This document shows positions 1 through 64,000 of a stretch of DNA of 64,000 nt, one piece after another. Both the position numbers and the translations under genes were made by a program. The notes beneath the pieces are model-generated. The model did no database searches. It saw only the letters and a list, made by a program, of their open reading frames with translations, and had not been told where the DNA came from. Source of the stretch: an uncultured Saprospiraceae bacterium (lineage in GTDB: Bacteria > Bacteroidota > Bacteroidia > Chitinophagales > Saprospiraceae); NCBI GenBank assembly GCA_937944245.1, contig CALDYY010000069.1, forward strand, positions 1-64,000, read 5' to 3'. Within the stretch, counting starts at the first letter, position 1, and every line of letters starts with the position of its first letter.

Positions 1-300
1 ACTTTTGAGTATTCGCCTGTGCGTGCAGCCAGCATCAATGATAAAAACTCAACAGTACAGATTTATCCTAACCCTGTTGTTGACGAAATTGTCGTAGAAT
101 GGAGTAGCAAAGAAGTAGAAAACACGATGCTTAATTTATACAACGCTACTGGTCAAAAAGTGATGAGCAAGTCAGTGGTTTCACAAGATAGTTTTCAAAA
201 AGTGGTGCTAGAACGCAATAACTTGCCAAGTGGTATTTATTTCTTACAAATTCAAAGCAATAGTTCCTCCTATACACAATCTGTAATTTTGAAAGATTAA
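1..300 (+). CDS. C-terminal end of a type IX-secreted protein (T9SS sorting domain), 5' truncated
   Basis: The reading frame is open from base 1, so the gene begins outside the window; the GTG at 19 is internal. About 99 residues are visible. They form a Por-type (type A) C-terminal sorting domain: an IYPNPVVDEI-like first strand, a central LYNATGQKV strand, a NLPSGIYFLQI strand, and a final basic strand ending ILKD. In this family the domain targets a protein through the type IX system and is normally removed at the cell surface. The catalytic or binding part lies upstream, so the function of the whole protein cannot be told. Confidence 0.85.
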   Translation, partial: TFEYSPVRAASINDKNSTVQIYPNPVVDEIVVEWSSKEVENTMLNLYNATGQKVMSKSVVSQDSFQKVVLERNNLPSGIYFLQIQSNSSSYTQSVILKD

Positions 301-328
301 TGTTGAACGTAAAGTAATCGGTCTTTTT

Positions 329-361
329 AAGAGGAGTAGTTTTTTAAAAGCTACTCCTCTT
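329..361. terminator. Bidirectional hairpin terminator
   Basis: An 11-bp perfect stem (329-339 with 351-361) encloses an 11-nt T/A-rich loop. It lies between the convergent ends of the T9SS protein (300) and the LD-carboxypeptidase (367) and can serve both. Confidence 0.8.
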
Positions 362-366
362 GTCGT

Positions 367-1404
367 TTATAGTACAGGGCTTTCCAACAAATGAATCGTT
401 TGTTTATCGGCATCCAGCTCTGCATATGCTCCTACGGGTAGCACGCATTGGTGGTCAATGTGCCCAAAAGAAAGACCATGCACCATAGGAAGATTTAACC
501 CCATGAGTCTATCTTTCAACGTTTCCATTAGAGTCAGAGAAAGGTCGTTTGGTTTAGCCTCACAATCATTAAAAATGCCAAGTGCAATCCCTTTGGCTTT
601 ATCTAAGTTGGCGGATTGCAATAGTTGAGTTAACATCCTATCAATGCGATAGGGTTTTTCGCCAATATCTTCTAGGAAGACAATCTTATCGGTGGCATCT
701 AAACCATAAGGTGTACCTGCCATAGCAGCTATCAAAGTTAAGTTACCGCCTACTAATTGCCCAGTGGCTTTACCCTCTCGAAGTGTTGTGGTAGCGTAGT
801 TGTTATTTTCACTGGCTTTTGCTTTGTTGGCTTCTGCCAATTTTATTTTCCATCGTTTCTTCTCCCTGAACAGCACTTTTTGAATTTGCTCCTGCGCATA
901 ATCTGGCATTTCGCCTGTTGCGTTCTGCCCATGAAAACTCATTAAGCCTGCTGCTACAAAAAAGGCTTGATGCAGTGCAGTGATGTCGCTATAACCGACA
1001 AACACTTTAGGGTTGTTGCGCACTAAGTCGTAGTTGATGTAAGGCAATAGGCGCGTGCAGCCATATCCGCCGCGAATGCACCAAATGGCATCTACAGTAT
1101 CATCGCTAAACATGGCATGCAAATCTTCCAGTCGCTCTTGGTCTGTTCCCGCCACGAAACCATACACTTTGCCAACGTGCTTACCCATTTTTACCTTCAA
1201 ACCCAATTTCTCCATATTTTCAACGGCTTGCTGCACTGCTTTTTCTGTGGCATAACTGCCAGGAGTAATCAAACCAACAGTTTGCCCTTTTTCTAGTCGT
1301 TTGGGTTTGAGTAAGTTCTTTTGCTTCGATTTTGTTAATTCACCTGCAAGCGGCAAGCCTAATGCGGCTACCGATAAGTGTTGTGCAAAGGTTCTTCGTT
1401 TCAT
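367..1404 (-). CDS. LD-carboxypeptidase (peptidase family S66)
   Basis: 345 residues. Family S66 enzymes remove the terminal D-Ala from the tetrapeptide of peptidoglycan during recycling. The expected landmarks are present: GGYGCTRLLPYI, GYSDIT with the nucleophile Ser (about residue 139), the FLEDIGEKPYRIDRML segment with the catalytic Glu, and GHIDHQCVLPVG with the catalytic His. I chose the ATG at 1404 because it starts MKRRTFAQHLSVAALGLPLAG, a twin-Arg-like signal, suggesting export. A longer frame to 1485 would overlap the end of galE. It lies 44 bp downstream of galE on the same strand and may be co-transcribed. Confidence 0.88.
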   Translation of the reverse strand: MKRRTFAQHLSVAALGLPLAGELTKSKQKNLLKPKRLEKGQTVGLITPGSYATEKAVQQAVENMEKLGLKVKMGKHVGKVYGFVAGTDQERLEDLHAMFSDDTVDAIWCIRGGYGCTRLLPYINYDLVRNNPKVFVGYSDITALHQAFFVAAGLMSFHGQNATGEMPDYAQEQIQKVLFREKKRWKIKLAEANKAKASENNNYATTTLREGKATGQLVGGNLTLIAAMAGTPYGLDATDKIVFLEDIGEKPYRIDRMLTQLLQSANLDKAKGIALGIFNDCEAKPNDLSLTLMETLKDRLMGLNLPMVHGLSFGHIDHQCVLPVGAYAELDADKQTIHLLESPVL

Positions 1405-1448
1405 GTTAATTGTTTGAATAATTCTTGGATAACGTTGATTTTCAGTTT

Positions 1449-2489
1449 TTAAGCAGGAATTGACCGTGCTTGTTCCCAAGCCCAAGCCGTGCGCATAATA
1501 TCCTCAATGTTGCGTTTTGGTTGCCAACCAAGCACCTGAGTTGCTCGTTCTGTATTGGCATAAATGGCTACTACATCACCTTCCCTACGAGGTCCAATCT
1601 CATAGCGGAGTTTTTGTCCTGATGCTTTTTCAAAGGCTTTGATTGCCTCTAGTACCGTTGCTCCTTGTCCTAGACCTAAATTGAAGATTTCGTAATTCTT
1701 TTTGTTTTGCTTTTTCATTACATACTGCATTGCTTTGGTATGTGCATTGGCTAAGTCCATGACATGAATGTAATCTCGAACACAACTGCCGTCGCGCGTG
1801 TCATAATCTGCGCCAAAAACGGTTACCTTTTCCCGTTTGCCAATGGCTACACCTGTGATGACAGGCACAAGATTACTGGCATTACTGGTTGGGGATTCTC
1901 CCATTTTAGCACTTTCATGTGCACCAGCAGGGTTAAAATAGCGCAAAGCAATAGCATTAAATTGAGGATGTGCTTTGGCAAAATCATGAATAATTTCTTC
2001 TCCTATCTGCTTTGTGCGTGCGTAAGGCGATTCCGCGTCTTGCAGAGGTGTATCTTCTGTAACAGGTAATTGTTGAGTATTGCCATACACAGAACAAGAA
2101 GATGAAAAAATAAAATTTGGCACTTTGAAGTCTTTACAGCATTTTAAAATATGCAGTAAGCCATTAATATTATTATAAAAATATTCCCAAGGTTTTTCTA
2201 CTGATTCCCCTACCGCTTTTAGGGCTGCAAAATGGATAACGCCAATGAGGTCTTTATTGTCTTCAAAAACACCTTTGGTTGCACTGTAATTCACCAAGTC
2301 GGCATTGTAGTTTTTGACGCGCACACCAGTTACCGCTTCTATGTTATCCAGTACGTCGGGGGAGGAATTCATATAATTGTCAATACTAATCACATCGAAT
2401 CCATTATCTATCAAGTCAACGATGGTATGGCTTCCGATGTATCCAGTACCACCAGTGACTAAAATTTTATTTTTTTTTCTATTTTTCAT
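1449..2489 (-). CDS. galE: UDP-glucose 4-epimerase
   Basis: 346 residues, the normal GalE length. The N-terminus has the NAD-binding GGTGYIGSH Rossmann motif, followed by the conserved DNYMNSS segment. The extended-SDR catalytic site is intact: the Ser region SSSCSVYG and Tyr-x3-Lys in SPYARTK. The RYFNPAGA, RDGSCVRDYIHVMDLA and GLGQGATVLE blocks are all typical of GalE. It interconverts UDP-glucose and UDP-galactose in the cytoplasm and fits the glycosyltransferase genes nearby. It is divergent from cysQ. Confidence 0.95.
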   Translation of the reverse strand: MKNRKKNKILVTGGTGYIGSHTIVDLIDNGFDVISIDNYMNSSPDVLDNIEAVTGVRVKNYNADLVNYSATKGVFEDNKDLIGVIHFAALKAVGESVEKPWEYFYNNINGLLHILKCCKDFKVPNFIFSSSCSVYGNTQQLPVTEDTPLQDAESPYARTKQIGEEIIHDFAKAHPQFNAIALRYFNPAGAHESAKMGESPTSNASNLVPVITGVAIGKREKVTVFGADYDTRDGSCVRDYIHVMDLANAHTKAMQYVMKKQNKKNYEIFNLGLGQGATVLEAIKAFEKASGQKLRYEIGPRREGDVVAIYANTERATQVLGWQPKRNIEDIMRTAWAWEQARSIPA

Positions 2490-2532
2490 GTGTTTACATT
2501 GAAACTTTGATTATTGAATAAATGCCTTGATT

Positions 2533-2553
2533 TTTGTAGCATCCTGCTACAAA
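2533..2553. promoter_or_regulatory. 9-bp dyad in the galE/cysQ divergent promoter region
   Basis: TTTGTAGCA-tcc-TGCTACAAA is a perfect 9-bp inverted repeat with a 3-nt spacer. Both flanking genes point away from it, so it is not at the 3' end of either. An operator is one explanation and a leader hairpin another; the sequence alone cannot decide. Confidence 0.4.
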
Positions 2554-2613
2554 TTTATACCTTTAATATCAAATAACTTAGGTGAATTTAAGTAGCGCTA
2601 AAAATAAAGTAAA

Positions 2614-3399
2614 ATGAACTTATTAGAATTGGTCAAATCTGTTCAACGAATTGCACAAGCAGCAGGTGAAGTCATCATGGAAATTTATGAAGACGCGGCG
2701 GGGGTTGAAATTAGCAAAAAGTCAGATAATTCTCCATTAACGCAAGCAGATAAGGCTGCTAATGAATTGATTTGTATAGGTTTAATTCACTTAACACCAA
2801 ACATTCCCATTATTTCTGAAGAAAATAAGCAAATTCCTTACGAGGAACGCAAACATTACGATTATGCTTGGCTTGTTGACCCTTTGGATGGCACAAAAGA
2901 ATTTATCAAACGCAATGGCGAATTTACGGTTAATATTGCCTTAATTCATCAGCAAAAAGTGGTATTGGGGGTCGTTTACACGCCAGCTACTGCGGAAATG
3001 AGTTGGGCGGTGCAAGGCAAAGGTGCTTACCAAATAAAAAATGGTGAAACTGTAAAATTAGTAGCTGCTAGTTTTACTAATCATCAGCAAGGGCTAGGTG
3101 TGGTTTGCTCGCGTTCGCACCTAACGGATGAGACACAATCCTTTATTGATGGACTAAATGCACCAAATTTGGTGTCTAGAGGAAGTTCGCTTAAGTTTTT
3201 GATTTTGGCAGAAGGCAAAGCCCACATTTATCCTCGACTAGCACCAACAATGGAGTGGGATACGGGTGCAGCACAAATCATACTAGAAGAAGCAGGTGGT
3301 CAAGTATTGGATAATCAAACAAAAGCACCTTTGCTATACAACAAAGAAAATTTGCTTAATCCTTATTTTATTGCTTATGGCAACCTTCAAGCATCTTGA
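2614..3399 (+). CDS. cysQ: 3'(2'),5'-bisphosphate nucleotidase CysQ
   Basis: 261 residues of the inositol-monophosphatase superfamily. Metal-binding motifs are intact: ISEEN near residue 70, DPLDGTKEFIKRNGEFTVNIAL (about 88-110), and WDTGAAQIILEEAGG near the C-terminus. CysQ dephosphorylates PAP/PAPS, the by-products of sulfate activation and sulfotransfer, in the cytoplasm. It lies 3 bp from a GT2 glycosyltransferase and heads a three-gene run with it. The first ATG gives the standard N-terminus. Confidence 0.92.
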   Translation: MNLLELVKSVQRIAQAAGEVIMEIYEDAAGVEISKKSDNSPLTQADKAANELICIGLIHLTPNIPIISEENKQIPYEERKHYDYAWLVDPLDGTKEFIKRNGEFTVNIALIHQQKVVLGVVYTPATAEMSWAVQGKGAYQIKNGETVKLVAASFTNHQQGLGVVCSRSHLTDETQSFIDGLNAPNLVSRGSSLKFLILAEGKAHIYPRLAPTMEWDTGAAQIILEEAGGQVLDNQTKAPLLYNKENLLNPYFIAYGNLQAS

Positions 3400-3402
3400 G
3401 AT

Positions 3403-4155
3403 ATGATAAATTTGACGGCTGTTGTTATTGCCAGAAATGAGGCACATCAAATTGAGCGTTGCTTGGGTGCGTTAAAGCAAGTGGCGAATGAGATTGTATT
3501 AGTTGATAGTGGCAGCACAGACAATACCGCTGTACTTGCTCGACTGCTTGGCGCAAATGTGGTAGAATACAATTGGCAGGGTTATGCCCAAAATAAAAAT
3601 TACGGTAACGCGCTCGCTCAATCCGATTGGATTCTTTCTATTGATGCGGATGAAGTCCTTTCTGAAGAACTAATACAAAGCATTCAGCAGTTACAAGTGT
3701 CTGAAAATGAAGTATATGCTTTGGATAGGATAAATAATTACTGCGGTACTTGGGTAAAATATAGCGGTTGGTATCCAGATTGGAAACCCCGTATTTTTAA
3801 TCGGAAGCAAGTGCAATGGCAAGGTGATTTTGTGCACGAAACACTTTTCGTTCCCAGCTATTTTAAAATGATAAAACTGAAGGGTAAACTATGGCATTAT
3901 AGTTACAACAGTCCACAGGATCATATTCGAAAAGTTAGTGAATACGCAGGTTTATCTGCAAAGTCCTTATTTCAAAAAGGGAAAAAATCATCGTTTTTTA
4001 AAATTTGGTTTTATCCTATAATTCGTTTTTTAAAAACTTATTTATTGAAATTGGGCTTTTTGGATGGTAGAGCGGGTTTAAGTATTAGTCGGTACGATGC
4101 CTATCTTGTTCACTTGAAGTATAAACAACTAAAAGCACTTCATGCAAAAAATTAA
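3403..4155 (+). CDS. Glycosyltransferase family 2 (WaaE/KdtX-like)
   Basis: 250 residues. A GT-A fold is shown by VVIARNEAHQIERCLGALK, the nucleotide-binding VDSGSTDNT and the SIDADEVLSEEL metal motif. The downstream segment with KPRIFNR and VHETLF resembles LPS-core beta-glycosyltransferases of the WaaE/KdtX group. It probably adds a sugar to a lipid-linked surface glycan on the inner face of the membrane; donor and acceptor are unknown. Start is 3 bp after cysQ, and the 3' end overlaps the next gene by 14 bp, so the genes are likely translationally coupled. Confidence 0.88.
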   Translation: MINLTAVVIARNEAHQIERCLGALKQVANEIVLVDSGSTDNTAVLARLLGANVVEYNWQGYAQNKNYGNALAQSDWILSIDADEVLSEELIQSIQQLQVSENEVYALDRINNYCGTWVKYSGWYPDWKPRIFNRKQVQWQGDFVHETLFVPSYFKMIKLKGKLWHYSYNSPQDHIRKVSEYAGLSAKSLFQKGKKSSFFKIWFYPIIRFLKTYLLKLGFLDGRAGLSISRYDAYLVHLKYKQLKALHAKN

Positions 4156-5242
4156 GCTATTACACATTTCTTCGGCATTAACTTGGCGAGGTGGCGAGCA
4201 GCAAATCGCCTATCTATTGGAAGAACTCCAAAAATATGAAGTGGAGCAACATGTTTTTTGTGTAGAGAAAACTCCATTAGCAGTATGGTGCGAAAAAAAC
4301 AAAATAAGCCATTTTGCTTACAAGAAAAAGTCTTCTATTTCTACTAAAGTGGCAGAAAAAGTAGCTGCTTTTTGTTACATTAAAAAAATAAACCTCATCC
4401 ATGCGCACGATAGCCATTCCCATACTTACGCTTTCATGTCCGTAGTGTTAAATTGGAATAAAGCCGGGATTGTGGTAAGTCGTAGGGTTGATTTCCCAAT
4501 TCGACGTAGTTTTTTTTCTAGTTGGAAATATAATCACAGTAGCATAAAGAAAATAATTTGCGTATCGGAAGGTGTCAAATCCGTCCTTCTTCCTGCTATT
4601 AAAGACAAAGAAATACTAAATGTAATTTACGATGGTATTGATATTGAACGATTTGTATTTCATCAGTCCAATATATTACATCGTGAATTTAGTTTGCCAA
4701 AAGAAAAAATAATCATTGCGAACATTGCTGCTATTGCAAATCATAAGGACTATTTTACATTTGTTAATACGGCTAAAAACCTAATTAGTAGAGGATTAGA
4801 TGTTGTATTTTTTATAATTGGCGATGATGGTGGAGAAGAAGCCATTATAAAAAAGTATGTCCATCAACAAAATCTTTTTTCGCATATTATTTTTACAGGA
4901 TTTAGAACAGACATTCCTCAAACTCTACCTGAAGTGGATGTACTATTATTCACAAGCAAGGAAGAAGGACTGGGGACGACAATTTTAGATGCCTTTGCTT
5001 GCAAAGTTCCAGTAGTAGCAACGGCTGCTGGAGGGATTCCTGAAATTATAACCCATGAAAATACTGGGTTGCTCGCTCCAGTTGGTGATGCGCAAACACT
5101 AGCTCATTATGTTGAAAAAATATTAGCAGACCGTAATTTACGGGAGCAACTCATTGAAAATGCTTGGCAAAAAGTAAAATATTTTAGTAAAGAGAACATG
5201 GCAAAAAAGACGCTTGAAGTGTATCAATCCTTATTAAACTAA
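4142..5242 (+). CDS. Glycosyltransferase family 4 (GT-B)
   Basis: 366 residues. The N-terminal half has the glycogen-synthase-like loop SSALTWRGGEQQIAYLLEEL. The C-terminal half carries the GT4 donor site: FTGFRTDIPQTLPEVDVLLFTSKEEGLGTTILDAFACKVPVVATAAGGIPEII, including the conserved Glu residues. It probably acts in lipopolysaccharide or surface glycan assembly with the overlapping GT2. Its TAA stop directly abuts the stop of the convergent gene on the other strand. Confidence 0.9.
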   Translation: MQKIKLLHISSALTWRGGEQQIAYLLEELQKYEVEQHVFCVEKTPLAVWCEKNKISHFAYKKKSSISTKVAEKVAAFCYIKKINLIHAHDSHSHTYAFMSVVLNWNKAGIVVSRRVDFPIRRSFFSSWKYNHSSIKKIICVSEGVKSVLLPAIKDKEILNVIYDGIDIERFVFHQSNILHREFSLPKEKIIIANIAAIANHKDYFTFVNTAKNLISRGLDVVFFIIGDDGGEEAIIKKYVHQQNLFSHIIFTGFRTDIPQTLPEVDVLLFTSKEEGLGTTILDAFACKVPVVATAAGGIPEIITHENTGLLAPVGDAQTLAHYVEKILADRNLREQLIENAWQKVKYFSKENMAKKTLEVYQSLLN

Positions 5243-6325
5243 TTAGTGCTCAAGCAGTTGCTGAAAAAAAATTTCATAATTTAAAATAGTGCGCTCCATT
5301 GTAAATCGCTCCGTAGCAGCTTTATAACCCTGCTCAACTAGCTGTTGGCGAACTGTTTCGTTGTAAAGCACTACTTTTATTTTCTCTACCAATTCTTCAA
5401 TGTTGCCATCCTCAAACCAAAGTCCGTTTTTTTGATTATCGAGTACATCAATTATTCCCTCATAACGTGTGCCAATTACAGGCGTTTTCGCTCCCATTGC
5501 TTCAACAAGCACCAAGCCAAAACCATCGGTAGTAGAGGCTAGTATATTAACAGTCATCAAGGGGTAATAATTCATCACTTCATTAGGGCTGACTTTTCCT
5601 GCATAGATAATAGTCTGCTGAATACCCAGTTGTTGTACTAATTCATCAAAAGTACCTGCTTCGATACCAACAAACAGCACTTTGATATTTTTGTCCAAAT
5701 AAGGTAGTGCTTGAATAATTTGAGCTTGGTTTTTCAACCTCGATACACAACCAATCACTTTATCTTTTGGCGAAAGATCAAATTGTTCCCTTAATGCGGC
5801 TACTTTTTGAGGGTCAATCCAACTATATTTTTCCGCAGGGATACCATTATAAATTACTGCTATATGGTGTGCTGGAATACCTTTTTTTATAAATGTTTTT
5901 TTTAATTCATCACTAATGACCACAATTTTATCTGTTCCTTTCCAGTAGAACCAATTTTGTAAGCGACCACCTGCGCTTTTGGGCGTTTGTCGGCGCGTAT
6001 GCACTACTTTGACAGGGAGGCGATACCACCAACGAGCAAAAATGGCCAAGTATCTATCTTTGCTCGATTGGGCATTAATTATCTGGATATCAAAATCTTT
6101 TACGGCTTTTTTTATTTGTCGTAAACTAGTCCTACTTACTTTACTTTTGAAAGTCATGGGGTACAAAATCACTTTTGTTTCACTCAGCAATTTATAAAGC
6201 AGCGATGCTTGGCGGCAACCTACCACTACTCGATGTCCCTTGTTGGCAAGCCCTTCGCTTAGGTAGGCAATAGAATTGGTAGAGCCAGCCATATCTCCTT
6301 GATATGTCAAAAAAAGCAGATTCAT
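5243..6325 (-). CDS. Glycosyltransferase family 4 (GT-B)
   Basis: About 360 residues. The N-terminus MNLLFLTYQGDMAGSTNSIAYL and the C-terminal TTDGFGLVLVEAMGAKTPVIGTRYEGI block identify a GT4 retaining glycosyltransferase. I chose the ATG at 6325 over 6358 because homologous N-termini begin at the first beta-strand (NLLFLTY). The gene is convergent with the preceding GT4 with no spacer: + stop 5240-5242, - stop 5243-5245. No terminator hairpin separates the two. Confidence 0.88.
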   Translation of the reverse strand: MNLLFLTYQGDMAGSTNSIAYLSEGLANKGHRVVVGCRQASLLYKLLSETKVILYPMTFKSKVSRTSLRQIKKAVKDFDIQIINAQSSKDRYLAIFARWWYRLPVKVVHTRRQTPKSAGGRLQNWFYWKGTDKIVVISDELKKTFIKKGIPAHHIAVIYNGIPAEKYSWIDPQKVAALREQFDLSPKDKVIGCVSRLKNQAQIIQALPYLDKNIKVLFVGIEAGTFDELVQQLGIQQTIIYAGKVSPNEVMNYYPLMTVNILASTTDGFGLVLVEAMGAKTPVIGTRYEGIIDVLDNQKNGLWFEDGNIEELVEKIKVVLYNETVRQQLVEQGYKAATERFTMERTILNYEIFFQQLLEH

Positions 6326-6530
6326 GCTTTTTATTTTTTCTGCAAAGGTAACGAACATTCCTTGTAAAATAAGCTATATTGTTGATTTGATGTGGACTTG
6401 GAAGCATATGGTCGAAGTATTTTTGATATTTATCCTAAAAACTTTCTTGCTTGCTCAATTTGTTATATATTTAGTCCACAATAGATTCATAAAAAACAAA
6501 AAACATTTTGTCATTATAAAATTGATTCCT

Positions 6531-7484
6531 ATGCCATTTGAGCCATTTTTTTTAATTGGAGGATTTTTTACCTTCATCATTTTGATGTCAGGTATATTCA
6601 CTGTTAAACAACAATCCGTTGCTATCGTAGAACGCTTCGGTAGATTTCATAGCCTTCGCCGTTCAGGTTTGCACTTTAAAATTCCTATGTTTGACCGAAT
6701 TGCTGGTCGTTTGAGTTTGAAAATTCAACAACTTGATGTTCGTGTTGAAACGAAAACTAAGGATAACGTATTTGTACGACTTAACGTTTCTGTACAATAT
6801 CACGTACTCGCTGAGGCGCTTTATGATGCGTTTTACAAGCTGGAAAGCCCAAATTCTCAAATTACAGCGTATGTTTTTGATGTAGTGCGAGCAGAAGTAC
6901 CTAAACTAAAATTAGATGATGTGTTTGAGCGCAAAGATGACATTGCTGTTGCGGTGCGTAGAGAATTGGAGGAAGCGATGAACGAATACGGCTATGGTAT
7001 TGTCAAAGCATTAGTAACAGATATTGACCCGGCGGAAGAAGTGAAAGTTGCTATGAACCAAATTAACTCTGCCGAACGAAAAAAAATTGCTGCGGAATAT
7101 GAGGGAGAAGCAGAGAAAATCCGAATTATTGCTAAAGCTAGAGCCGAAGCAGAAAGTAAGCGACTTCAAGGACAAGGTATTGCTGACCAAAGAAGAGAAA
7201 TTGCTAGAGGTTTGGAAGAGTCTGTGGACGTGTTGAATAAAGTAGGTATTAATTCTCAAGAGGCTTCTGCCTTGATTGTTGTTACTCAACACTACGATAC
7301 AATGCAATCTATGGGTGAGCATTCTAGAAGTAACTTGATTTTGTTACCTAATAATCCAACAGCAGGTGCGGATATGTTAACGCAAATGATTACTGCCTTC
7401 ACAGCTTCTCAACAACTTGGTGAGGAAATGAAGCGCATTCCCGTACCACAGCAAAAGCAAATTGAGTTGAAGAACAACAAGTAA
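6531..7484 (+). CDS. SPFH / band 7 membrane protein (stomatin-like)
   Basis: 317 residues from the ATG at 6531. A single N-terminal membrane segment (FFLIGGFFTFIILMSGIF) is followed by QQSVAIVERFGRFHSLRRSGLHFKIP, the start of the SPFH domain. The helical part has AMNQINSAERKKIAAEYEGEAEKIRIIAKARAEAESKRLQGQGIADQR, typical of the stomatin/HflK-like coiled coil. Such proteins form oligomers that scaffold membrane microdomains. The open frame runs back to 6324 but that part overlaps the divergent GT4 start and has no homology-like content. A hairpin terminator follows. Confidence 0.9.
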   Translation: MPFEPFFLIGGFFTFIILMSGIFTVKQQSVAIVERFGRFHSLRRSGLHFKIPMFDRIAGRLSLKIQQLDVRVETKTKDNVFVRLNVSVQYHVLAEALYDAFYKLESPNSQITAYVFDVVRAEVPKLKLDDVFERKDDIAVAVRRELEEAMNEYGYGIVKALVTDIDPAEEVKVAMNQINSAERKKIAAEYEGEAEKIRIIAKARAEAESKRLQGQGIADQRREIARGLEESVDVLNKVGINSQEASALIVVTQHYDTMQSMGEHSRSNLILLPNNPTAGADMLTQMITAFTASQQLGEEMKRIPVPQQKQIELKNNK

Positions 7485-7505
7485 CTTCAAAATGGTTGAA
7501 TAGAA

Positions 7506-7534
7506 AAATCCTACAAACATTGTTTGTAGGATTT
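7506..7534. terminator. Bidirectional hairpin terminator
   Basis: A perfect 14-bp inverted repeat (7506-7519 with 7521-7534) with A-rich and T-rich flanks lies between the convergent SPFH gene and the GNAT/amidohydrolase gene, so it can act on both strands. Confidence 0.85.
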
Positions 7535-7543
7535 CTTTACTAT

Positions 7544-9070
7544 CTACTTCTTTAAAATAACTTCATAAAGGTCTGTTCTTCTGTCTTTTAGCGTAGTTAC
7601 ACTTCCGTACTCATGCAACTCTTTTAGGAGTTCCAAATCCACGTCGCCGATGATGGTCATTTCTGAGTTTGGTGTCGCCTCAGCTTTTATAGCATTGGTA
7701 GGAAAGGCAAAGTCGGAGGGCGTAAAAATTGCCGACTGCGCAAATTGCATATCCATATTGTTTACTTTTGGCAAATTCCCTACACAACCCGCAATAGCAA
7801 CATAGCATTCGTTTTCTACGGCTCTTGCTTGGGCGCATCTTCGCACGCGATTGTAGCCATTTTGAGTATCCGTCAAAAACGGTACAAATAAAATACGCAT
7901 TCCTTGAGCTGCCAACAATCGAGCCAACTCTGGAAACTCAACGTCGTAACAAATGAGAATACCTATTTTACCACAATCAGTATCAAATACTTTTATGATG
8001 TCTCCACCCACCATTCCCCAAGCATCTACCTCAGAAGGTGTTGGATGAATTTTATCGTATTGCTCCCAACTGCCATCTCTTCTGCATAAAAAAGTGCGGT
8101 TCAATAGTCGTCCATTTTCTACAACGGGCATACTGCCTGTGATGATGTTTACGTTATAGGACACTGAAAATTCGATGAAGCAATTCTTCAAAGGTTCTGT
8201 GAATTGTGCCAATTCACGTATGGCTTTGGCTTCCCCTAAGTGGTTAAACTTCGCCATGAGCGGTGCATTAAAAAATTCCGGAAACAAAATAAAATCCGAC
8301 TGATAATCACTCAACGCATCTACAAAAAATTCAATTTGTTCCACAATGGCATCAAAATCCTTAAATATTCGCATCTGCCACTGCACTAATCCTAGACGAA
8401 CGATAGACTTTGGTGTATTCAAAAAAGAAGGTCCTTCGTGGTAAGAAATATTAATCCACTCTAATAGGGTCGCATATTCTAGGGACTCCTTGTCTGTGGG
8501 TAAGTAATTCTTAATAATTTTTTTTACGTGGAAGTCATTGGACAACTGAAAAGTCAGTGTAGGATCATAAATTTCTTTGAGCCTTACTTTCTCAATATAT
8601 TGTTGTGGACTCATTTCGTCAGCATATAAGTGGTAGTAAGGTATTCTTCCACCTGCCATAATTGATCGAAGGTTTAGTTCCTCACACAATTCTTTTCGTG
8701 CATCGTATAAGCGTCTGCCCAATCGCAAACCTCTGTAATCGGGGTGAACAAATACATCAATTCCATATAAAACGTCACCCTTTGGAGTGTGTGTAGTGAA
8801 GCGATAGTTTCCTGTAATTTGTTTATAGGTGTGATTATCTCCAAATTTCTTAGAGTTTACAATGATACTCAATGCAGCAGCCACTACTTTTCCATTGACT
8901 TTGATGCAAAGTTGCCCTTCGGGAAAAGCTTTAAGTAGTATTTTGATGTCATCCATGCTCCAATAAGGATCGTCGAGATTTCGATACACCTCAATCATGG
9001 TGTTCTTTAAATCTAAGTAATCCTCGAATTTTAAATTAAGTAGCTCAATTTTAGAACCAACAATTTCCAT
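7544..9070 (-). CDS. GNAT acetyltransferase / carbon-nitrogen hydrolase fusion
   Basis: 508 residues with two domains. Residues 1-200 are a GNAT fold, with YGIDVFVHPDYRGLRLGRRLYDARKELCEEL as the acetyl-CoA loop. Residues 225-505 are a nitrilase-superfamily amidase with an intact Glu-Lys-Cys triad: FPEFFNAPLM (Glu), YDKIHPTPSEVDAWG (Lys) and IGILICYDVEFPE (Cys). The fusion is a known architecture in Bacteroidota and other phyla, usually annotated bifunctional; I know of no firm substrate. A short intergenic region separates it from the divergent sensor kinase. Confidence 0.9.
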   Translation of the reverse strand: MEIVGSKIELLNLKFEDYLDLKNTMIEVYRNLDDPYWSMDDIKILLKAFPEGQLCIKVNGKVVAAALSIIVNSKKFGDNHTYKQITGNYRFTTHTPKGDVLYGIDVFVHPDYRGLRLGRRLYDARKELCEELNLRSIMAGGRIPYYHLYADEMSPQQYIEKVRLKEIYDPTLTFQLSNDFHVKKIIKNYLPTDKESLEYATLLEWINISYHEGPSFLNTPKSIVRLGLVQWQMRIFKDFDAIVEQIEFFVDALSDYQSDFILFPEFFNAPLMAKFNHLGEAKAIRELAQFTEPLKNCFIEFSVSYNVNIITGSMPVVENGRLLNRTFLCRRDGSWEQYDKIHPTPSEVDAWGMVGGDIIKVFDTDCGKIGILICYDVEFPELARLLAAQGMRILFVPFLTDTQNGYNRVRRCAQARAVENECYVAIAGCVGNLPKVNNMDMQFAQSAIFTPSDFAFPTNAIKAEATPNSEMTIIGDVDLELLKELHEYGSVTTLKDRRTDLYEVILKK

Positions 9071-9216
9071 ATGTTTATTTTTACTGACTATATAAGTTAT
9101 TCTAGCTCAGAATTGTTTTTGTTCATACCAAATAGCCTGAAATTGGTCTTGTAAAATATAGGAATCGTCTAAAAAATTAACCAAAAAGTGAGCGATAGTT
9201 GTTTGCTTTGCAAATA

Positions 9217-9224
9217 TATATTTG
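9217..9224 (+). promoter_or_regulatory. Bacteroidota-type -7 box (TATATTTG)
   Basis: TATATTTG matches TAnnTTTG exactly and lies 14 bp before the ATG at 9239. A TTG at 9199-9201 could be the -33 element with a somewhat short 15-nt spacer. The position implies a very short leader and argues against the GTG start at 9188. Confidence 0.5.
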
Positions 9225-9238
9225 TAGATACCTCTTTT

Positions 9239-10282
9239 ATGACAACAAGAATTGAGCAATTACATCAATTTCTCATTAGGCACAAAATACATCATATTGT
9301 ATTTTGGGTAGCTATGTTGGTGGGATTAATGCTCTACCAAGGCATGGAAGAAGGCTTTTGGTTTACTTTTTTCAATAATGTGATTATTGTTAGTTTTTTT
9401 GCTATCTTAATTTATCTTAACCTCAATTACCTGATTCCTAAGTACTTAATTCCTAATCGCCCTTGGATGTATAGCCTCTCTTTGATAGTGAGTTGTTTTA
9501 TTTTGATTACTGCCAAAGAGATTATTCAATTCTTTTACTTTGAATTGACCAGCCGAAAGCATGCCCAAAGAGTGCTGCTTGAGAGCATTAACATTCAATT
9601 TCTGCAGGCTTTTATCGTACTAGTTATTTCCACCATTACCAAAATTACTAGCGATTGGCTGCGCCACACAAGAGAAAGGAAAGAACTCGAAAACCGCACC
9701 ATGCAAGCGGAATTACGTTTTTTGAAATCGCAAATTAATCCTCATTTTTTGTTCAACACTTTAAATAATCTTTACGCGCTCACTTTGAAAAAGGACGACA
9801 GAGCACCCGAAATTGTCATTAAATTGTCAGAAATGATGCGTTACATGCTTTATGAATGTAATGAAAAAAGTGTTCCTTTACAAAAAGAGGTTGCCTATTT
9901 GCGTAACTACTTAGATTTGGAAAAACTACGACACGGTCAAAAAGTAGAAATTAGCCTTGAGGTGAATGGCATCATTAACAATCAGCAAATTGCACCGCTG
10001 ATGTTTATTCCCTTCTTAGAAAATAGTTTTAAACATGGGTTAAACCAACAAATTGAAAAGTGCTTTGTGAATATTGTCCTCAATGTGGATGAAAATTATC
10101 TCCATTTTTTCATTGAAAATGGCAAACCAGATTATATTCCACCACCTAGTCAGCATCGTAGCGGAGGCATTGGGCTAGTGAATGTTCGCCAGCGTTTGAA
10201 TTTGCTATATCCCAAAAGTTATGAATTGAGTATTGATGATACGCCCAAAAGTTATGCTGTTAATTTGATGATTCAGCTTTAG
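9239..10282 (+). CDS. LytS-type membrane sensor histidine kinase
   Basis: 347 residues. Four predicted membrane helices (about 15-145) precede a His_kinase (LytS/YehU) domain. The phospho-acceptor His is in LKSQINPHFLFNTLNNLYALTLK, the N-box is FIPFLENSFKHGL, and the ATP lid is GGIGLVNVRQRLNLLYP. I set the start at 9239, just after a TATATTTG -7 box, rather than at the GTG 51 bp upstream. These kinases usually pair with an adjacent LytTR response regulator; none is next to it here, so its partner must be elsewhere. Confidence 0.88.
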   Translation: MTTRIEQLHQFLIRHKIHHIVFWVAMLVGLMLYQGMEEGFWFTFFNNVIIVSFFAILIYLNLNYLIPKYLIPNRPWMYSLSLIVSCFILITAKEIIQFFYFELTSRKHAQRVLLESINIQFLQAFIVLVISTITKITSDWLRHTRERKELENRTMQAELRFLKSQINPHFLFNTLNNLYALTLKKDDRAPEIVIKLSEMMRYMLYECNEKSVPLQKEVAYLRNYLDLEKLRHGQKVEISLEVNGIINNQQIAPLMFIPFLENSFKHGLNQQIEKCFVNIVLNVDENYLHFFIENGKPDYIPPPSQHRSGGIGLVNVRQRLNLLYPKSYELSIDDTPKSYAVNLMIQL

Positions 10283-10640
10283 TATTTATAGTTGATTATC
10301 ATTGACTTAAATGTTAAAAGTTTATTAATAAAACCAAAAAAAAGTTAATATCACATTTTTTTCTTGTTGCATAAAATAATTAGTTACTTTTTCACATTAA
10401 TATAGTCAAAAGCAAAAACAAAATATCACTTCTTATTGATTAAAAATGCTACACGTTTTTTAGATAGATAATTTGGGCAAAGATAAGGAAAGTAGATATA
10501 TCTATCTGAATCTTAATTACAATTACAATTTATTCATTTAACCAGTTTAATTATAGGAGAACTATACACTTAATGTTGCATTTAGCATCGTTTTGTACTA
10601 TTGGCAGCGATTATTTTTTTATCTAAACAACTTTAGTGTA
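10283..10640. other. 358-bp AT-rich intergenic region with inverted repeat
   Basis: No convincing coding frame. It contains TAGATAGATA (10461-10470) and its near-perfect complement TATCTATCTG (10499-10508), a 28-nt spaced 10-bp dyad, and a short direct repeat TTACAATTACAATTT near 10517. It probably holds the leader and promoter of the ankyrin gene. Confidence 0.4.
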
Positions 10641-11759
10641 ATGAAAAACTCCCATTTTTTGACCTTAGCGTTGGTTATAATGCTACAACTTAGTGCATAT
10701 GCACAAATGGAAAATGCTTCTGCTTCTGCAATTACTGAAAGTGAAGCCGTAGAAGCCACCAACAAAAAGAAAGGTAAAACAACTGAGATAAGTCAAGCGC
10801 AACGCATTAACCTAGTTTTTGAGGGCATTCGCTCTGGCGATGTAGAAATGTTCAAGAAACATTGGTTTCCAATGATGGCTTATGAGTTTGATAAAGATGG
10901 CGAAAACATGTTAACATTAGCCATTAAATCAGGAAATCCTGAAATGGTGAAATTAGTTGAGGAACATTCCATTATCAATAGAAAAAATAGAGCAGGTGAA
11001 ACGCCATTGACCTTAGCGATTAAATCAAAAAATCCTGCTATCATTGATATTGTCGTAGAGCGTGCCAAAGCTGCTTTAAAAAATGATTTGGGCGAAACGC
11101 CACTCTTTTTAGCGCTAATTCATTATGATAAAATTGATTTTATCCAAACGCTTTTGAGCAAGGGCGCGGAAGTGAATGACCGCTCCAATGGTATTACGCC
11201 ATTGTATAAGGCAGTAGAGTTGAACAAAGTACAGTTTGTAGCACTATTTATCAAGAATGGAGCAGATGTTAGTATGCCAAACCACGATGGTAGTATTCCT
11301 TTGGCTTTAGCCGTTCAGGAAAATAAAGAAACCATTGTTGGTATCCTGCTACATGGAAGTAAAAATGCTGAAAAGGATGCAAATTGGAAAAACCATCTTG
11401 GTGAACCACTTTTGGTGCTGGCGGCTGCCAATGGACAAGTCAACGCTGTTAGAACATTAATAAAATATGGGGCTTATCCTGATGCCACCGATTACATGGA
11501 CAATACAGCACTTACGATGGCAGCAAGGAGTGGTAATCCTGCTATGATTAGCTACCTTGTAGAAAATGGTGCTAACCTCAATCATCAAAATATGTTGGGC
11601 ATTACACCAATCACTGTCGCTGCAGAATCAGGGCATTTTGCTGCTGCCAATTACCTTGCATCACGGGGCGCTGATGTAAGTACCAGAAGCTTTGCGGGCA
11701 TAGCTGCTAGTGATTTTTATAGCTTTACTAGCTACGATGCAACCACCGATAAACCTTGA
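10641..11759 (+). CDS. Exported ankyrin-repeat protein
   Basis: 372 residues. The ATG at 10641 begins MKNSHFLTLALVIMLQLSAYAQ, a clear Sec signal peptide; the upstream frame from 10593 is rejected. Residues about 60-350 contain roughly eight to nine ankyrin repeats, seen as recurring ETPLTLAIKSKNPAIIDIVVE, GITPLYKAVELNKVQFVALFIKNGAD and ITPITVAAESGHFAAANYLASRGAD. No enzymatic domain is present, so a protein-binding role in the periplasm is likely. It follows the sensor kinase on the same strand but is 358 bp away, so it is probably a separate unit. Confidence 0.85.
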   Translation: MKNSHFLTLALVIMLQLSAYAQMENASASAITESEAVEATNKKKGKTTEISQAQRINLVFEGIRSGDVEMFKKHWFPMMAYEFDKDGENMLTLAIKSGNPEMVKLVEEHSIINRKNRAGETPLTLAIKSKNPAIIDIVVERAKAALKNDLGETPLFLALIHYDKIDFIQTLLSKGAEVNDRSNGITPLYKAVELNKVQFVALFIKNGADVSMPNHDGSIPLALAVQENKETIVGILLHGSKNAEKDANWKNHLGEPLLVLAAANGQVNAVRTLIKYGAYPDATDYMDNTALTMAARSGNPAMISYLVENGANLNHQNMLGITPITVAAESGHFAAANYLASRGADVSTRSFAGIAASDFYSFTSYDATTDKP

Positions 11760-11827
11760 ATAAAATAGGAATAAGTCAAAAAATAATCTACCCCTAAATC
11801 CAAAAATTGTAAAGTGTAGCGGTAGCT

Positions 11828-11867
11828 CAAGGGGCTTCAACAGATGTGTTGAACCCCTTGGTTTTTT
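11828..11867 (+). terminator. Rho-independent terminator
   Basis: CAAGGGGCTTCAACA pairs with TGTTGAACCCCTTG (one bulge) around a 4-nt loop and is followed by GTTTTTT. It lies after the ankyrin gene and near the 3' end of the convergent phosphohexomutase. Confidence 0.85.
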
Positions 11868-11914
11868 ATGTATTTCATTTAAAAGGCTTGCTAAGTCTTT
11901 TAAAGTATGACTGT

Positions 11915-13654
11915 TTATGCTACCCCCAAGTCTCTCATAATAGCATTTAATTTCTCACTAAGTTGTTGCTGTACCATTGCATAATCTTCTTTTCGGTGAA
12001 GTGGCGCATTTACACTGCAATAGAACTTTACTTTAGGTTCTGTGCCAGAAGGTCGTGCCGAGATGATGCTACCATCTGCGGTAAATAGCTGAATCACATC
12101 CGAAGAAGGTAAATCTATGGTAGTAGTTTTCGTGTTGGCTAAGTCGTAAGATATTTGATTTTCGTAGTCTTTAATCATCACAACACCCGAACCCGCTAGG
12201 GTAAGCGGTGGATTCGAGCGTAAGTTCTTCATCATTTCCTGAATTTCTTCTGCCCCTTTTTTGCCTTCGCGCTTGAGGGAAATTAATTTTTCTTGATAAC
12301 AACCATAGGTTGCATAAAGACTTAATAGTGCATCGTATAAGCTACTGCCTTGATCTTTGTAATAAGCAACCATTTCGGCAATCATAGCGCAGGCAATTAC
12401 TGCATCTTTATCTCTGGCATGTTCACCTACCAAGTAACCATAACTTTCTTCCCCACCAGCAATGAACGTGCGTTCTCCTTCTAATTTGGTCATTATTTCA
12501 CCAATATACTTGAAACCAGTCAGTGTATTGAAGCATTCCACATTTTTGGAAGCAGCAATTTTATCAATTAAATAGGAAGTAACAATTGTTTTTACAATGT
12601 ATTCTTTTCCAGTCAATTTACCTGATTTTTCCCAAGCGGTTAGCATGTAGTGAATTAATAAACAAGCGGCTTGATTGCCATTGAGTAGTACAAATTCTCC
12701 TTTATCATTTTTTACGCCAACTCCCACGCGATCGCCGTCAGGGTCAGTTGCCATTACCAAATCGGCATCTACCTCTTTTGCTTTTTTCATGGATAAAGCC
12801 ATCGCCTCTGCCTCTTCTGGGTTTGGATAAACCACCGTAGGAAAGTTCCCGTCTGGTATATTTTGTTCTTCTACCAGAATAATATTCTCAAAACCAAATC
12901 GGCGCAAAACAGGTGGCACTAACACTCCACCAGTACCGTGTATGGGTGAAAACACAATTTTTAAATCTTTTTGACGCTCAATAGCTCCTTTTGAGATAGA
13001 AAGTTTGACCAGTTCATCCAAATATTGTTCGTCTAGGGCTTCGCCAACCAACTCAATATTGTGGCTACCGCCAGTGAACTTAATGTCTTTCACGTTTTGA
13101 ATATTACGAACTTCTGTCATCACATTTTCGTCATGAGGCGCAACTAGCTGCCCACCATCTGCACCATATGCCTTATAACCATTGTATTCTTTTGGATTGT
13201 GGGAAGCCGTCAGCATAACACCCCCTTGACAGCCTAGCGCACGGATAGCAAAAGAAAGCATCGGCGTTGGTCGCAATTCTTTGAAAAAATAAACGTAAAT
13301 ACCATTCGCAGCAAATACTTCTGCCGTAATTCTTGCTAAAGTATCAGAATCGTTGCGACTGTCATGTGCAATAACAACCTTAATAGCTTGGTTGGGATAA
13401 GTTTTAAGCAAATAGTTACTAAATCCTTGAGTAGCACCACCAATAGTATATTTATTTACTCGATTAGAACCCACACCCATAATGCCTCGCAGCCCTCCTG
13501 TTCCAAAATCTAAATCTTGATAAAAAGCATCTGTCAAGGCGGTTATGTCGTTTTTTGCTAGTAAAGATTGGATGGCATTTTTAGTATTAGCATCATAATC
13601 GCCTCTCAACCAATGATTTACTTTTTCAAAGATAGTGGGTTCTAACGTCATCAT
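11915..13654 (-). CDS. Phosphoglucomutase/phosphomannomutase family protein
   Basis: 579 residues from the ATG at 13654. All four alpha-D-phosphohexomutase signatures are intact: TASHNPKEYNGYKAY with the phosphorylated Ser, DPDGDRVG for Mg2+, GEESYGYL for the sugar and RPSGTEPK for phosphate. Length matches the long PgcA-type phospho-sugar mutases of Bacteroidota and Firmicutes. It interconverts hexose 1- and 6-phosphates and feeds UDP-sugar synthesis. The frame is open to an ATG at 13771, which would add 39 Lys/Asn-rich residues not typical of the family, so the start is the uncertain part. Confidence 0.9.
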   Translation of the reverse strand: MMTLEPTIFEKVNHWLRGDYDANTKNAIQSLLAKNDITALTDAFYQDLDFGTGGLRGIMGVGSNRVNKYTIGGATQGFSNYLLKTYPNQAIKVVIAHDSRNDSDTLARITAEVFAANGIYVYFFKELRPTPMLSFAIRALGCQGGVMLTASHNPKEYNGYKAYGADGGQLVAPHDENVMTEVRNIQNVKDIKFTGGSHNIELVGEALDEQYLDELVKLSISKGAIERQKDLKIVFSPIHGTGGVLVPPVLRRFGFENIILVEEQNIPDGNFPTVVYPNPEEAEAMALSMKKAKEVDADLVMATDPDGDRVGVGVKNDKGEFVLLNGNQAACLLIHYMLTAWEKSGKLTGKEYIVKTIVTSYLIDKIAASKNVECFNTLTGFKYIGEIMTKLEGERTFIAGGEESYGYLVGEHARDKDAVIACAMIAEMVAYYKDQGSSLYDALLSLYATYGCYQEKLISLKREGKKGAEEIQEMMKNLRSNPPLTLAGSGVVMIKDYENQISYDLANTKTTTIDLPSSDVIQLFTADGSIISARPSGTEPKVKFYCSVNAPLHRKEDYAMVQQQLSEKLNAIMRDLGVA

Positions 13655-14103
13655 TTTTGCTTCGTTTTTGGTAAAGAAATTGTTGGCTAAAATTAGTGGA
13701 ATTTTATTATCCTGCCAAGCGAATCGTTTTATCGTTTTGTGTTTTAGCTTAATTTCTATTTTCATGCTCAATCACTAACTCCATGTCGGACACTCAGAAG
13801 ATAGAAAAACTTTATTATGTTTCCTGCGAAAGTATTTTTTTGACTCATTTCAACCTATCCTTATTAATTTTTGTGTAGATAGAAAAAGAGGCTGAAGGAC
13901 TCCCGAAAGAAGTTTATTGTGCTTTTATTCGAAGATTATTGTCTCTAAATTCTACAATACTAGGCAAAAGTAAATATTGCTTAAATTTGATTTACATATT
14001 AATACATATTAAAAATACCTTATAATTAACTTGTTTTTACCTATCTGGGTATCTCACTTTCTGTCCATAGTGTCCGATTTTTTCTATTGTAATTTTGAAC
14101 CAT
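13655..14103. other. Upstream non-coding part of the 13.65-14.28 kb interval
   Basis: AT-rich, with no supported gene. The longer reading of the phosphohexomutase would occupy up to 13771. TCGGACACT (13786-13794) and AGTGTCCGA (14069-14077) are complementary but 275 bp apart and may be chance. A TAATTTTG box at 14090-14097 is a possible -7 element for the candidate RNA that follows. Confidence 0.35.
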
Positions 14104-14197
14104 AAAGAGTAAGTAAGATAAATCTTAACAAGATAAAGTAGTACAGCAAGTATTGTTTATTGTGTCTGGGGGAAGCTCAAAAGAGTCTCCCTTTTTT
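14104..14197 (+). ncRNA. Candidate small RNA of about 95 nt
   Basis: A -7-like TAATTTTG (14090-14097) is followed about 70 nt later by a GGGGGA-CTC-AAAA-GAG-TCCC hairpin (about 14169-14191) and CTTTTTT, which reads as an intrinsic terminator. Nothing protein-like lies between. The start of the next gene has its own promoter downstream of this terminator, so the terminator must end some other short transcript. No match to 6S, SRP or tmRNA hallmarks was seen. Confidence 0.35.
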
Positions 14198-14210
14198 ATT
14201 ACGATTGTTT

Positions 14211-14273
14211 TTTTGCGTTTTTATATTGTTTTTTGCGTTTTTTGGCTTATCTTTGCATTAAACGCAATAACGC
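14211..14273 (+). promoter_or_regulatory. Promoter with repeated GCG-centred motifs before the amino-sugar operon
   Basis: A near-ideal Bacteroidota promoter is seen: TTG at 14226-14228, a 19-nt spacer and TATCTTTG at 14248-14255. Two direct copies of TTTTGCGTTTT (14211-14221 and 14231-14241) lie upstream of and inside the spacer, and an inverted copy AACGCAA (14261-14267) covers the expected start site, with a further AACGC just after. This placement is what a repressor such as the DeoR protein encoded in the same operon would need. Confidence 0.6.
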
Positions 14274-14276
14274 TAC

Positions 14277-15113
14277 ATGAAACTATTAGTAGATAGCGGT
14301 TCCACCAAAGCAGCATGGGCTTTCCTGAAAGAGGGAAAAGTCTCAACCCAACTTACCACTAAAGGAATTAATCCTTATCAGCAAGAAGCAACAACCATCC
14401 AAGACCAAGTCCTACACACATTAGAAGAAAAAGCACTTTTAATAAAAGAAGTTTTTTTTTATGGTTCGGGCGTAACGCAAAGTAGTAAATCTAAGATAGA
14501 AAGTGCTTTTGATGCAGTTTGTCCTCAACTCATTCATATTGAAGCACAGAGTGATATTGTGGCGGCGGCAAGAGCTTTATGCCAGCATGAAGCGGGCATT
14601 GCTTGCATTTTAGGTACAGGCTCTAATAGTTGCCTTTATGATGGGAAGGAAATATTGGCGAATATTGGCGGCTTTGGCTTTATTCTTGGCGATGATGGTA
14701 GCGGTGCAGTATTGGGCAAACAGCTTTTGTCAGACTTTTTACATCATAAAATACCAAATGATTTACACCAAAAGTTGCAAAAAGAATATGACCTTACAGT
14801 AGGTAATATCTTGGAAAAAGTATATCGCGAGGATTATCCTAATCGTTTTCTTGCTGGTTTTTCCCCATTTTTGCTGAAATATGCCAATAATGACTATGTT
14901 CATCATTTGATTGTTACAGAATTTCGCCGCTTTTTTTTGAGAAAGGTATTAGACTACCCCAATTCGCTAGCTTACACGGTTCACTTTACAGGGTCTATTG
15001 CTTTTCATTTCAAGGATAAACTTCTTTTAGTAGCTCAAGAATTGGGATTGCAAATAGGTAGCGTTGAAAAAGCACCTATGGACGGATTGATTCAATATCA
15101 TTTGAACAAATAA
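14277..15113 (+). CDS. BadF/BadG-type sugar kinase, probable N-acetylglucosamine kinase
   Basis: 278 residues of the ASKHA fold. The phosphate-1 motif is LLVDSGSTKAAWAF, the central region has IACILGTGSNSCLYDG, and GGFGFILGDDGSGAVLGKQLL is the block seen in N-acetylglucosamine kinases of this family. It probably phosphorylates GlcNAc to GlcNAc-6-phosphate in the cytoplasm. It is the first gene of an operon with a DeoR regulator (5 bp gap) and the NagB fusion, which supports amino-sugar use. The substrate is inferred from context. Confidence 0.85.
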   Translation: MKLLVDSGSTKAAWAFLKEGKVSTQLTTKGINPYQQEATTIQDQVLHTLEEKALLIKEVFFYGSGVTQSSKSKIESAFDAVCPQLIHIEAQSDIVAAARALCQHEAGIACILGTGSNSCLYDGKEILANIGGFGFILGDDGSGAVLGKQLLSDFLHHKIPNDLHQKLQKEYDLTVGNILEKVYREDYPNRFLAGFSPFLLKYANNDYVHHLIVTEFRRFFLRKVLDYPNSLAYTVHFTGSIAFHFKDKLLLVAQELGLQIGSVEKAPMDGLIQYHLNK

Positions 15114-15118
15114 TTGCT

Positions 15119-15868
15119 ATGCTGAAACAGGAACGACATGCTTTGATATTACAGGAAATCAATAGGCACAATAAAGTGCTCTCTTCTGATTTGAGCATGA
15201 AATTGAGTGTTTCTGAGGATACAGTGCGAAGAGATTTGCATGAATTGGCAAAAAACGGCAAGATATTAAAAGTGCATGGTGGTGCTGTTTCCAAATCATT
15301 TCATAGTATTTCCTATGACCAAACCGAAGTGTATGCAATTGAGCAAAAACAACTTATTGCACAAAAAGCGGTAACGCTGCTTAAAGAAGGAATGTTTATT
15401 TTAATTAGTGGTGGCACGACTTGTCGAGAGTTTGCAAGGGGCATTCCTAAAGATTTGAGCTTGACTATTTTTACACCAAGCCTGACTACTGCAATTCAAT
15501 TGATGGACAACCATGCGGCAGAAGTGATTTTGTTAGGGGGCAAACTTTCCAAAAACGCAAGAATGGCAGTAGTGGGCGAAGTCTTTCAGCAGCTCAATCA
15601 AGTGAAAATGGACTATTTTTTCACAGGTTTGAATGGTTTTGACCCCAAAGAAGGAATGACTGATAACGATTGGGAAGTCGTACAACTTTCTAAAGCCATG
15701 ATAAAGTCGGCTCAACAGATAGCAGCCTTGAGCATTGCTGAAAAATTATTTACAGTTCAACCCATAAAAGTTGCTGATGCTCATAAGGTTAGTTTGTTGA
15801 TAACTGAATTAGTACCTTCTGATGAGCGATTCGTTCCTTTCATGAAAGAGGGAATCACAATTTTGTAA
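15119..15868 (+). CDS. DeoR/GlpR-family transcriptional regulator
   Basis: 249 residues. A DeoR winged helix-turn-helix covers residues 6-58 (VLSSDLSMKLSVSEDTVRRDLHEL, KILKVHGGAV). A DeoRC sensor domain follows (about 75-235), with ISGGTTCREFA and the MDYFFTGLNGFDPKEGMTDND stretch. DeoR proteins sense a sugar phosphate and usually repress their own operon; here that would be a hexosamine phosphate made by the flanking kinase. The repeated GCG motifs at 14211-14273 are the likely operator. Confidence 0.9.
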   Translation: MLKQERHALILQEINRHNKVLSSDLSMKLSVSEDTVRRDLHELAKNGKILKVHGGAVSKSFHSISYDQTEVYAIEQKQLIAQKAVTLLKEGMFILISGGTTCREFARGIPKDLSLTIFTPSLTTAIQLMDNHAAEVILLGGKLSKNARMAVVGEVFQQLNQVKMDYFFTGLNGFDPKEGMTDNDWEVVQLSKAMIKSAQQIAALSIAEKLFTVQPIKVADAHKVSLLITELVPSDERFVPFMKEGITIL

Positions 15869-15886
15869 ACATAAACACTTGATGAT

Positions 15887-17863
15887 ATGATTTCAGCACC
15901 AGTTAAAAATGCCACTATTGTTGGGGACAATATTCCTTACAATCCATTTACGACACTTGAGAAGATTCCGACAAAAATTTTTGAAAAGTCGGATATTGCT
16001 TCTCGTGCCGTAGCAGAGGAAATTGCTGCGCTTATTCGAGATAAGGCAAGCCGAAATGAACTCTGCGTATTAGGTTTGGCGACAGGCTCTACCCCCAAAA
16101 CACTTTACGGGGAGTTGGTTCGATTGCATAAAGAAGAAGGTTTAAGTTTCAAAAATGTAGTTACTTTTAATTTGGATGAGTATTATCCGATGAGTCCCAA
16201 CGCTTTACAAAGTTACGTTCGCTATATGAACGAATACCTTTTTGACCATATTGACATTCCAAAAGCAAATATTAACGTTCCCGACGGTACGCTACAAAAA
16301 TCAGCAGTATTAGATTACTGTCGAGCCTATGAGCAGAAAATTCAATCATATGGCGGTTTAGATTTGCAAGTATTAGGCATCGGACGCACAGGACACATTG
16401 GTTTCAATGAGCCAGGGTCTGGTCAAGAATCCAGAACGCGCTTGGTCACACTTGACCACTTGACTATTCAAGATGCTGCCAATGATTTCTTTGGTGAATC
16501 CTTTGTGCCAAGAAAAGCTATTACAATGGGGGTTGGGTCTATTATGTCTGCCCGACGATTGATTTTGATGGCTTGGGGGGAGAAAAAAGCATCAATTATA
16601 CAACGTACCGTAGAGGGTGAAGTAAGTGATTCTGTACCTGCAACTTATTTGCAGTTGCACGAAAATGCGATTATTATCCTAGACGATGGGGCTAGTGCGC
16701 AACTTACGCGCGTAAAGACGCCTTGGGTGCTTGGGGACATTGAGTGGAGTAACTACATGGTAAAAAAAGCAGTCATTTGGTTGAGTTTGAAATTACAACG
16801 TCCGATTTTGAAATTGACGAACAGAGATTATATGGACAACGGTATGAGCGATATCATCACAGAGTATGATTCCGCTTATAACGTTAATATTAAGGTATTC
16901 AATCAGTTGCAACATACAATCACAGGGTGGCCTGGTGGGAAACCAAATGCTGACGACACTAATCGTCCAGAAAGGGCTTTTCCAGCAAAGAAAAGAGTTG
17001 TTATTTTTAGTCCACACCCTGACGATGATGTAATTTCTATGGGAGGTACATTTATCCGTCTTGCTGATCAATCGCATGAGGTACATGTAGCCTATCAGAC
17101 TTCAGGTAATATTGCTGTGCATGATGAGGATGTCATTCGATTTGCTGATTTTGTAAATGAATACCACGAAGCATTTGGGTTAAAGCAAGATGTTACGCAA
17201 ATCATGTTCAACGCTATTAAGCAAAAATTGCAAAGTAAAAAGCCTTGGGAAAGAGATTCCTCCGAAGCGTTGCGCATAAAAGGTCTAATTCGTAGAGGTG
17301 AAGCAAAGGCTGGTTGTCGCTCGGTGGGTATTCCAGATGAAAATGCTCATTTCTTGGATTTACCTTTCTACCAAACAGGTACTGTAAATAAAAAGCCATT
17401 GTCTTGGGAGGACGTTCAAATTACAATAGATTTACTGCAAAAGATTAAGCCGCACCAAGTGTATGCCGCTGGTGACTTAGCTGACCCGCATGGAACACAT
17501 CGTATTTGTTTAGAAGCTGTTTTTCAAGCACTTGGCGAACTAAAACGCAAAGCAGTGGAAGGGGATGAGGCGTCGCAATGGGTGAAAGATTGTTGGCTTT
17601 GGTTGTATAGAGGAGCATGGCAAGAGTGGGATATTGAAGACATTGATATGGCAGTGCCATTAAGCCCCGATGAATTGATGCGCAAGCGCAAAGCTATTTT
17701 CAAGCATCAATCTCAAAAAGATGGTGTAATGTTCCCTGGCGACGACGACCGCGAGTTTTGGCAAAGGGCAGAAGTACGAAACAGAGCAACAGCCGTAGCT
17801 TATGATGCACTAGGTTTAGCCAATTATGAAGCGATGGAAGCCTTTAAGCGTTGGCATTACTAG
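15887..17863 (+). CDS. nagB: Glucosamine-6-phosphate deaminase fused to a PIG-L/LmbE-like domain
   Basis: 658 residues. The first 300 or so form a NagB domain with TGSTPKTLYGELVRLH, FNLDEYYPM and GHIGFNEPGSGQESRTRLVTL. The second part (about 365-600) is a PIG-L/LmbE deacetylase-like domain with HPDDD near residue 375 and DPHGTHR near 531, both zinc-site motifs. The fusion is recurrent in Bacteroidota. Compared with E. coli NagB GVGNDGHIAFNEP, this protein reads GIGRTGHIGFNEP, so the Asp141 position is Thr168 while the catalytic His (His170) is kept. Deamination of GlcN6P is probable, and the second domain may deacetylate an N-acetylated amino-sugar derivative; that is inference. Confidence 0.88.
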   Translation: MISAPVKNATIVGDNIPYNPFTTLEKIPTKIFEKSDIASRAVAEEIAALIRDKASRNELCVLGLATGSTPKTLYGELVRLHKEEGLSFKNVVTFNLDEYYPMSPNALQSYVRYMNEYLFDHIDIPKANINVPDGTLQKSAVLDYCRAYEQKIQSYGGLDLQVLGIGRTGHIGFNEPGSGQESRTRLVTLDHLTIQDAANDFFGESFVPRKAITMGVGSIMSARRLILMAWGEKKASIIQRTVEGEVSDSVPATYLQLHENAIIILDDGASAQLTRVKTPWVLGDIEWSNYMVKKAVIWLSLKLQRPILKLTNRDYMDNGMSDIITEYDSAYNVNIKVFNQLQHTITGWPGGKPNADDTNRPERAFPAKKRVVIFSPHPDDDVISMGGTFIRLADQSHEVHVAYQTSGNIAVHDEDVIRFADFVNEYHEAFGLKQDVTQIMFNAIKQKLQSKKPWERDSSEALRIKGLIRRGEAKAGCRSVGIPDENAHFLDLPFYQTGTVNKKPLSWEDVQITIDLLQKIKPHQVYAAGDLADPHGTHRICLEAVFQALGELKRKAVEGDEASQWVKDCWLWLYRGAWQEWDIEDIDMAVPLSPDELMRKRKAIFKHQSQKDGVMFPGDDDREFWQRAEVRNRATAVAYDALGLANYEAMEAFKRWHY

Positions 17864-17943
17864 AGGTATTAGGTTGGGTGCTAGGTATTGGGTTTTAGGT
17901 ACTAGGATAAAAAATAACACCTAATATCTAAAACCCAACACTT
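17864..17943. repeat. Degenerate TAGGTATTGGGT repeats forming a bidirectional hairpin
   Basis: The 80 bp between two convergent genes consist of variants of a 10-12 nt unit (AGGTATTAGGTTGGGTGCT, AGGTATTGGGTTTTAGGTACT). TTGGGTTTTAG (17888-17898) pairs exactly with CTAAAACCCAA (17928-17938). It may serve as a shared terminator. Its composition looks like an intergenic repeat family rather than unique sequence. Confidence 0.55.
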
Positions 17944-19374
17944 CTACATCCACAATCCATGGAAACCGAGTGGGATATTGTGCGGTAATAATAGCTCGGC
18001 AAGTGGAGTTAAGTCTGAACCATTCATAATGACTAAGCTCGTTTGGAGCTGTTCAGGGTCAAATTTTAGAATGAGTACCCAGCCTTCATCTTCTTTGATA
18101 GCATTGGGATGGGGAACAAAAATAGGTTCACTGGGCAGACAAGGGTAAATGCTATGATAGGTGTTTTTTTTCTCTTGGACAGCTACTTTTTGTATGCCTG
18201 TTAACAACTCTGTTTCCTCGTTAGGTGCGCCAGCCATTGACCAAAAATATTCATAAAATTGCCCTGTTCTTTCTGGATGAATTTCGCCCAGTTCGCAATA
18301 GTGGTCGCTTAAAATCTCTTTTTCTACTTTGCCCGTATCTAGGTGAATGCGATGTCGCGTTAAAATACCTTTAGGGACGCCTACTTCTTTTCCTTTCAAA
18401 AAGGATTTCATATCTCTTGCTGTTGGGAAATCGGGCAGTACAGCAGCATCTACAACAAGTGTATTTTCGTTTTCTTCATATCCTCCAGCATAATGAAAAA
18501 TAAAGCCAAAGTCTGTTTCTAGTCGTTTAATTTTTTGATTATCAATGATTAATATAGTTGTTTTCTTTGCCTTATTCACTCGAATAGACCCTACTGGCGT
18601 ATCTAACCCGACAAATGTTCTGACAATATTAAATTCAACAGGAGGTAAAAAAAATATTTTTTTGCTGCTTTGGGTAAGTATGAAATCATGGGCAAAAGTC
18701 ATGCCTGGCATATTAATAACTTGCTCAATAGCTGCTTCGCCATTGGGTTCTATTTTGTAGAGTACCAAACGTTGCTTCAATCCAGGAACAGTACCAAAGT
18801 TGTACAATACGCCTGTTTTAGGATGTATTTTAGGATGTGCTGAAAAAGAGAGTTCAGGGAAAATCAATTTATCTAATGCAGAAAAAGAATTTTTTAATAC
18901 ACCATTATAATCATATCTCGAAAGTGTAGCCAAAGTCTCTGGGTCAATTTCATGGGGTAAGCCGCCTTCCCAGAGTGCTAATAACTTACCTGCATGATAG
19001 ACCAAGCTAGTGTTAGCAGCATTTTTAAAGCGCATGCGCAATAAATTTTTGCTAAAACCACCCGGGATATTCGTGCCAAAGCTGCGGTATAGCATTTTCC
19101 CTTGTTTTTCCTCCGCTTCAAATTCTTTTGTCCTGACATAGCGGTTGCTGTAATTCACCTTTCCGTTTTTAAAACGAAAAGCAGCAATCATGCCATCTCC
19201 ATCAAAAAGGTGGTCATATTTTACGCCTTGATGCTCGAAGCGTCCATTACCATTCCTGAAGAGCGTTCCTTGCAATGCTTCAGGAATATTACCCTTGATG
19301 AGTGGCAATTCAAAATTGGCATATTCTTGCGTTACACATTTTGTTGCTTCCAGATAAGTTTGAAGAATGCCCAT
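17944..19374 (-). CDS. Carotenoid cleavage oxygenase (RPE65 family)
   Basis: 476 residues, standard length. The four iron-binding His of the seven-bladed propeller can be assigned: FSAHPKIHP (about 178), MTFAHDFI (about 230), FIFHYAGG (about 297) and LGFHGLWM at the very C-terminus. The N-terminal GTLFRNGNGRFE and FDGDGMI segments are family signatures. These enzymes split a carotenoid or stilbene double bond with O2 in the cytoplasm. Substrate unknown; no carotenoid synthesis genes are in the window. The start is 10 bp after the YpdA-like gene, so the two are an operon. Confidence 0.9.
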   Translation of the reverse strand: MGILQTYLEATKCVTQEYANFELPLIKGNIPEALQGTLFRNGNGRFEHQGVKYDHLFDGDGMIAAFRFKNGKVNYSNRYVRTKEFEAEEKQGKMLYRSFGTNIPGGFSKNLLRMRFKNAANTSLVYHAGKLLALWEGGLPHEIDPETLATLSRYDYNGVLKNSFSALDKLIFPELSFSAHPKIHPKTGVLYNFGTVPGLKQRLVLYKIEPNGEAAIEQVINMPGMTFAHDFILTQSSKKIFFLPPVEFNIVRTFVGLDTPVGSIRVNKAKKTTILIIDNQKIKRLETDFGFIFHYAGGYEENENTLVVDAAVLPDFPTARDMKSFLKGKEVGVPKGILTRHRIHLDTGKVEKEILSDHYCELGEIHPERTGQFYEYFWSMAGAPNEETELLTGIQKVAVQEKKNTYHSIYPCLPSEPIFVPHPNAIKEDEGWVLILKFDPEQLQTSLVIMNGSDLTPLAELLLPHNIPLGFHGLWM

Positions 19375-19384
19375 GTTGATTCAT

Positions 19385-20365
19385 TTATGCTATGACAGCT
19401 TGTTGTTTTTCTAAAATGCGATGAATAATTATTTCGCCGTGATCTCTTGTGTTTTCAATAAATAATTTACTGGTTTCCATTCCTGCACAAACTACACCAG
19501 CTAAATAAACATTGGGCAAATTTGTTTCTAAAGTATCTTCATTAAAAGTGGGGAGTTGTGCTTGGTCTTCAGAAATTTCAATGCCTATCTTTCTCAAAAA
19601 GGTATAATCTGGACGATAACCCGTCATGGCTAATACGAAATCGTTAGCAATCGTTAGTTTGCCTTCGGGTGTATTTAAAATGACTTCATTTGGCAAAATT
19701 TCTTGAATAGTGCTGTTAAAATAGGTAGGAATACTTCCTTCTTTGATTCTATTTTCCAAATTAGGCTTTATCCAGTATTTTACTTTATTGCTAATTTCGC
19801 TGCCGCGTACCAGCATCTTCACTTTTGCTCCTTTTTGCCATAATTCTAAAGCGACTTGAGCCGCTGAATTTCTCGCACCGACCACTAGCACTTCCTGCCC
19901 GATATAAGGATGAACATTATCGTAATAGTGCTTCACTTTGGGTAAATCCTCACCTGGTACGTTTAGTAAATTTGGCGTATCATAATAGCCAGTTGCCAAC
20001 ACGATAGCCTTTGCTTGGTAAGTATTTTTATTCGTGGTAACCAAGTAACCTGCTTTGGCTGGATTCACTTGCTCAACAGGTTCGTAGAATTGTATGTTTA
20101 GCTTATAAACTTGCATTAATCGGCGATAATATTCCAGTGCCTCCTCTCGGGTTGGCTTTTCATAGTGCGAAATAAAGGGGGTATCTCCGATTTCCAGTAG
20201 TTTTGAAGTCGAAAAAAAAGTCATGTTCGTTGGAAAATGATACAGAGAATTAGCCAATACTCCTTTTTCAATGATAAGATAATTTAATTGAGCTTTAGCT
20301 GCTGCTATGCCGATGTTAATGCCTGTTGGTCCCGCACCAATGATAATTAAATCGTAATGTTTCAT
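19385..20365 (-). CDS. YpdA-family FAD/NAD(P) disulfide reductase
   Basis: 326 residues. FAD-binding IIIGAGPTGINIGIAA at the N-terminus, the YpdA-specific NMTFFSTSKLLEIGDTPFIS block, ATGYYD, a second Rossmann motif VVGARNSAAQVALELW, and the C-terminal NVYLAGVVCAGMETSKLFIENTRDHG. The thioredoxin-reductase CxxC is absent, as in YpdA proteins. Characterised members reduce bacillithiol disulfide with NADPH. Whether this organism makes bacillithiol cannot be judged here. It is co-transcribed with the carotenoid oxygenase. Confidence 0.87.
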   Translation of the reverse strand: MKHYDLIIIGAGPTGINIGIAAAKAQLNYLIIEKGVLANSLYHFPTNMTFFSTSKLLEIGDTPFISHYEKPTREEALEYYRRLMQVYKLNIQFYEPVEQVNPAKAGYLVTTNKNTYQAKAIVLATGYYDTPNLLNVPGEDLPKVKHYYDNVHPYIGQEVLVVGARNSAAQVALELWQKGAKVKMLVRGSEISNKVKYWIKPNLENRIKEGSIPTYFNSTIQEILPNEVILNTPEGKLTIANDFVLAMTGYRPDYTFLRKIGIEISEDQAQLPTFNEDTLETNLPNVYLAGVVCAGMETSKLFIENTRDHGEIIIHRILEKQQAVIA

Positions 20366-20490
20366 GTCGTCATATATTGTTGTTGTGCATTAAACATCTA
20401 TTCACAACACTTCTTCACCCAAAATGGCTAACTTGAAAATCTTTTTTGACAATTTTTTTGATAAGCATTTCACTTTGTAAAAAGTTACCA

Positions 20491-20498
20491 TATATTTG
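20491..20498 (+). promoter_or_regulatory. -7 box TATATTTG in the 20.4-20.8 kb intergenic region
   Basis: An exact TAnnTTTG match on the plus strand with no annotated gene downstream on that strand. It would start a transcript near 20505, ahead of a 37-codon frame at 20539. No good -33 element was found. Confidence 0.35.
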
Positions 20499-20538
20499 TA
20501 AACGTATTAAATATTTTTTTAATGCAATACTTTCCTAC

Positions 20539-20652
20539 ATGCCGATTCAAACAAACATACACGGGTTTGGCTACATCAAAAAGTCTATGGAATTTATAGA
20601 TCATCTAATTGAGATTATTTCTGACTCTTTACAAATTGGGTCAGAGAAATAA
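20539..20652 (+). CDS. Possible 37-residue small protein
   Basis: An ATG about 34 nt after the predicted start site opens a 37-codon frame (MPIQTNIHGFGYIKKSMEFI... ending SLQIGSEK) with mixed amphipathic content and no recognisable domain. It is the only plausible product of the TATATTTG promoter at 20491. No Shine-Dalgarno and no homology evidence; it may be a non-coding transcript instead. Confidence 0.2.
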   Translation: MPIQTNIHGFGYIKKSMEFIDHLIEIISDSLQIGSEK

Positions 20653-20749
20653 GTTGTCTAAACCGATACAACAGTAAAAAACAACCTTCGAGAGGAGCAT
20701 GACGCTTGGTGTTACCTATTTTTAAAGCGTATTTACAGCACAACCTTGT

Positions 20750-20787
20750 GAAGACATCTGTGGAGGAATTTTCTCAACAGATGCTTC
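20750..20787. terminator. Inverted repeat downstream of the SDR gene
   Basis: GAAGACATCTGT (20750-20761) pairs with ACAGATGCTTC (20777-20787) with one bulge and a 15-nt loop. It lies 17 bp beyond the SDR stop on the minus strand. No T-tract follows, so terminator function is uncertain. Confidence 0.4.
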
Positions 20788-20803
20788 TAAAGGTAAATTT
20801 ATC

Positions 20804-21520
20804 TTAAATCGCTTGATGATTGAATGGCTGAATAACCATTTCAGAAACCACACCAGAAAGTGGTTGTTGACAAAGAAACCAAACTGCTTTTGCAGCTTCT
20901 TTAGCAGTGATAAACTTATCCCTGCTTACTTTCATATCAATTTCATCCCAAAAGGGAGAATCTACACCACCTAAATACAAGTTTGTTATTCTGATATTGG
21001 TACGCTTCAACTCTTCCCTCACTGATTTTAACATTCCGTTCAATCCATACTTTGAGGCAGCATAAGCGGCTGCACCTGCCATCGGCGTTTTGCCCAACAC
21101 ACCTGGTATATTGATAATTAAGCCTTTCTTAGCTTCTTTCATTGGTGGAAGAAATGCCTTGAGCACATAAAACGAACCCTTTAAATTCACATCAATCACC
21201 TGGTTGAAATCCTCGTGTGTCAGTTGTTCAATCGGTTTGATGATTCCAATGCCTGCTGCATTAATCAAAATATCTAATTGCCCAATCTGATTGTGAATCT
21301 GTTGTGCTACTTGTTCAACCGCTGTTGCATTAGTAACATCTAATACAAATACTTGATTGGATGGGATGCCGCATTCAGTCGCCAAGTTTTGTAGCTGGTT
21401 AGCGTTTCGACCAGTAATGAAAACATTGGCATTATTTTTCTTAATAAGTTTAGCCGTTTCCGCACCAATTCCTCCTGTCGCACCAATAATGAGGACATTT
21501 TTATTTTGTAGTAGCTCCAT
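20804..21520 (-). CDS. SDR-family oxidoreductase lacking the canonical catalytic Ser
   Basis: 238 residues, classical SDR size. The cofactor motif is GATGGIG near residue 13, NAAG is at 87-90, and the Tyr-x3-Lys pair is Tyr153/Lys157 in YAASK. The position 13 residues before Tyr153, normally Ser in ISS, is Gly140 in INIPGVLG. The fold and dinucleotide binding are safe; the reaction is not. It lies 53 bp downstream of folE on the same strand, so a pteridine reductase role is a reasonable but unproven guess, since sepiapterin and dihydromonapterin reductases are SDRs. Confidence 0.85.
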   Translation of the reverse strand: MELLQNKNVLIIGATGGIGAETAKLIKKNNANVFITGRNANQLQNLATECGIPSNQVFVLDVTNATAVEQVAQQIHNQIGQLDILINAAGIGIIKPIEQLTHEDFNQVIDVNLKGSFYVLKAFLPPMKEAKKGLIINIPGVLGKTPMAGAAAYAASKYGLNGMLKSVREELKRTNIRITNLYLGGVDSPFWDEIDMKVSRDKFITAKEAAKAVWFLCQQPLSGVVSEMVIQPFNHQAI

Positions 21521-21573
21521 TTCTATTTGTAATGTAGTGAATTAAATATTTGATAAGCTGAATTGGAAAGTAA

Positions 21574-22257
21574 TTAAGCAATAGCTTGGAGAAACTCTGC
21601 TTTTACTGCTTCATCCAAGAACTTTCCACTATAATCAGAAGTTACTGTGGAACAATCGTTGTGTTCTACGCCTCTAAGTTGAACGCACATATGTTTGGCT
21701 TCAATGTAAACAGCTACATCATCCGTTCTAAGCACTGTGCGTAAATGGTTAGCAATTTGAACGGTCAATCGCTCTTGTACTTGTGGGCGTTTAGCATAGT
21801 ATTCCACAATTCGATTAAGTTTGGAAAGCCCAATTACATTGCCATTAGCCATATACGCTATGTGTGCTACACCATAAATAGGCAAAAAATGATGCTCGCA
21901 AAAAGTGTGGAGTTTAATTCCTTTTTCTACCAACATTTGTTGATAGTTGAATTTATTAGCAAAAAGTGTAATGCTAGGTTCATTAATAGGGTTTAAGCCC
22001 GAAAAAATCTCGTTCACAAACATTTTTGCTACTCGCTTTGGTGTACCTTGTAAGCTATCATCTGTTAAGTCTAGACCAAGAATGTCAAGAATGGCTCTGA
22101 AATGTTCTTCAATTTGTTCTTGTTTTTCTGTATCGGTTAAGTCGAAAGCATTTTCTCTCAGAGGCGTTTCAGGACTTGTACCTATATGAGCATCCCCAAT
22201 GTCTTCAATGAGATGAAACCCATTTATACCATTTTTAATAAGATTGCTATTAGCCAT
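21574..22257 (-). CDS. folE: GTP cyclohydrolase I
   Basis: 227 residues. The zinc ligands are present in TFCEHHFLPIYG and HMCVQLRG, with the QGTPKRVAKMFVNEIFSGL and YYAKRPQVQERLTVQIAN blocks of FolE. It converts GTP to dihydroneopterin triphosphate, the first step to folate or other pterins. The N-terminal 30 residues are an extension common in this phylum. The gene faces away from the RNA array, and its promoter lies within the 22.26-22.5 kb stretch. Confidence 0.95.
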   Translation of the reverse strand: MANSNLIKNGINGFHLIEDIGDAHIGTSPETPLRENAFDLTDTEKQEQIEEHFRAILDILGLDLTDDSLQGTPKRVAKMFVNEIFSGLNPINEPSITLFANKFNYQQMLVEKGIKLHTFCEHHFLPIYGVAHIAYMANGNVIGLSKLNRIVEYYAKRPQVQERLTVQIANHLRTVLRTDDVAVYIEAKHMCVQLRGVEHNDCSTVTSDYSGKFLDEAVKAEFLQAIA

Positions 22258-22627
22258 GTTGTTTTTTTAGTAGAAATAATGTAATTTACAGGAGCGTAAC
22301 ACAGAATTAAGACTTTGGTTTAGCCGTAAAGTCACCTACATACTACTGATAGGCTGCTGTTTTGACTGTGTGAAAGATTCTTTTAGAAATAGTGAAGTGC
22401 GATAGGAGAATATAGTGTTGTTAAGTTATGTTCATGCGATAAGGCTTTCACGAAGGGTAGAACAACTATGGTATCAAAAAAATACAAGCAAAATTGCTTC
22501 AGCAGTTATTATGATGTGTGAAAGTGTGTAGTTATGACACCTAGATTATATTGCACTTTTGATATGGTAAATTGAATTAACTATTTTTTATCGTTAAATC
22601 TGAATTTTTTAAAAGATAGGTTTTATG
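22258..22627. other. Left part of the long non-coding interval
   Basis: No coding frame. It contains a variant of the conserved RNA-array box, ATGTTCATGCGATAA, at 22428-22442, two copies of TGTGTGAAAG (22368-22377 and 22514-22523), and a small hairpin AAGCAA-AA-TTGCTT (22486-22499). It looks like decayed array material plus the folE leader. Confidence 0.45.
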
Positions 22628-22638
22628 TTTTTTTCACA
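22628..22638 (+). repeat. T-run-CACA element, orphan copy 1
   Basis: TTTTTTTCACA, the upstream element of the array promoters, without a recognisable -7 box at the right distance. Probably a decayed unit. Confidence 0.4.
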
Positions 22639-22692
22639 AAAAAAAATATAAAAAACAATTAATAATTGATGTTAAAGATGAAATTATTTTTA

Positions 22693-22752
22693 TTTTTTTT
22701 CACATATAAGGTTAATTGTTCCTTTTTTGATAAAATTTTACCTTCATATTTG
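22693..22752 (+). promoter_or_regulatory. Array promoter module, unit 1
   Basis: TTTTTTTTCACA (22693-22704), 11 nt, TTG (22716-22718), 26 nt, CATATTTG followed by TA (22745-22754). The same elements at the same spacing recur at 22906-22965 and 23469-23524. Confidence 0.6.
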
Positions 22753-22758
22753 TAATGC

Positions 22759-22840
22759 AATAAGGAAATAGAGAAAAATAAGTGAATTGCTTTGTAAAGA
22801 TAAAGCAGCGTTTTTGAAAATGAAAGTAAATAAAATAAGA
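22759..22840 (+). ncRNA. Array unit 1: small RNA with AAAG-loop hairpin, 3' part degenerate
   Basis: Downstream of the unit-1 promoter there is a purine-rich start and then an 8-bp hairpin TGCTTTGT-AAAG-ATAAAGCA (22788-22807, one G-U pair). No copy of the conserved box and no terminator hairpin follows, so the 3' end is only a guess. Probably a partly decayed member. Confidence 0.35.
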
Positions 22841-22870
22841 TTTTTTTCACACAACAAATCTTGTTCTTTT
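22841..22870 (+). repeat. Decayed array promoter (T-run-CACA plus TTGTTCTTTT)
   Basis: TTTTTTTCACA (22841-22851), 9 nt, then TTGTTCTTTT from 22861. At the expected -7 position (about 22890) there is no TTTG. A remnant of the same module. Confidence 0.4.
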
Positions 22871-22905
22871 GATTTACTTGGCTTTTATATAGAAATTAAG
22901 TTATG

Positions 22906-22965
22906 TTTTTTTTCACAACATGCTTAATTTGTTCTTGTTTTGAAAAAACGCTTTTCTCACATTTG
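22906..22965 (+). promoter_or_regulatory. Array promoter module, unit 2
   Basis: TTTTTTTTCACA (22906-22917), 11 nt, TTG (22929-22931) followed by TTCTTG, 26 nt, CACATTTG and TA (22958-22967). A second TTG at 22935-22937 gives the classic 20-nt spacing to the -7 box. Confidence 0.65.
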
Positions 22966-22971
22966 TATCGT

Positions 22972-23105
22972 GATTGGTGGTGAAAGAAAGGAAGAGGACA
23001 GAAGCCTTATAAAGATAAGGTAAAATAATTTGAAATATGTTCATGGGATTATAATTTGTTGATGGTAGGTCGTCCTGAAGTTTTTCAGGACTGACTACTT
23101 TCTTT
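22972..23105 (+). ncRNA. Array unit 2: structured small RNA with conserved box and terminator
   Basis: About 134 nt. Order: purine-rich segment, hairpin CCTTAT-AAAG-ATAAGG (23005-23020), conserved box ATATGTTCATGGGATTA (23035-23051), then the GGTCG-type hairpin 23065-23098 (4-bp plus 8-bp stem around a 3x3 internal loop) and TTTCTTT. The terminator tail points to plus-strand transcription. No protein is encoded: the ATG of the box opens only five codons before TAA. This is a complete member of the family. Confidence 0.6.
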
Positions 23106-23131
23106 AAGGTATGTCCTAAAAAAAATATTGG

Positions 23132-23252
23132 TCGCACCAGAAGACAAAAAAGGCTAACTAAAAGTAGCTAGCCTCAATCATGTTCACGGGATATAATCAA
23201 AACAACTATAGGGATAAAAGATCAATTTCTGTTTTTGTCTTTCTGGTGCGAA
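23132..23252 (+). ncRNA. Array unit 3: long-stem element containing a variant box
   Basis: TCGCACCAGAA-GACAAAAA (from 23132) is complementary, with one bulge, to TTTTTGTC-TTTCTGGTGCGA ending at 23251, closing a stem of about 19 bp. Inside lie a hairpin AGGCTA-A-CTA-AAAG-TAG-C-TAGCCT (23151-23174) and a variant box ATGTTCACGGGATATA (23180-23195). It shares the box and the AAAG loop with its neighbours but has no obvious promoter or terminator of its own. On the minus strand the inner hairpin is followed by TTTTTT, so it could be a minus-strand terminator. A MITE-like insertion is another reading. Confidence 0.4.
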
Positions 23253-23269
23253 TTTAGTTTGAATGTTTG
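23234..23269 (+). promoter_or_regulatory. Possible promoter of array unit 4
   Basis: TTTGTCTTTC (from 23234), 24 nt, AATGTTTG (23262-23269). It resembles the other array promoters but lacks the T-run-CACA element and one -7 consensus base. Confidence 0.3.
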
Positions 23270-23275
23270 ATATAC

Positions 23276-23361
23276 GCAATATATTAATTAAGAAAATTAT
23301 GTTTTTGGATATGTTCATGGGATTATGATAGTAGGTCGTACAATTTGTGCGACTTTTCTTT
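23276..23361 (+). ncRNA. Array unit 4: small RNA with conserved box and terminator
   Basis: The box ATATGTTCATGGGATTA (23309-23325) is identical to units 2 and 5. Nine nt later comes GTCGTAC-aattt-GTGCGAC (23335-23353; seven pairs, one G-U) and TTTTCTTTT. A weak AT hairpin with an AAGAA loop lies upstream (23285-23299). The 5' end is uncertain. Confidence 0.5.
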
Positions 23362-23399
23362 TCTCAAAAAAACATATTAAATACAAAAAGTAAGTTTTC

Positions 23400-23411
23400 T
23401 TTTTTTTCACA
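23400..23411 (+). repeat. T-run-CACA element, orphan copy 2
   Basis: TTTTTTTTCACA without a TTG/-7 pair at the usual distances; 58 bp upstream of the functional-looking module of unit 5. Confidence 0.4.
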
Positions 23412-23468
23412 AGAAAGCCTCTTAAGATACAGTTAAATAAGTCATTTTAATTATCCAGCCGATTAAAA

Positions 23469-23524
23469 TTTTCACACTAACTCGAATTTGTTCTTTCTTT
23501 CTATCAATTTTATATTCACATTTG
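23469..23524 (+). promoter_or_regulatory. Array promoter module, unit 5
   Basis: TTTTCACA (23469-23476), 11 nt, TTG (23488-23490, in TTTGTTCTTTC), 26 nt, CACATTTG and TA (23517-23526). Spacing is identical to units 1 and 2. An 8-bp hairpin ATTTTAAT/ATTAAAAT (23444-23469) precedes it. Confidence 0.65.
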
Positions 23525-23530
23525 TAGTAT

Positions 23531-23690
23531 GTAAGAGGGAAGAATACAAACTGTTAAGAAATAGTTAAAGTTTTATATGGAATGAAAAGCAAACATTGGC
23601 GAAAAAAAAAGCATTGCCAATTTAAAAGATTTATATGTTCATGGGATTACTTATGTTAATGGTCGAGTCAAATGCTCGACTATTTTTTTT
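23531..23690 (+). ncRNA. Array unit 5: structured small RNA with conserved box and terminator
   Basis: About 160 nt. Order: purine-rich start, hairpin AACTGTT-AAGA-AATAGTT (23549-23566), hairpin ATTGGC...GCCAAT (23595-23621), conserved box ATATGTTCATGGGATTA (23633-23649), then GTCGAG-tcaaatg-CTCGAC (23662-23680) and a run of eight T. The T run touches the stop codon of the convergent deacetylase gene. This is the clearest member, with promoter, box and terminator all intact. Confidence 0.62.
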
Positions 23691-24591
23691 AGAAAAATAG
23701 AGCTTGAGTAACCCTGAAAGTATTAGCATGTGCTTCCACAATATCAGCTATTCTTGAAGAATAACCTCCACCCATGCTTACCGCAACTGGGATTTTGTTT
23801 TTTTTGCAAAGGGCTAAAACGTAATAATCGCGCTGTTTTGTTCCTTCCATACTCAAACCAAGTCTTCCGAGTTTATCCGTAGCCAACACGTCCACACCAG
23901 AAAGGTAGAAAATAAAATCTGGTTGATGTAGGTCTATCAGTCGAGGTAGTGTATGTTCTAATTGTGCTAAGTAGGGTTTATCTGTAATGCCATCGGGTAA
24001 GCCAATATCTAAATCTGACTGTTCCTTTCGTAATGGGTAGTTGTGTTCACCGTGCATACTAAAGGTGAATACACGCGGTTCATCCTTAAAAATTTGTGCT
24101 GTACCATTTCCTTGATGTACATCTAGGTCAATAATCAAGATTTTTTGTACCAATTTTTGATGTAGTAAATAATTAGCGGCTATGGCAATGTCATTAAGTA
24201 AGCAAAATCCCTCTCCTTTGTAGGTGAAGGAATGGTGTGTTCCACCTGCTACATTCATGGCTACTCCGTATTGCATAGCGAAAAGAGCACATTCAATAGT
24301 GCCACGAGCAATATAACGCCCTCTTCTAACGAGCACTTCAGAAAGTGGAAATCCGATTGCTCTAATTTCTTTAGGCGTTAAGGATAAGGTTTTCAATTTT
24401 TCCCAATAAGTAGCTTCGTGTGTTAACAAAAGTGTGGCTTCGTCTAGCAATTCTGGATGAAAAAAATTATCTTCTGCCACTGTACCTTCGTAAAGCAGTT
24501 GCTCTGGTATCAATTCATATTTTATCATCGGAAAGCGATGTCCTTCTGGAAGTTGATATTTGTAGATAGGTGAAAAAGCAATCTTGAGCAT
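23689..24591 (-). CDS. Histone deacetylase-like amidohydrolase (HDAC/AcuC/AphA superfamily)
   Basis: 300 residues. The zinc ligands Asp-x-His and Asp are in IIDLDVHQGNGTA and LSGVDVLATDKLGRLGL; the catalytic His pair is GGTHHSFTYKGEGFCLLND. Bacterial members remove acyl groups from lysine, acetoin-like substrates or acetylpolyamines; which one cannot be said. I start at 24591 (MLKIAFSPIYKYQLPEGHRF), since homologues begin at this strand. The stop codon overlaps the terminator of array unit 5. Confidence 0.9.
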   Translation of the reverse strand: MLKIAFSPIYKYQLPEGHRFPMIKYELIPEQLLYEGTVAEDNFFHPELLDEATLLLTHEATYWEKLKTLSLTPKEIRAIGFPLSEVLVRRGRYIARGTIECALFAMQYGVAMNVAGGTHHSFTYKGEGFCLLNDIAIAANYLLHQKLVQKILIIDLDVHQGNGTAQIFKDEPRVFTFSMHGEHNYPLRKEQSDLDIGLPDGITDKPYLAQLEHTLPRLIDLHQPDFIFYLSGVDVLATDKLGRLGLSMEGTKQRDYYVLALCKKNKIPVAVSMGGGYSSRIADIVEAHANTFRVTQALFF

Positions 24592-24662
24592 AAAAACCAA
24601 ACATTGATTTGCATTAAGGCAAACTAATGAATGGGGAAATAGTTTGGAGGGATTTCAATTAG

Positions 24663-24693
24663 GTGCGGCATTCAATCGGACTGAATGCCGCAC
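24663..24693. terminator. Strong GC-rich hairpin between receptor and deacetylase genes
   Basis: A perfect 12-bp stem GTGCGGCATTCA/TGAATGCCGCAC with a 7-nt loop lies just beyond the TonB receptor stop on the minus strand. No T-tract follows, but position and stability suggest termination. Confidence 0.6.
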
Positions 24694-24714
24694 ACTAAAA
24701 CACTAAATAAGTGT

Positions 24715-27537
24715 CTATTTAATTTCAAATCGTATTCTTCCGAACCAGAAAGCGCCATTGAAGCCGAATTGCTGTACACGGCGACTGTAAACAAATCGTC
24801 CAAGACTCATATTCCCAGAGTGTGTATGAATGTCTTGGTAGGTATCAAAAATGTTGTTACCACCTAGTGTTAGGGTTGTTCCTTGTAGTATTGTGTAGCT
24901 TACAGAAGCATCTACGATAACTTTTGAGCCAAATACTTGGTCTAGGGTTTCTCTTTGACCGGTGAAGGCATTTACTGGAAATGCACCCGGATTGGCAGGA
25001 TTAATCGTAGGGTCTAAGTAAGTTGTCTCGCCGAAATGAACGCCTCGCAACATCGCTGCAAATTTTCCTATCTTATAATTAACAGTCAGGTTAATTTTTT
25101 CACGTGGTATTGCGATTTCTATACGACTTTGATCTTCTCGATTGAAGTAATTACCTATTTGTCCAGATTTTACTAAAATGTCGGAAGCCTTAATGATTGG
25201 TTTTCCTTCGTCATCTTTTTTTACTTCATTTTTGATAAAAGAACCTGCTAGTGTAGTGCGAAATTCGTGTTTATCTGCAACTTTGAAATCGTAAGAAAGT
25301 ACGGCTTCTAAACCGCGCGCGCGGGTATCTACTGCGTTGGTAAAAAAGTTAGCTTGGTTTGCTCCTGCTGCTTGTAGTTGAGCCAATAACGCTGGATCGT
25401 TGCCACCAGTAAAATTATTGGTTAGTACAATTCTATCTTTGATGTCAATTTGGTAAGCATCCACAGTCAAATCTAAGCCTTCTGCTAATCGAGCAGTTAA
25501 ACCCAAAGTGTAACTTTGTGAAGTTTCTTGCTTTAACTGAGGAATGCCCAGTATGCGAGCAGGTTCGCTATCGTTGGTGAATGTTCCACTTTCTACTGGT
25601 GTAAGCACTCCATTGATGGTCACAAATAAGGTATTAGTTTTTGCATAAAAACGTTGTTGCATAGATGGTGCTCTAAAGCCTGAACTTACTGAACCGCGAG
25701 CAGATAAGAATGAAGCTAATTTATAGCGAGTAGCTAACTTGTAGTTCAGAGTGTTGCCAAAATCAGAATAATTCTCAAAACGCAGTGCTCCTGCCACCAT
25801 GAATTTATCGGAAAAATCTTGTTCTAAATCAACATAGGCGGCTACGCTCGTTCGGTTGTTTGTTCCCTCGTTGGCAGGTAGAAATCCCGGAAATACTTGC
25901 GCTGCTGGTGTTGCACCAGAGGGTTGATCAAAATTACGCCAAGAGGCTTCTTCGCCTGCTGTTATGCTAAACTGTTCAAGGCGAAATTCGCTACCAAAAG
26001 CAACGTTCAAACCAGAAAGGACATCAAAATTTTGTGCTAAATCTAAGTTTACCGTGTTTTGTAAAAAACTCAATGAGCCTGCATCAAAAGAAGTTTGCAA
26101 GTTGTTGGGTTGTACCGCAGCTTGAGTGTAATTGACAGAATTATCTACGTTAAAACCAAAACGATTTTGACCTAACGTATTGCTAAGATCAACACTCCAT
26201 TTACCTAGCTCACCACGCGCACCTGCTGATATGCTAAGGTCTTGAATGTTTGTATTGATGAAAGGTAGAAATCCATTTGGATAAACTGCTAGAACATTGC
26301 TTCTGTAATTTCTTGCTGCCGTATTAATGGCATTTGGATAGCGATAAAAACCTGCTGCTTCTCCATTTTTTTGGTTGTAGCCTCCAAATAAGTAAAGTTC
26401 CCAACCCTTACTTAATCCGTATTCTCCATTTACAAATAGTCCACCACTGGTGATTTTACTTTGCCCAATACGCATATCAAAAAAATCGCGAGTTAATCCT
26501 CTAGCAGTAAGGATAGAATCGTCGCGTACTTGTCCGCCTACGGAAGGGTAAATCTGCCCTGTGTAAGTACCTGAGCGAACTGTTGGTTCTCTATTAACAA
26601 ACTCTCCTGTCAAATTGACAAATCCTTTGCTCCCCAGTTTGATACCATAATTCAATGCAGCCTGCACTGTTTGACCATCTGTAACACTCACGCTAGGGTC
26701 GTCAGTGATATTTTGAGTTTTGAACAATGCAAAGTTTTTATCATAGCTTGTAATGTTAGCACCATAAGCGATGATGCCGTCCAATACTCCTGTTCTTTGT
26801 TTAATTACAATATTAATTACGCCTGCGATAGCATCAGAGCCATACTGTGCTGCCGCACCGTCTCTCAGTATCTCGATGCGCTCAATAGCACTTGCTGGAA
26901 TGGCTGCTAAATCTGTACCTACCGTACCTCTATTAACTGTACCATTTACATTTACTAGCGCAGATTGATGGCGACGCTTGCCGTTGACTAATATCAATAC
27001 TTGGTCTGGTCCTAGTCCTCTTAACTGTCCTGGGTCAACATGGTCTGTACCATCGGAAATAGTTTGTCGCGCCGACTGAAAAGAGGGAGCTACATAGTTC
27101 AAAATTTGATTGATATCTACCTGACCAATTTCATTAATTAAACTTGACACAGGAATAACATCCACAGGAACAGGTGTCTCCAATTTAGTTCGGGTAGCGT
27201 TTCGCGAACCAATTACAGTAATCAAATCAATTTCGATACCCTCGGCAAGTTTAACGTCAATCGTAGTTTGCCCATCAATCATTATTTCTTCCGACCGATA
27301 GCCTGTGTAAGAAACAATAATTGCTTTTGCAGAAGTCGGTACATTGAGGTTAAAGTTACCATCTAAATCAGTAACTGTACCTGCGGTAGTCCCTTTTACT
27401 AAAACAGTAGCCCCAATTAAGGGTGTACCGTTTTTAATGTCTGTTACTTTTCCATTAATAACTTGTTGTGCAACAATGGATTGTATAAAAATAAAAGTAA
27501 AGACAAAACAAATCAGATGTGAGTAGTGCTTTTTCAT
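24715..27537 (-). CDS. TonB-dependent outer-membrane receptor
   Basis: 940 residues. A signal peptide (to about residue 23, ...SIVAQ) is followed by a carboxypeptidase-regulatory-like domain (GKVTDIKNGTPLIGATVLVKGTTAGTVTDLDG), a plug (about 105-250) with LRGLGPDQVLILVNGKRRHQSALVN and IERIEILRDGAAAQYGSDAIAGVINIV, and a beta-barrel ending in an aromatic-rich last strand. It is not accompanied by SusD, so it more likely imports a metal chelate, vitamin or small molecule than an oligosaccharide. Ligand unknown. Confidence 0.92.
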   Translation of the reverse strand: MKKHYSHLICFVFTFIFIQSIVAQQVINGKVTDIKNGTPLIGATVLVKGTTAGTVTDLDGNFNLNVPTSAKAIIVSYTGYRSEEIMIDGQTTIDVKLAEGIEIDLITVIGSRNATRTKLETPVPVDVIPVSSLINEIGQVDINQILNYVAPSFQSARQTISDGTDHVDPGQLRGLGPDQVLILVNGKRRHQSALVNVNGTVNRGTVGTDLAAIPASAIERIEILRDGAAAQYGSDAIAGVINIVIKQRTGVLDGIIAYGANITSYDKNFALFKTQNITDDPSVSVTDGQTVQAALNYGIKLGSKGFVNLTGEFVNREPTVRSGTYTGQIYPSVGGQVRDDSILTARGLTRDFFDMRIGQSKITSGGLFVNGEYGLSKGWELYLFGGYNQKNGEAAGFYRYPNAINTAARNYRSNVLAVYPNGFLPFINTNIQDLSISAGARGELGKWSVDLSNTLGQNRFGFNVDNSVNYTQAAVQPNNLQTSFDAGSLSFLQNTVNLDLAQNFDVLSGLNVAFGSEFRLEQFSITAGEEASWRNFDQPSGATPAAQVFPGFLPANEGTNNRTSVAAYVDLEQDFSDKFMVAGALRFENYSDFGNTLNYKLATRYKLASFLSARGSVSSGFRAPSMQQRFYAKTNTLFVTINGVLTPVESGTFTNDSEPARILGIPQLKQETSQSYTLGLTARLAEGLDLTVDAYQIDIKDRIVLTNNFTGGNDPALLAQLQAAGANQANFFTNAVDTRARGLEAVLSYDFKVADKHEFRTTLAGSFIKNEVKKDDEGKPIIKASDILVKSGQIGNYFNREDQSRIEIAIPREKINLTVNYKIGKFAAMLRGVHFGETTYLDPTINPANPGAFPVNAFTGQRETLDQVFGSKVIVDASVSYTILQGTTLTLGGNNIFDTYQDIHTHSGNMSLGRFVYSRRVQQFGFNGAFWFGRIRFEIK

Positions 27538-27695
27538 AAATTATTAAGTTGTGTTATTCAATAATGACAAAAACAAAAAAGGTAATTATTAGTTCTGGGC
27601 AAAAGAATGTTTTGATAAGATTACTTAAAATAATAAACAGAACTTGTTTACTTCAAATTATTTTCCTTAATTTATGTCAATATAAATACACTGGC

Positions 27696-28850
27696 ATGAA
27701 AAAATTAGTACAACAATATTTTTATCATACACTCGCTGAGCGAAGAGGAACAGTTATTTTAACGTTCATTTGTGTAGCTGCTTTAACTTTTCCAACGCTA
27801 TTACCCTATCTTTTTCCTAAGCCTAAAACCGATTTTAATGCTTTTATTGCACAAATAGACCAGTTCTACGAAACAGAAAAAAATAAAGTATTAGATGATG
27901 AAGACTTCTTCGAGGAGGAGGCTTTGTTTACTTTCAATCCAAATACGGCAAGCGAAGAAGAATTGCGCAGTTTAGGATTGCCCGATAGAGTAGTGCAAAC
28001 AATTATGAATTATCGAGCTAAAGGAGGTAGTTTTAAGCGGGCAGAAGATTTAAAGAAAATTTATGGTTTATCAACTGCTGATTATGAACGTATTGTACCT
28101 TATGTTTCACTTGGACAAACGGCTTTAGCAGGTAATTTTAAAACAAATACTAGCGTGTTTGCTTCCCGTTTGTTCTTATTTAATCCTAACTCAGCAAGTG
28201 AAGAAGAACTAATATTACTAGGCTTGAGCAAAAAGGTGGCAAATAACATTCTCAAATATCGAGCTAAAGGCGGTCGTTTTAATACGCGTGCTGATTTCAA
28301 GAAAATTTATGGACTTCGAGAGGAAGATTACGCTCGATTAGAAGCCTATCTTGATTTGCCCAATAATCAATTCGTTGAATCCTATAATGTTACTGAAATT
28401 CCCATTATAACGCTTCCAGAAGAGGTTGCTCCTACAAAAGCATTGAAATCTAAATCAATCATCGTTGACATCAATAAAGCAACTACAGAAGAATGGGGAC
28501 AACTTCAGGGGATAGGTGCTGGGCGTTCGGCAGCTATTGTCAAGTTTAGAGCAGCACTAGGCGGATTTAGTTCAATAGAACAAGTGAAAGAAACCTACAA
28601 TCTTCCAGATAGTATTTTTCAGCAAATAAAATCTTCACTTGTACTTTCCCCTATTTTGCGTAGCATCAATATTAATGAAGCTGATTTGAATACGTTGAAA
28701 GCACATCCTTATATTAATAGCAATCAAGCTAACGCTATTGTCAATTACCGAAATCAGCATGGTAAGTTTAAAACGCCTACCGATTTGCTCCAAATTAAAT
28801 TGTTATCCGAAGATTGGGTGAACAAATTAATGCCATACTTACAATTCTAG
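27696..28850 (+). CDS. Membrane-anchored protein with four ComEA-type helix-hairpin-helix repeats
   Basis: 384 residues from the ATG at 27696 (MKKLVQQYFYHTLAERRGTVIL). One N-terminal membrane segment is followed by four HhH units: FNPNTASEEELRSLGLPDRVV, FNPNSASEEELILLGLSKKVA, VDINKATTEEWGQLQGIGAGRS and ININEADLNTLKAHPYINSNQA, each followed by a YRxxxGxF motif. ComEA proteins bind DNA at the cell surface during transformation; most have one pair, so four is on the long side. No other competence gene is nearby. The gene ends 3 bp from the convergent transporter. Confidence 0.87.
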   Translation: MKKLVQQYFYHTLAERRGTVILTFICVAALTFPTLLPYLFPKPKTDFNAFIAQIDQFYETEKNKVLDDEDFFEEEALFTFNPNTASEEELRSLGLPDRVVQTIMNYRAKGGSFKRAEDLKKIYGLSTADYERIVPYVSLGQTALAGNFKTNTSVFASRLFLFNPNSASEEELILLGLSKKVANNILKYRAKGGRFNTRADFKKIYGLREEDYARLEAYLDLPNNQFVESYNVTEIPIITLPEEVAPTKALKSKSIIVDINKATTEEWGQLQGIGAGRSAAIVKFRAALGGFSSIEQVKETYNLPDSIFQQIKSSLVLSPILRSININEADLNTLKAHPYINSNQANAIVNYRNQHGKFKTPTDLLQIKLLSEDWVNKLMPYLQF

Positions 28851-28853
28851 TGC

Positions 28854-30320
28854 TCACTTCCATCCTTCTGGAAATATTGTCATATTGAAGCCCCATAGCC
28901 AAGGTAATACGAAATATACAAGAGCGGTAATCAACAAAATCGAAAGGATATTGAGCCAAAATCCTTTTTGTACCATATCGGGCATACTCAAATAGCCCGA
29001 GCCAAACACTACTGCATTGGGCGGCGTGGCAACAGGTAGCATGAAAGCACAAGAGGCAGCCATAGTTGCGGATACCATCAGAATATAGGGGTGAACATCA
29101 ATGGCGGACGACATTTGCGCAAGAACGGGCAAGAGCATGGATGCAGTAGCCAAGTTAGAAGTAACTTCTGTTAAGAAGTTAACAACGGTTACGACAAATA
29201 ATAGGATGAAAAGCATTGTAATACCATCTAGGGCGGTCATCTGCGTACCAATCCAATAGGCTAAGCCACTTTTTTCAAAGCCTTCCGCTATTGCCATACC
29301 ACTTCCAAAAAGCAAAACAATGCCCCATGGCAGCCGAACTGCCTCTTCCCAATTTAGTATCTTCTCGCCTTTTTTGCTAGAGGGTAAAATGAAAACAATT
29401 ATGCCAGCAAACATAGCGATGATGGTATCATCTATATTAGGTAGTAAAGGTTGGAGCACATCTTTTCTGAGAATCCAGCTTAGTGCAGTAAAAATAAATA
29501 TGGCGAGCACCACTTTTTCCTCAAAAGTTATTTTTCCTAGCGATTTTATTTGTGTTGCTATTTCAGCTCTACCGCCTGGGAAGCTTTGTTTTTTTAGGTC
29601 GAATGCAATATTGACCAAATACAACCAGCAAGTGAATAGCAGTAGAATAGAAATAGGCAATCCAAAGAGCATCCATTGCGCGAAACTAATTTCTATGTTG
29701 TAAAGTTCTTTAATAACTCCTGCTAGGACTAGATTGGGTGGTGTACCTATCAAAGTTGCCATGCCACCAATAGAAGCACTGTAAGCAATGGCAAGCATCA
29801 TCGCTTTTCCGAAAAGAGCATTTTCGTCCACTACGGTTTTGGGGTCGTCTAAATATTGCTTAATGATGGCTAGACTAATGGGAAGCATCATTACTGCGGT
29901 AGCTGTATTGGAAATCCACATGGACATAAAAGCAGTGGCAAGCATGAATCCTAGAACGATTAATTTGAGGTTAGTTCCAATGACATTAATAATATGTAAG
30001 GCAATTCTTTTATGTAAATTCCATTTCTCAATAGCAATCGCTAGGATAAAACCACCTACATAGAGAAATACAAATGGATGTCCAAAGGAAGTGGTTGTGC
30101 TTTTAATATTTAAAGCCCCTGTGATGGGAAAAAGTACGATAGGCAATAGCGATGTGGCAGCAATAGGAATGGCTTCTGTAATCCACCATATCGCAATCCA
30201 GACTGTGGCAGCTAACACAGCAACAGCTTGCGCACTCAATCCTTCTGGATGAAAAAATAGGAGAATTAGCAAAAATGCAGACGGTCCAAGCAACAGACCA
30301 ATATTTTTAACGGTTAGCAT
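28854..30320 (-). CDS. DASS/SLC13-family sodium-coupled anion transporter
   Basis: 488 residues with about eleven membrane segments. Two SNT-type motifs mark the family: ISNTATAVMMLPI (about 140) and a degenerate second copy EVTSNLATASMLLPV (about 390), followed by MLPVATPPNAVVFGSG. Relatives import dicarboxylates, citrate or sulfate with sodium. The substrate is not determinable here. Sulfate is tempting given the sulfatases downstream, but the gene is not in that operon. Confidence 0.9.
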   Translation of the reverse strand: MLTVKNIGLLLGPSAFLLILLFFHPEGLSAQAVAVLAATVWIAIWWITEAIPIAATSLLPIVLFPITGALNIKSTTTSFGHPFVFLYVGGFILAIAIEKWNLHKRIALHIINVIGTNLKLIVLGFMLATAFMSMWISNTATAVMMLPISLAIIKQYLDDPKTVVDENALFGKAMMLAIAYSASIGGMATLIGTPPNLVLAGVIKELYNIEISFAQWMLFGLPISILLLFTCWLYLVNIAFDLKKQSFPGGRAEIATQIKSLGKITFEEKVVLAIFIFTALSWILRKDVLQPLLPNIDDTIIAMFAGIIVFILPSSKKGEKILNWEEAVRLPWGIVLLFGSGMAIAEGFEKSGLAYWIGTQMTALDGITMLFILLFVVTVVNFLTEVTSNLATASMLLPVLAQMSSAIDVHPYILMVSATMAASCAFMLPVATPPNAVVFGSGYLSMPDMVQKGFWLNILSILLITALVYFVLPWLWGFNMTIFPEGWK

Positions 30321-30577
30321 AAAGTTGTAGCGTTTTTTTGTTTTCTATTCAGTATCCCATCAATAATTGATGAAAAATAGGCTTTAATTTGGATTTTAGT
30401 TTACATTCACAGTAAAATGCTAAACTAGCGAAAAAAACAATGTTGTTTAATGCCTGTGTTGTAATCCATGACAAATGCTAAATTGTGTTGCACAAAACAA
30501 ACAAATATGAATTTATGTAACATCTGTTACTGCGAGTTTGCTTCCTCTGCTGCATCTTTGATAAAAATTAATAGAAA

Positions 30578-30880
30578 ATGTTTGGAATAATTAAAAATTT
30601 ATTTGGCAACAAGGTGGATTTAAAAACTTTGATTCAAGAAGGTGCTATTATAGTAGATGTACGCACCGCAGGCGAATTTAAAAGTGGACACGCTCCAAAA
30701 AGCATCAATATGCCTTTGGACGCACTGAACATAAAAAAATTGCAACAATACGGAAAGCCAATCATTACCTGCTGTGCATCGGGCATGAGAAGTGGCGTAG
30801 CAGCTAATCAGTTGAAGGCAGCAGGTTTAGAGGCTTACAATGGCGGCACTTGGAATCAAATAGAACGCTTGTTGGACTAA
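30578..30880 (+). CDS. Rhodanese-like domain protein
   Basis: 100 residues, a single rhodanese domain. VDVRTAGEFKSGHAPKSINMPL and the active-site loop CCASGMRSG with a double Cys are visible. Such stand-alone domains move sulfane sulfur. A short CATCTTTG box at 30553-30560 may be the -7 element. A strong hairpin follows the gene. Confidence 0.9.
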   Translation: MFGIIKNLFGNKVDLKTLIQEGAIIVDVRTAGEFKSGHAPKSINMPLDALNIKKLQQYGKPIITCCASGMRSGVAANQLKAAGLEAYNGGTWNQIERLLD

Positions 30881-30890
30881 TTCACCTATT

Positions 30891-30922
30891 GGAAGATACT
30901 GCTCAAGCGTGCAGTATCTTCC
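30891..30922. terminator. Bidirectional hairpin overlapping the 3' end of holA
   Basis: A perfect 12-bp stem GGAAGATACTGC/GCAGTATCTTCC (30891-30902 with 30911-30922) around an 8-nt loop. The right arm lies inside the last codons of holA and the stop codon is in the loop, so the coding end and terminator are merged. No long T-tract. Confidence 0.7.
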
Positions 30923-31913
30923 ACACCATTTCTTTGAGTAATTCTTCCTCTTTGGTATTAGTGCTGTTAAAATCTATGCCCTTCGACTTCAAATCGTATT
31001 CTTTTAGCACATGAATAACATTTTCCACTTTGCTTTTTGGAAAATTTTTTGCCGATTGGCGGTACTCTTTCAGAAAAAAAGCGGAGCGCAAGCCCAACGC
31101 TTGTATGATTTCTTGTTCAGGGCTATTCGATACTGCATGCAGCATTAAAATTTTGCTGAAGTAGTTATAAAAAGCACCAATAACCACCGTAAGTGGATTT
31201 TTTCTAGGATTGGCAGCAAAATATTGAATGATGCGATTTGCTTTCACCACATCGCGATTGCCCAATGCACGTTGCAACTCGAAAACATTATAGTCCTTGC
31301 TAATGCCAATGTAGGCTTCAATATGCTGTGGCGTAACGTTTGTCCCCTGTGGAAGATTAATGACGAGTTTTTCTATTTCATTTACAATTTTGGAGAGGTC
31401 AGTGCCTAAATAACTACTCATAATCGTTGCTGCTTCAGCATTGATGTTCAGTTTTTTTGTTTTTAAATAGTTGACTATCCAATCGGGTACTTGATTTTCA
31501 TATAGCGGTTTGGAGTCAAAAACAACGCCTTCTTTTTTTAAGGCTTTGCCTAGTGCATCGTTAAGATTGTATTTTTTATGTTTATGATTAATCACCAAAA
31601 TAGTGGAAGGAACAGGCTTTTGCACATAAGGAAGTATGTCTTTTAAACCCTTCATTTCTTGCGCTTCTTTGATTATCACCACTTGATGTGAGGACATCAT
31701 GGGGTAGCGCATACAGGTATCCATCAAGGTTTTAGCATCTACCTCTTTGCCATAAAAAATAGTTTGATTGAATGATTTTTCTGCATCAGAAAGCACATTG
31801 GCTTCAATGTAATCACTGATTTGGTCTATAAAATAACTTTCTTCGCCGTGCAAAAAATAAATTGGCGCATATTGCTTTTGCTGAAGTTGTTGCTGTATTT
31901 GCTGAAAATCCAA
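30903..31913 (-). CDS. holA: DNA polymerase III subunit delta
   Basis: 336 residues, the HolA length. The N-terminal YFLHGEESYFIDQISDYIE, KLVINLPQGTNVTPQHIEAYIG, and FELQRALGNRDVVKANRII regions are typical of the delta subunit, which opens the sliding clamp as part of the clamp loader. Essential replication gene. The last codons form part of a terminator hairpin. Confidence 0.92.
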   Translation of the reverse strand: MDFQQIQQQLQQKQYAPIYFLHGEESYFIDQISDYIEANVLSDAEKSFNQTIFYGKEVDAKTLMDTCMRYPMMSSHQVVIIKEAQEMKGLKDILPYVQKPVPSTILVINHKHKKYNLNDALGKALKKEGVVFDSKPLYENQVPDWIVNYLKTKKLNINAEAATIMSSYLGTDLSKIVNEIEKLVINLPQGTNVTPQHIEAYIGISKDYNVFELQRALGNRDVVKANRIIQYFAANPRKNPLTVVIGAFYNYFSKILMLHAVSNSPEQEIIQALGLRSAFFLKEYRQSAKNFPKSKVENVIHVLKEYDLKSKGIDFNSTNTKEEELLKEMVWKILHA

Positions 31914-32099
31914 AGGTTTATTATTTTGAGTAGAGCAAAGTTAAGGAATCTAATAGATTAGCTATTAAAATCTGTATTTTTGCTAAGATAATGCTTTTGA
32001 AAATCCGAGATGCCTAAATGTTATACTTCACTTTCTTAAAGAACTGTCAAGAACAAGCAACAAAGTATATTATGCGACTTAATTTATCCAATAATTTAT

Positions 32100-32107
32100 T
32101 ATATTTG
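32100..32107 (+). promoter_or_regulatory. -7 box TATATTTG ahead of the ECF sigma gene
   Basis: An exact TAnnTTTG match 85 bp before the sigma-factor ATG, in a 279-bp AT-rich intergenic region with no other gene. No clear -33 element. Confidence 0.45.
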
Positions 32108-32192
32108 TAATTGTATTAGTCTTTTGTTACTAAATTTTGTTTTTGAGAAATGAGTATTTATTTCACCAAAAAAGTCATAATAAGTAAAAGAA

Positions 32193-32822
32193 ATGTACAA
32201 CAAGGACGAACTCGATAACGAAAGTATTCAACAACTTTGGGATTCGTTTAGGAAAGGCGATCAAACATCTTTTTCTAAAATATATACACTTTACCAGAAC
32301 AATTTATTCAATTATGGATTGCGCATAATAGATGATGTGGAGGTAGTGAAAGATGTTGTTCAAGATGTGTTTATAGAAGTATGGAGCAAGAGAGAAAAAG
32401 TAGAAAAAGTAAAATCGTTGAAGTACTACTTATTAGTTATCCTAAAGCGTCGATTAATTGATAGAATCCGAAAGCAATCTTCCCAAAGTCTGGAAAGCAA
32501 AGCAGACTTGCCTTATGCTTTTACTTTAGAGTTATCTATTGAATCGAATATAATTTTAGCAGAAACTTTAAAACACCAAGAAGATGCTATTGTGAATGCA
32601 ATGGAAATTTTGAGTAATAGAGAAAAGGAAATTATCTACTTACGCTTCTACGATGAATTAAGTTTTGATGAAATTTCAGGGTTGCTTAACATCAGCAAAA
32701 AAACTACTTATAATCTGCTTCACTCCGCCATTAATAAACTAAGAAAACGCCTTAATCCACCTTTGTTTTTCCTGTTTTTCTTCCAGACTTTTCCTAATGT
32801 CCCATCCTCTTTTCTCGACTAA
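32193..32822 (+). CDS. ECF RNA polymerase sigma factor (Bacteroidota FecI-like type)
   Basis: 209 residues. Sigma region 2 is FSKIYTLYQNNLFNYGLRIIDDVEVVKDVVQDVFIEVWSKR; region 4 is LSNREKEIIYLRFYDELSFDEISGLLNISKKTTYNLLHSAINKLRKRL. It starts a locus with FecR, SusC (with an STN domain) and SusD and is most likely held by that FecR until the receptor binds its glycan. Confidence 0.93.
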   Translation: MYNKDELDNESIQQLWDSFRKGDQTSFSKIYTLYQNNLFNYGLRIIDDVEVVKDVVQDVFIEVWSKREKVEKVKSLKYYLLVILKRRLIDRIRKQSSQSLESKADLPYAFTLELSIESNIILAETLKHQEDAIVNAMEILSNREKEIIYLRFYDELSFDEISGLLNISKKTTYNLLHSAINKLRKRLNPPLFFLFFFQTFPNVPSSFLD

Positions 32823-33028
32823 TATTTCATACCTATCATTTTTATTTCCTAAAAATTTTAAAAAAAATTAAAAAAGCATAGGAAAAATTAGGAATTGCTT
32901 CGACTACCCTATGTATTGAAAGATAATAAAATGATAGGCAACATAAAATTGGGATAAACTTTCCTAAATTAATATGGGCTTCATCAATTTATTACACTCA
33001 ACGTAATAAATTAAATCGCTTTAAAGAG

Positions 33029-34039
33029 ATGAAGAATTATAATGAATATACCGTTTTTGACTATTTGATAGATGATGATTTTGTTAAATGGGTGAAAAAT
33101 GGTACAGAAAATAGGTCTTTATTTTGGGAAGATCATCTATCTACTTATCCTTACCAAGCGGAAAAACTGGCGCAAGCAAAAGCCATTTTACAACAGCTAC
33201 AATTCAAAGATTTAGGGCTTTCTGATAAGGAAGCACAACAACTATTAATCAAAATTGAGCGCAATATTCGTGAAAAAAATAAAGATAAAGTTCGCCGAAA
33301 TCTACTTTATAAAGTATGGATACCAATATCGGTAGCGGCTTCAGTATTATTTATCGTTTCATTTTTCGGCTTACTTCAAACAGTCAAGACACAAGTGGCA
33401 ACTACTCGCTTTGGAGAAACTCAAAACATTGAGTTACCAGATGGCTCGGTAGTCATACTCAATGCTAACTCTACTTTAACTTATCCCACTCACTGGCGCA
33501 ATCGCCAAACACGCGAAGTGGAATTGAAAGGAGAGGCATTTTTTAAGGTGAAAAAAAGTGAGCATAAGCATCAAAAATTTGTAGTCAACACAGAAAAAGT
33601 AGGCATAGAAGTACTAGGTACACAATTCAATGTCAATACCCGTCGCAACAATTTTCAAATCGTGCTTAACTCTGGTGAGGTTAGTGTGTATCAAAATAAC
33701 ATGGAAGAATATGAAAGAGGACGTATTCTTTTATCTCCAGGCGAAATGCTCACTTTTGAAGAGCAACAAGGTGTATTTTCTAAGCAATCAGTAGATACAC
33801 TACTTTATACCGCTTGGAAGGATAATAAATTCATCCTCAAACAAACCCCGCTAAATGAAATTATACGCATTCTGGAAGATAATTTTAACTATACCATTAT
33901 TGTGAGGGATTCTGCCCTATTGACAAAGGAATTTGTAGGGACATTCCCCAAAGACGACCCTGATATTTTATTTTCGACACTTTCTACTTCACTAGGTGTG
34001 GAGGTAAATGGCAACACCATCATATTCAAAAACAAATAA
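33029..34039 (+). CDS. FecR-family anti-sigma factor
   Basis: 336 residues. A cytoplasmic N-terminus (1-90) is followed by one membrane segment (about 96-116, IPISVAASVLFIVSFFGLL), the FecR domain (QNIELPDGSVVILNANSTLTYP, EVELKGEAFFKVKKS, LGTQFNVNT) and a C-terminal DUF4974-like STN-binding part (FILKQTPLNEIIRILEDNFNYTI). It should bind the ECF sigma inside and the SusC signalling domain outside. 206 bp from the sigma gene, 82 bp before susC. Confidence 0.93.
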   Translation: MKNYNEYTVFDYLIDDDFVKWVKNGTENRSLFWEDHLSTYPYQAEKLAQAKAILQQLQFKDLGLSDKEAQQLLIKIERNIREKNKDKVRRNLLYKVWIPISVAASVLFIVSFFGLLQTVKTQVATTRFGETQNIELPDGSVVILNANSTLTYPTHWRNRQTREVELKGEAFFKVKKSEHKHQKFVVNTEKVGIEVLGTQFNVNTRRNNFQIVLNSGEVSVYQNNMEEYERGRILLSPGEMLTFEEQQGVFSKQSVDTLLYTAWKDNKFILKQTPLNEIIRILEDNFNYTIIVRDSALLTKEFVGTFPKDDPDILFSTLSTSLGVEVNGNTIIFKNK

Positions 34040-34121
34040 CACTACATCAGTCGGAAAAAACTTGCTTCAACCTTGACACGGAGAAGAGCAAGCATTCAAT
34101 AATAATCTTAATGTCTATGTT

Positions 34122-37100
34122 ATGAACAAATACTCTAAACTGAAAGTTGTTTTGATAGTCTATATCCTATATTTAGGAGGACAGCAAGGATTTGGGCAGG
34201 ATAATTTGATGCTTGCCAATCAATTCACTACAGGGCACATTGACGCTGTTGTGCCCCAAAAGCGAACGATATCCACTCAAGCACACCAAGAACGCTCTAT
34301 GGAGGTAGCGTTAATAGAACTAGAAAAGAAATACAATATTCATTTGAATTACGACTGGGAAATTGTTAAGGGGAAAACTCTTCCTGCAAAGCTAGTATGG
34401 GCTAATCAAAATGATGTGAACGATGCATTAAGAACTATATTAACTCCCTTTGGATTGGTGCACAAAAGATTGAAGAAAAATTACTACACCATTTTCCCTG
34501 CTGACAAGGTAGAAAGCAATCAGAAAGAAGACCAACTAACAAGAAAGCGGGATATGGGCTTTCATTTGCCAAATACCGAAGCAGAGGATATCTTGCTGCT
34601 ATCCGAAGCTGTGATAGAGAAAAATGTTGCTGGTGTAGTGCTAGATAAGCAAAATATCCCCATTCCTGGAGTTAACATCCTTGTCAAAAATAGTGATGTA
34701 GGTACAGTAACTGATGTGGATGGTCGTTTCGCGTTAGCGATACCCGATGATAAAAACATCCTCGTTTTCTCCTTCATTGGTTATCTTACTCAAGAAATTG
34801 AACTAGGTAATCAAACCTATATTACCGTCAATTTAGTAGAAGAGAGCACACGATTGAATGAGTTGGTCGTAGTAGGATATGGTGCACAAAGAAAAAGAGA
34901 TTTAACAGGTGCAGTATCTTCGCTCAATACAAGTGATGTTAATAGAGCCGTCACTACTTCTGCGGAAGAATTATTTCAAGGTAGGGTATCTGGAGTAACG
35001 GTGACACAAAACTCGAATGCTCCCGGCGGTGGTATCACTGTTCGAGTAAGAGGAACTGGTTCTATCAATAGTGCCAACGAGCCTCTTTATGTGATTGATG
35101 GTATCCCGATAGCCAATACGGATCAGCAAAACAATACACAGAGCGATATACGATTTGGAGGGAGGAATCCACAATTAAGCCCTTTGGCATTAATTAATCC
35201 ACAAGACATAGCCTCCATTGAAGTGTTGAAGGATGCTTCGGCAGCAGCCATTTATGGGGCTAGAGGCGCAAATGGTGTTATTTTGATTACTACTAAAAAA
35301 GGTACCAGTGGTGATGCAAAAATAGAATGGAATTCTTCCTATGGTATTCAGGAAGCTGATCTACTTCCCGAATTGTTAAATGCTCAACAATTTGTTGCTT
35401 TAAATGATGAAGCAAGAAAAAATGCTGGAAGACCACTCATATTTGATGGTAACGTGCCTCCTTTTGATACCGATTGGCAGAGCGAATTGTATCGTACTGC
35501 CGTCGTTCAAAACCATGGCATTGGCATACGAGGCGGTGATAAAACCTCTACATACGCCTTTTCTTTTGGCTATTTCAATCAGGAAGGAGTTGTAATTGGA
35601 AATGACTTGGAGCGGTATGCTGCAAGAATCAACTTCGAGAAGCAAGCTAAAAAATGGCTTAAAACAGGTATTAATCTTAACGTTTCTAGAACTACACAAA
35701 ATAATCCTATCACATTAGGGCCTAGTTCAGTGACGGCTAACGCTAACAGAATGTTACCTATTGGACCTGTGGTAATTGGAAGAGAATATTTCCAGAATAC
35801 AGATATGGTGGTAGAAAATTATAACTACCGGCTTCAAAATGCAGGTATCACCGTATTGAGAAATCCAATTTACTACGCTGATATCGTCAATAATGAATCC
35901 CTTACTAATCGCGCATTAGGTTCTATTTTTTTAGAACTTAAACTCAGCGATCATCTAAAATTTACCACCACACCTGGTATTGATTTGATTAACAACCATC
36001 TACTATATTTTGCTCCATCAACTGCTTCTGATGGAAGTAAATCTACTAACGTGTTGGGCAATACGCTACATTGGTCTATTCAAAACCAGTTGACTTATCA
36101 GCGAGGATTTGGTCGGCATAATATTACAGCTACGGTTGTTCAACAGGCAGAAAGATTTAGATTCTCTCAATTCCAATTACTAGCAGAAAATACAGCAGAT
36201 GTGTTAGGTAATTTTAGTTTTGATGGCGATACACGCGAAACAAATGACAAAGTAGTGACAGCTTCAAACTGGTCTTTAGTTTCTTTTCTAGGTAGAGTAA
36301 ATTATGACTTTGATAGAAAGTATTTATTGTCCGCATCCATAAGACGCGATGGTTCATCCAGATTTGGCGATGACAAAAAGTTTGGTATCTTCCCTGCCGT
36401 TTCTCTTGGATGGGTTATAAGTGAGGAATCATTTTTTACCGTGCCGTTTATCAGTTTTCTTAAAATTCGCTCAGGCTACGGCGTGAATGGTAATCAAGAT
36501 ATTGCTGCATTTAGGTATTTATCCCTTTTGAGAGGCACCAGAGCAGTTATTAAAGGTAATTTGTTTCCAGGCGTAGAGCCTTCTAATATCCCAAATGCTG
36601 AACTAGGTTGGGAAAGTACTAGCCAACTCAACATTGGTTTAGATGCAAGGTTTTTTGAAGATAGATTTAACCTCTCCTTCAACTGGTACGACAAAAACAC
36701 TTCTGATCTTCTGTTGAATACGAATATCCCACTTTCTAGCGGATTCCCAAGTATTTTTAGAAATATCGGTGAAATAAACAATCGCGGGATTGAATTGGAA
36801 CTGGATGGTATTTTAGTACAAAAAGGAGGTTTCAGATGGTCTGCTGCTGTAAACTACTCAGTGAACAGAAATGAAATCAAACAATTAGATGGTGTAAATA
36901 ATGAAATTATTGTCGGTAGCTTTATTCTTAGAAAGGGAGAGTCAATTAATTCCTTTTTTGGTTATCGAGTAGATGGATTATGGCAGGCAGAGGATGATAT
37001 AAAAAGCGGACCGATGCCTAATGCTTTGCCGGGCGATAGAAAATTTGTTGATACTAACGGCGATGGTGTCATCAATGCCAGCGATCGTATTATACTTGGT

Positions 37101-37589
37101 TCAATACTACCTGACATCAGCTATGGAGTGTCTAATAATTTCAGTTTTAAAGGGTTGGATTTTGGTATTTTCCTACAAGGCTTAGCTGGATTCGAACAAC
37201 TCAATGCACTGAAAACTGATATGGAAAATACCTCGGGGGCAGTCAATACTTCTACTAGAGTATTGAACAGATGGACTCCTGAAAATACAAACACAGAAGT
37301 AGAGAGAGCTGACCAACGCAACCGTGCCAATGTTCCTGCTGATGCGTTAATTAATTCCTACTTCGTAGAGGATGCGTCTTTCCTGCGCCTCAAAAACGTG
37401 AGTTTGGCATACAACTTCCCAACATCCATGATTTCTAAATGGAAGATTGCTTCTTTGCGGCTGTCTGTAGTGGGGCAGAATCTTGCCACTTTCACTAATT
37501 TTAGTATTACCGACCCAGAAGCTGGAGATAGTATTAACTCTTATCCCCTAGTTCGGTCATTCACTTTTGGCTTAAATGTTGGATTTTAA
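34122..37589 (+). CDS. SusC/RagA TonB-linked receptor with N-terminal STN signalling domain
   Basis: 1155 residues. After the signal peptide (about 26) come an STN domain (about 65-125, MEVALIELEKKYNIHLNYDWE), a carboxypeptidase-regulatory-like domain (about 168-245), the plug with the SusC hallmark NEPLYVIDGIPI and IEVLKDASAAAIYGARGANGVILITTKKG, and a long barrel ending in SFTFGLNVGF. It imports oligosaccharides with SusD. The STN domain is the link to FecR and marks this as a trans-envelope signalling receptor. Confidence 0.95.
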   Translation: MNKYSKLKVVLIVYILYLGGQQGFGQDNLMLANQFTTGHIDAVVPQKRTISTQAHQERSMEVALIELEKKYNIHLNYDWEIVKGKTLPAKLVWANQNDVNDALRTILTPFGLVHKRLKKNYYTIFPADKVESNQKEDQLTRKRDMGFHLPNTEAEDILLLSEAVIEKNVAGVVLDKQNIPIPGVNILVKNSDVGTVTDVDGRFALAIPDDKNILVFSFIGYLTQEIELGNQTYITVNLVEESTRLNELVVVGYGAQRKRDLTGAVSSLNTSDVNRAVTTSAEELFQGRVSGVTVTQNSNAPGGGITVRVRGTGSINSANEPLYVIDGIPIANTDQQNNTQSDIRFGGRNPQLSPLALINPQDIASIEVLKDASAAAIYGARGANGVILITTKKGTSGDAKIEWNSSYGIQEADLLPELLNAQQFVALNDEARKNAGRPLIFDGNVPPFDTDWQSELYRTAVVQNHGIGIRGGDKTSTYAFSFGYFNQEGVVIGNDLERYAARINFEKQAKKWLKTGINLNVSRTTQNNPITLGPSSVTANANRMLPIGPVVIGREYFQNTDMVVENYNYRLQNAGITVLRNPIYYADIVNNESLTNRALGSIFLELKLSDHLKFTTTPGIDLINNHLLYFAPSTASDGSKSTNVLGNTLHWSIQNQLTYQRGFGRHNITATVVQQAERFRFSQFQLLAENTADVLGNFSFDGDTRETNDKVVTASNWSLVSFLGRVNYDFDRKYLLSASIRRDGSSRFGDDKKFGIFPAVSLGWVISEESFFTVPFISFLKIRSGYGVNGNQDIAAFRYLSLLRGTRAVIKGNLFPGVEPSNIPNAELGWESTSQLNIGLDARFFEDRFNLSFNWYDKNTSDLLLNTNIPLSSGFPSIFRNIGEINNRGIELELDGILVQKGGFRWSAAVNYSVNRNEIKQLDGVNNEIIVGSFILRKGESINSFFGYRVDGLWQAEDDIKSGPMPNALPGDRKFVDTNGDGVINASDRIILGSILPDISYGVSNNFSFKGLDFGIFLQGLAGFEQLNALKTDMENTSGAVNTSTRVLNRWTPENTNTEVERADQRNRANVPADALINSYFVEDASFLRLKNVSLAYNFPTSMISKWKIASLRLSVVGQNLATFTNFSITDPEAGDSINSYPLVRSFTFGLNVGF

Positions 37590-37610
37590 AACGTACTTAA
37601 ATCAATAATT

Positions 37611-39179
37611 ATGAAACAACTCAATAAATTTTTTATCATTATCAGTGCCTTTGTGGTGATAACCACACTATATGCCTGCGAGGATTTTGTAACTGAGCAG
37701 CCTATTGACACACTTACAGTAGATCAATTTTATAATAATAATGCACAACTTACTCAAGCTATTGCTGCAGGTTACACTTATTTAGGGGATAATCTTTATA
37801 GACGAGGGTTCTACCAAATGTTCTTGGAAAATAGAACGGATGCTATGATGCTAGGGCTACAAAATAGAGCAGATGTTGACCTTGATATAGCTACTTTTAA
37901 TTACAACTCTAGTAATAGTAGAATTGTGGACTTGTGGACTTCTTGTTATCGCGCTATCAAGAATATGAATGTCTTGATAGAAAAAGCACCATTAGCAGAA
38001 AATGCGTCAGAAAGCGTAAAGAATTCAATACTTGCCGAAGCCCATTTTTTGAGAGCATTTTACTACTTTCAGTTGGTTCGCCTCTGGGGAGAAGTCCCTT
38101 TGATAACAGTACAAGCACAAAAGTTTGGAGAGGCTCAAAACGCACCTAGAGCGCCTGTAAATGCTATTTACGAGCAAATTATTCAAGATGCTAAAATAGC
38201 AGCAGGAGAAACAAAGGCAGGAGTAGTGCTACCAGCAACTACAGCAAATGATGGTAGAGTAGGTGTTTCCGCAGCCCGTACTTTACTGGCAGATGTTTAT
38301 TTGACGTTGAAAAATTATAGCGAAGCAGCTAGATATGCTAAATTGGTAATTGATAGTAAGAATCATGCCCTGTGGGAAAATTATGCAGATGCTTTCGACG
38401 TTACTAAACAATATCTAAAAAATTCTGCACCAAATGCAGAAAATATTTTTGATGCCAAATTTAACCCCGACATTGATCCCGGTAGCCGGTTTGCCAATTT
38501 TGCTTGGCCCTCTGGCATGATTATTCCCTACGGTGGTAATCCGAATCAACGAGGACAAGGTTTTTTTGAAGTTGCTCAAAGTTCTTTTGACAAGTTAGAA
38601 AATGGGGATAGTAGAAAAGCCTTTATGTTTCCTGAAACTTTTGTGTTAGGAGCAGGCAATGAATCCATAAGAAACCCTGCTGCTACCAAAATCGTAGGGG
38701 GTGCTTATAATGAAAAAGAATTGAATAAGCAAAGCCCATATTTTGTGTTAAAATACTCCATGGTTGATCCACGTAATCGTTTTGGTTGGGGGAATAATCC
38801 TTGGCCCATCTATCGCTATGCAGATGTATTACTCATGTACGTAGAAGCATTGAATGAGATAGGTAGTGCAACACAAGAAGTGCTAGACCAAACCATTAAT
38901 TTAACTCGTGCAAGAGGTGGATTAACTCCTTTGAGTGGGTTAACCCAAGCAACGCTCCGTAATGCCATCAAGCAAGAGCGATACACAGAATTTTTCTTTG
39001 AAGGTAAGCGATTCTTTGATCTTGTTAGATGGGGGGACTTAGTAAGCGCAGTTAATAACAGAGACTTTGGATATGGTATCATCATTACCATTGATGAACG
39101 ATATCATTTACTACCATTGCCACAAATAGAAATTGATGCAAATCCAAGTATTACTAGTAATAATGCGCCTTGGAACTAA
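37611..39179 (+). CDS. SusD/RagB glycan-binding lipoprotein
   Basis: 522 residues. Lipoprotein signal ending LYACEDF, TPR-rich SusD fold with AEAHFLRAFYYFQLVRLWGEVPLI, NPWPIYRYADVLLMYVEALNEIG and the C-terminal EFFFEGKRFFDLVRWGDL. It caps the SusC transporter at the outer membrane and binds the glycan. 21 bp after SusC, co-transcribed. Confidence 0.95.
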   Translation: MKQLNKFFIIISAFVVITTLYACEDFVTEQPIDTLTVDQFYNNNAQLTQAIAAGYTYLGDNLYRRGFYQMFLENRTDAMMLGLQNRADVDLDIATFNYNSSNSRIVDLWTSCYRAIKNMNVLIEKAPLAENASESVKNSILAEAHFLRAFYYFQLVRLWGEVPLITVQAQKFGEAQNAPRAPVNAIYEQIIQDAKIAAGETKAGVVLPATTANDGRVGVSAARTLLADVYLTLKNYSEAARYAKLVIDSKNHALWENYADAFDVTKQYLKNSAPNAENIFDAKFNPDIDPGSRFANFAWPSGMIIPYGGNPNQRGQGFFEVAQSSFDKLENGDSRKAFMFPETFVLGAGNESIRNPAATKIVGGAYNEKELNKQSPYFVLKYSMVDPRNRFGWGNNPWPIYRYADVLLMYVEALNEIGSATQEVLDQTINLTRARGGLTPLSGLTQATLRNAIKQERYTEFFFEGKRFFDLVRWGDLVSAVNNRDFGYGIIITIDERYHLLPLPQIEIDANPSITSNNAPWN

Positions 39180-39229
39180 ACCTGAATAAGGAAAGACAAA
39201 ACCATTTTTTATTGTGTTATCTTCCCCAA

Positions 39230-39285
39230 TGATACTATTAGCATGACAATATAGAAAATGGCATGCTGATAGTATCAATTTTTGC
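39230..39285 (+). terminator. Hairpin with T-tract between susD and the enzyme genes
   Basis: TGATACTATTAGCATG (39230-39245) pairs over 16 bp (one G-U) with CATGCTGATAGTATCA (39262-39277) and is followed by ATTTTT. It could terminate or attenuate transcription after susD, giving more receptor than enzyme mRNA. An ATG at 39263 lies in the stem and is not used. Confidence 0.75.
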
Positions 39286-39331
39286 CTTTACACTAACACA
39301 TCTGGAATACCAACTAAAAACATACACAACT

Positions 39332-42300
39332 ATGAATCGTAAACATTCAAAACAACAATACGGTGCAAGAACTAAAAATACCATTTTGTTGATAAGCCTC
39401 TTTTTTATCGGAAAAATGGTGTTGGCTCAAAATGAGGATTATCGCTATCCAAGCTGGGCATTCAAAGCTCTCAATAGCGAAGGAACAGAACAAATAGGCT
39501 TTGGAATGATAGATATTACCAAACCTCCATTCAATGCTGATCCTACGGGAGTAGTAGATGCTTCTAATGCGATTCAAGAAGCTATTAATCGCTATTTAGG
39601 TACCACAGAAACTATTTTTTTCCCAGAAGGTACTTATAAAATTTCAAAAACTATAGAATGGCAACAATATCGAGATATTAACAACCCAGCAGAGGGAACA
39701 CGTGCAAAGTCCAGATTGGTGCTACAAGGACAAGGAATGTATAAGACCGTCATTAAATTAATAGACAATGCACTTGGCTTTAATTCTCCTGCCAATCCCA
39801 AGCCAGTGATTATCACAGAAGGAGATAATGGAATCGGCAATCAAGCGTTTGAGAACTTTTTGAAAAATATGACCATAGATGTTGGAACTGGCAACAGCGG
39901 TGCCATCGCTATTCATTATAGAGGATGCAACATGACAGGCATGGAATACATGCGTTTTAAATCCTCTGACCCTAATGGTGCAGGCTACTGCGGTGTTTAT
40001 CTATGGGATAAAGAAACAGGTGTTGGTTATTTCCGTCATATTGAAATAGATGGATTTCAGTATGGCATCATTTGTAATGAAAAATGGAAAGAAGTTGGGT
40101 TTGAGCAAATTAAAATGAGAAATCAAACCGTAGCAGGAGTACTCAACAATAGACATCCACTTTCCATGAACGAGGTGGATTTTGAAGGGAATGTACCTTT
40201 TATGATACAAAATTCTGCTAATCCAGTTACTGTACTGCTTAATGCTACCCTTAAAAATACTGGTGGAAGTAGTATAAATGCTATTTTCAACAATACCGAT
40301 GCGAAACTCTTAGTTCGCAATACAACTTTTATAGGATATGACACAGCTATTGTAAATCATGCTGCACAGCCAAGTTATACGGGTAATGCGATTGGAAATC
40401 TAGAGTGGGTGTCTCATGCTCGTTTAAGGAATCATGAATGTAATGATACTACTAGTCTGAACCTTCCTATTCTTCAAGCACCAGAGTTTCATACTAACGA
40501 TTTCAGTAAATGGGCAAATGTGCTAGATTATGGCGTAATTCCAAACGATACTGCTAGTGATTTATCCATTGCCCTACAAGCTGCCATAGATTCGGGGGCA
40601 GAGTATATTAATGTGCCAAAAGCCGTTTATAGCATCGCTTCCACTGTTAAAATACGCAATAATGTGCGCAAAATCAATTTTAATTACGCGCGTATGTCCA
40701 CCGTTAGTCCTTTTTTCGTTAGTGCTGCCGAAGATAATGTTTGGTTGGAATTTAATAACACAACACATGGTTGCGTTATCATAGAAAACTTGGACTATTC
40801 TAAACTAAGATTTCAGGGTCCTGCACAAGAAAGAGCATTCAGCATTCTTCCCTTCAAACATCAAACCTCTGATACATTGGTATTTAGGCATCATCTTGGA
40901 GGTTTGCCCGATGAAGAAGCCTCGTTGTATGTTGCGGCATCAGGAGCTGGTCCTTTTTTCCTAGAAGAAGGTAACTTGGGTGGACTTGAATTTGCGCCTA
41001 ATCAAAAGGTTTATATTAGAGGAAATGACGGTATCGAACACCCAAAATATGGTAGATACCTCGCTAATACCACAGATCTGTGGATATTTGCTTCTAGCCA
41101 AGAATCAGGCGGTATTGGTATCAATGCACAAAATAGCTCTAGGGTAGAAGCACTGGGTTATTCGATTTACAGAAGAAGAGGAGGCGTGGAAAATAACGCT
41201 GTTTTTGACATTAACAACTCTAGTTTGTCCGCCACTTTTGCAGAAAGTGAAGCATTTCCAGGAGATACGCCTTATAATATTTATGTTAAAGACGATCAAG
41301 GTGGACAAGTAAAATTACTTTACAGCAAAGCAAGCTATTTTAGAGTGGATGTCAACTATGATGGCTCTGCCCCCTTATTTACCAGTTATGAGGGATGTAG
41401 TGATTTGCCAACCTCGCCATTAGCACCAACAAACCTTAGCGCTGGTAATCCTTTTTTCTTTCGCAATACCTTGAAATGGGAAAATAATGCCGATAACGAT
41501 GAGGGAATGCTCTTACAAAGAAAAATATCAGGAGGTGCTTGGATGGACTTGGCTACCCTATTTCGAAATACAACTAGCTATATAGATGAGCCTGTTGAAC
41601 CACAAACCACTTATGAATATCGTGTTAGGACTTTTAATAGCGTTGGTAGCTCAGATTGGTCTAATGTAGTTGCTATTGAGACTAAAGCACTGTCAGAAAA
41701 TTTGAAAGCTCATTACACTTTTGAAGATAATGCCAACGACCAAACAATCAATGGAAATGATGGTGTTCTTTTTGGTGGAGCGAATTTTGTTACGGATGCA
41801 AAAGAGGGTAATAAAGCCTTAAAACTTAACGGAATAGACGCTTTTGTTCGCCTTGGCAATGAGGCTGGAACTGGCATATTTCACCAAGCTGGCAACGCTC
41901 GCACGATTACTATGTGGATAAAAGCACAACAAGTGGAAGAAGGACTTGTTCAATACATATATGAACAAGGAAGTAATATCAATGGTCTAGGATGGCGATT
42001 TACTTTCAACGATCTCAACAGACTAAGCCCACAAGGTAATCAATTTAACCGTCAGATGACTGCGGTAGCCATGAATAATGGGGCTAGAAGCGAAATACGT
42101 ACAGTGGGTTATCGTTCTGACGATTGGCGACATATTGCACTAGTGTACGATGGAACATCAGGAAGGGGAGCATTAAGTTTTTATGTAGATGGCAAGCTAC
42201 AGGAAATGGATAATCCTGGAGGTACAAGAAGTGATTTTAAAGCAAGTCCAGAGTTTGGCGCACTAGGAGCTAAATATATTACAGAAGCACATAATTTTGG

Positions 42301-45001
42301 TGCACCTGCGCCCAATGGCACTAATTTTTTTAAAGGACTAATGGATGATGTAAAAGTATTCAATGCCCCGCTACCGGAACAATTAATTCAAGTGATGGCA
42401 GGTAATAACTTTACACAATCTATCCCAGACGAGGTGAATGATTTGTACAGCGTAAAATCAAATAATCTAACTGTTAGCGCCCCTTCAAAAGGGGTAATAG
42501 CTAATGATAAAGATATGGATGGTAATAGTATTACCGCAGAATTAGTTTCCAATCCAAATAATGGAGTATTAGACTTTTTCAATGCCAATGGCACTTTTAG
42601 ATATGTACCGAATAGCGGTTATCAAGGGATAGACACTTTTACTTATCGTATCTTCAATGGCATCAATTATAGTGACGAAGCAATAGTAGCTTTAGTAGTT
42701 GGCGAAACTAATGCTCCATCAGCACCTACTTTAACACCATTGAGTTCCACAGCTATTGCCATTACTTGGACAGATAATAGCAATAATGAAACATCTTTTG
42801 ATATAGAGCGTCAAGGTCCTAATCAAACTACGTTTACTAAGATTGCAACGGTAGGTGCTAATACCACCACTTATAATGACTTAACGGTATCCGTTTGTCA
42901 AACTTATAGCTATCGCATCAGTGCTTGTAATATTAATGGATGTTCAATAGGGGCAAGTAATTCAACGACAAGTCTATGTGTTATTCCCAATGCTCCAAGC
43001 AACTTATTAATTACTAATGCAGGCTGTGACCAAATTGCGTTAGCATGGAATGACAACGCATCTGATGAAGCAGGATATATTGTGGAACGCAGTTCAGGTA
43101 GTAGTTTCTTTATTATTGACACTTTAAGTGCCAACACTGTAATCTACATCAATACTGGATTAACTGAATCTACCAATTATGCTTTTAGAGTTTACGCCTA
43201 TAATGTGGCGGGAGTCTCCGCTACATCAAATACCGTAGCCGCCACTACCATTCTATGTGCACCTTCTGTACCTAGGCGATTAAGGATTAATAACTCTTCC
43301 AATACAACTATTGACTTAGGTTGGAATACTTCTACAAATGCAACAGGATACGTTTTGGAAAGGAAAGTAGATGGGGAAATTGATTTTTCTTTATTGGCAA
43401 ATATTCCTCCAGGAACGACTACTTTTCAAGATAACACACTTAATCCCTGTACTTTCTACTCTTATAGAATTAGAGCTTTCAATTCGTCAGCATCCTCTCA
43501 AAGCTCTAATGTAGCGGCTATAACTACGCAAGGCTGTACGAATAATACAACGACTGTATTGAATCCAACGGATGATGCCTACATTTTTAAAAATGATAAA
43601 AATACTAATTTCGGAAATAGTACATTACTCGAAATTAGAGGAAAAGGGACAGATAATTCTGTTTTTGAGCGTATAGCCTTTGTTAAGTTTGATTTAGCAA
43701 CAGTTACTGAAAATCTTAATTCAGCTAAACTTCGTATGAAGGTTTGTGTGCAATCCAATGCCAATTCAGCACTAACAAGTATTCACACCATGAATGATGC
43801 TAACGATGGCTGGCTAGAATCTGTTATTACTTGGAATAATCCACCTCAAACTACATTAGGTACGCCCATTAACTCCATAATAGTCAATGGGGCAAATCAA
43901 GATTGGTTTGAGTGGGATATTACTGGCCTTGTTAAGGAAGAGTTGGATAACCGCAATCAAATTCTTGGCATAACTATCTACACGGAAGATCCAAGTCTAT
44001 TTAGATTTTGCGCTAGCGAAATTGCTGAATATAAACCTGAACTGGTATTGAATCTCAATACTGGAGCAATCAATTTACCTCCAGCAGTATTGATTACTGC
44101 TCCCACTGATGGCACAATATTCAATGAAGGAAATAATATTGTTATTTCCGCAAATGCTAGTGATGTAGATGGTACAATTAGTAAGGTAGAATTCTTTGCA
44201 AATGGCACAAAACTAGGAGAAGATACAAATGCTCCCTACAACTTTACTTGGATAACACCCAATCTTGGTAGTTACAATCTTACTGCAGTGGCAATAGACA
44301 ACAACGGGGCAACTGCTACTTCTGATGTTATTGATATCGCAGTGAATCCTACTCCGCAATCGGATACGCTAAACGTTACACAACGCAATGGACAAAGTAA
44401 TATCAACAATCAAGGCGTAAAAGTCCAAATTAATCTAAATGGATGGATTGTATTTTACAATGTCAACTTGACTGGTTACACTCATATTATCTCTACAATT
44501 GCCGCTAATGGGACTAACAGAAAAATTGAATTTAGATTAGGCTCTCCAACAGGAACAATCATTTCACAGCTCAATATTACACCAACAGGTGGATGGGATG
44601 TGTTTTCTAATCAAAGTTCAGCGATTACAAATAATCCTGGTGGCATTCATGACCTTTATGTAGTAGGTTTAGGAGGAACACCTGTTTGTAAATTGACTAA
44701 GATTATTCTTCTTAACAATGGAGGGAATTCTATCAATCCGAATATTCTATTGAATGATGCTGCAAAAAATATTATTAAAGTTTATCCTAATCCAACAGAC
44801 TTGGGGATATTGAATATAAAAGGACTTTCTGAAGGTGCTTTAGTGGAAATTTATTCTATTATAGGTAAAAAAGTATTGAGTAAGATAGCTGCTTTTTCGG
44901 AGGTACTTTCCCTTGACATTCATTCCTTACAAAAGGGGGTATTTCAATTAATTATTCACGACAAAGATAATATCTTTAATGAAAAAATAATAGTTCAATA
45001 A
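39332..45001 (+). CDS. Very large secreted beta-helix / FN3 / LamG / CBM mosaic protein with T9SS tail
   Basis: 1889 residues from the ATG at 39332 (signal peptide to about 33, MVLAQ). Domains in order: pectate-lyase-superfamily beta-helix (about 45-300, GMIDITKPPFNADPTGVVD) with a second helix segment (400-620, VLDYGVIPNDTASDLSIALQAAID); FN3 (about 696-785); LamG (789-1019); Big_9/cadherin-like (1034-1124); three FN3 (1127-1399); DNRLRE (1406-1581); Ig-like (1583-1673); CBM6-like (1678-1796); T9SS sorting domain (1810-1889). It should be a surface-bound or released glycan-binding or glycan-cleaving protein. The catalytic residues of known lyases cannot be assigned, so lyase activity is unproven. 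Confidence 0.85.
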   Translation: MNRKHSKQQYGARTKNTILLISLFFIGKMVLAQNEDYRYPSWAFKALNSEGTEQIGFGMIDITKPPFNADPTGVVDASNAIQEAINRYLGTTETIFFPEGTYKISKTIEWQQYRDINNPAEGTRAKSRLVLQGQGMYKTVIKLIDNALGFNSPANPKPVIITEGDNGIGNQAFENFLKNMTIDVGTGNSGAIAIHYRGCNMTGMEYMRFKSSDPNGAGYCGVYLWDKETGVGYFRHIEIDGFQYGIICNEKWKEVGFEQIKMRNQTVAGVLNNRHPLSMNEVDFEGNVPFMIQNSANPVTVLLNATLKNTGGSSINAIFNNTDAKLLVRNTTFIGYDTAIVNHAAQPSYTGNAIGNLEWVSHARLRNHECNDTTSLNLPILQAPEFHTNDFSKWANVLDYGVIPNDTASDLSIALQAAIDSGAEYINVPKAVYSIASTVKIRNNVRKINFNYARMSTVSPFFVSAAEDNVWLEFNNTTHGCVIIENLDYSKLRFQGPAQERAFSILPFKHQTSDTLVFRHHLGGLPDEEASLYVAASGAGPFFLEEGNLGGLEFAPNQKVYIRGNDGIEHPKYGRYLANTTDLWIFASSQESGGIGINAQNSSRVEALGYSIYRRRGGVENNAVFDINNSSLSATFAESEAFPGDTPYNIYVKDDQGGQVKLLYSKASYFRVDVNYDGSAPLFTSYEGCSDLPTSPLAPTNLSAGNPFFFRNTLKWENNADNDEGMLLQRKISGGAWMDLATLFRNTTSYIDEPVEPQTTYEYRVRTFNSVGSSDWSNVVAIETKALSENLKAHYTFEDNANDQTINGNDGVLFGGANFVTDAKEGNKALKLNGIDAFVRLGNEAGTGIFHQAGNARTITMWIKAQQVEEGLVQYIYEQGSNINGLGWRFTFNDLNRLSPQGNQFNRQMTAVAMNNGARSEIRTVGYRSDDWRHIALVYDGTSGRGALSFYVDGKLQEMDNPGGTRSDFKASPEFGALGAKYITEAHNFGAPAPNGTNFFKGLMDDVKVFNAPLPEQLIQVMAGNNFTQSIPDEVNDLYSVKSNNLTVSAPSKGVIANDKDMDGNSITAELVSNPNNGVLDFFNANGTFRYVPNSGYQGIDTFTYRIFNGINYSDEAIVALVVGETNAPSAPTLTPLSSTAIAITWTDNSNNETSFDIERQGPNQTTFTKIATVGANTTTYNDLTVSVCQTYSYRISACNINGCSIGASNSTTSLCVIPNAPSNLLITNAGCDQIALAWNDNASDEAGYIVERSSGSSFFIIDTLSANTVIYINTGLTESTNYAFRVYAYNVAGVSATSNTVAATTILCAPSVPRRLRINNSSNTTIDLGWNTSTNATGYVLERKVDGEIDFSLLANIPPGTTTFQDNTLNPCTFYSYRIRAFNSSASSQSSNVAAITTQGCTNNTTTVLNPTDDAYIFKNDKNTNFGNSTLLEIRGKGTDNSVFERIAFVKFDLATVTENLNSAKLRMKVCVQSNANSALTSIHTMNDANDGWLESVITWNNPPQTTLGTPINSIIVNGANQDWFEWDITGLVKEELDNRNQILGITIYTEDPSLFRFCASEIAEYKPELVLNLNTGAINLPPAVLITAPTDGTIFNEGNNIVISANASDVDGTISKVEFFANGTKLGEDTNAPYNFTWITPNLGSYNLTAVAIDNNGATATSDVIDIAVNPTPQSDTLNVTQRNGQSNINNQGVKVQINLNGWIVFYNVNLTGYTHIISTIAANGTNRKIEFRLGSPTGTIISQLNITPTGGWDVFSNQSSAITNNPGGIHDLYVVGLGGTPVCKLTKIILLNNGGNSINPNILLNDAAKNIIKVYPNPTDLGILNIKGLSEGALVEIYSIIGKKVLSKIAAFSEVLSLDIHSLQKGVFQLIIHDKDNIFNEKIIVQ

Positions 45002-45100
45002 AAATGTGTAATACCGAATTTTATATGTTTTTACGGAATGCCTCAACTTTAGGTTACAAACTAATTTTAATAACCTATTTTAAACAAAAACAACAGACTA

Positions 45101-46708
45101 ATGAATAGAAGAAATTACATAAAGACAATAGGATATGCAGGAATGGGAACAATACTTTTACCCAACCAACCATTTTTTGCACAAGCACCTAAAAACTATA
45201 TCCTTAATATTAATCCAAAATGGGAAAAAAGTACCCCTTTCAAACACACTTGGAAAGGACTAGGTAATGTGGATCAACTTCGTTGGATAGAACGAGGCGA
45301 TATGCAGTCGCAACTTGTGATGGCAAAACAGGAACTTGGCTTGCGTCATGTGCGTGCAGTTGGACTTTTTGACGAGGATTTATATGCACTTTCTATTGAC
45401 CCTGCCCTGTTTTTTAGCAAAGATAAAGTCGCAAAAAGTACCCCTAGAATTAACTGGCGAACACCGCTTTATATCTATGATAAGTTAGTGGAGATTGGAC
45501 TTAGCCCTGTGGTAACGCCCTGCTTTATGCCTAACGAAATAGCATCTGGGACTAAAACGGTTTTCCAAACAAAAAATAATGTAACCCCTCCTAAAGACTG
45601 GAAAGATTGGGCATCATTGCTCAAGAACTTTATCACTACCCTGATTGATCGCTATGGTGTGGCTACACTAAAAACATGGTATTTTGAGGCATGGAACGAA
45701 CCCAACCTTGATGGCTTTTGGACAGGTGGACAAGAGGGCTATTGGAAACTCTATCAAATTTTGAACGACACTATAAAGACTGTTGACCCAGCCTTGAAAA
45801 TAGGCGGACCCTCCACTGCTCGTGGGGAATGGATAGAGGAAATCCTTCAATATGGGGAAAAAAATAATTGTATTCCCGACTATATCATTGGGCATTGTTA
45901 CAATAATGACAGTGCTAATGCTCCTCTATCTCCATTTGAAGGTCCTCAAAAAGATAAAGAAAACAAATCGCCCAACTTCACATCAGGTGTAGTGCGAGGC
46001 ATCAAAAAAATAATGAACGATTACAATTACAAAGGAGAATTTCATATGAACGAGTGGGGGCTTTCGTGGTATCCTTTTAATCCTGTGAGAGAAACAGCTA
46101 ATGAGGCAGCCTTCATTGTGAAAACTATGAACGAAGTATCGCAAGAAGCAGACTACTTTGCTTATTGGTGTTTGAGCGATATATACAATCAAGTAGGCTA
46201 TGGTTTGGAAACTTTTCATGGCAATTATGGGATGCTAACTATGGAGGGGCTGCGTAAACAAAATTATCATGCACACCAACTCTTAACGCAACTAGGTAAT
46301 CAGAAAATAGAAATAGAAGCACTCGGCGCTACGGATGGGCAAGCTAGTGCTATTGTTACTCAGTCAGAGAGAGGGATTCAGGCACTTTTTTATGCGTTCA
46401 ATATAGCATATCAAGCAGGTGATGAACCAGGAAAATGTCAGGTATCTATTGTGCTCCCAAAACAAATCAATCCTACTACGGCTAAAATATACCGTTTAGA
46501 TAATGACCACAACAACGTAATGAACGCTTGGAAAGCTATGGGAAGCCCTGCTATACCTACTCAACCCCAGCTCAAGCAATTAAAAGCACAAAATGAACTC
46601 ACCAGCGAGCGCGCTACCAATTTGTTGACAAAATCAAAAAATGGCTATATTGCTCAATTTGATATGCCCAATCCAGGGGTTGTTTTACTAGAGATTACAA
46701 AAAAATAA
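45101..46708 (+). CDS. Glycoside hydrolase, GH39-like
   Basis: 535 residues. Tat-like or Sec signal MNRRNYIKTIGYAGMGTILL. The TIM-barrel has the acid/base Glu in TWYFEAWNEPNLDGFWTGG (about 203) and the nucleophile Glu in FHMNEWGLSWYPF (about 314), matching GH39, a family with beta-xylosidases and alpha-L-iduronidases. A small C-terminal beta domain follows. It is likely an exo-acting periplasmic enzyme of this locus. The family call is by motif, not by search. Confidence 0.8.
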   Translation: MNRRNYIKTIGYAGMGTILLPNQPFFAQAPKNYILNINPKWEKSTPFKHTWKGLGNVDQLRWIERGDMQSQLVMAKQELGLRHVRAVGLFDEDLYALSIDPALFFSKDKVAKSTPRINWRTPLYIYDKLVEIGLSPVVTPCFMPNEIASGTKTVFQTKNNVTPPKDWKDWASLLKNFITTLIDRYGVATLKTWYFEAWNEPNLDGFWTGGQEGYWKLYQILNDTIKTVDPALKIGGPSTARGEWIEEILQYGEKNNCIPDYIIGHCYNNDSANAPLSPFEGPQKDKENKSPNFTSGVVRGIKKIMNDYNYKGEFHMNEWGLSWYPFNPVRETANEAAFIVKTMNEVSQEADYFAYWCLSDIYNQVGYGLETFHGNYGMLTMEGLRKQNYHAHQLLTQLGNQKIEIEALGATDGQASAIVTQSERGIQALFYAFNIAYQAGDEPGKCQVSIVLPKQINPTTAKIYRLDNDHNNVMNAWKAMGSPAIPTQPQLKQLKAQNELTSERATNLLTKSKNGYIAQFDMPNPGVVLLEITKK

Positions 46709-46767
46709 TAAATTTTATTGTGTTAATTACAAAACTGAATCATTCAGATATTTTACAAATAAAAAAA

Positions 46768-48267
46768 ATGAGTAAAACAGTAAATAGATTATTTTTTTTC
46801 TTTTTCCTCGTCTTACTTCTTAGCTGCACTGCAAAGGAAGAGAAGATGCGTCCTAACTTTTTATTCATCGTGGTAGATGATTTAGGATGGCGCGATATTG
46901 GTGCATTCGGAAGCACTTTTTATGAGAGTCCTCATGTGGACCAACTGGCTTCTGAAGGGGTACTATTTACAAATGCTTACGCTTCTTCCCCTGTTTGTTC
47001 ACCTTCGCGGGCAAGTATTATGACAGGCAAATATCCTGCCACACTCAACATTACGGACTGGATTCCTGGAAGACAATCTTACATCAACACTGATAATGAT
47101 CAGTTACTCTCCCAACCGTTTAATCTAGTCTTACCTCACAGTGAAACAACCATTGCCGAAGCCTTGAAAGAGAATGGGTATCAAACTTTTTTTGCTGGTA
47201 AATGGCACATTGGAGAAGATGAAGCATACTGGCCGCATCATCAAGGATTTGATACCAATATTGGAGGTTGGGCAAAGGGATTTCCAAGAGGTGGGTATTT
47301 CAGTCCTTATAAAAATCCGATGTTGGAAGACGGCCCAGATGGCGAATTTTTAACGGATCGTTTAGGTGACGAATGCTTAAAATTCCTAGCGCAAAGGGAC
47401 AGTACAAAACCATTTTTGTTGTACCTTTCTTTCTATACCGTACACAATCCACAAGAAGGCAAGCCCGAGATTATTCAACGATTCAAAGAAAAAGCAGAAG
47501 CCATGGGCTTGGATAAAATTGATCCATTTACAATAGAACAAACATGGATAAAAAACAGCGAGCAAAAAGGAGAATGGAAAGATCGCTTGGTGCAAAGTAG
47601 TCCCGTTTATGCTTCGATGGTATATAGCATGGATGAAAATATCGGTAAAGTTATCAATAAACTCAAAGCATTAGGGTTGGAGAAAAATACTGTTATAGTT
47701 TTCACTTCTGATAATGGAGGACTAAGTACCGCCGAAAGTTCACCTACCTCCAATTTACCCCTTCGTGGCGGCAAAGGCTGGTTGCATGAAGGAGGTATTC
47801 GAGTACCCCTTATTATTAAATGGCCAAGAAAAACCCACAAAGGTGTAATCATTAACGCACCTACGATTAGTACCGATTTTTATCCTACCTTACTTGAAAT
47901 GGCAGGTATTGAGTTGTTGCCAGAGCAACATTGCGATGGCAAAAGTTTAGTGCCATTGTTAAAAGGAGTAGATGACTATGATCGAGAACCCTTACTTTGG
48001 CATTATCCACATTACAGCAATCAAGGAGATACACCAGGTAGCGCACTTCGCAAAGGCGATTACAAATTGATACGCCGCTACGAAAATAATACTTACGAAT
48101 TATATAACCTGCGAAAAGACATCAGCGAATCCAACAACTTATTTAACAAGGAACCAGCAGTTGCAACAGAAATGGTCAAGATATTGGAACAATACTTGGT
48201 GCGTACTAAAGCACAAATGATGTATCCAAACCCAGATTATAAAGGTATTAAGCGAGTAAATAATTAA
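46768..48267 (+). CDS. Sulfatase (family S1), lipoprotein
   Basis: 499 residues from the ATG at 46768 (the frame opens at 46720). The signal ends LLSCTAKE, a lipobox. The metal motif NFLFIVVDDLGWRDIG is intact. The formylglycine site is CSPSRASIMTGKYP. GKWHIG and TSDNGG are also present. SPYKNPMLEDGPDGEFLTDRL resembles the S1_16 subfamily, an assignment from memory of the pattern. It needs an anaerobic or aerobic FGly maturase, which is not in this window. Confidence 0.9.
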   Translation: MSKTVNRLFFFFFLVLLLSCTAKEEKMRPNFLFIVVDDLGWRDIGAFGSTFYESPHVDQLASEGVLFTNAYASSPVCSPSRASIMTGKYPATLNITDWIPGRQSYINTDNDQLLSQPFNLVLPHSETTIAEALKENGYQTFFAGKWHIGEDEAYWPHHQGFDTNIGGWAKGFPRGGYFSPYKNPMLEDGPDGEFLTDRLGDECLKFLAQRDSTKPFLLYLSFYTVHNPQEGKPEIIQRFKEKAEAMGLDKIDPFTIEQTWIKNSEQKGEWKDRLVQSSPVYASMVYSMDENIGKVINKLKALGLEKNTVIVFTSDNGGLSTAESSPTSNLPLRGGKGWLHEGGIRVPLIIKWPRKTHKGVIINAPTISTDFYPTLLEMAGIELLPEQHCDGKSLVPLLKGVDDYDREPLLWHYPHYSNQGDTPGSALRKGDYKLIRRYENNTYELYNLRKDISESNNLFNKEPAVATEMVKILEQYLVRTKAQMMYPNPDYKGIKRVNN

Positions 48268-48316
48268 TCTTTTCAAGAATAAATGTTTAAATTATTAGAT
48301 ATTAAAATATAGCAAG

Positions 48317-49879
48317 ATGACCAAATTTTATTTTTTGTATTGGGGTATGTTATTCATGTTGAGTTTGTTATTCACTATAAGTTGCCAGTTGCAAGAAAAC
48401 ACTACAACAAACAAAATGCCCAATGTTATCATTATTTATGCAGATGATTTGGGCTACGGCGATGTTGGGTGTTACGGTGCAAGCAACATTCCAACACCCA
48501 ATATTGATCGTATGGCAGCAAACGGTTTGCGCTTCACAGATGCACATAGTGCAACCTCTACTTGTACTCCTTCGCGCTATTCCCTACTTACAGGAAATTA
48601 TGCTTTCAGAAAAAATGTCAATATATTAGGTAGCGATAGTGGGCTACTTATTCCAACTGGTAAAAGCACTTTGGCAGATTTATTCAAGAGAAAAAAATAT
48701 CAAACTGCTGTTATTGGGAAATGGCATTTGGGAGTAGGGGATGGTTCAATAATTGATTGGAATGGCGAAGTCAAGCCAGGTCCACTGGAATTAGGATTTG
48801 ATTACAGTTACATTATTCCTGTTACTGGCGACCGAGTACCAACCGTATTTTTAGAAAACTACAGGGTAGATAAATTAAACAGTGAAGATCCTTTGCTTGT
48901 AACTTTTGTGGATGACCCAAGAACTTTAGAAAATCCATATGCTGAACCCGATGGGTTAAAAAATCCAGCATTATCTAAACAAAAGGGCGATGCTCAACAT
49001 AGCGGGAGCATTATTAGTGGTATCAGTCGCATAGGTTACATGACAGGCGGAATGGCTGCGCGCTATGCAGATGAAGAATTGCCTGAAATATTAAATGATA
49101 AGGCAATTCACTTTATTGAGGCAAATAAAGATAGTTCCTTTTTTTTGTTCTATTCCTTTCATGATATTCATGTGCCTCGTCTTCCCAATAAGCAGTTTCA
49201 AGGAAAAACGACAATGGGTCCTCGTGGCGATGCTATCGTGCAGATGGATTGGATGGTGGGGCAGATTGTACAAAAGTTGGAAGCCTTAAATATTGCTGAT
49301 AATACCATTATTATTTTTTCTAGTGATAACGGACCAGTGGTGTATGATGGTTATGACGACCAATCTGTGGATTTGTTAGGCAACCATAAACCAGCAGGTG
49401 CTTTTAGTGGTGGCAAATACAGCATTTTAGAGGGAGGAAACCGCGTTCCTACCATTGTGTATTGGCCTAGTCAAGTAAAAACAGGAGTGAGTAATGCGCT
49501 AGTTAGTCAAGTGGACTTTTTTGCCAGTTTTGCACAAATGCTTAGTTTAGAACTGGCAGATAAAGAAGCAATAGATAGCGAAAATCTATTAGATGCGCTG
49601 TTGGGAAAGACACAACAAGGGCGTAATATTATGTTGGAAGAAGTTTATACTTTAGCCCTTCGCGAGGGCAGTTGGAAATATATAGCTTCCAGAGAACCTA
49701 ATAGTTTTCAGTGGATTGAGGAAAAACGAAGTATTCGAAGTGGACTTTCTAATGAACCTCAACTGTATAACTTAGAAAACGACATAACAGAATCGAAAAA
49801 TTTAGCATTCACAGAACCACAACGCGTGCAGCGCATGGATTCTATTATCAACATCATAAAAAATAGGCAAAAGAGATGA
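48317..49879 (+). CDS. Sulfatase (family S1), lipoprotein
   Basis: 520 residues. The signal has FTISCQLQEN as a likely lipobox. Metal motif NVIIIYADDLGYGDVGCYG, formylglycine site CTPSRYSLLTGNYAFR, GKWHLG and SSDNGPV are intact. It is of the arylsulfatase A type. It overlaps the GH2 gene by 4 bp (ATGA), a sign of tight coupling. Its substrate is one of the sulfate esters of the target glycan. Confidence 0.9.
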   Translation: MTKFYFLYWGMLFMLSLLFTISCQLQENTTTNKMPNVIIIYADDLGYGDVGCYGASNIPTPNIDRMAANGLRFTDAHSATSTCTPSRYSLLTGNYAFRKNVNILGSDSGLLIPTGKSTLADLFKRKKYQTAVIGKWHLGVGDGSIIDWNGEVKPGPLELGFDYSYIIPVTGDRVPTVFLENYRVDKLNSEDPLLVTFVDDPRTLENPYAEPDGLKNPALSKQKGDAQHSGSIISGISRIGYMTGGMAARYADEELPEILNDKAIHFIEANKDSSFFLFYSFHDIHVPRLPNKQFQGKTTMGPRGDAIVQMDWMVGQIVQKLEALNIADNTIIIFSSDNGPVVYDGYDDQSVDLLGNHKPAGAFSGGKYSILEGGNRVPTIVYWPSQVKTGVSNALVSQVDFFASFAQMLSLELADKEAIDSENLLDALLGKTQQGRNIMLEEVYTLALREGSWKYIASREPNSFQWIEEKRSIRSGLSNEPQLYNLENDITESKNLAFTEPQRVQRMDSIINIIKNRQKR

Positions 49880-52341
49880 TACAACTATTCATAACCTTTA
49901 TCTCCTTATCCAAACGAAGTAGATTCCTCTTTTTCATTAGTTGGTTGGGATGGACTTTTGCACATGGGCAACAGACATTCACAGGAGAAAGACTTTCACT
50001 AGATGAAAACTGGAAGTTCCATTTAGGCGATGTTGCTAAACATGACTATGAGTATCATTTATACGACAAAAATTTTCTGCCTTTTAGCAAAGTAGGGCGA
50101 ATGGAAGGTGTAAATGCTTTGGACTACGATGATACTGCTTGGCGCACGGTGAATTTGCCCCACGATTGGGCAATAGAATTACCGTTTGTGAAAGAGCATA
50201 GCTTGAATAGTCATGGTTTCAAACCAGTGGGGTGGAAATATCCACAAACTTCTGAAGGCTGGTATCGAAAAAAAGTAGAAATAACAGATGCAGACCAAGA
50301 CAAAAAAGTATTCATTAAATTTGATGGTGTCTTTCGGGACTGCCAAGTTTGGTTCAATGGCTATTATCTCGGCAATAATATGGGAGGATATATGGAGTTT
50401 ATGTATGATGTTACTGATTTTTTGGAGTTCGGAGGAGATAATTTGCTGGTAGTCAAGGTAAATGCCACAGAGTGGGAAGGCTGGTGGTATGAAGGTGCAG
50501 GGATTTACCGCCATACTTGGCTCATCAAAAAATCGAAAACGTATATTCCAGAACACGGCACCTATATAACTAGCGAAGTGAACAATAAAGAAGCACAAAT
50601 ATTTGTTGAAACAACCATCATCAATGCGGACGATGCTAACAAAGACATCACTCTTACCTTAGAATTTGTAGACGACCAGAACAAAGTAGTTAGCAAGATT
50701 GAAAAACAACTCAATATAGATATCAACGGTACGATAACAGATAAGTCCATTTTGAATGTAACGAATCCAAAACTTTGGTCATTAAGCAGTCCTTATCTGT
50801 ATGAGGTAGTTTCCACTCTTAAAGATAAAGGTATGGTCGTAGATCAAACTACGGTGCATACAGGTATTAGAACCATTAAATTTGATGCGGATAAAGGATT
50901 TTTCCTCAATGGACAGTCCGTCAAAATAAAAGGAGTGTGCATGCATCAAGACCATGCGGGCGTAGGGGTTGCGATTCCAGACCGTTTGCAATATTACAGA
51001 ATCGAAAAACTTAAAGAAATGGGGGTAAATGCTTATCGTTCATCCCATCATCCGCCAGCACCTGAAATTGTAGCCGCTTGTGATAAACTTGGCATGTTGA
51101 TTATGCCTGAAACAAGGACTTTGAGCAGTTCACCAGAATATGAAGACCAACTTAGGCGACTTATCCTGCGCGACCGCAACCATCCGTCCGTGTTTATTTG
51201 GTCGCTTGGCAATGAAGAAATGAATGTGCAAAATAAGGAAACAGGTAAGCGGGTAGCAAAACATATGAAACGCATTCAACAAGAGCTAGATCCTTCGCGC
51301 CTAAGTACCTATGGTGGCAACAATGGCAATCAATATGAAGGTGTCAATGAGATAATGGATGTAAGAGGATTCAACTACATGAACATTTCGGATATTGACA
51401 CTTACCATAACGAACATCCCAACCAGCCACTCATTGGTTCAGAAGAAGCTAGTACACTCTGCACCAGAGGGCAATATAAAATGGATACAATACAAGGATT
51501 TATGACGGATTATGATAAAAAAGAGAATATTCCATACGGTTGGTGTGCTAATGCAGAGGAATGGTGGTCATTCTATGATTCACGTGATTTTTTGATGGGT
51601 GGATTCATTTGGACGGGATTTGACTATCGTGGAGAACCCTCTCCTTATCGTAAACAATCCGTCAATAGCCATTTTGGAGTTATGGATGTTTGTGGGTTTC
51701 CCAAGAACAATTACTATTACTACAAAGCTTGGTGGACAGACGAAGATGTGCTCCATCTTTATCCTCACTGGAATTGGGGCGGTAGAATAGGTGATACAAT
51801 TAACGTTTGGTGTCAAACAAATGCTCAAGAAGTAGAGCTATTCTTAAATAATAAAAGTTTGGGCAAAAAACAAGTAATCAAAAATAGACATTTAGAATGG
51901 AATGTCCCTTATAAACCAGGTATATTAGAGGCTAGAGCTATAAAAAGTGGAAAACAATTAATAACTACCTTAGAAACGACAGGCACACCTACTCAAATTC
52001 TTATTACCCCAGATAGAACAAATATTTATGCTGACGGACAAGATGTGAGCGTGTTGAACATCACAGTATTGGATGCGAAAGGTAGGGAAGTACCAGACGC
52101 AGAAAGTTTTATTGTGTTCGATGTAAAAGGCGCTGGAAAAATTATTGGTGTGGGCAATGGTAATCCAGCCAGTCTCGAAGCAGATAAAATCTTAGCAGGG
52201 GCTTACTTTAGAAGGCTTTTTAATGGCAAATGCCAAGTCATTCTTCAAAGCACTAAGCAGGCAGGTGAAATTCAATTTACAGCAAGTTCTGAAAAATTAA
52301 TGACTGCGTCAGTTGTAATACTTTCTAGTAAGACACAGTAA
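49876..52341 (+). CDS. Glycoside hydrolase family 2 enzyme
   Basis: 821 residues. Signal peptide or membrane anchor (to about 33), jelly-roll sugar-binding domain (35-215), Ig-like domain (225-320), TIM barrel (325-625) with acid/base Glu in FIWSLGNEEMN and a candidate nucleophile in LIGSEEAS, a DUF4982-like domain (640-700) and a C-terminal Ig-like domain. GH2 holds beta-galactosidases, beta-glucuronidases and beta-mannosidases; the specificity cannot be told. The start overlaps the sulfatase stop as ATGA. Confidence 0.9.
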   Translation: MIQLFITFISLSKRSRFLFFISWLGWTFAHGQQTFTGERLSLDENWKFHLGDVAKHDYEYHLYDKNFLPFSKVGRMEGVNALDYDDTAWRTVNLPHDWAIELPFVKEHSLNSHGFKPVGWKYPQTSEGWYRKKVEITDADQDKKVFIKFDGVFRDCQVWFNGYYLGNNMGGYMEFMYDVTDFLEFGGDNLLVVKVNATEWEGWWYEGAGIYRHTWLIKKSKTYIPEHGTYITSEVNNKEAQIFVETTIINADDANKDITLTLEFVDDQNKVVSKIEKQLNIDINGTITDKSILNVTNPKLWSLSSPYLYEVVSTLKDKGMVVDQTTVHTGIRTIKFDADKGFFLNGQSVKIKGVCMHQDHAGVGVAIPDRLQYYRIEKLKEMGVNAYRSSHHPPAPEIVAACDKLGMLIMPETRTLSSSPEYEDQLRRLILRDRNHPSVFIWSLGNEEMNVQNKETGKRVAKHMKRIQQELDPSRLSTYGGNNGNQYEGVNEIMDVRGFNYMNISDIDTYHNEHPNQPLIGSEEASTLCTRGQYKMDTIQGFMTDYDKKENIPYGWCANAEEWWSFYDSRDFLMGGFIWTGFDYRGEPSPYRKQSVNSHFGVMDVCGFPKNNYYYYKAWWTDEDVLHLYPHWNWGGRIGDTINVWCQTNAQEVELFLNNKSLGKKQVIKNRHLEWNVPYKPGILEARAIKSGKQLITTLETTGTPTQILITPDRTNIYADGQDVSVLNITVLDAKGREVPDAESFIVFDVKGAGKIIGVGNGNPASLEADKILAGAYFRRLFNGKCQVILQSTKQAGEIQFTASSEKLMTASVVILSSKTQ

Positions 52342-52343
52342 AG

Positions 52344-52393
52344 TGAGTATAAGGAGGGATTATTTTACTAAAAATAATCCCTCCTTATACTCA
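52344..52393. terminator. Very long perfect hairpin (23 bp) between convergent genes
   Basis: The arms 52344-52366 and 52371-52393 are fully complementary with a 4-nt loop ACTA. It separates the GH2 stop (52341) from the stop of the convergent third sulfatase (52391-52393), so it closes the utilisation locus on both strands. Confidence 0.88.
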
Positions 52394-54019
52394 TCGATTG
52401 CGCCACCTATCTATATACACTTGGCTTAGCGAATCTGAATCTTTATAGTGAACGCGCAAGTCAGTCAGTTTGGCTTTTAATTCTTTTACAATATTAGCAT
52501 AAGCAGGGTCATCGTAAACATTTTTTACTTCCTTTGGGTCTTTCAATCGGTCATAGAGTTCCCATTCATCCACATCATTGTAGAAATGCACTAATTTGTA
52601 TTCTTTTGTTACAATGCCGTAGTGTCTTTTCACCATATGCACCGCAGGATATTCGTAGTAGTGATAGTAAACAGAACTGCGATTCCATGATTTAGTGTCG
52701 CCTCGCATTAAAGGTAGTAAGCTCTCACCTTGCATATCCTTTGGTACAGGGATGCCAGCAGCCTCCAGTAAAGTAGGCGCAAAATCTAAGTTTTGCACCA
52801 TTTCATCGTTTCGACTATTGGGTGCAATTACCTTTTTCCAACGCATGAGCAACGGCGTTTTGAACGATTCGTCATAAATGAATCGCTTATCGAACCATCC
52901 ATGCTCTCCCAAATAAAATCCTTGATCGGAAGTATAAATGACAATGGTATTTTCTGCTAATCCACTTTCATCCAAATAGTCCAGCACTCGCCCTACGTTG
53001 TCGTCCACAGAGGAAATGCAAGCTAAATAATCTTGCATGTAGCGTTGATATTTCCAACGCATTTTTTCCTCATCACTCATGTTGTTCCAATTATTTTTAA
53101 AAAAGTTGTTGATAGAATCTAGCACAGGTTCGTACAGCGCGCGTTGCGCTTCATTGGCGCGCCCATAAGGTGCGTAAAAGCTGTTTTCAAATTCTGCTAT
53201 TTGTGGCGTTACACCTTTCATTTGCTTTAATACTTCAGGACGTATTTTGCTATCGTGACTGTACATCATGTGTTTGAGCAAGTTCATTTCTGCTGTTTTA
53301 GCTGCTGTACCTCGATTTTCGTAATTGTCGAACAAAGTTTCGGGTTCTGGGAACTGCTTTTGCGAAAACTCCTTGAATTTCTCAGGCGTGGGCCACCAAG
53401 AGCGATGTGGAGCTTTGTGTAAATACATCAGCATAAAAGGCTTATCTGCACTGCGTTTATTTTTCAACCAATTCAAAGTGAGGTCGGTGATGATGTCCGT
53501 AACATAACCTGTAATAATGGTATCTCCTTTTTGCGTAATAAATCTTGGATTGATGTATTCTCCTTGCCCTGGCAAAATCATAAAATCATCTATACCTTTT
53601 GGATTGTTACCAAAATGCAGTTTTCCAAACATAGCAGTTTGATAGCCAGCTTGTTGAAAGAGTTGCGGAAAAGTAATATTGGTGGTGTCAAACGGAAATT
53701 CATTGTCAATTTTTCCGTTCAAGTGGCTATGTTTCCCTGTCAAAATAACGGCTCTGGAAGGGGCGCATATTGAGTTGGTAACGCAGGCATTAGAAAATAA
53801 AATCCCTTCTTTGGCTAAACGATCAATATTTGGCGTTTGAATCAGCCGATCACTATATGCGCTAATGGCTTGATAAGCATGGTCATCGGACATAATAAAG
53901 ATAATGTTAGGTTGCTGAGGAAGGGCGGATGAACCCACTTCTTTTTCTGTGCAGGCAATGGATACCCAAGACAGTAAAATTACAGCTAATATTGGTGTGG
54001 CAAAAGTTGTGTTTTTCAT
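52391..54019 (-). CDS. Sulfatase (family S1), lipoprotein, opposite strand
   Basis: 542 residues with the lipobox WVSIACTEKE. Metal motif NIIFIMSDDHAYQAISAY, formylglycine site CAPSRAVILTGKHSHLNG, FGKLHFG in place of the usual GKWHxG, and TSDQGFYLGEHGWFDKRF. The CAPSRAVILTGKxSHLNG pattern is like that of N-acetylglucosamine-6-sulfatase-type enzymes. It faces the other genes of the locus and so needs its own promoter. The amino-sugar link with the nag operon is only suggestive. Confidence 0.88.
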   Translation of the reverse strand: MKNTTFATPILAVILLSWVSIACTEKEVGSSALPQQPNIIFIMSDDHAYQAISAYSDRLIQTPNIDRLAKEGILFSNACVTNSICAPSRAVILTGKHSHLNGKIDNEFPFDTTNITFPQLFQQAGYQTAMFGKLHFGNNPKGIDDFMILPGQGEYINPRFITQKGDTIITGYVTDIITDLTLNWLKNKRSADKPFMLMYLHKAPHRSWWPTPEKFKEFSQKQFPEPETLFDNYENRGTAAKTAEMNLLKHMMYSHDSKIRPEVLKQMKGVTPQIAEFENSFYAPYGRANEAQRALYEPVLDSINNFFKNNWNNMSDEEKMRWKYQRYMQDYLACISSVDDNVGRVLDYLDESGLAENTIVIYTSDQGFYLGEHGWFDKRFIYDESFKTPLLMRWKKVIAPNSRNDEMVQNLDFAPTLLEAAGIPVPKDMQGESLLPLMRGDTKSWNRSSVYYHYYEYPAVHMVKRHYGIVTKEYKLVHFYNDVDEWELYDRLKDPKEVKNVYDDPAYANIVKELKAKLTDLRVHYKDSDSLSQVYIDRWRNR

Positions 54020-54100
54020 TTTTCGTTTTTGTTAGTTATTTATTTGGTAAAGATAGCTATTTATAGCATTTTATAAAGAAATGCAATACTGGAAAATTAG

Positions 54101-54132
54101 ATCGGGATTAGTTTTTTTAAACCAATCCCGAT
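54101..54132 (-). terminator. Hairpin terminator after the acyl-CoA ligase
   Basis: ATCGGGATT/AATCCCGAT arms with a further GTTT/AAAC pairing lie just after the ligase stop on the minus strand and before the sulfatase start. The T-rich part is short. Confidence 0.7.
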
Positions 54133-54146
54133 GAATATAGAAACCA

Positions 54147-55823
54147 CTATGCGTCCCTCAATTCCTTTCTAAGTATTTTGCCTACGTTTGATTTTGGCAG
54201 CGTTTCCCTAAACTCAATAATTCTAGGGACTTTGTAAGCCGTTAAATTTTCTTTGCAGTAAGCAATAATTTCCTCTTTTGTAAGCGAAGCATCTTTTTTA
54301 ACGATGAAGGCTTTTACGACTTCTCCCGATTTTTCGTCTGCCACACCAATCACTGCAGATTCTAATATTTTTGGATGTCCTGCTAAAACTTCCTCTACTT
54401 CATTAGGAAAAACATTAAAGCCCGACACCAAAATCATGTCTTTTTTGCGATCTACAATTTTGAAAAAGCCATCTTCATCCATAAGACCAATATCGCCAGT
54501 GCTGAACCAGCCATCGGCAGTAAGCACTTTCTCCGTTTCCTCTGGACGATTAAAATATCCCTTCATCACTTGAGGTCCTTTGATCTGTATTTCACCTACT
54601 TCATTTACACCCAACGGACGACCATTGTCATCCACAACGCGCATATCCGTAGAAGGAATAGGATAACCTATTGTTCCCTTTCTGCAAGTTTCGTCATATG
54701 AATTGGTGGAGGCAACGGGCGCAGTTTCTGTTAAGCCATAACCTTGACTAATAAATGTTCCTGTAATGGCTTCCCATCGGTCGGCTACGGCATCTTGCAG
54801 TGCCATGCCTCCAGCAGAGGCAATTTTTAAGTGCTTGATGTCTAGTTTTGTAAATTCTTCATTGTTCAATAAGGCGTTGTATAATGTGTTTACGCCAGTC
54901 ATCATCGTGATTTTATACTTTTTAAACGCATCCACCACCGTAGATAAATCTCTAGCATTGGTAATGAGTACACTATGAAAACCATTGTACATTGGAGAAA
55001 GTGTATTCACGGTAAAAGCATAAATATGGTACATCGGCAAAGGACAAAGCACGATTTCCTTTCTTTCTTCCACGAATGGCTTCATCATCTCACCCACTTG
55101 AAGCATATTGGCAATCAGGTTGCGGTTCGTGAGCATAGCGCCTTTTGCAATACCTGTTGTACCGCCGGTGTACTGTATTAGCATAGTGTCATCTGGTTTG
55201 CCGTAATGCTTTTTGATGCTCAAGCGTTTGCCTTTATTAATTGCAGTAGAAAATTTAACTTCGTTTGGTAACTGATAAGTTGGTACCATTTTTTTGACAT
55301 TGCGCACCACAAAATTGGTAATCCAGCCTTTTATTGGGGACAACATCTCGCCGATGCTTGTTGTGATGATTAATTGAATCTTTGTTTCTGCCAATATTTT
55401 CTGCAAGTTGCTGGCAAAATTCTCTAAAATAAGAATCGCTTTTACTTCTGAATCATGGAATTGATGCAACATTTCTCTAGGAGTATAGAGTGGATTGGTA
55501 TTGACAATTTGTAAGCCTGCCTTGATTGCACCAAACAAAGCCACAGGATATTGCAACAAATTAGGCATCATTAAAGCAATTCGGTCACCTGGTTTCAGAC
55601 CACTCGACTGCAAGTAAGCACCAAAAGCATCAGAAAGTTGATCCAATTCTCCATAAGTCATCATCTTACCCATATTGCTGAAGGCAGGTAAGTCTTTGTA
55701 CTTTTTAACACATTCTTCTATTAGTTGTACAATAGAATCATATTGATCGGGGTCAATAGTCTTGTTTACTTTTGGATGATAATTTTTCATCCAAGGACGC
55801 TCCAAAATCGTAGTTTCACTCAT
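54147..55823 (-). CDS. Long-chain fatty acid-CoA ligase (AMP-binding)
   Basis: 558 residues. ATP/AMP motifs YTGGTTGIAKGAML (about 217), GYGLTETAP (about 365) and TGDIGLMDEDGFFKIVDRKKDMILVSGFNVFPNEVEE, with a C-terminal KVPRIIEFRETLPKSNVGKILRKELR. It activates fatty acids to acyl-CoA for beta-oxidation or lipid synthesis. The typical FadD length and order are intact. Confidence 0.93.
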   Translation of the reverse strand: MSETTILERPWMKNYHPKVNKTIDPDQYDSIVQLIEECVKKYKDLPAFSNMGKMMTYGELDQLSDAFGAYLQSSGLKPGDRIALMMPNLLQYPVALFGAIKAGLQIVNTNPLYTPREMLHQFHDSEVKAILILENFASNLQKILAETKIQLIITTSIGEMLSPIKGWITNFVVRNVKKMVPTYQLPNEVKFSTAINKGKRLSIKKHYGKPDDTMLIQYTGGTTGIAKGAMLTNRNLIANMLQVGEMMKPFVEERKEIVLCPLPMYHIYAFTVNTLSPMYNGFHSVLITNARDLSTVVDAFKKYKITMMTGVNTLYNALLNNEEFTKLDIKHLKIASAGGMALQDAVADRWEAITGTFISQGYGLTETAPVASTNSYDETCRKGTIGYPIPSTDMRVVDDNGRPLGVNEVGEIQIKGPQVMKGYFNRPEETEKVLTADGWFSTGDIGLMDEDGFFKIVDRKKDMILVSGFNVFPNEVEEVLAGHPKILESAVIGVADEKSGEVVKAFIVKKDASLTKEEIIAYCKENLTAYKVPRIIEFRETLPKSNVGKILRKELRDA

Positions 55824-55995
55824 TGTATCTTGTATTAGTGGTTAGGCAACAAATTATGTATCTAATAACAAAAATATAACAACATAAGATTTTATTTGAT
55901 TAATTCTTGTTAAAGAAGACAAATATTATCTCTACCTTCGCCTCGCTAAACGCTAATTCAATTAGCAAAAATCATTTATTAATTTACATCAGCAA

Positions 55996-56703
55996 ATGAA
56001 AAATTTAATTCAACTATTAGGTATTGCGATGGCAGTGTTCGTATTCAATGCTTGTCAACAGACGCCATCCACTGCAAATGTTAAATTAAGCACATTGGAA
56101 GATAGTATTATTTACGGTCTTGGTGCTTATAATGTAGATATTTTGATGGAGCAGTTTAAGGTGGAAAATCCTAATTTAGCGATTGCTTACAAAGGCATGA
56201 AAGACCAATTGGAAAAAAAGGCACTTTTCACGCCAGAAGAATTTAACATGATTGCCCAAACATTCTTGACCAAACAAATGGAACAAGCAGCATCGGGAAA
56301 TGAAGATAAAGGAAAAAAATTCTTGGAAGAAAATGCGAGCAAGGATGGTGTAATGACAACGGGAAGTGGTTTGCAATACAAAATTTTGGAAGAAGGAAGC
56401 GGCGGTAGTCCAAAATTAGAAAATGAGGTAACTGTTCATTACGAAGGTAAATTAATTGATGGTACAGTGTTTGATAGTTCTATCCAAAGAGGTGAGCCTG
56501 TTTCATTTCCAGTAGGTGGCGTAATTCCAGGTTGGACAGAAGCGTTGCAAATGATGAAAAAAGGTGCTAAATGGCAGTTGTTTATCCCTAGCAATCTTGC
56601 TTATGGGCCAAGAGGTGCTGGCAACTTAATCGGTCCAAATGAAACATTGATTTTTGATGTTGAACTAATTGACTTTTCAGAAGCGGCTAATAGTCCTCAA
56701 TAA
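55996..56703 (+). CDS. FKBP-type peptidyl-prolyl isomerase lipoprotein (Mip/FkpA-like)
   Basis: 235 residues. Lipobox FNACQQT, an N-terminal dimerisation helix region (25-115) and a C-terminal FKBP domain: [60 protein letters not shown]. It is an outer-membrane or periplasmic folding factor. A second FKBP lipoprotein lies at 62586. Confidence 0.94.
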
Positions 56704-56714
56704 TTAATTTTAAC

Positions 56715-56746
56715 GGATTGTCAAAAGTATTTTCTTTTGACAATCC
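56715..56746. terminator. Hairpin terminator after the FKBP gene
   Basis: A perfect 13-bp stem GGATTGTCAAAAG/CTTTTGACAATCC with a 6-nt T-rich loop follows the FKBP stop. Confidence 0.8.
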
Positions 56747-56785
56747 AATGTTCCACTTAAATTGCTGCAAATTCATTTCGCTGTT

Positions 56786-58054
56786 ATGAATATTCTCCTC
56801 CAACAGCCTACAATTATAGCACCTAATACTGTTTATCATCTTAAACAGTATGATATCCTAATTCAGAACGGAATCATAACAGCTATTGATAGTTCTTTAC
56901 ACAACACCGATGCTAAAATTGTTAAAGCACACAACTATTACTTATCTATTGGGTGGCTTGACGTAGGAACACAAGTAGGTGAACCTGGGTTGGAACATCG
57001 CGAAGACCTAGAGTCCGTAAGCAAAGCCGCTATGGCTGGAGGATTTACAGCGATTGCTAGTTTTCCAAATACCCGACCTGCCATTCATTCCAGAACTGAA
57101 GTGAACTACCTCAAGCACTTCTCAGCAGATCGTTTGATAGACATTTTTCCAATAGGAGCTGTTTCCAAAAACTGCAAGGGCGAAGAAATGGCGGAACTGT
57201 ACGATATGCACGATGCAGGGGCAGTTGCTTTTTCCGATGGGAAACACAGTGTACAACATATTTTGCTGCTTACCAAAGCCTTACAATATGTAAAGGCTTT
57301 TGATGGACTCATCATCAACTACCCCAATCAAAGCAATCTCGCGTCAGATGGACAGATGCACGAAGGAGCTATTAGTACACAGCTTGGGCTTCCGGGTATT
57401 CCAAGTATAGCGGAGGAAATGGCAATTCAAAGGGATTTGACCTTGCTGGAATACACCAATGCTAAACTCCATTTCCATAATATTTCAACAGCAACATCAG
57501 TTGAAATAATTAGAGCAGCAAAAGCAAAAGGACTGAATGTGAGTGCTTCTGTGGCAATTATGAATCTTGTGCTTACCGATGAGACTTTGTTGGATTTTGA
57601 TACGAATTACAAAGTGCTACCGCCATTGCGCGAACTTAGCGATGTGGAAGCATTAAAGAATGGACTAAAAGAGGGGGTGATTGACTTCATCACTACGCAT
57701 CATACGCCATTAGAAGTAGAGGCAAAAGCAGTAGAATTTCCCTACGCCAGTTTTGGGGCTATCGGTCTTGAAACGGCTTATGCGTTAAGCAATATGCACT
57801 TAGGAACTGAGATTTCGCAAGAACAACTCGTGCAATGGTGGGCATATCATCCTAGAAAGCGTTTGGGCTTGGCTATTCCCGAAATTAGTGTAGGCAGCCT
57901 TGCTAATTTAACTCTTTTTGATTCTAATGCCACTTGGGTTTACGAAGAAGATAGCATACAATCGAAATCAAAAAATAGCCCATTTATTGGTCAGACTTTT
58001 CGAGGAAAAGTAGTTGCCGTGTTCAATAAAGGCAAGTGGATGAGTTTTTTGTAA
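56786..58054 (+). CDS. Dihydroorotase homologue with degenerate metal site (probable pseudoenzyme)
   Basis: 422 residues from the ATG at 56786. The amidohydrolase fold is clear: IGWLDVGTQVGEPGLEHREDLESVSKAAMAGGFTAIASFPNTRP. Dihydroorotases read DxHxHxREPG here; this protein has D59-V-G61-T-Q63-V-G65-E-P-G, so both metal His are gone. The later His-Cys-Glu-like segment is IINYPNQ, and the catalytic Asp of TDHAPH is replaced in TTHHTPLEVEAK; a His of the LHFHNIST block remains. Similar inactive copies (pyrC-prime type) support aspartate transcarbamoylase or regulate it in other bacteria. Catalysis here is unlikely. Confidence 0.85.
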   Translation: MNILLQQPTIIAPNTVYHLKQYDILIQNGIITAIDSSLHNTDAKIVKAHNYYLSIGWLDVGTQVGEPGLEHREDLESVSKAAMAGGFTAIASFPNTRPAIHSRTEVNYLKHFSADRLIDIFPIGAVSKNCKGEEMAELYDMHDAGAVAFSDGKHSVQHILLLTKALQYVKAFDGLIINYPNQSNLASDGQMHEGAISTQLGLPGIPSIAEEMAIQRDLTLLEYTNAKLHFHNISTATSVEIIRAAKAKGLNVSASVAIMNLVLTDETLLDFDTNYKVLPPLRELSDVEALKNGLKEGVIDFITTHHTPLEVEAKAVEFPYASFGAIGLETAYALSNMHLGTEISQEQLVQWWAYHPRKRLGLAIPEISVGSLANLTLFDSNATWVYEEDSIQSKSKNSPFIGQTFRGKVVAVFNKGKWMSFL

Positions 58055-58112
58055 GCCTTACTTTGCTATTGTAAATAGCTTGCACCAAAAGGTGGTTGAA
58101 AATTACGATGTT

Positions 58113-58703
58113 TTAAAAAGTAAGCAAAATCCCTATGCCATCAGGACTAAGGCTCAAGGAATTTAAAATAGGGGCTAAGTTCTTGTTATCGCTGGAAATG
58201 GCGACGCAGGTAATGACATCAAAAGTAAACAAGAAAGCACCTTGTAGCACAATTGCTTTACCAAAACCTTTAAGTCGTTCTGGACGCTCGGTTGTATTTT
58301 TTGCCCGCTCTATCAAATAAGCTCCACCGAGCATGTACCCTATATCTAAGCCAGCGTTGAACAATAAAATTTTTTGGAATTTATGTTGTTCTTGAACAGT
58401 TGTGTATAAATCGAAGCTACTAGGGTCAATTTTTGATACACCGTACCAGCCAAAACCAGCAATGACAAGATTTATGACATTCCAGCCTGCATTCATCTGG
58501 TGAAAGTGCTTCACTTCACCTTCTGCTCGATTGGCTAAAGCAGCCCCTAGTGCAATGTTGCCAACTGCCCAACTGCCAAGAATTTTCATTGCATTTTGTT
58601 GCTTCTGTAAACGAGTTTGGTTGAAGTCTAGTAAAAAACTACTTTGATTCCAAGCCAAAAAAGAAAAACACAATAGCGTAGAAGTGATTAGATATTTTTT
58701 CAT
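58113..58703 (-). CDS. Exported hypothetical protein with membrane segments
   Basis: 196 residues from the ATG at 58703 (MKKYLITSTLLCFSFLAWNQ is a Sec signal). Three hydrophobic stretches follow (ILGSWAVGNIALGAAL, NVINLVIAGFGWYGV, ILLFNAGLDIGYMLGGAYL) plus a C-terminal one. It resembles small Bacteroidota membrane proteins of the DUF6992 kind, but I cannot confirm that. No function is suggested by the flanking genes. Confidence 0.6.
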   Translation of the reverse strand: MKKYLITSTLLCFSFLAWNQSSFLLDFNQTRLQKQQNAMKILGSWAVGNIALGAALANRAEGEVKHFHQMNAGWNVINLVIAGFGWYGVSKIDPSSFDLYTTVQEQHKFQKILLFNAGLDIGYMLGGAYLIERAKNTTERPERLKGFGKAIVLQGAFLFTFDVITCVAISSDNKNLAPILNSLSLSPDGIGILLTF

Positions 58704-58839
58704 GTTCACTATTTTCCCATAGTAAGCTAAAAAGTAGTATTTTGTTCGTGATGTTTTCAAAAAGTCATTAAAAACATTTTACACAAAGATTTTTTTAGTG
58801 TAGATTTTGACTTCAGTTCTATCAAACTACTCATTTTTC

Positions 58840-60903
58840 ATGAAAGCAAATAATTCAATGGAAAGAATATGGCACATTGGGAAGTATTTAATTGTGTTAT
58901 TGATTGTCGCTTTCATCAGTACACTTTTTCCGAATAATGCCCGATTCAAATACCAATTTGAAAGAGGCGGCACTTGGAAGTACGAAGACTTAACTGCTCC
59001 TTTTGATTTTCCAATTATTAAATTGGAGGAAGAGCTAGAGGCAGACAAAGCTGCTCAACAAAGCAATATCACTCCTGTTTATGAATTGGTTAATGATGTG
59101 GCTAGAATCCAAAAAGACCTTTTTGAGCAAGCCTTCAAAGCGCAATGGGAAGCGGAAAAAGAACGCAATCAATTTAAAGAAGCTATCAATCAACCTAATC
59201 GTTATCTCAGATACAGTTGGCAGTTTCTGGATCGCATTTACAACAAAGGAGTTATTCTGTTAGAGCCAATGCACATGAATAAGGGAAAAGATTTTGTGGT
59301 GAATGTTTTGCGTGGCGATGTGATGAAACTTCAAACACTAGGCAGTCTGTTGACTATCAAAGGAGCAAAGGAGTTACTCGGTGATAGTCTGCCATACAGT
59401 CCGTTAAAAGAACCAGAATTTCTACTCCCCTTGCTAGAAAAAAGCATTACTTACAACCTTAAATATAGTGCAGAACGAACTGCCCAATTTGAGCAAGTTA
59501 TTCCCGAAACTAAAGGTATCGTAAAGAAAGGAGAGATGATTGTAACGGTTTCGGGTATTATCACAGATGAAGCGTATGAAAAGCTAATGTCTTTCAAAAC
59601 GGCATACGAACAGGAAATTACTAGACAACGCTCGCCTTTAGGCATTTTTTTAGGTTATTTCCTATTGACAAGTCTAGTGATTGGCTTTTTTGTACTCTAC
59701 ATCCAACGATTTGCAAAAGACCAGTTTGAGCACTTAAACGAATTCTTGTTTATGCTAATGTGGGTATTGATATATAGTTACTTAGTTTATTTGGTAACAA
59801 GCGCAAGCACGAATGTTCAACTGGTTTACCTATTGCCCTTTTGTATCGTCCCTATTGTAGTTAAACATTTCTACAACAACAGTTTAGCATTATTTATCCA
59901 TGTAGTAGTTGTGTTGATTGCTAGTTTCCTTTCCTCTCTTGGTTTTGAGTTTACTTTTGTACAAATTGTTGCTGGTATTGCTGCTATATTAGGCAGTGTG
60001 AATGTACGCAACTTTACAAGGTTCATGTATCTAATTGCACTCGTTTTTACGACGTATTTTTTCACTTTTCTAGGGTTCGCACTTATTCAAGAGGGTAGCC
60101 TTCGCCAATTTGATTGGGCAATTCTTGGCTTGTTGATTGCTAATGTGCTCTTCATTTTATTAGCGCATCCATTGATTCCTCTTTTAGGACGAATTTTTGG
60201 GTTTACTTCTTCCAGCACTTTACTGGAATGGGAAGACACCAATCAGCCACTACTCAAAAAATTAGCCACCACTGCACCTGGAACTTTTCAACATTCCTTG
60301 CAAGTAGCAAACCTAGCCGAATCTTCAGCTAGGGCTATTCAAGCCGATTACACCTTACTCAAGGTAGCAGCACTTTACCATGACATAGGAAAAATGAGTA
60401 ACCCCAACTATTTTATCGAAAATCAAAGTGGTGTGAATCCACATAACGAATTATCTGCCATAGAAAGTGCAAAAATTATTATCTCTCATGTAGATCAGGG
60501 AATAAACTTAGCAAAAAAATATCGCTTACCCAAAATGCTTACTCGTTTTATTGCTACTCATCATGGAACAACAAGTGCAGAGTATTTCCTAAAAAAACAC
60601 ATGGAAGAACATCCAAACGAAGTTATAGATAAGACGCTTTTTTATTACAAAGGTCCACTACCCGTTACAAAAGAAGAAACCATTTTAATGTTAGCAGATT
60701 CAATAGAGGCAGCAAGTCGAAGCCTTCGCAACGCTACGGGAGCAGAAATAGATAGTTTCGTAGAAAAAATTATAAACGGCAAAATAAATAATGGACAACT
60801 CAACGAATCGCAGTTATCCTTTAGCGAGTTGGAAATTTGTCGTCGAGTCTTCAAAAACACTTTGCGCAGTATCTATCATCCGCGTATTGATTATCCAAAA
60901 TAA
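58840..60903 (+). CDS. 7TM-HD phosphohydrolase (PgpH-like)
   Basis: 687 residues. N-terminal anchor (about 15-35), an extracytoplasmic 7TMR-HDED domain (50-270), seven membrane segments (275-470) and a cytoplasmic HD domain with LYHDIGKMSNPNYFIENQSGVNPHNELSA, THHGTTSAEYF and LADSIEAASRSL. PgpH homologues hydrolyse c-di-AMP, so a second-messenger role is likely. The start could also be the ATG at 58858. Confidence 0.9.
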   Translation: MKANNSMERIWHIGKYLIVLLIVAFISTLFPNNARFKYQFERGGTWKYEDLTAPFDFPIIKLEEELEADKAAQQSNITPVYELVNDVARIQKDLFEQAFKAQWEAEKERNQFKEAINQPNRYLRYSWQFLDRIYNKGVILLEPMHMNKGKDFVVNVLRGDVMKLQTLGSLLTIKGAKELLGDSLPYSPLKEPEFLLPLLEKSITYNLKYSAERTAQFEQVIPETKGIVKKGEMIVTVSGIITDEAYEKLMSFKTAYEQEITRQRSPLGIFLGYFLLTSLVIGFFVLYIQRFAKDQFEHLNEFLFMLMWVLIYSYLVYLVTSASTNVQLVYLLPFCIVPIVVKHFYNNSLALFIHVVVVLIASFLSSLGFEFTFVQIVAGIAAILGSVNVRNFTRFMYLIALVFTTYFFTFLGFALIQEGSLRQFDWAILGLLIANVLFILLAHPLIPLLGRIFGFTSSSTLLEWEDTNQPLLKKLATTAPGTFQHSLQVANLAESSARAIQADYTLLKVAALYHDIGKMSNPNYFIENQSGVNPHNELSAIESAKIIISHVDQGINLAKKYRLPKMLTRFIATHHGTTSAEYFLKKHMEEHPNEVIDKTLFYYKGPLPVTKEETILMLADSIEAASRSLRNATGAEIDSFVEKIINGKINNGQLNESQLSFSELEICRRVFKNTLRSIYHPRIDYPK

Positions 60904-60919
60904 GGGGTAATGCTCTGAA

Positions 60920-61078
60920 TTAAGGTTTTTTAAATCCATAGGGGCAGTGGCGACAGCCATTTTGACAGCAATATCCTCTTTGCTTCAAATACTCGGCTGT
61001 GAAAACATAAAACCCGTTTTCTATGTAAAAGTCCACTCCTTCTTGAAGTGGCTTTACTGACTTTCTTTTCTTGCTCAA
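60920..61078 (-). CDS. Small Cys-rich protein (DUF5522-like) with non-ATG start
   Basis: A 52-codon frame on the minus strand reads KPLQEGVDFYIENGFYVFTA, then EYLKQRGYCCQNGCRHCPYG and a basic end. This matches the DUF5522 pattern of a DFYxENG segment and CC-x-NGC-x-HCPYG, a likely metal-binding knuckle. No ATG is in frame; TTG at 61078 is the nearest plausible start and the frame is open to about 61160. It fills a gap that would otherwise look non-coding. The family is widespread but uncharacterised. Confidence 0.75.
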   Translation of the reverse strand: MSKKRKSVKPLQEGVDFYIENGFYVFTAEYLKQRGYCCQNGCRHCPYGFKKP

Positions 61079-61170
61079 GTGAACAATAGCTTTAATTAAA
61101 TAATAAATGCTAACCCATAACGCTGAATTTCGTAAGAGTTTACAAAAAAGGAGGTAATTTTTTCAACATA

Positions 61171-61201
61171 TTGCCTATTCTATGTTGTTATAGCAACTTT
61201 G
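61171..61201 (+). promoter_or_regulatory. Candidate promoter of the TolC operon
   Basis: TTG (61171-61173), 20 nt, CAACTTTG (61194-61201; one base off TAnnTTTG), 44 bp before the tolC ATG. A 7-bp inverted repeat CAACATA/TATGTTG (61164-61187) overlaps the -33 element. Confidence 0.4.
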
Positions 61202-61245
61202 GAAATGCGAAATGCTTTTTGATTAGAATGATTTAACATCAACCA

Positions 61246-62574
61246 ATGAAATTACTTGCCACCTTTAGTTTATCTACACTACTTTGCTTTTCTCTTGCGG
61301 CACAGCAAGCACTTAGTCTAGCAGATGCCATCCAAATTGGATTAAGCAACAATTACCAAATTGAAATTGCAGAGCGAAATATCGAAATTGCTCAGCAAAA
61401 CAACTCTTGGGAAGTTGCAGGTAGGTATCCCACAGTGAGCTTTGGTATTCAAGGAGGGAATAGCTATCTCGATCAATTCAACCCTGCTTCCTTTATCAGA
61501 GAGTTGACCTCCCTGCGCAGCGACTGGACAGGAAGAGTAGATGTACAATGGACTATTTTCGATGGCTTTAGAGTAAAACTCAATAAAGCCCGTTTGGAAG
61601 AGCTAGAACGCATCAGCAAAGGTAATGCTGCTTTGGCGGTGCAGGCAACAGTGGAGGATATTATTTTGGCTTACTACCAAGCGTTAGTGCAGCAAGAGCA
61701 ACTTAAGGTAATAAGCGACGTACTACTGCTCTCGCGCGACCGAATTGCTTATCAAGAAGTACGTAAAGAATTTGGGCAAGCCACTAGCTTTGATTTACTA
61801 CAAACTCAAGATGCCTATCTCAATGATTCTACCACGCTATTGATTCAACAGAACAATTTAAACAACACCTTGCGCAACCTAAATCGCGCGATGGGCGTAG
61901 ATGATTTCACTCAGCAATATAACCTTACTACACCGTTAGACGAAGCTCCCAAACGATACTTTTTAAACGATTTGCAGCAGCGGATGCTTGCTAGTAACGT
62001 TAATTTGCAAAATTCATATCTCAATAGAGAACTAGCTAAAGCCAATACTCAACTTCGAGAAAGTGAAAAATACCCTATCCTTAGCATTGACGTTGGCGGT
62101 TCTTACAATGAAAATTTTTCCAGATTGAATGCTATTAATCCGCAAACAGGGGAGCAATTTGGTGCTGTAAATGGCAACGCCTTCACAGGCTTTGCAAATA
62201 TTAATCTGGTTTATCCTATCTACACAGGTGGTATGAGAAAACGCAATATTGCCAATTCCAAAATAGAAGAAATCGTCGCCCAACTCAACGTCGAAGACTT
62301 AAAGCGCAATCTATCCACGCAGTTAGCAAATAGCTATGCCACTTATGAAAATCAGTTGCAGCTATTAGAATTAACCAATCGCCTTCTTGACAACGCAGCG
62401 CGCAACTTAGAAATTGCTGAAGAGCGGTTCAAAGGAGGTTTAATTAGTTCTTTTGACTATCGGACGATTCAGCTAAATTACATCAATGCTTCGCAAAGCC
62501 GATTGAATGCTTATTTCAATCTAAAATTAACCGAAACAGAGCTGATTCGTCTAACAGGTGGATTGGTAAATTAA
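61246..62574 (+). CDS. TolC-family outer-membrane efflux channel
   Basis: 442 residues. Signal peptide ending SLAAQQ, two repeats of the OEP domain with ADAIQIGLSNNYQIEIAERNIEIAQQNN at the start and long coiled-coil helices throughout. The partner RND or ABC pump genes are not adjacent. Followed after 11 bp by an FKBP lipoprotein, probably co-transcribed. Confidence 0.93.
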   Translation: MKLLATFSLSTLLCFSLAAQQALSLADAIQIGLSNNYQIEIAERNIEIAQQNNSWEVAGRYPTVSFGIQGGNSYLDQFNPASFIRELTSLRSDWTGRVDVQWTIFDGFRVKLNKARLEELERISKGNAALAVQATVEDIILAYYQALVQQEQLKVISDVLLLSRDRIAYQEVRKEFGQATSFDLLQTQDAYLNDSTTLLIQQNNLNNTLRNLNRAMGVDDFTQQYNLTTPLDEAPKRYFLNDLQQRMLASNVNLQNSYLNRELAKANTQLRESEKYPILSIDVGGSYNENFSRLNAINPQTGEQFGAVNGNAFTGFANINLVYPIYTGGMRKRNIANSKIEEIVAQLNVEDLKRNLSTQLANSYATYENQLQLLELTNRLLDNAARNLEIAEERFKGGLISSFDYRTIQLNYINASQSRLNAYFNLKLTETELIRLTGGLVN

Positions 62575-62585
62575 ATAGCAAACGC

Positions 62586-63179
62586 ATGAAGCATCAAAAT
62601 AATTTAATTACTTGTATTTTAGGATGTGCCATCTTACATCTCGTTGGCTGCATCACGCCAACAGAAAAAACAAATGCTGTTGATGTGCCAGTAAATGATT
62701 GGGAAATAGCTGTTGATGAGGAACAACTTTTTGCACGTTTAGCGGAGGAACTTGTTGCCAGTCCTAGTTCTTTGTATGAAGAACAAAAAAATATAATGAT
62801 TAACTATGCGCTTGATGCGCTTTGGGATGTGCAATTCACGGAATCGGGTTTGTGCTATCAAATTGTCAAACAAGGGGAAGGTGCGCCCATTCAATGGGGC
62901 GATGATTTGCAAGCGCATTATGAAGGAAAATTTTTGAATGGTGAAATCTTTGATTCTTCTTATGAGAGAATGTCGCCACTATCTTTTAAAGTAGGCACTT
63001 TAATTGATGGTTGGAATGAAGCCTTGCAACTCATCAACAAGGGTGGTAAGATTCGCGTACTTGTCCCTTCTCATTTAGGTTACGGCGAAAAAGGATTTAT
63101 CATACCGCCTAATGATACTTTAGTGCCACCAAATGAAGTATTAGCATTCCGATTAGAAGTGTTAAACAAAATGCGATAA
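62586..63179 (+). CDS. FKBP-type peptidyl-prolyl isomerase lipoprotein
   Basis: 197 residues. Lipobox LVGCIT, short N-terminal region, FKBP domain with LQAHYEGKFLNGEIFDSSYERMSPLSFKVGTLIDGWNEALQLINKGGKIRVLVPSHLGYG. Some aromatic pocket residues are replaced compared with the copy at 55996. It follows TolC by 11 bp, hinting at help in folding envelope proteins. Confidence 0.9.
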   Translation: MKHQNNLITCILGCAILHLVGCITPTEKTNAVDVPVNDWEIAVDEEQLFARLAEELVASPSSLYEEQKNIMINYALDALWDVQFTESGLCYQIVKQGEGAPIQWGDDLQAHYEGKFLNGEIFDSSYERMSPLSFKVGTLIDGWNEALQLINKGGKIRVLVPSHLGYGEKGFIIPPNDTLVPPNEVLAFRLEVLNKMR

Positions 63180-63336
63180 CATTTTTGTAGCTTTGTACTG
63201 TTAAAATCTAACTGACTGTATTAAAACTGTTTTACTGTAAAGATTTCATTAGCAAAAAGTCAAGCACCTTTTTTTATGTTAAGTTAACTAAGATGGTGTC
63301 TATGGTTTTGTTGTGAAAGATAAAAAAACACTCACC

Positions 63337-64000
63337 ATGATAAAGATTTTGGTAAATGATGGTCTCCATGCCGATGGTAAAATGCTACTGGAAGAGGCTG
63401 GTTATGAAGTAGATGATAGAAAAGTGGCGCAAGCAGACTTACTTCAAGTGTTGCCCAACTATGATGCTGTCATTGTGAGAAGTGCTACGCATATAAAAAG
63501 AGAGGTGCTAGAACATTGTCCTAACTTGAAACTCATTGCAAGGGCTGGTGTAGGTATGGACAACATTGATACCGCTTTTGCTCGCGAGCGTGGTGTTAAA
63601 ATAATGACTGCGCGCAGAGCTGTGGCACATTCCGTAGCGGAACTAGCTTTTGGGCATATGTTCACATTGGCACGTCATTTTCAAAATACCAATAGGGATA
63701 TGCCTTCTAAAGGGAATACAGCATTCAAAGAACTAAAAGAAGCCTATTCCAATGGCATACAACTAAAAGGAAAGAACTTAGGAATTATTGGCTTTGGAAA
63801 AATTGGGCAAGAGGTAGCGCGTATTGGTATTGGTATTGGTATGAATATTATCCCTGTTGATTTGGAGGTCAATGAAGTAGAAATTGATGTTAGCCTTTAT
63901 CGCACAGCATCAATGAGCCTTGCTGTAAAAATGACGACGACTTCGCTGCAAGAAATGCTACCCGAAGCAGACTTTGTTACTTTGCATGTTCCCCTTAACG
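63337..64000 (+). CDS. serA: D-3-phosphoglycerate dehydrogenase, 3' truncated by the window
   Basis: 221 codons are visible and the frame runs off the window. The N-terminal domain has LIARAGVGMDNIDTAFARERGV, then SVAELAFGHMFTLARHFQNTNRDMPSKG, and the nucleotide-binding LGIIGFGKIGQEVARIG. It is a D-2-hydroxyacid dehydrogenase, most likely SerA, which makes 3-phosphohydroxypyruvate for serine synthesis. The ATG at 63337 opens the standard N-terminus. A related 2-hydroxyacid dehydrogenase cannot be excluded without the C-terminal part. Confidence 0.85.
   Translation, partial: MIKILVNDGLHADGKMLLEEAGYEVDDRKVAQADLLQVLPNYDAVIVRSATHIKREVLEHCPNLKLIARAGVGMDNIDTAFARERGVKIMTARRAVAHSVAELAFGHMFTLARHFQNTNRDMPSKGNTAFKELKEAYSNGIQLKGKNLGIIGFGKIGQEVARIGIGIGMNIIPVDLEVNEVEIDVSLYRTASMSLAVKMTTTSLQEMLPEADFVTLHVPLN

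Follow-up and report, generated by a model that had tools for sequence, protein, structure and literature searches.

Positions 22258–23690 of the window (the whole 64,000-nt stretch of Saprospiraceae DNA analyzed here) lie between folE and a gene of the histone-deacetylase family. An earlier note had described this interval as a protein-free tandem array of small structured RNAs, and the lack of proteins holds: its only frames of at least 60 aa are two on the minus strand (63 and 74 aa) with GTG starts, neither of which was taken for a gene. The 17-nt box on which that description was built (ATATGTTCATGGGATTA) is indeed exact at 23035, 23309 and 23633. Allowing up to three mismatches, the 64 kb contain five matches, compared to a mean of 0.28 in 100 shuffled sequences (0/100 reach five). 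Because of this excess, and because the word is clustered again in relatives, a chance origin of the boxes is unlikely. GGTCG starts 16, 8 and 11 nt 3' of the boxes at 23035, 23309 and 23633, respectively, and each time opens a hairpin; the fold agrees, so the claim of such a hairpin 8–16 nt after each exact box is borne out.

Two other details stood in part. T-rich letters do follow all three hairpins (TTTCTTT after the box at 23035, TTTTCTTTTCT after the one at 23309 and eight T at 23683–23690), but only the last of these tracts, at the end of the array, is strong. As for the two proposed box variants, the one at 23180 (ATGTTCACGGGATATAAT), which sits inside a stem formed by 23132–23151 and 23232–23251, was taken as real because relatives have a better copy at the same place. 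The other (22428, located at 22426) has three mismatches to the box and was rejected as a unit: with a unit model, R1, applied to the window at E values up to 0.1, only 23001–23104, 23275–23363 and 23599–23686 were matched, and nothing around 22428.

Predicted transcripts in the window

The array resolves into two predicted transcripts, both on the plus strand. T1 (22968–23363, ~395 nt) would start directly after a promoter at 22929–22967 (TTGTTCTTG ... CACATTTGTA), from which its start was deduced, and carries three boxes. It opens with hairpin P1 (23005–23020, CCTTA-UAAAGA-UAAGG, from the fold and the swap test described below), whose A-rich loop is kept and whose stem is changed in many relatives. 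Box 1 and its extension follow (AUAUGUUCAUGGGAUUAUAAUUUGUU, 23035–23060; exact match and unit profile), and then hairpin P2 of the GUCGUCC family (23065–23098). A middle domain is closed by P3, an inverted repeat with its 5' strand at 23132–23151 and its 3' strand at 23232–23251, also supported by the swap test. Inside P3 lie hairpin P4 (23152–23173, GGCUA...UAGCC with an AAAAG loop), placed by the layout of three-box transcripts, and the degenerate box 2 (23180–23197), placed by reading the sequence and comparing transcripts. Box 3 (23309–23325; exact match, R1 E 1.4e-06) is followed by the T1 terminator (23334–23363), which was read in the sequence and folded.

T2 (23527–23690, ~160 nt) has one box and is matched by R1; its start was deduced from a promoter found by motif scan at 23488–23526. 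A predicted hairpin (23596–23620) precedes the box (23633–23649; exact match, R1 E 1.5e-06), and the terminator, GUCGAG...CUCGAC followed by the eight T, occupies 23661–23690. Further upstream, a promoter-like module at 22716–22754 has the layout of the T1 and T2 promoters, with no box at the expected distance and no R1 match. The repeated hairpin read in the sequence at 22789–22806 (GCTTTGTAAAGATAAAGC) is probably the remnant of the first hairpin of the same transcript, so that 22716–22806 (promoter-like module and P1-like hairpin, without a box) looks like a decayed, third transcript copy. Two loci from the same genus, L145 and L144, each have two promoters and four boxes (in L144, the second promoter comes from a strict motif scan and the first from a looser one). 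As these four boxes have a spacing similar to that in the window, T2 has probably lost one box.

Conservation of the word, promoters and helices in relatives

We profiled 115 units from 41 loci (the window and 40 further cluster regions). Units were picked by ATGTTCATGGGATTA (15 letters, at most two mismatches), so the constancy of that part is partly by choice, but the extension TAATTT, which was not selected for, is kept letter by letter in 96, 90, 94, 89, 85 and 73 of the 115 units, and positions beyond it are largely free. The resulting 24-nt word (AUGUUCAUGGGAUUAUAAUUUGUU) usually occurs in two to four copies per transcript, with six in one locus. Across the 41 loci, 105/105 boxes with at most one mismatch are on the cluster's strand and none on the other.

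Ahead of the first box, a 39-letter promoter module begins with TTGTCYTTG and ends with CATATTTGTA; TTTTTTCACAA often precedes it, and the module resembles what we take to be a Bacteroidota promoter type. Strict counts were restricted to clusters with at least two boxes, of which there are 38 including the window. In 20 of these, a strict promoter precedes the first box, and two (the window and L145) have one between boxes; a run of at least seven T follows the last box in 30/38 clusters and inner boxes in 6/64 cases. Because promoter and strong terminator are thus usually present once per cluster, most clusters resemble a single transcript in which AUGUUCAUGGGAUUAUAAUUUGUU is repeated several times, between hairpins. 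With a looser −7 motif set, a promoter was placed in 27/41 loci (L172 is doubtful), and the first box lies 51–76 nt from it in 22 of these 27, the others being at 37 and 183–246 nt. Predicted transcript lengths range from 221 to 648 nt and fall between 355 and 475 nt in 15/24 loci, with three two-transcript loci left out.

Three-box transcripts have the layout P1, box 1, P2, the P3-closed middle domain (P4, box 2 and often GAGAUUACAAUUUGUUA), box 3 and the terminator P6, with a further hairpin, P5, before box 3 in several. The alignment used for this layout (A1) contributed to none of the counts. P3 strands differ in sequence and still pair: UCGCACC/GGUGCGA in the window, CGCGUCAAAC/GUUUGACGCG in L152 and GCGUCAA/UUGACGC in L175. 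In a swap test on 18 of 19 transcripts (L171 was left out for its box spacing), none of 2000 random swaps reached the mean stability of the native strand pairs, for P1, P2, P3 and P6 alike. The native pair was the best of its row in 11/18 transcripts for P1, 9/18 for P2, 4/18 for P3 and 8/18 for P6; in L167 and L153, the stretch taken was not the intended one. P3 is weak in 5/18 transcripts (L160, L167, L168, L173, L179), and the middle box is very poor (5–6 mismatches) in L181, L182 and L179. For P2, a 17-row alignment has 86.9% of its cells paired, and 7/13 pairs are changed on both sides; its covariation score was reached by 0/500 shuffles and its number of doubly changed pairs by 3/500, in shuffles that ignore the kinship of the rows. 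The spacing of P1 varies, so no count was made for it on alignment A2 and its case rests on the swap test. The boxes themselves are predicted to be unpaired. The view that a constant box beside a variable but always pairing stem marks a selected plus-strand RNA is thus upheld by compensating changes in the swap test, P2 covariation and the single strand of the boxes.

Some loci have peculiarities of their own. In L178 (G045:C26), a two-box stretch is tandemly duplicated, with boxes at 0, 195, 507 and 705. L150 (G014:C57) has three units 138 nt apart, two of them nearly identical, and a CT-repeat tract replaces the T-run after the hairpin. The cluster in L183 (G058:C54) is degenerate and rich in short TTCATGGGATTA copies; the start of a divergent lipoprotein-like gene overlaps with one box-like copy. 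Finally, the contig ends ~60–370 nt from the cluster in G026:C149, G027:C6, G022:C418, G003:C231 and G049:C101, as if repeats broke the assembly.

Distribution, neighbors and related RNAs

At up to three mismatches, ATGTTCATGGGATTATAATTTGTT is found in 46/62 genomes of the same family and in 3/186 others of the order, compared to 1/248 for a reversed control. The figure of 46/62 is a low count, as units with another extension are missed (e.g., G053, which has boxes by the 15-nt search and none here). DNA similarity to 22950–23700 is present in 32/37 family genomes and 0/23 others. The 15-nt form, allowing one mismatch, matched 68/100 relatives, with zero to two reversed-control matches per genome; among the matches listed, close copies form clusters in genomes of the same family, and genomes of other families have one or two scattered copies. 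Nine of these scattered sites were inspected (L014–L022), and no terminator-like unit was seen at them. By these searches, the RNA appears nearly restricted to Saprospiraceae, with several loci in a genome; the family was deduced from the best folE match in the GTDB collection, a Saprospiraceae bacterium at 73% identity.

Building a unit model and searching with it, a check that had been proposed, recovered the three window units but no 22428 unit. At a cutoff of E 0.01, R1 gave 103 matches across 56 loci that had been selected for arrays, second-group RNAs (below) or viral-collection copies; its training set was 17 units, the first unit of the window among them, and those 17 match by construction. 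In 80 folE loci, R1 had no match better than E 0.024 apart from the window's three units, and the seven of these loci that are from Saprospiraceae or Lewinella (L064–L069, L079) are without an R1 unit, so a place beside folE is not the rule. Nor does the array always sit by the same genes: the histone-deacetylase-family gene adjoins it in the window, L160 and L175, is ~3 kb away in L171 and L179 and does not appear in the other 36/41 loci. Two settings do recur, namely between a MauG/MbnP cluster and a giant gene with SprB repeats (e.g., L146, L172, L174) and 3' of a cadherin-like protein with a Por secretion tail (e.g., L147, L162, L173). Neighbor families were assigned from one or two members per protein cluster.

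A second group of RNAs has the box UUCAUGAGAUUAURAUUUGU (UUCAUGAGAUUA), mostly as one box followed by a terminator, which is the shape of seed-type small RNAs. These were found in seven genomes examined (G000–G004, G014, G017), at L277, L278, L280–L284, L286–L289, L293 and L294; R1 matches 8 of the 13 loci. Two of them, L277 and L278, are in the genome that the window comes from (the source genome). In L278 (contig C90), positions 1125–1139 read TGATTCCATGAACAT, approximately the reverse complement of the box, on the same strand and ~60 nt before the second-group box; by its sequence, pairing of this stretch with boxes, in trans or inside the RNA, is conceivable. Box units are also present on three viral-collection contigs (L184, L185 and L186). 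L185 is clearly phage, as its unit (3999–4088) lies between a DnaB-like helicase gene and replication-initiation and primase genes. For L184 there is a weak tail-fiber match, and L186 has only matches mostly of unknown function.

Possible function and alternative explanations

From the sequence comparisons, the locus almost certainly encodes a real, selected multi-box noncoding RNA, which would be transcribed and act in trans. Our main reading, to which we give a probability of roughly 0.45, is that its boxes are copies of one seed, which pairs with mRNAs close to their start codon and blocks their translation. One promoter would drive a free-standing structured RNA, most often of 355–475 nt, in which the seeds would be displayed between hairpins (P1–box–P2, then the P3 domain with P4 and a box, then box–terminator). 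As UUCAU is the complement of AUGAA, each seed could pair in trans with an mRNA at its start codon and prevent its translation, and several seeds per molecule would give a high capacity.

The clearest candidate target in the source genome is a secreted acetyl-xylan-esterase-family gene with TAACAAATTGTAATACCATGAA at its likely start, 20/22 letters of which are complementary to the word. Seven further sites, in relatives, lie on the starts of frames of at least 198 aa (at most 3/20 mismatches). All eight sites have signal-like N-termini by eye, and Pfam domains were found in five of the genes (acetyl xylan esterase family, DUF4382, HYR, polyketide-cyclase-like and MORN) and nothing in the other three. 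These eight come from 92 matches in 19 family genomes, most of which are the RNAs themselves on the other strand; those that were not obviously boxes were inspected. For the true pattern, 41 rows were listed; one site is there twice, and two rows are from other families. Of the 18 family sites matched by a permuted pattern, 17 were inspected; two of them lie on long-frame starts, and a further three starts were matched outside the family.

Overall, the target evidence is weak, and the bulk tests were negative. In a fixed register, 6 of 1762 sampled ATGs match at 12/18 or better, compared to 3.0 for permuted seeds (p 0.12). At 14/18 or better there are three sites (p 0.0007), two of which are the array read backwards and the third the esterase site, whose contig was sampled with the site already known. 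Duplex energies over 888 starts were not lower than those of 120 shuffled boxes, and signal-like starts had no significant excess (7 vs 3.3 at −16 kcal/mol, p 0.10). All 200 shuffles were beaten by each of the two best duplexes, but both were discounted as evidence: the one in L183 is at an array boundary and reads as a further box copy on the array strand, and the other, in L305, is the knowingly sampled esterase site. A candidate target in a 5' UTR (L004) is partly kept in one relative. SusC mRNAs were rejected as targets, with no match to the word seen by eye at their starts (30 loci of 49 matches).

The main rival is titration of an RNA-binding protein, in which the boxes would bind, for example, a single RRM protein and a multi-box RNA would sequester it, just as CsrB titrates CsrA. 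Several identical sites in one transcript would suit this, and the source genome has one RRM protein. Usual RRM sites are shorter than 24 nt, however, and the conserved word is long for one. CsrA (PF02599) and Hfq have no match in the source genome, and RRM genes also turn up in two control genomes that do not belong to the family, while the word is almost exclusive to Saprospiraceae. In Bacteroides, the RRM protein RbpB binds a multicopy RNA family and has a preference for single-stranded regions (PMC11697453), which again speaks for titration. On balance, we consider titration rather unlikely, and seed pairing is slightly favored over it.

The remaining explanations are less probable still. 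We regard the earlier note's proposal, that the repeats are independent tandem small RNAs of 85–160 nt, as improbable. A hairpin does follow the box in most units, cutting of a long precursor is conceivable, and in the window T2 does have one box and ~160 nt, but for most clusters the counts of strict promoters between boxes (2/38) and of strong T-runs (6/64 after inner boxes, 30/38 after the last) argue for a single RNA, and P3 encloses the middle box in many loci. That the boxes are a DNA-level repeat (a recombination or mobile-element site) is very improbable. Copies at several loci and on the three viral-collection contigs would be in line with such a site, but promoter and terminator placement, compensating helix changes and the single strand per cluster are not, nor are gene neighborhoods common to different genomes. 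Least probable of all is a gene for a tiny peptide, MFMGL followed by a stop. Two of the window's three units, and many further ones, do contain ATG TTC ATG GGA TTA TAA or TGA, but codons vary no more at their third position than at the first two (subject to the mismatch limit by which units were selected), and middle boxes and the T2 box keep the word without the stop; peptide coding was rejected for these reasons.

Returning to seed pairing, the closest design we found is FopS of Bacteroides, in which a single-stranded word pairs at susC mRNA start codons and an RRM protein counters it (PMC11697453). The source genome, with one RRM protein and no match to Hfq or CsrA, offers the kind of setting in which FopS acts. 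The likeness to FopS/GibS covers the phylum, the multicopy state, a conserved word before a terminator hairpin, UUCAU, phage copies (FopS is also in a Bacteroides phage) and a host RRM protein (PMC11697453). FopS has ~65–70 nt with one seed near the 5' end and then the terminator, by the same source, whereas the Saprospiraceae RNA is longer, with a repeated word and a closed middle domain. Neither window transcript has the FopS size and layout, as T1 has ~395 nt, three boxes and its box 1 ~68 nt from the promoter end, and T2 has ~160 nt. The similarity of the word to that of FopS is not significant (p 0.05–0.23 vs shuffles), and common descent was rejected on this ground; our best guess is a resemblance in design, with homology unsupported. 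FopS was deposited in Rfam according to PMC11697453, and Rfam 15 scans of the window and 14 further loci gave no FopS match, in a copy of Rfam that may not contain it.

Two other systems are comparable. CsrB and RsmZ are likewise single transcripts with repeated identical words between hairpins, but the source genome has no CsrA, and the word here is 24 nt and predicted to lie outside hairpin loops, as opposed to GGA within loops. The sibling RNAs Qrr and OmrA/B share a long identical seed across paralogs while other parts differ; they have one seed per RNA, however, and usually depend on Hfq, which is without a match in the source genome.

The claim that the array belongs to no Rfam family was confirmed, with 0 window matches in Rfam 15. 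In relatives' loci there were only two matches, far below gathering scores, and Rfam membership was rejected as none was above threshold. Listings of open-license papers contained no study of small RNAs from Saprospiraceae or related genera, or of the word. As far as can be guessed, the RNA works like known regulatory RNAs, and its build is unlike any known to us. We tentatively suggest, with less confidence than for seed pairing itself, that it may represent a new class, in which a large RNA scaffold with several identical 24-nt seeds between hairpins would be a central post-transcriptional regulator of the family, with single-seed satellites and phage copies using the same word.

Saprospiraceae degrade polymers and are widespread, and this RNA, if the proposal is true, would be their first post-transcriptional regulator known to us. 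A family-wide, repeated 24-nt word would make it possible to test cleanly what selection holds constant, the repeated seeds or the repeated binding sites of a protein, and the phage unit of L185, beside helicase and primase genes, offers a way to ask if phages exploit the system.
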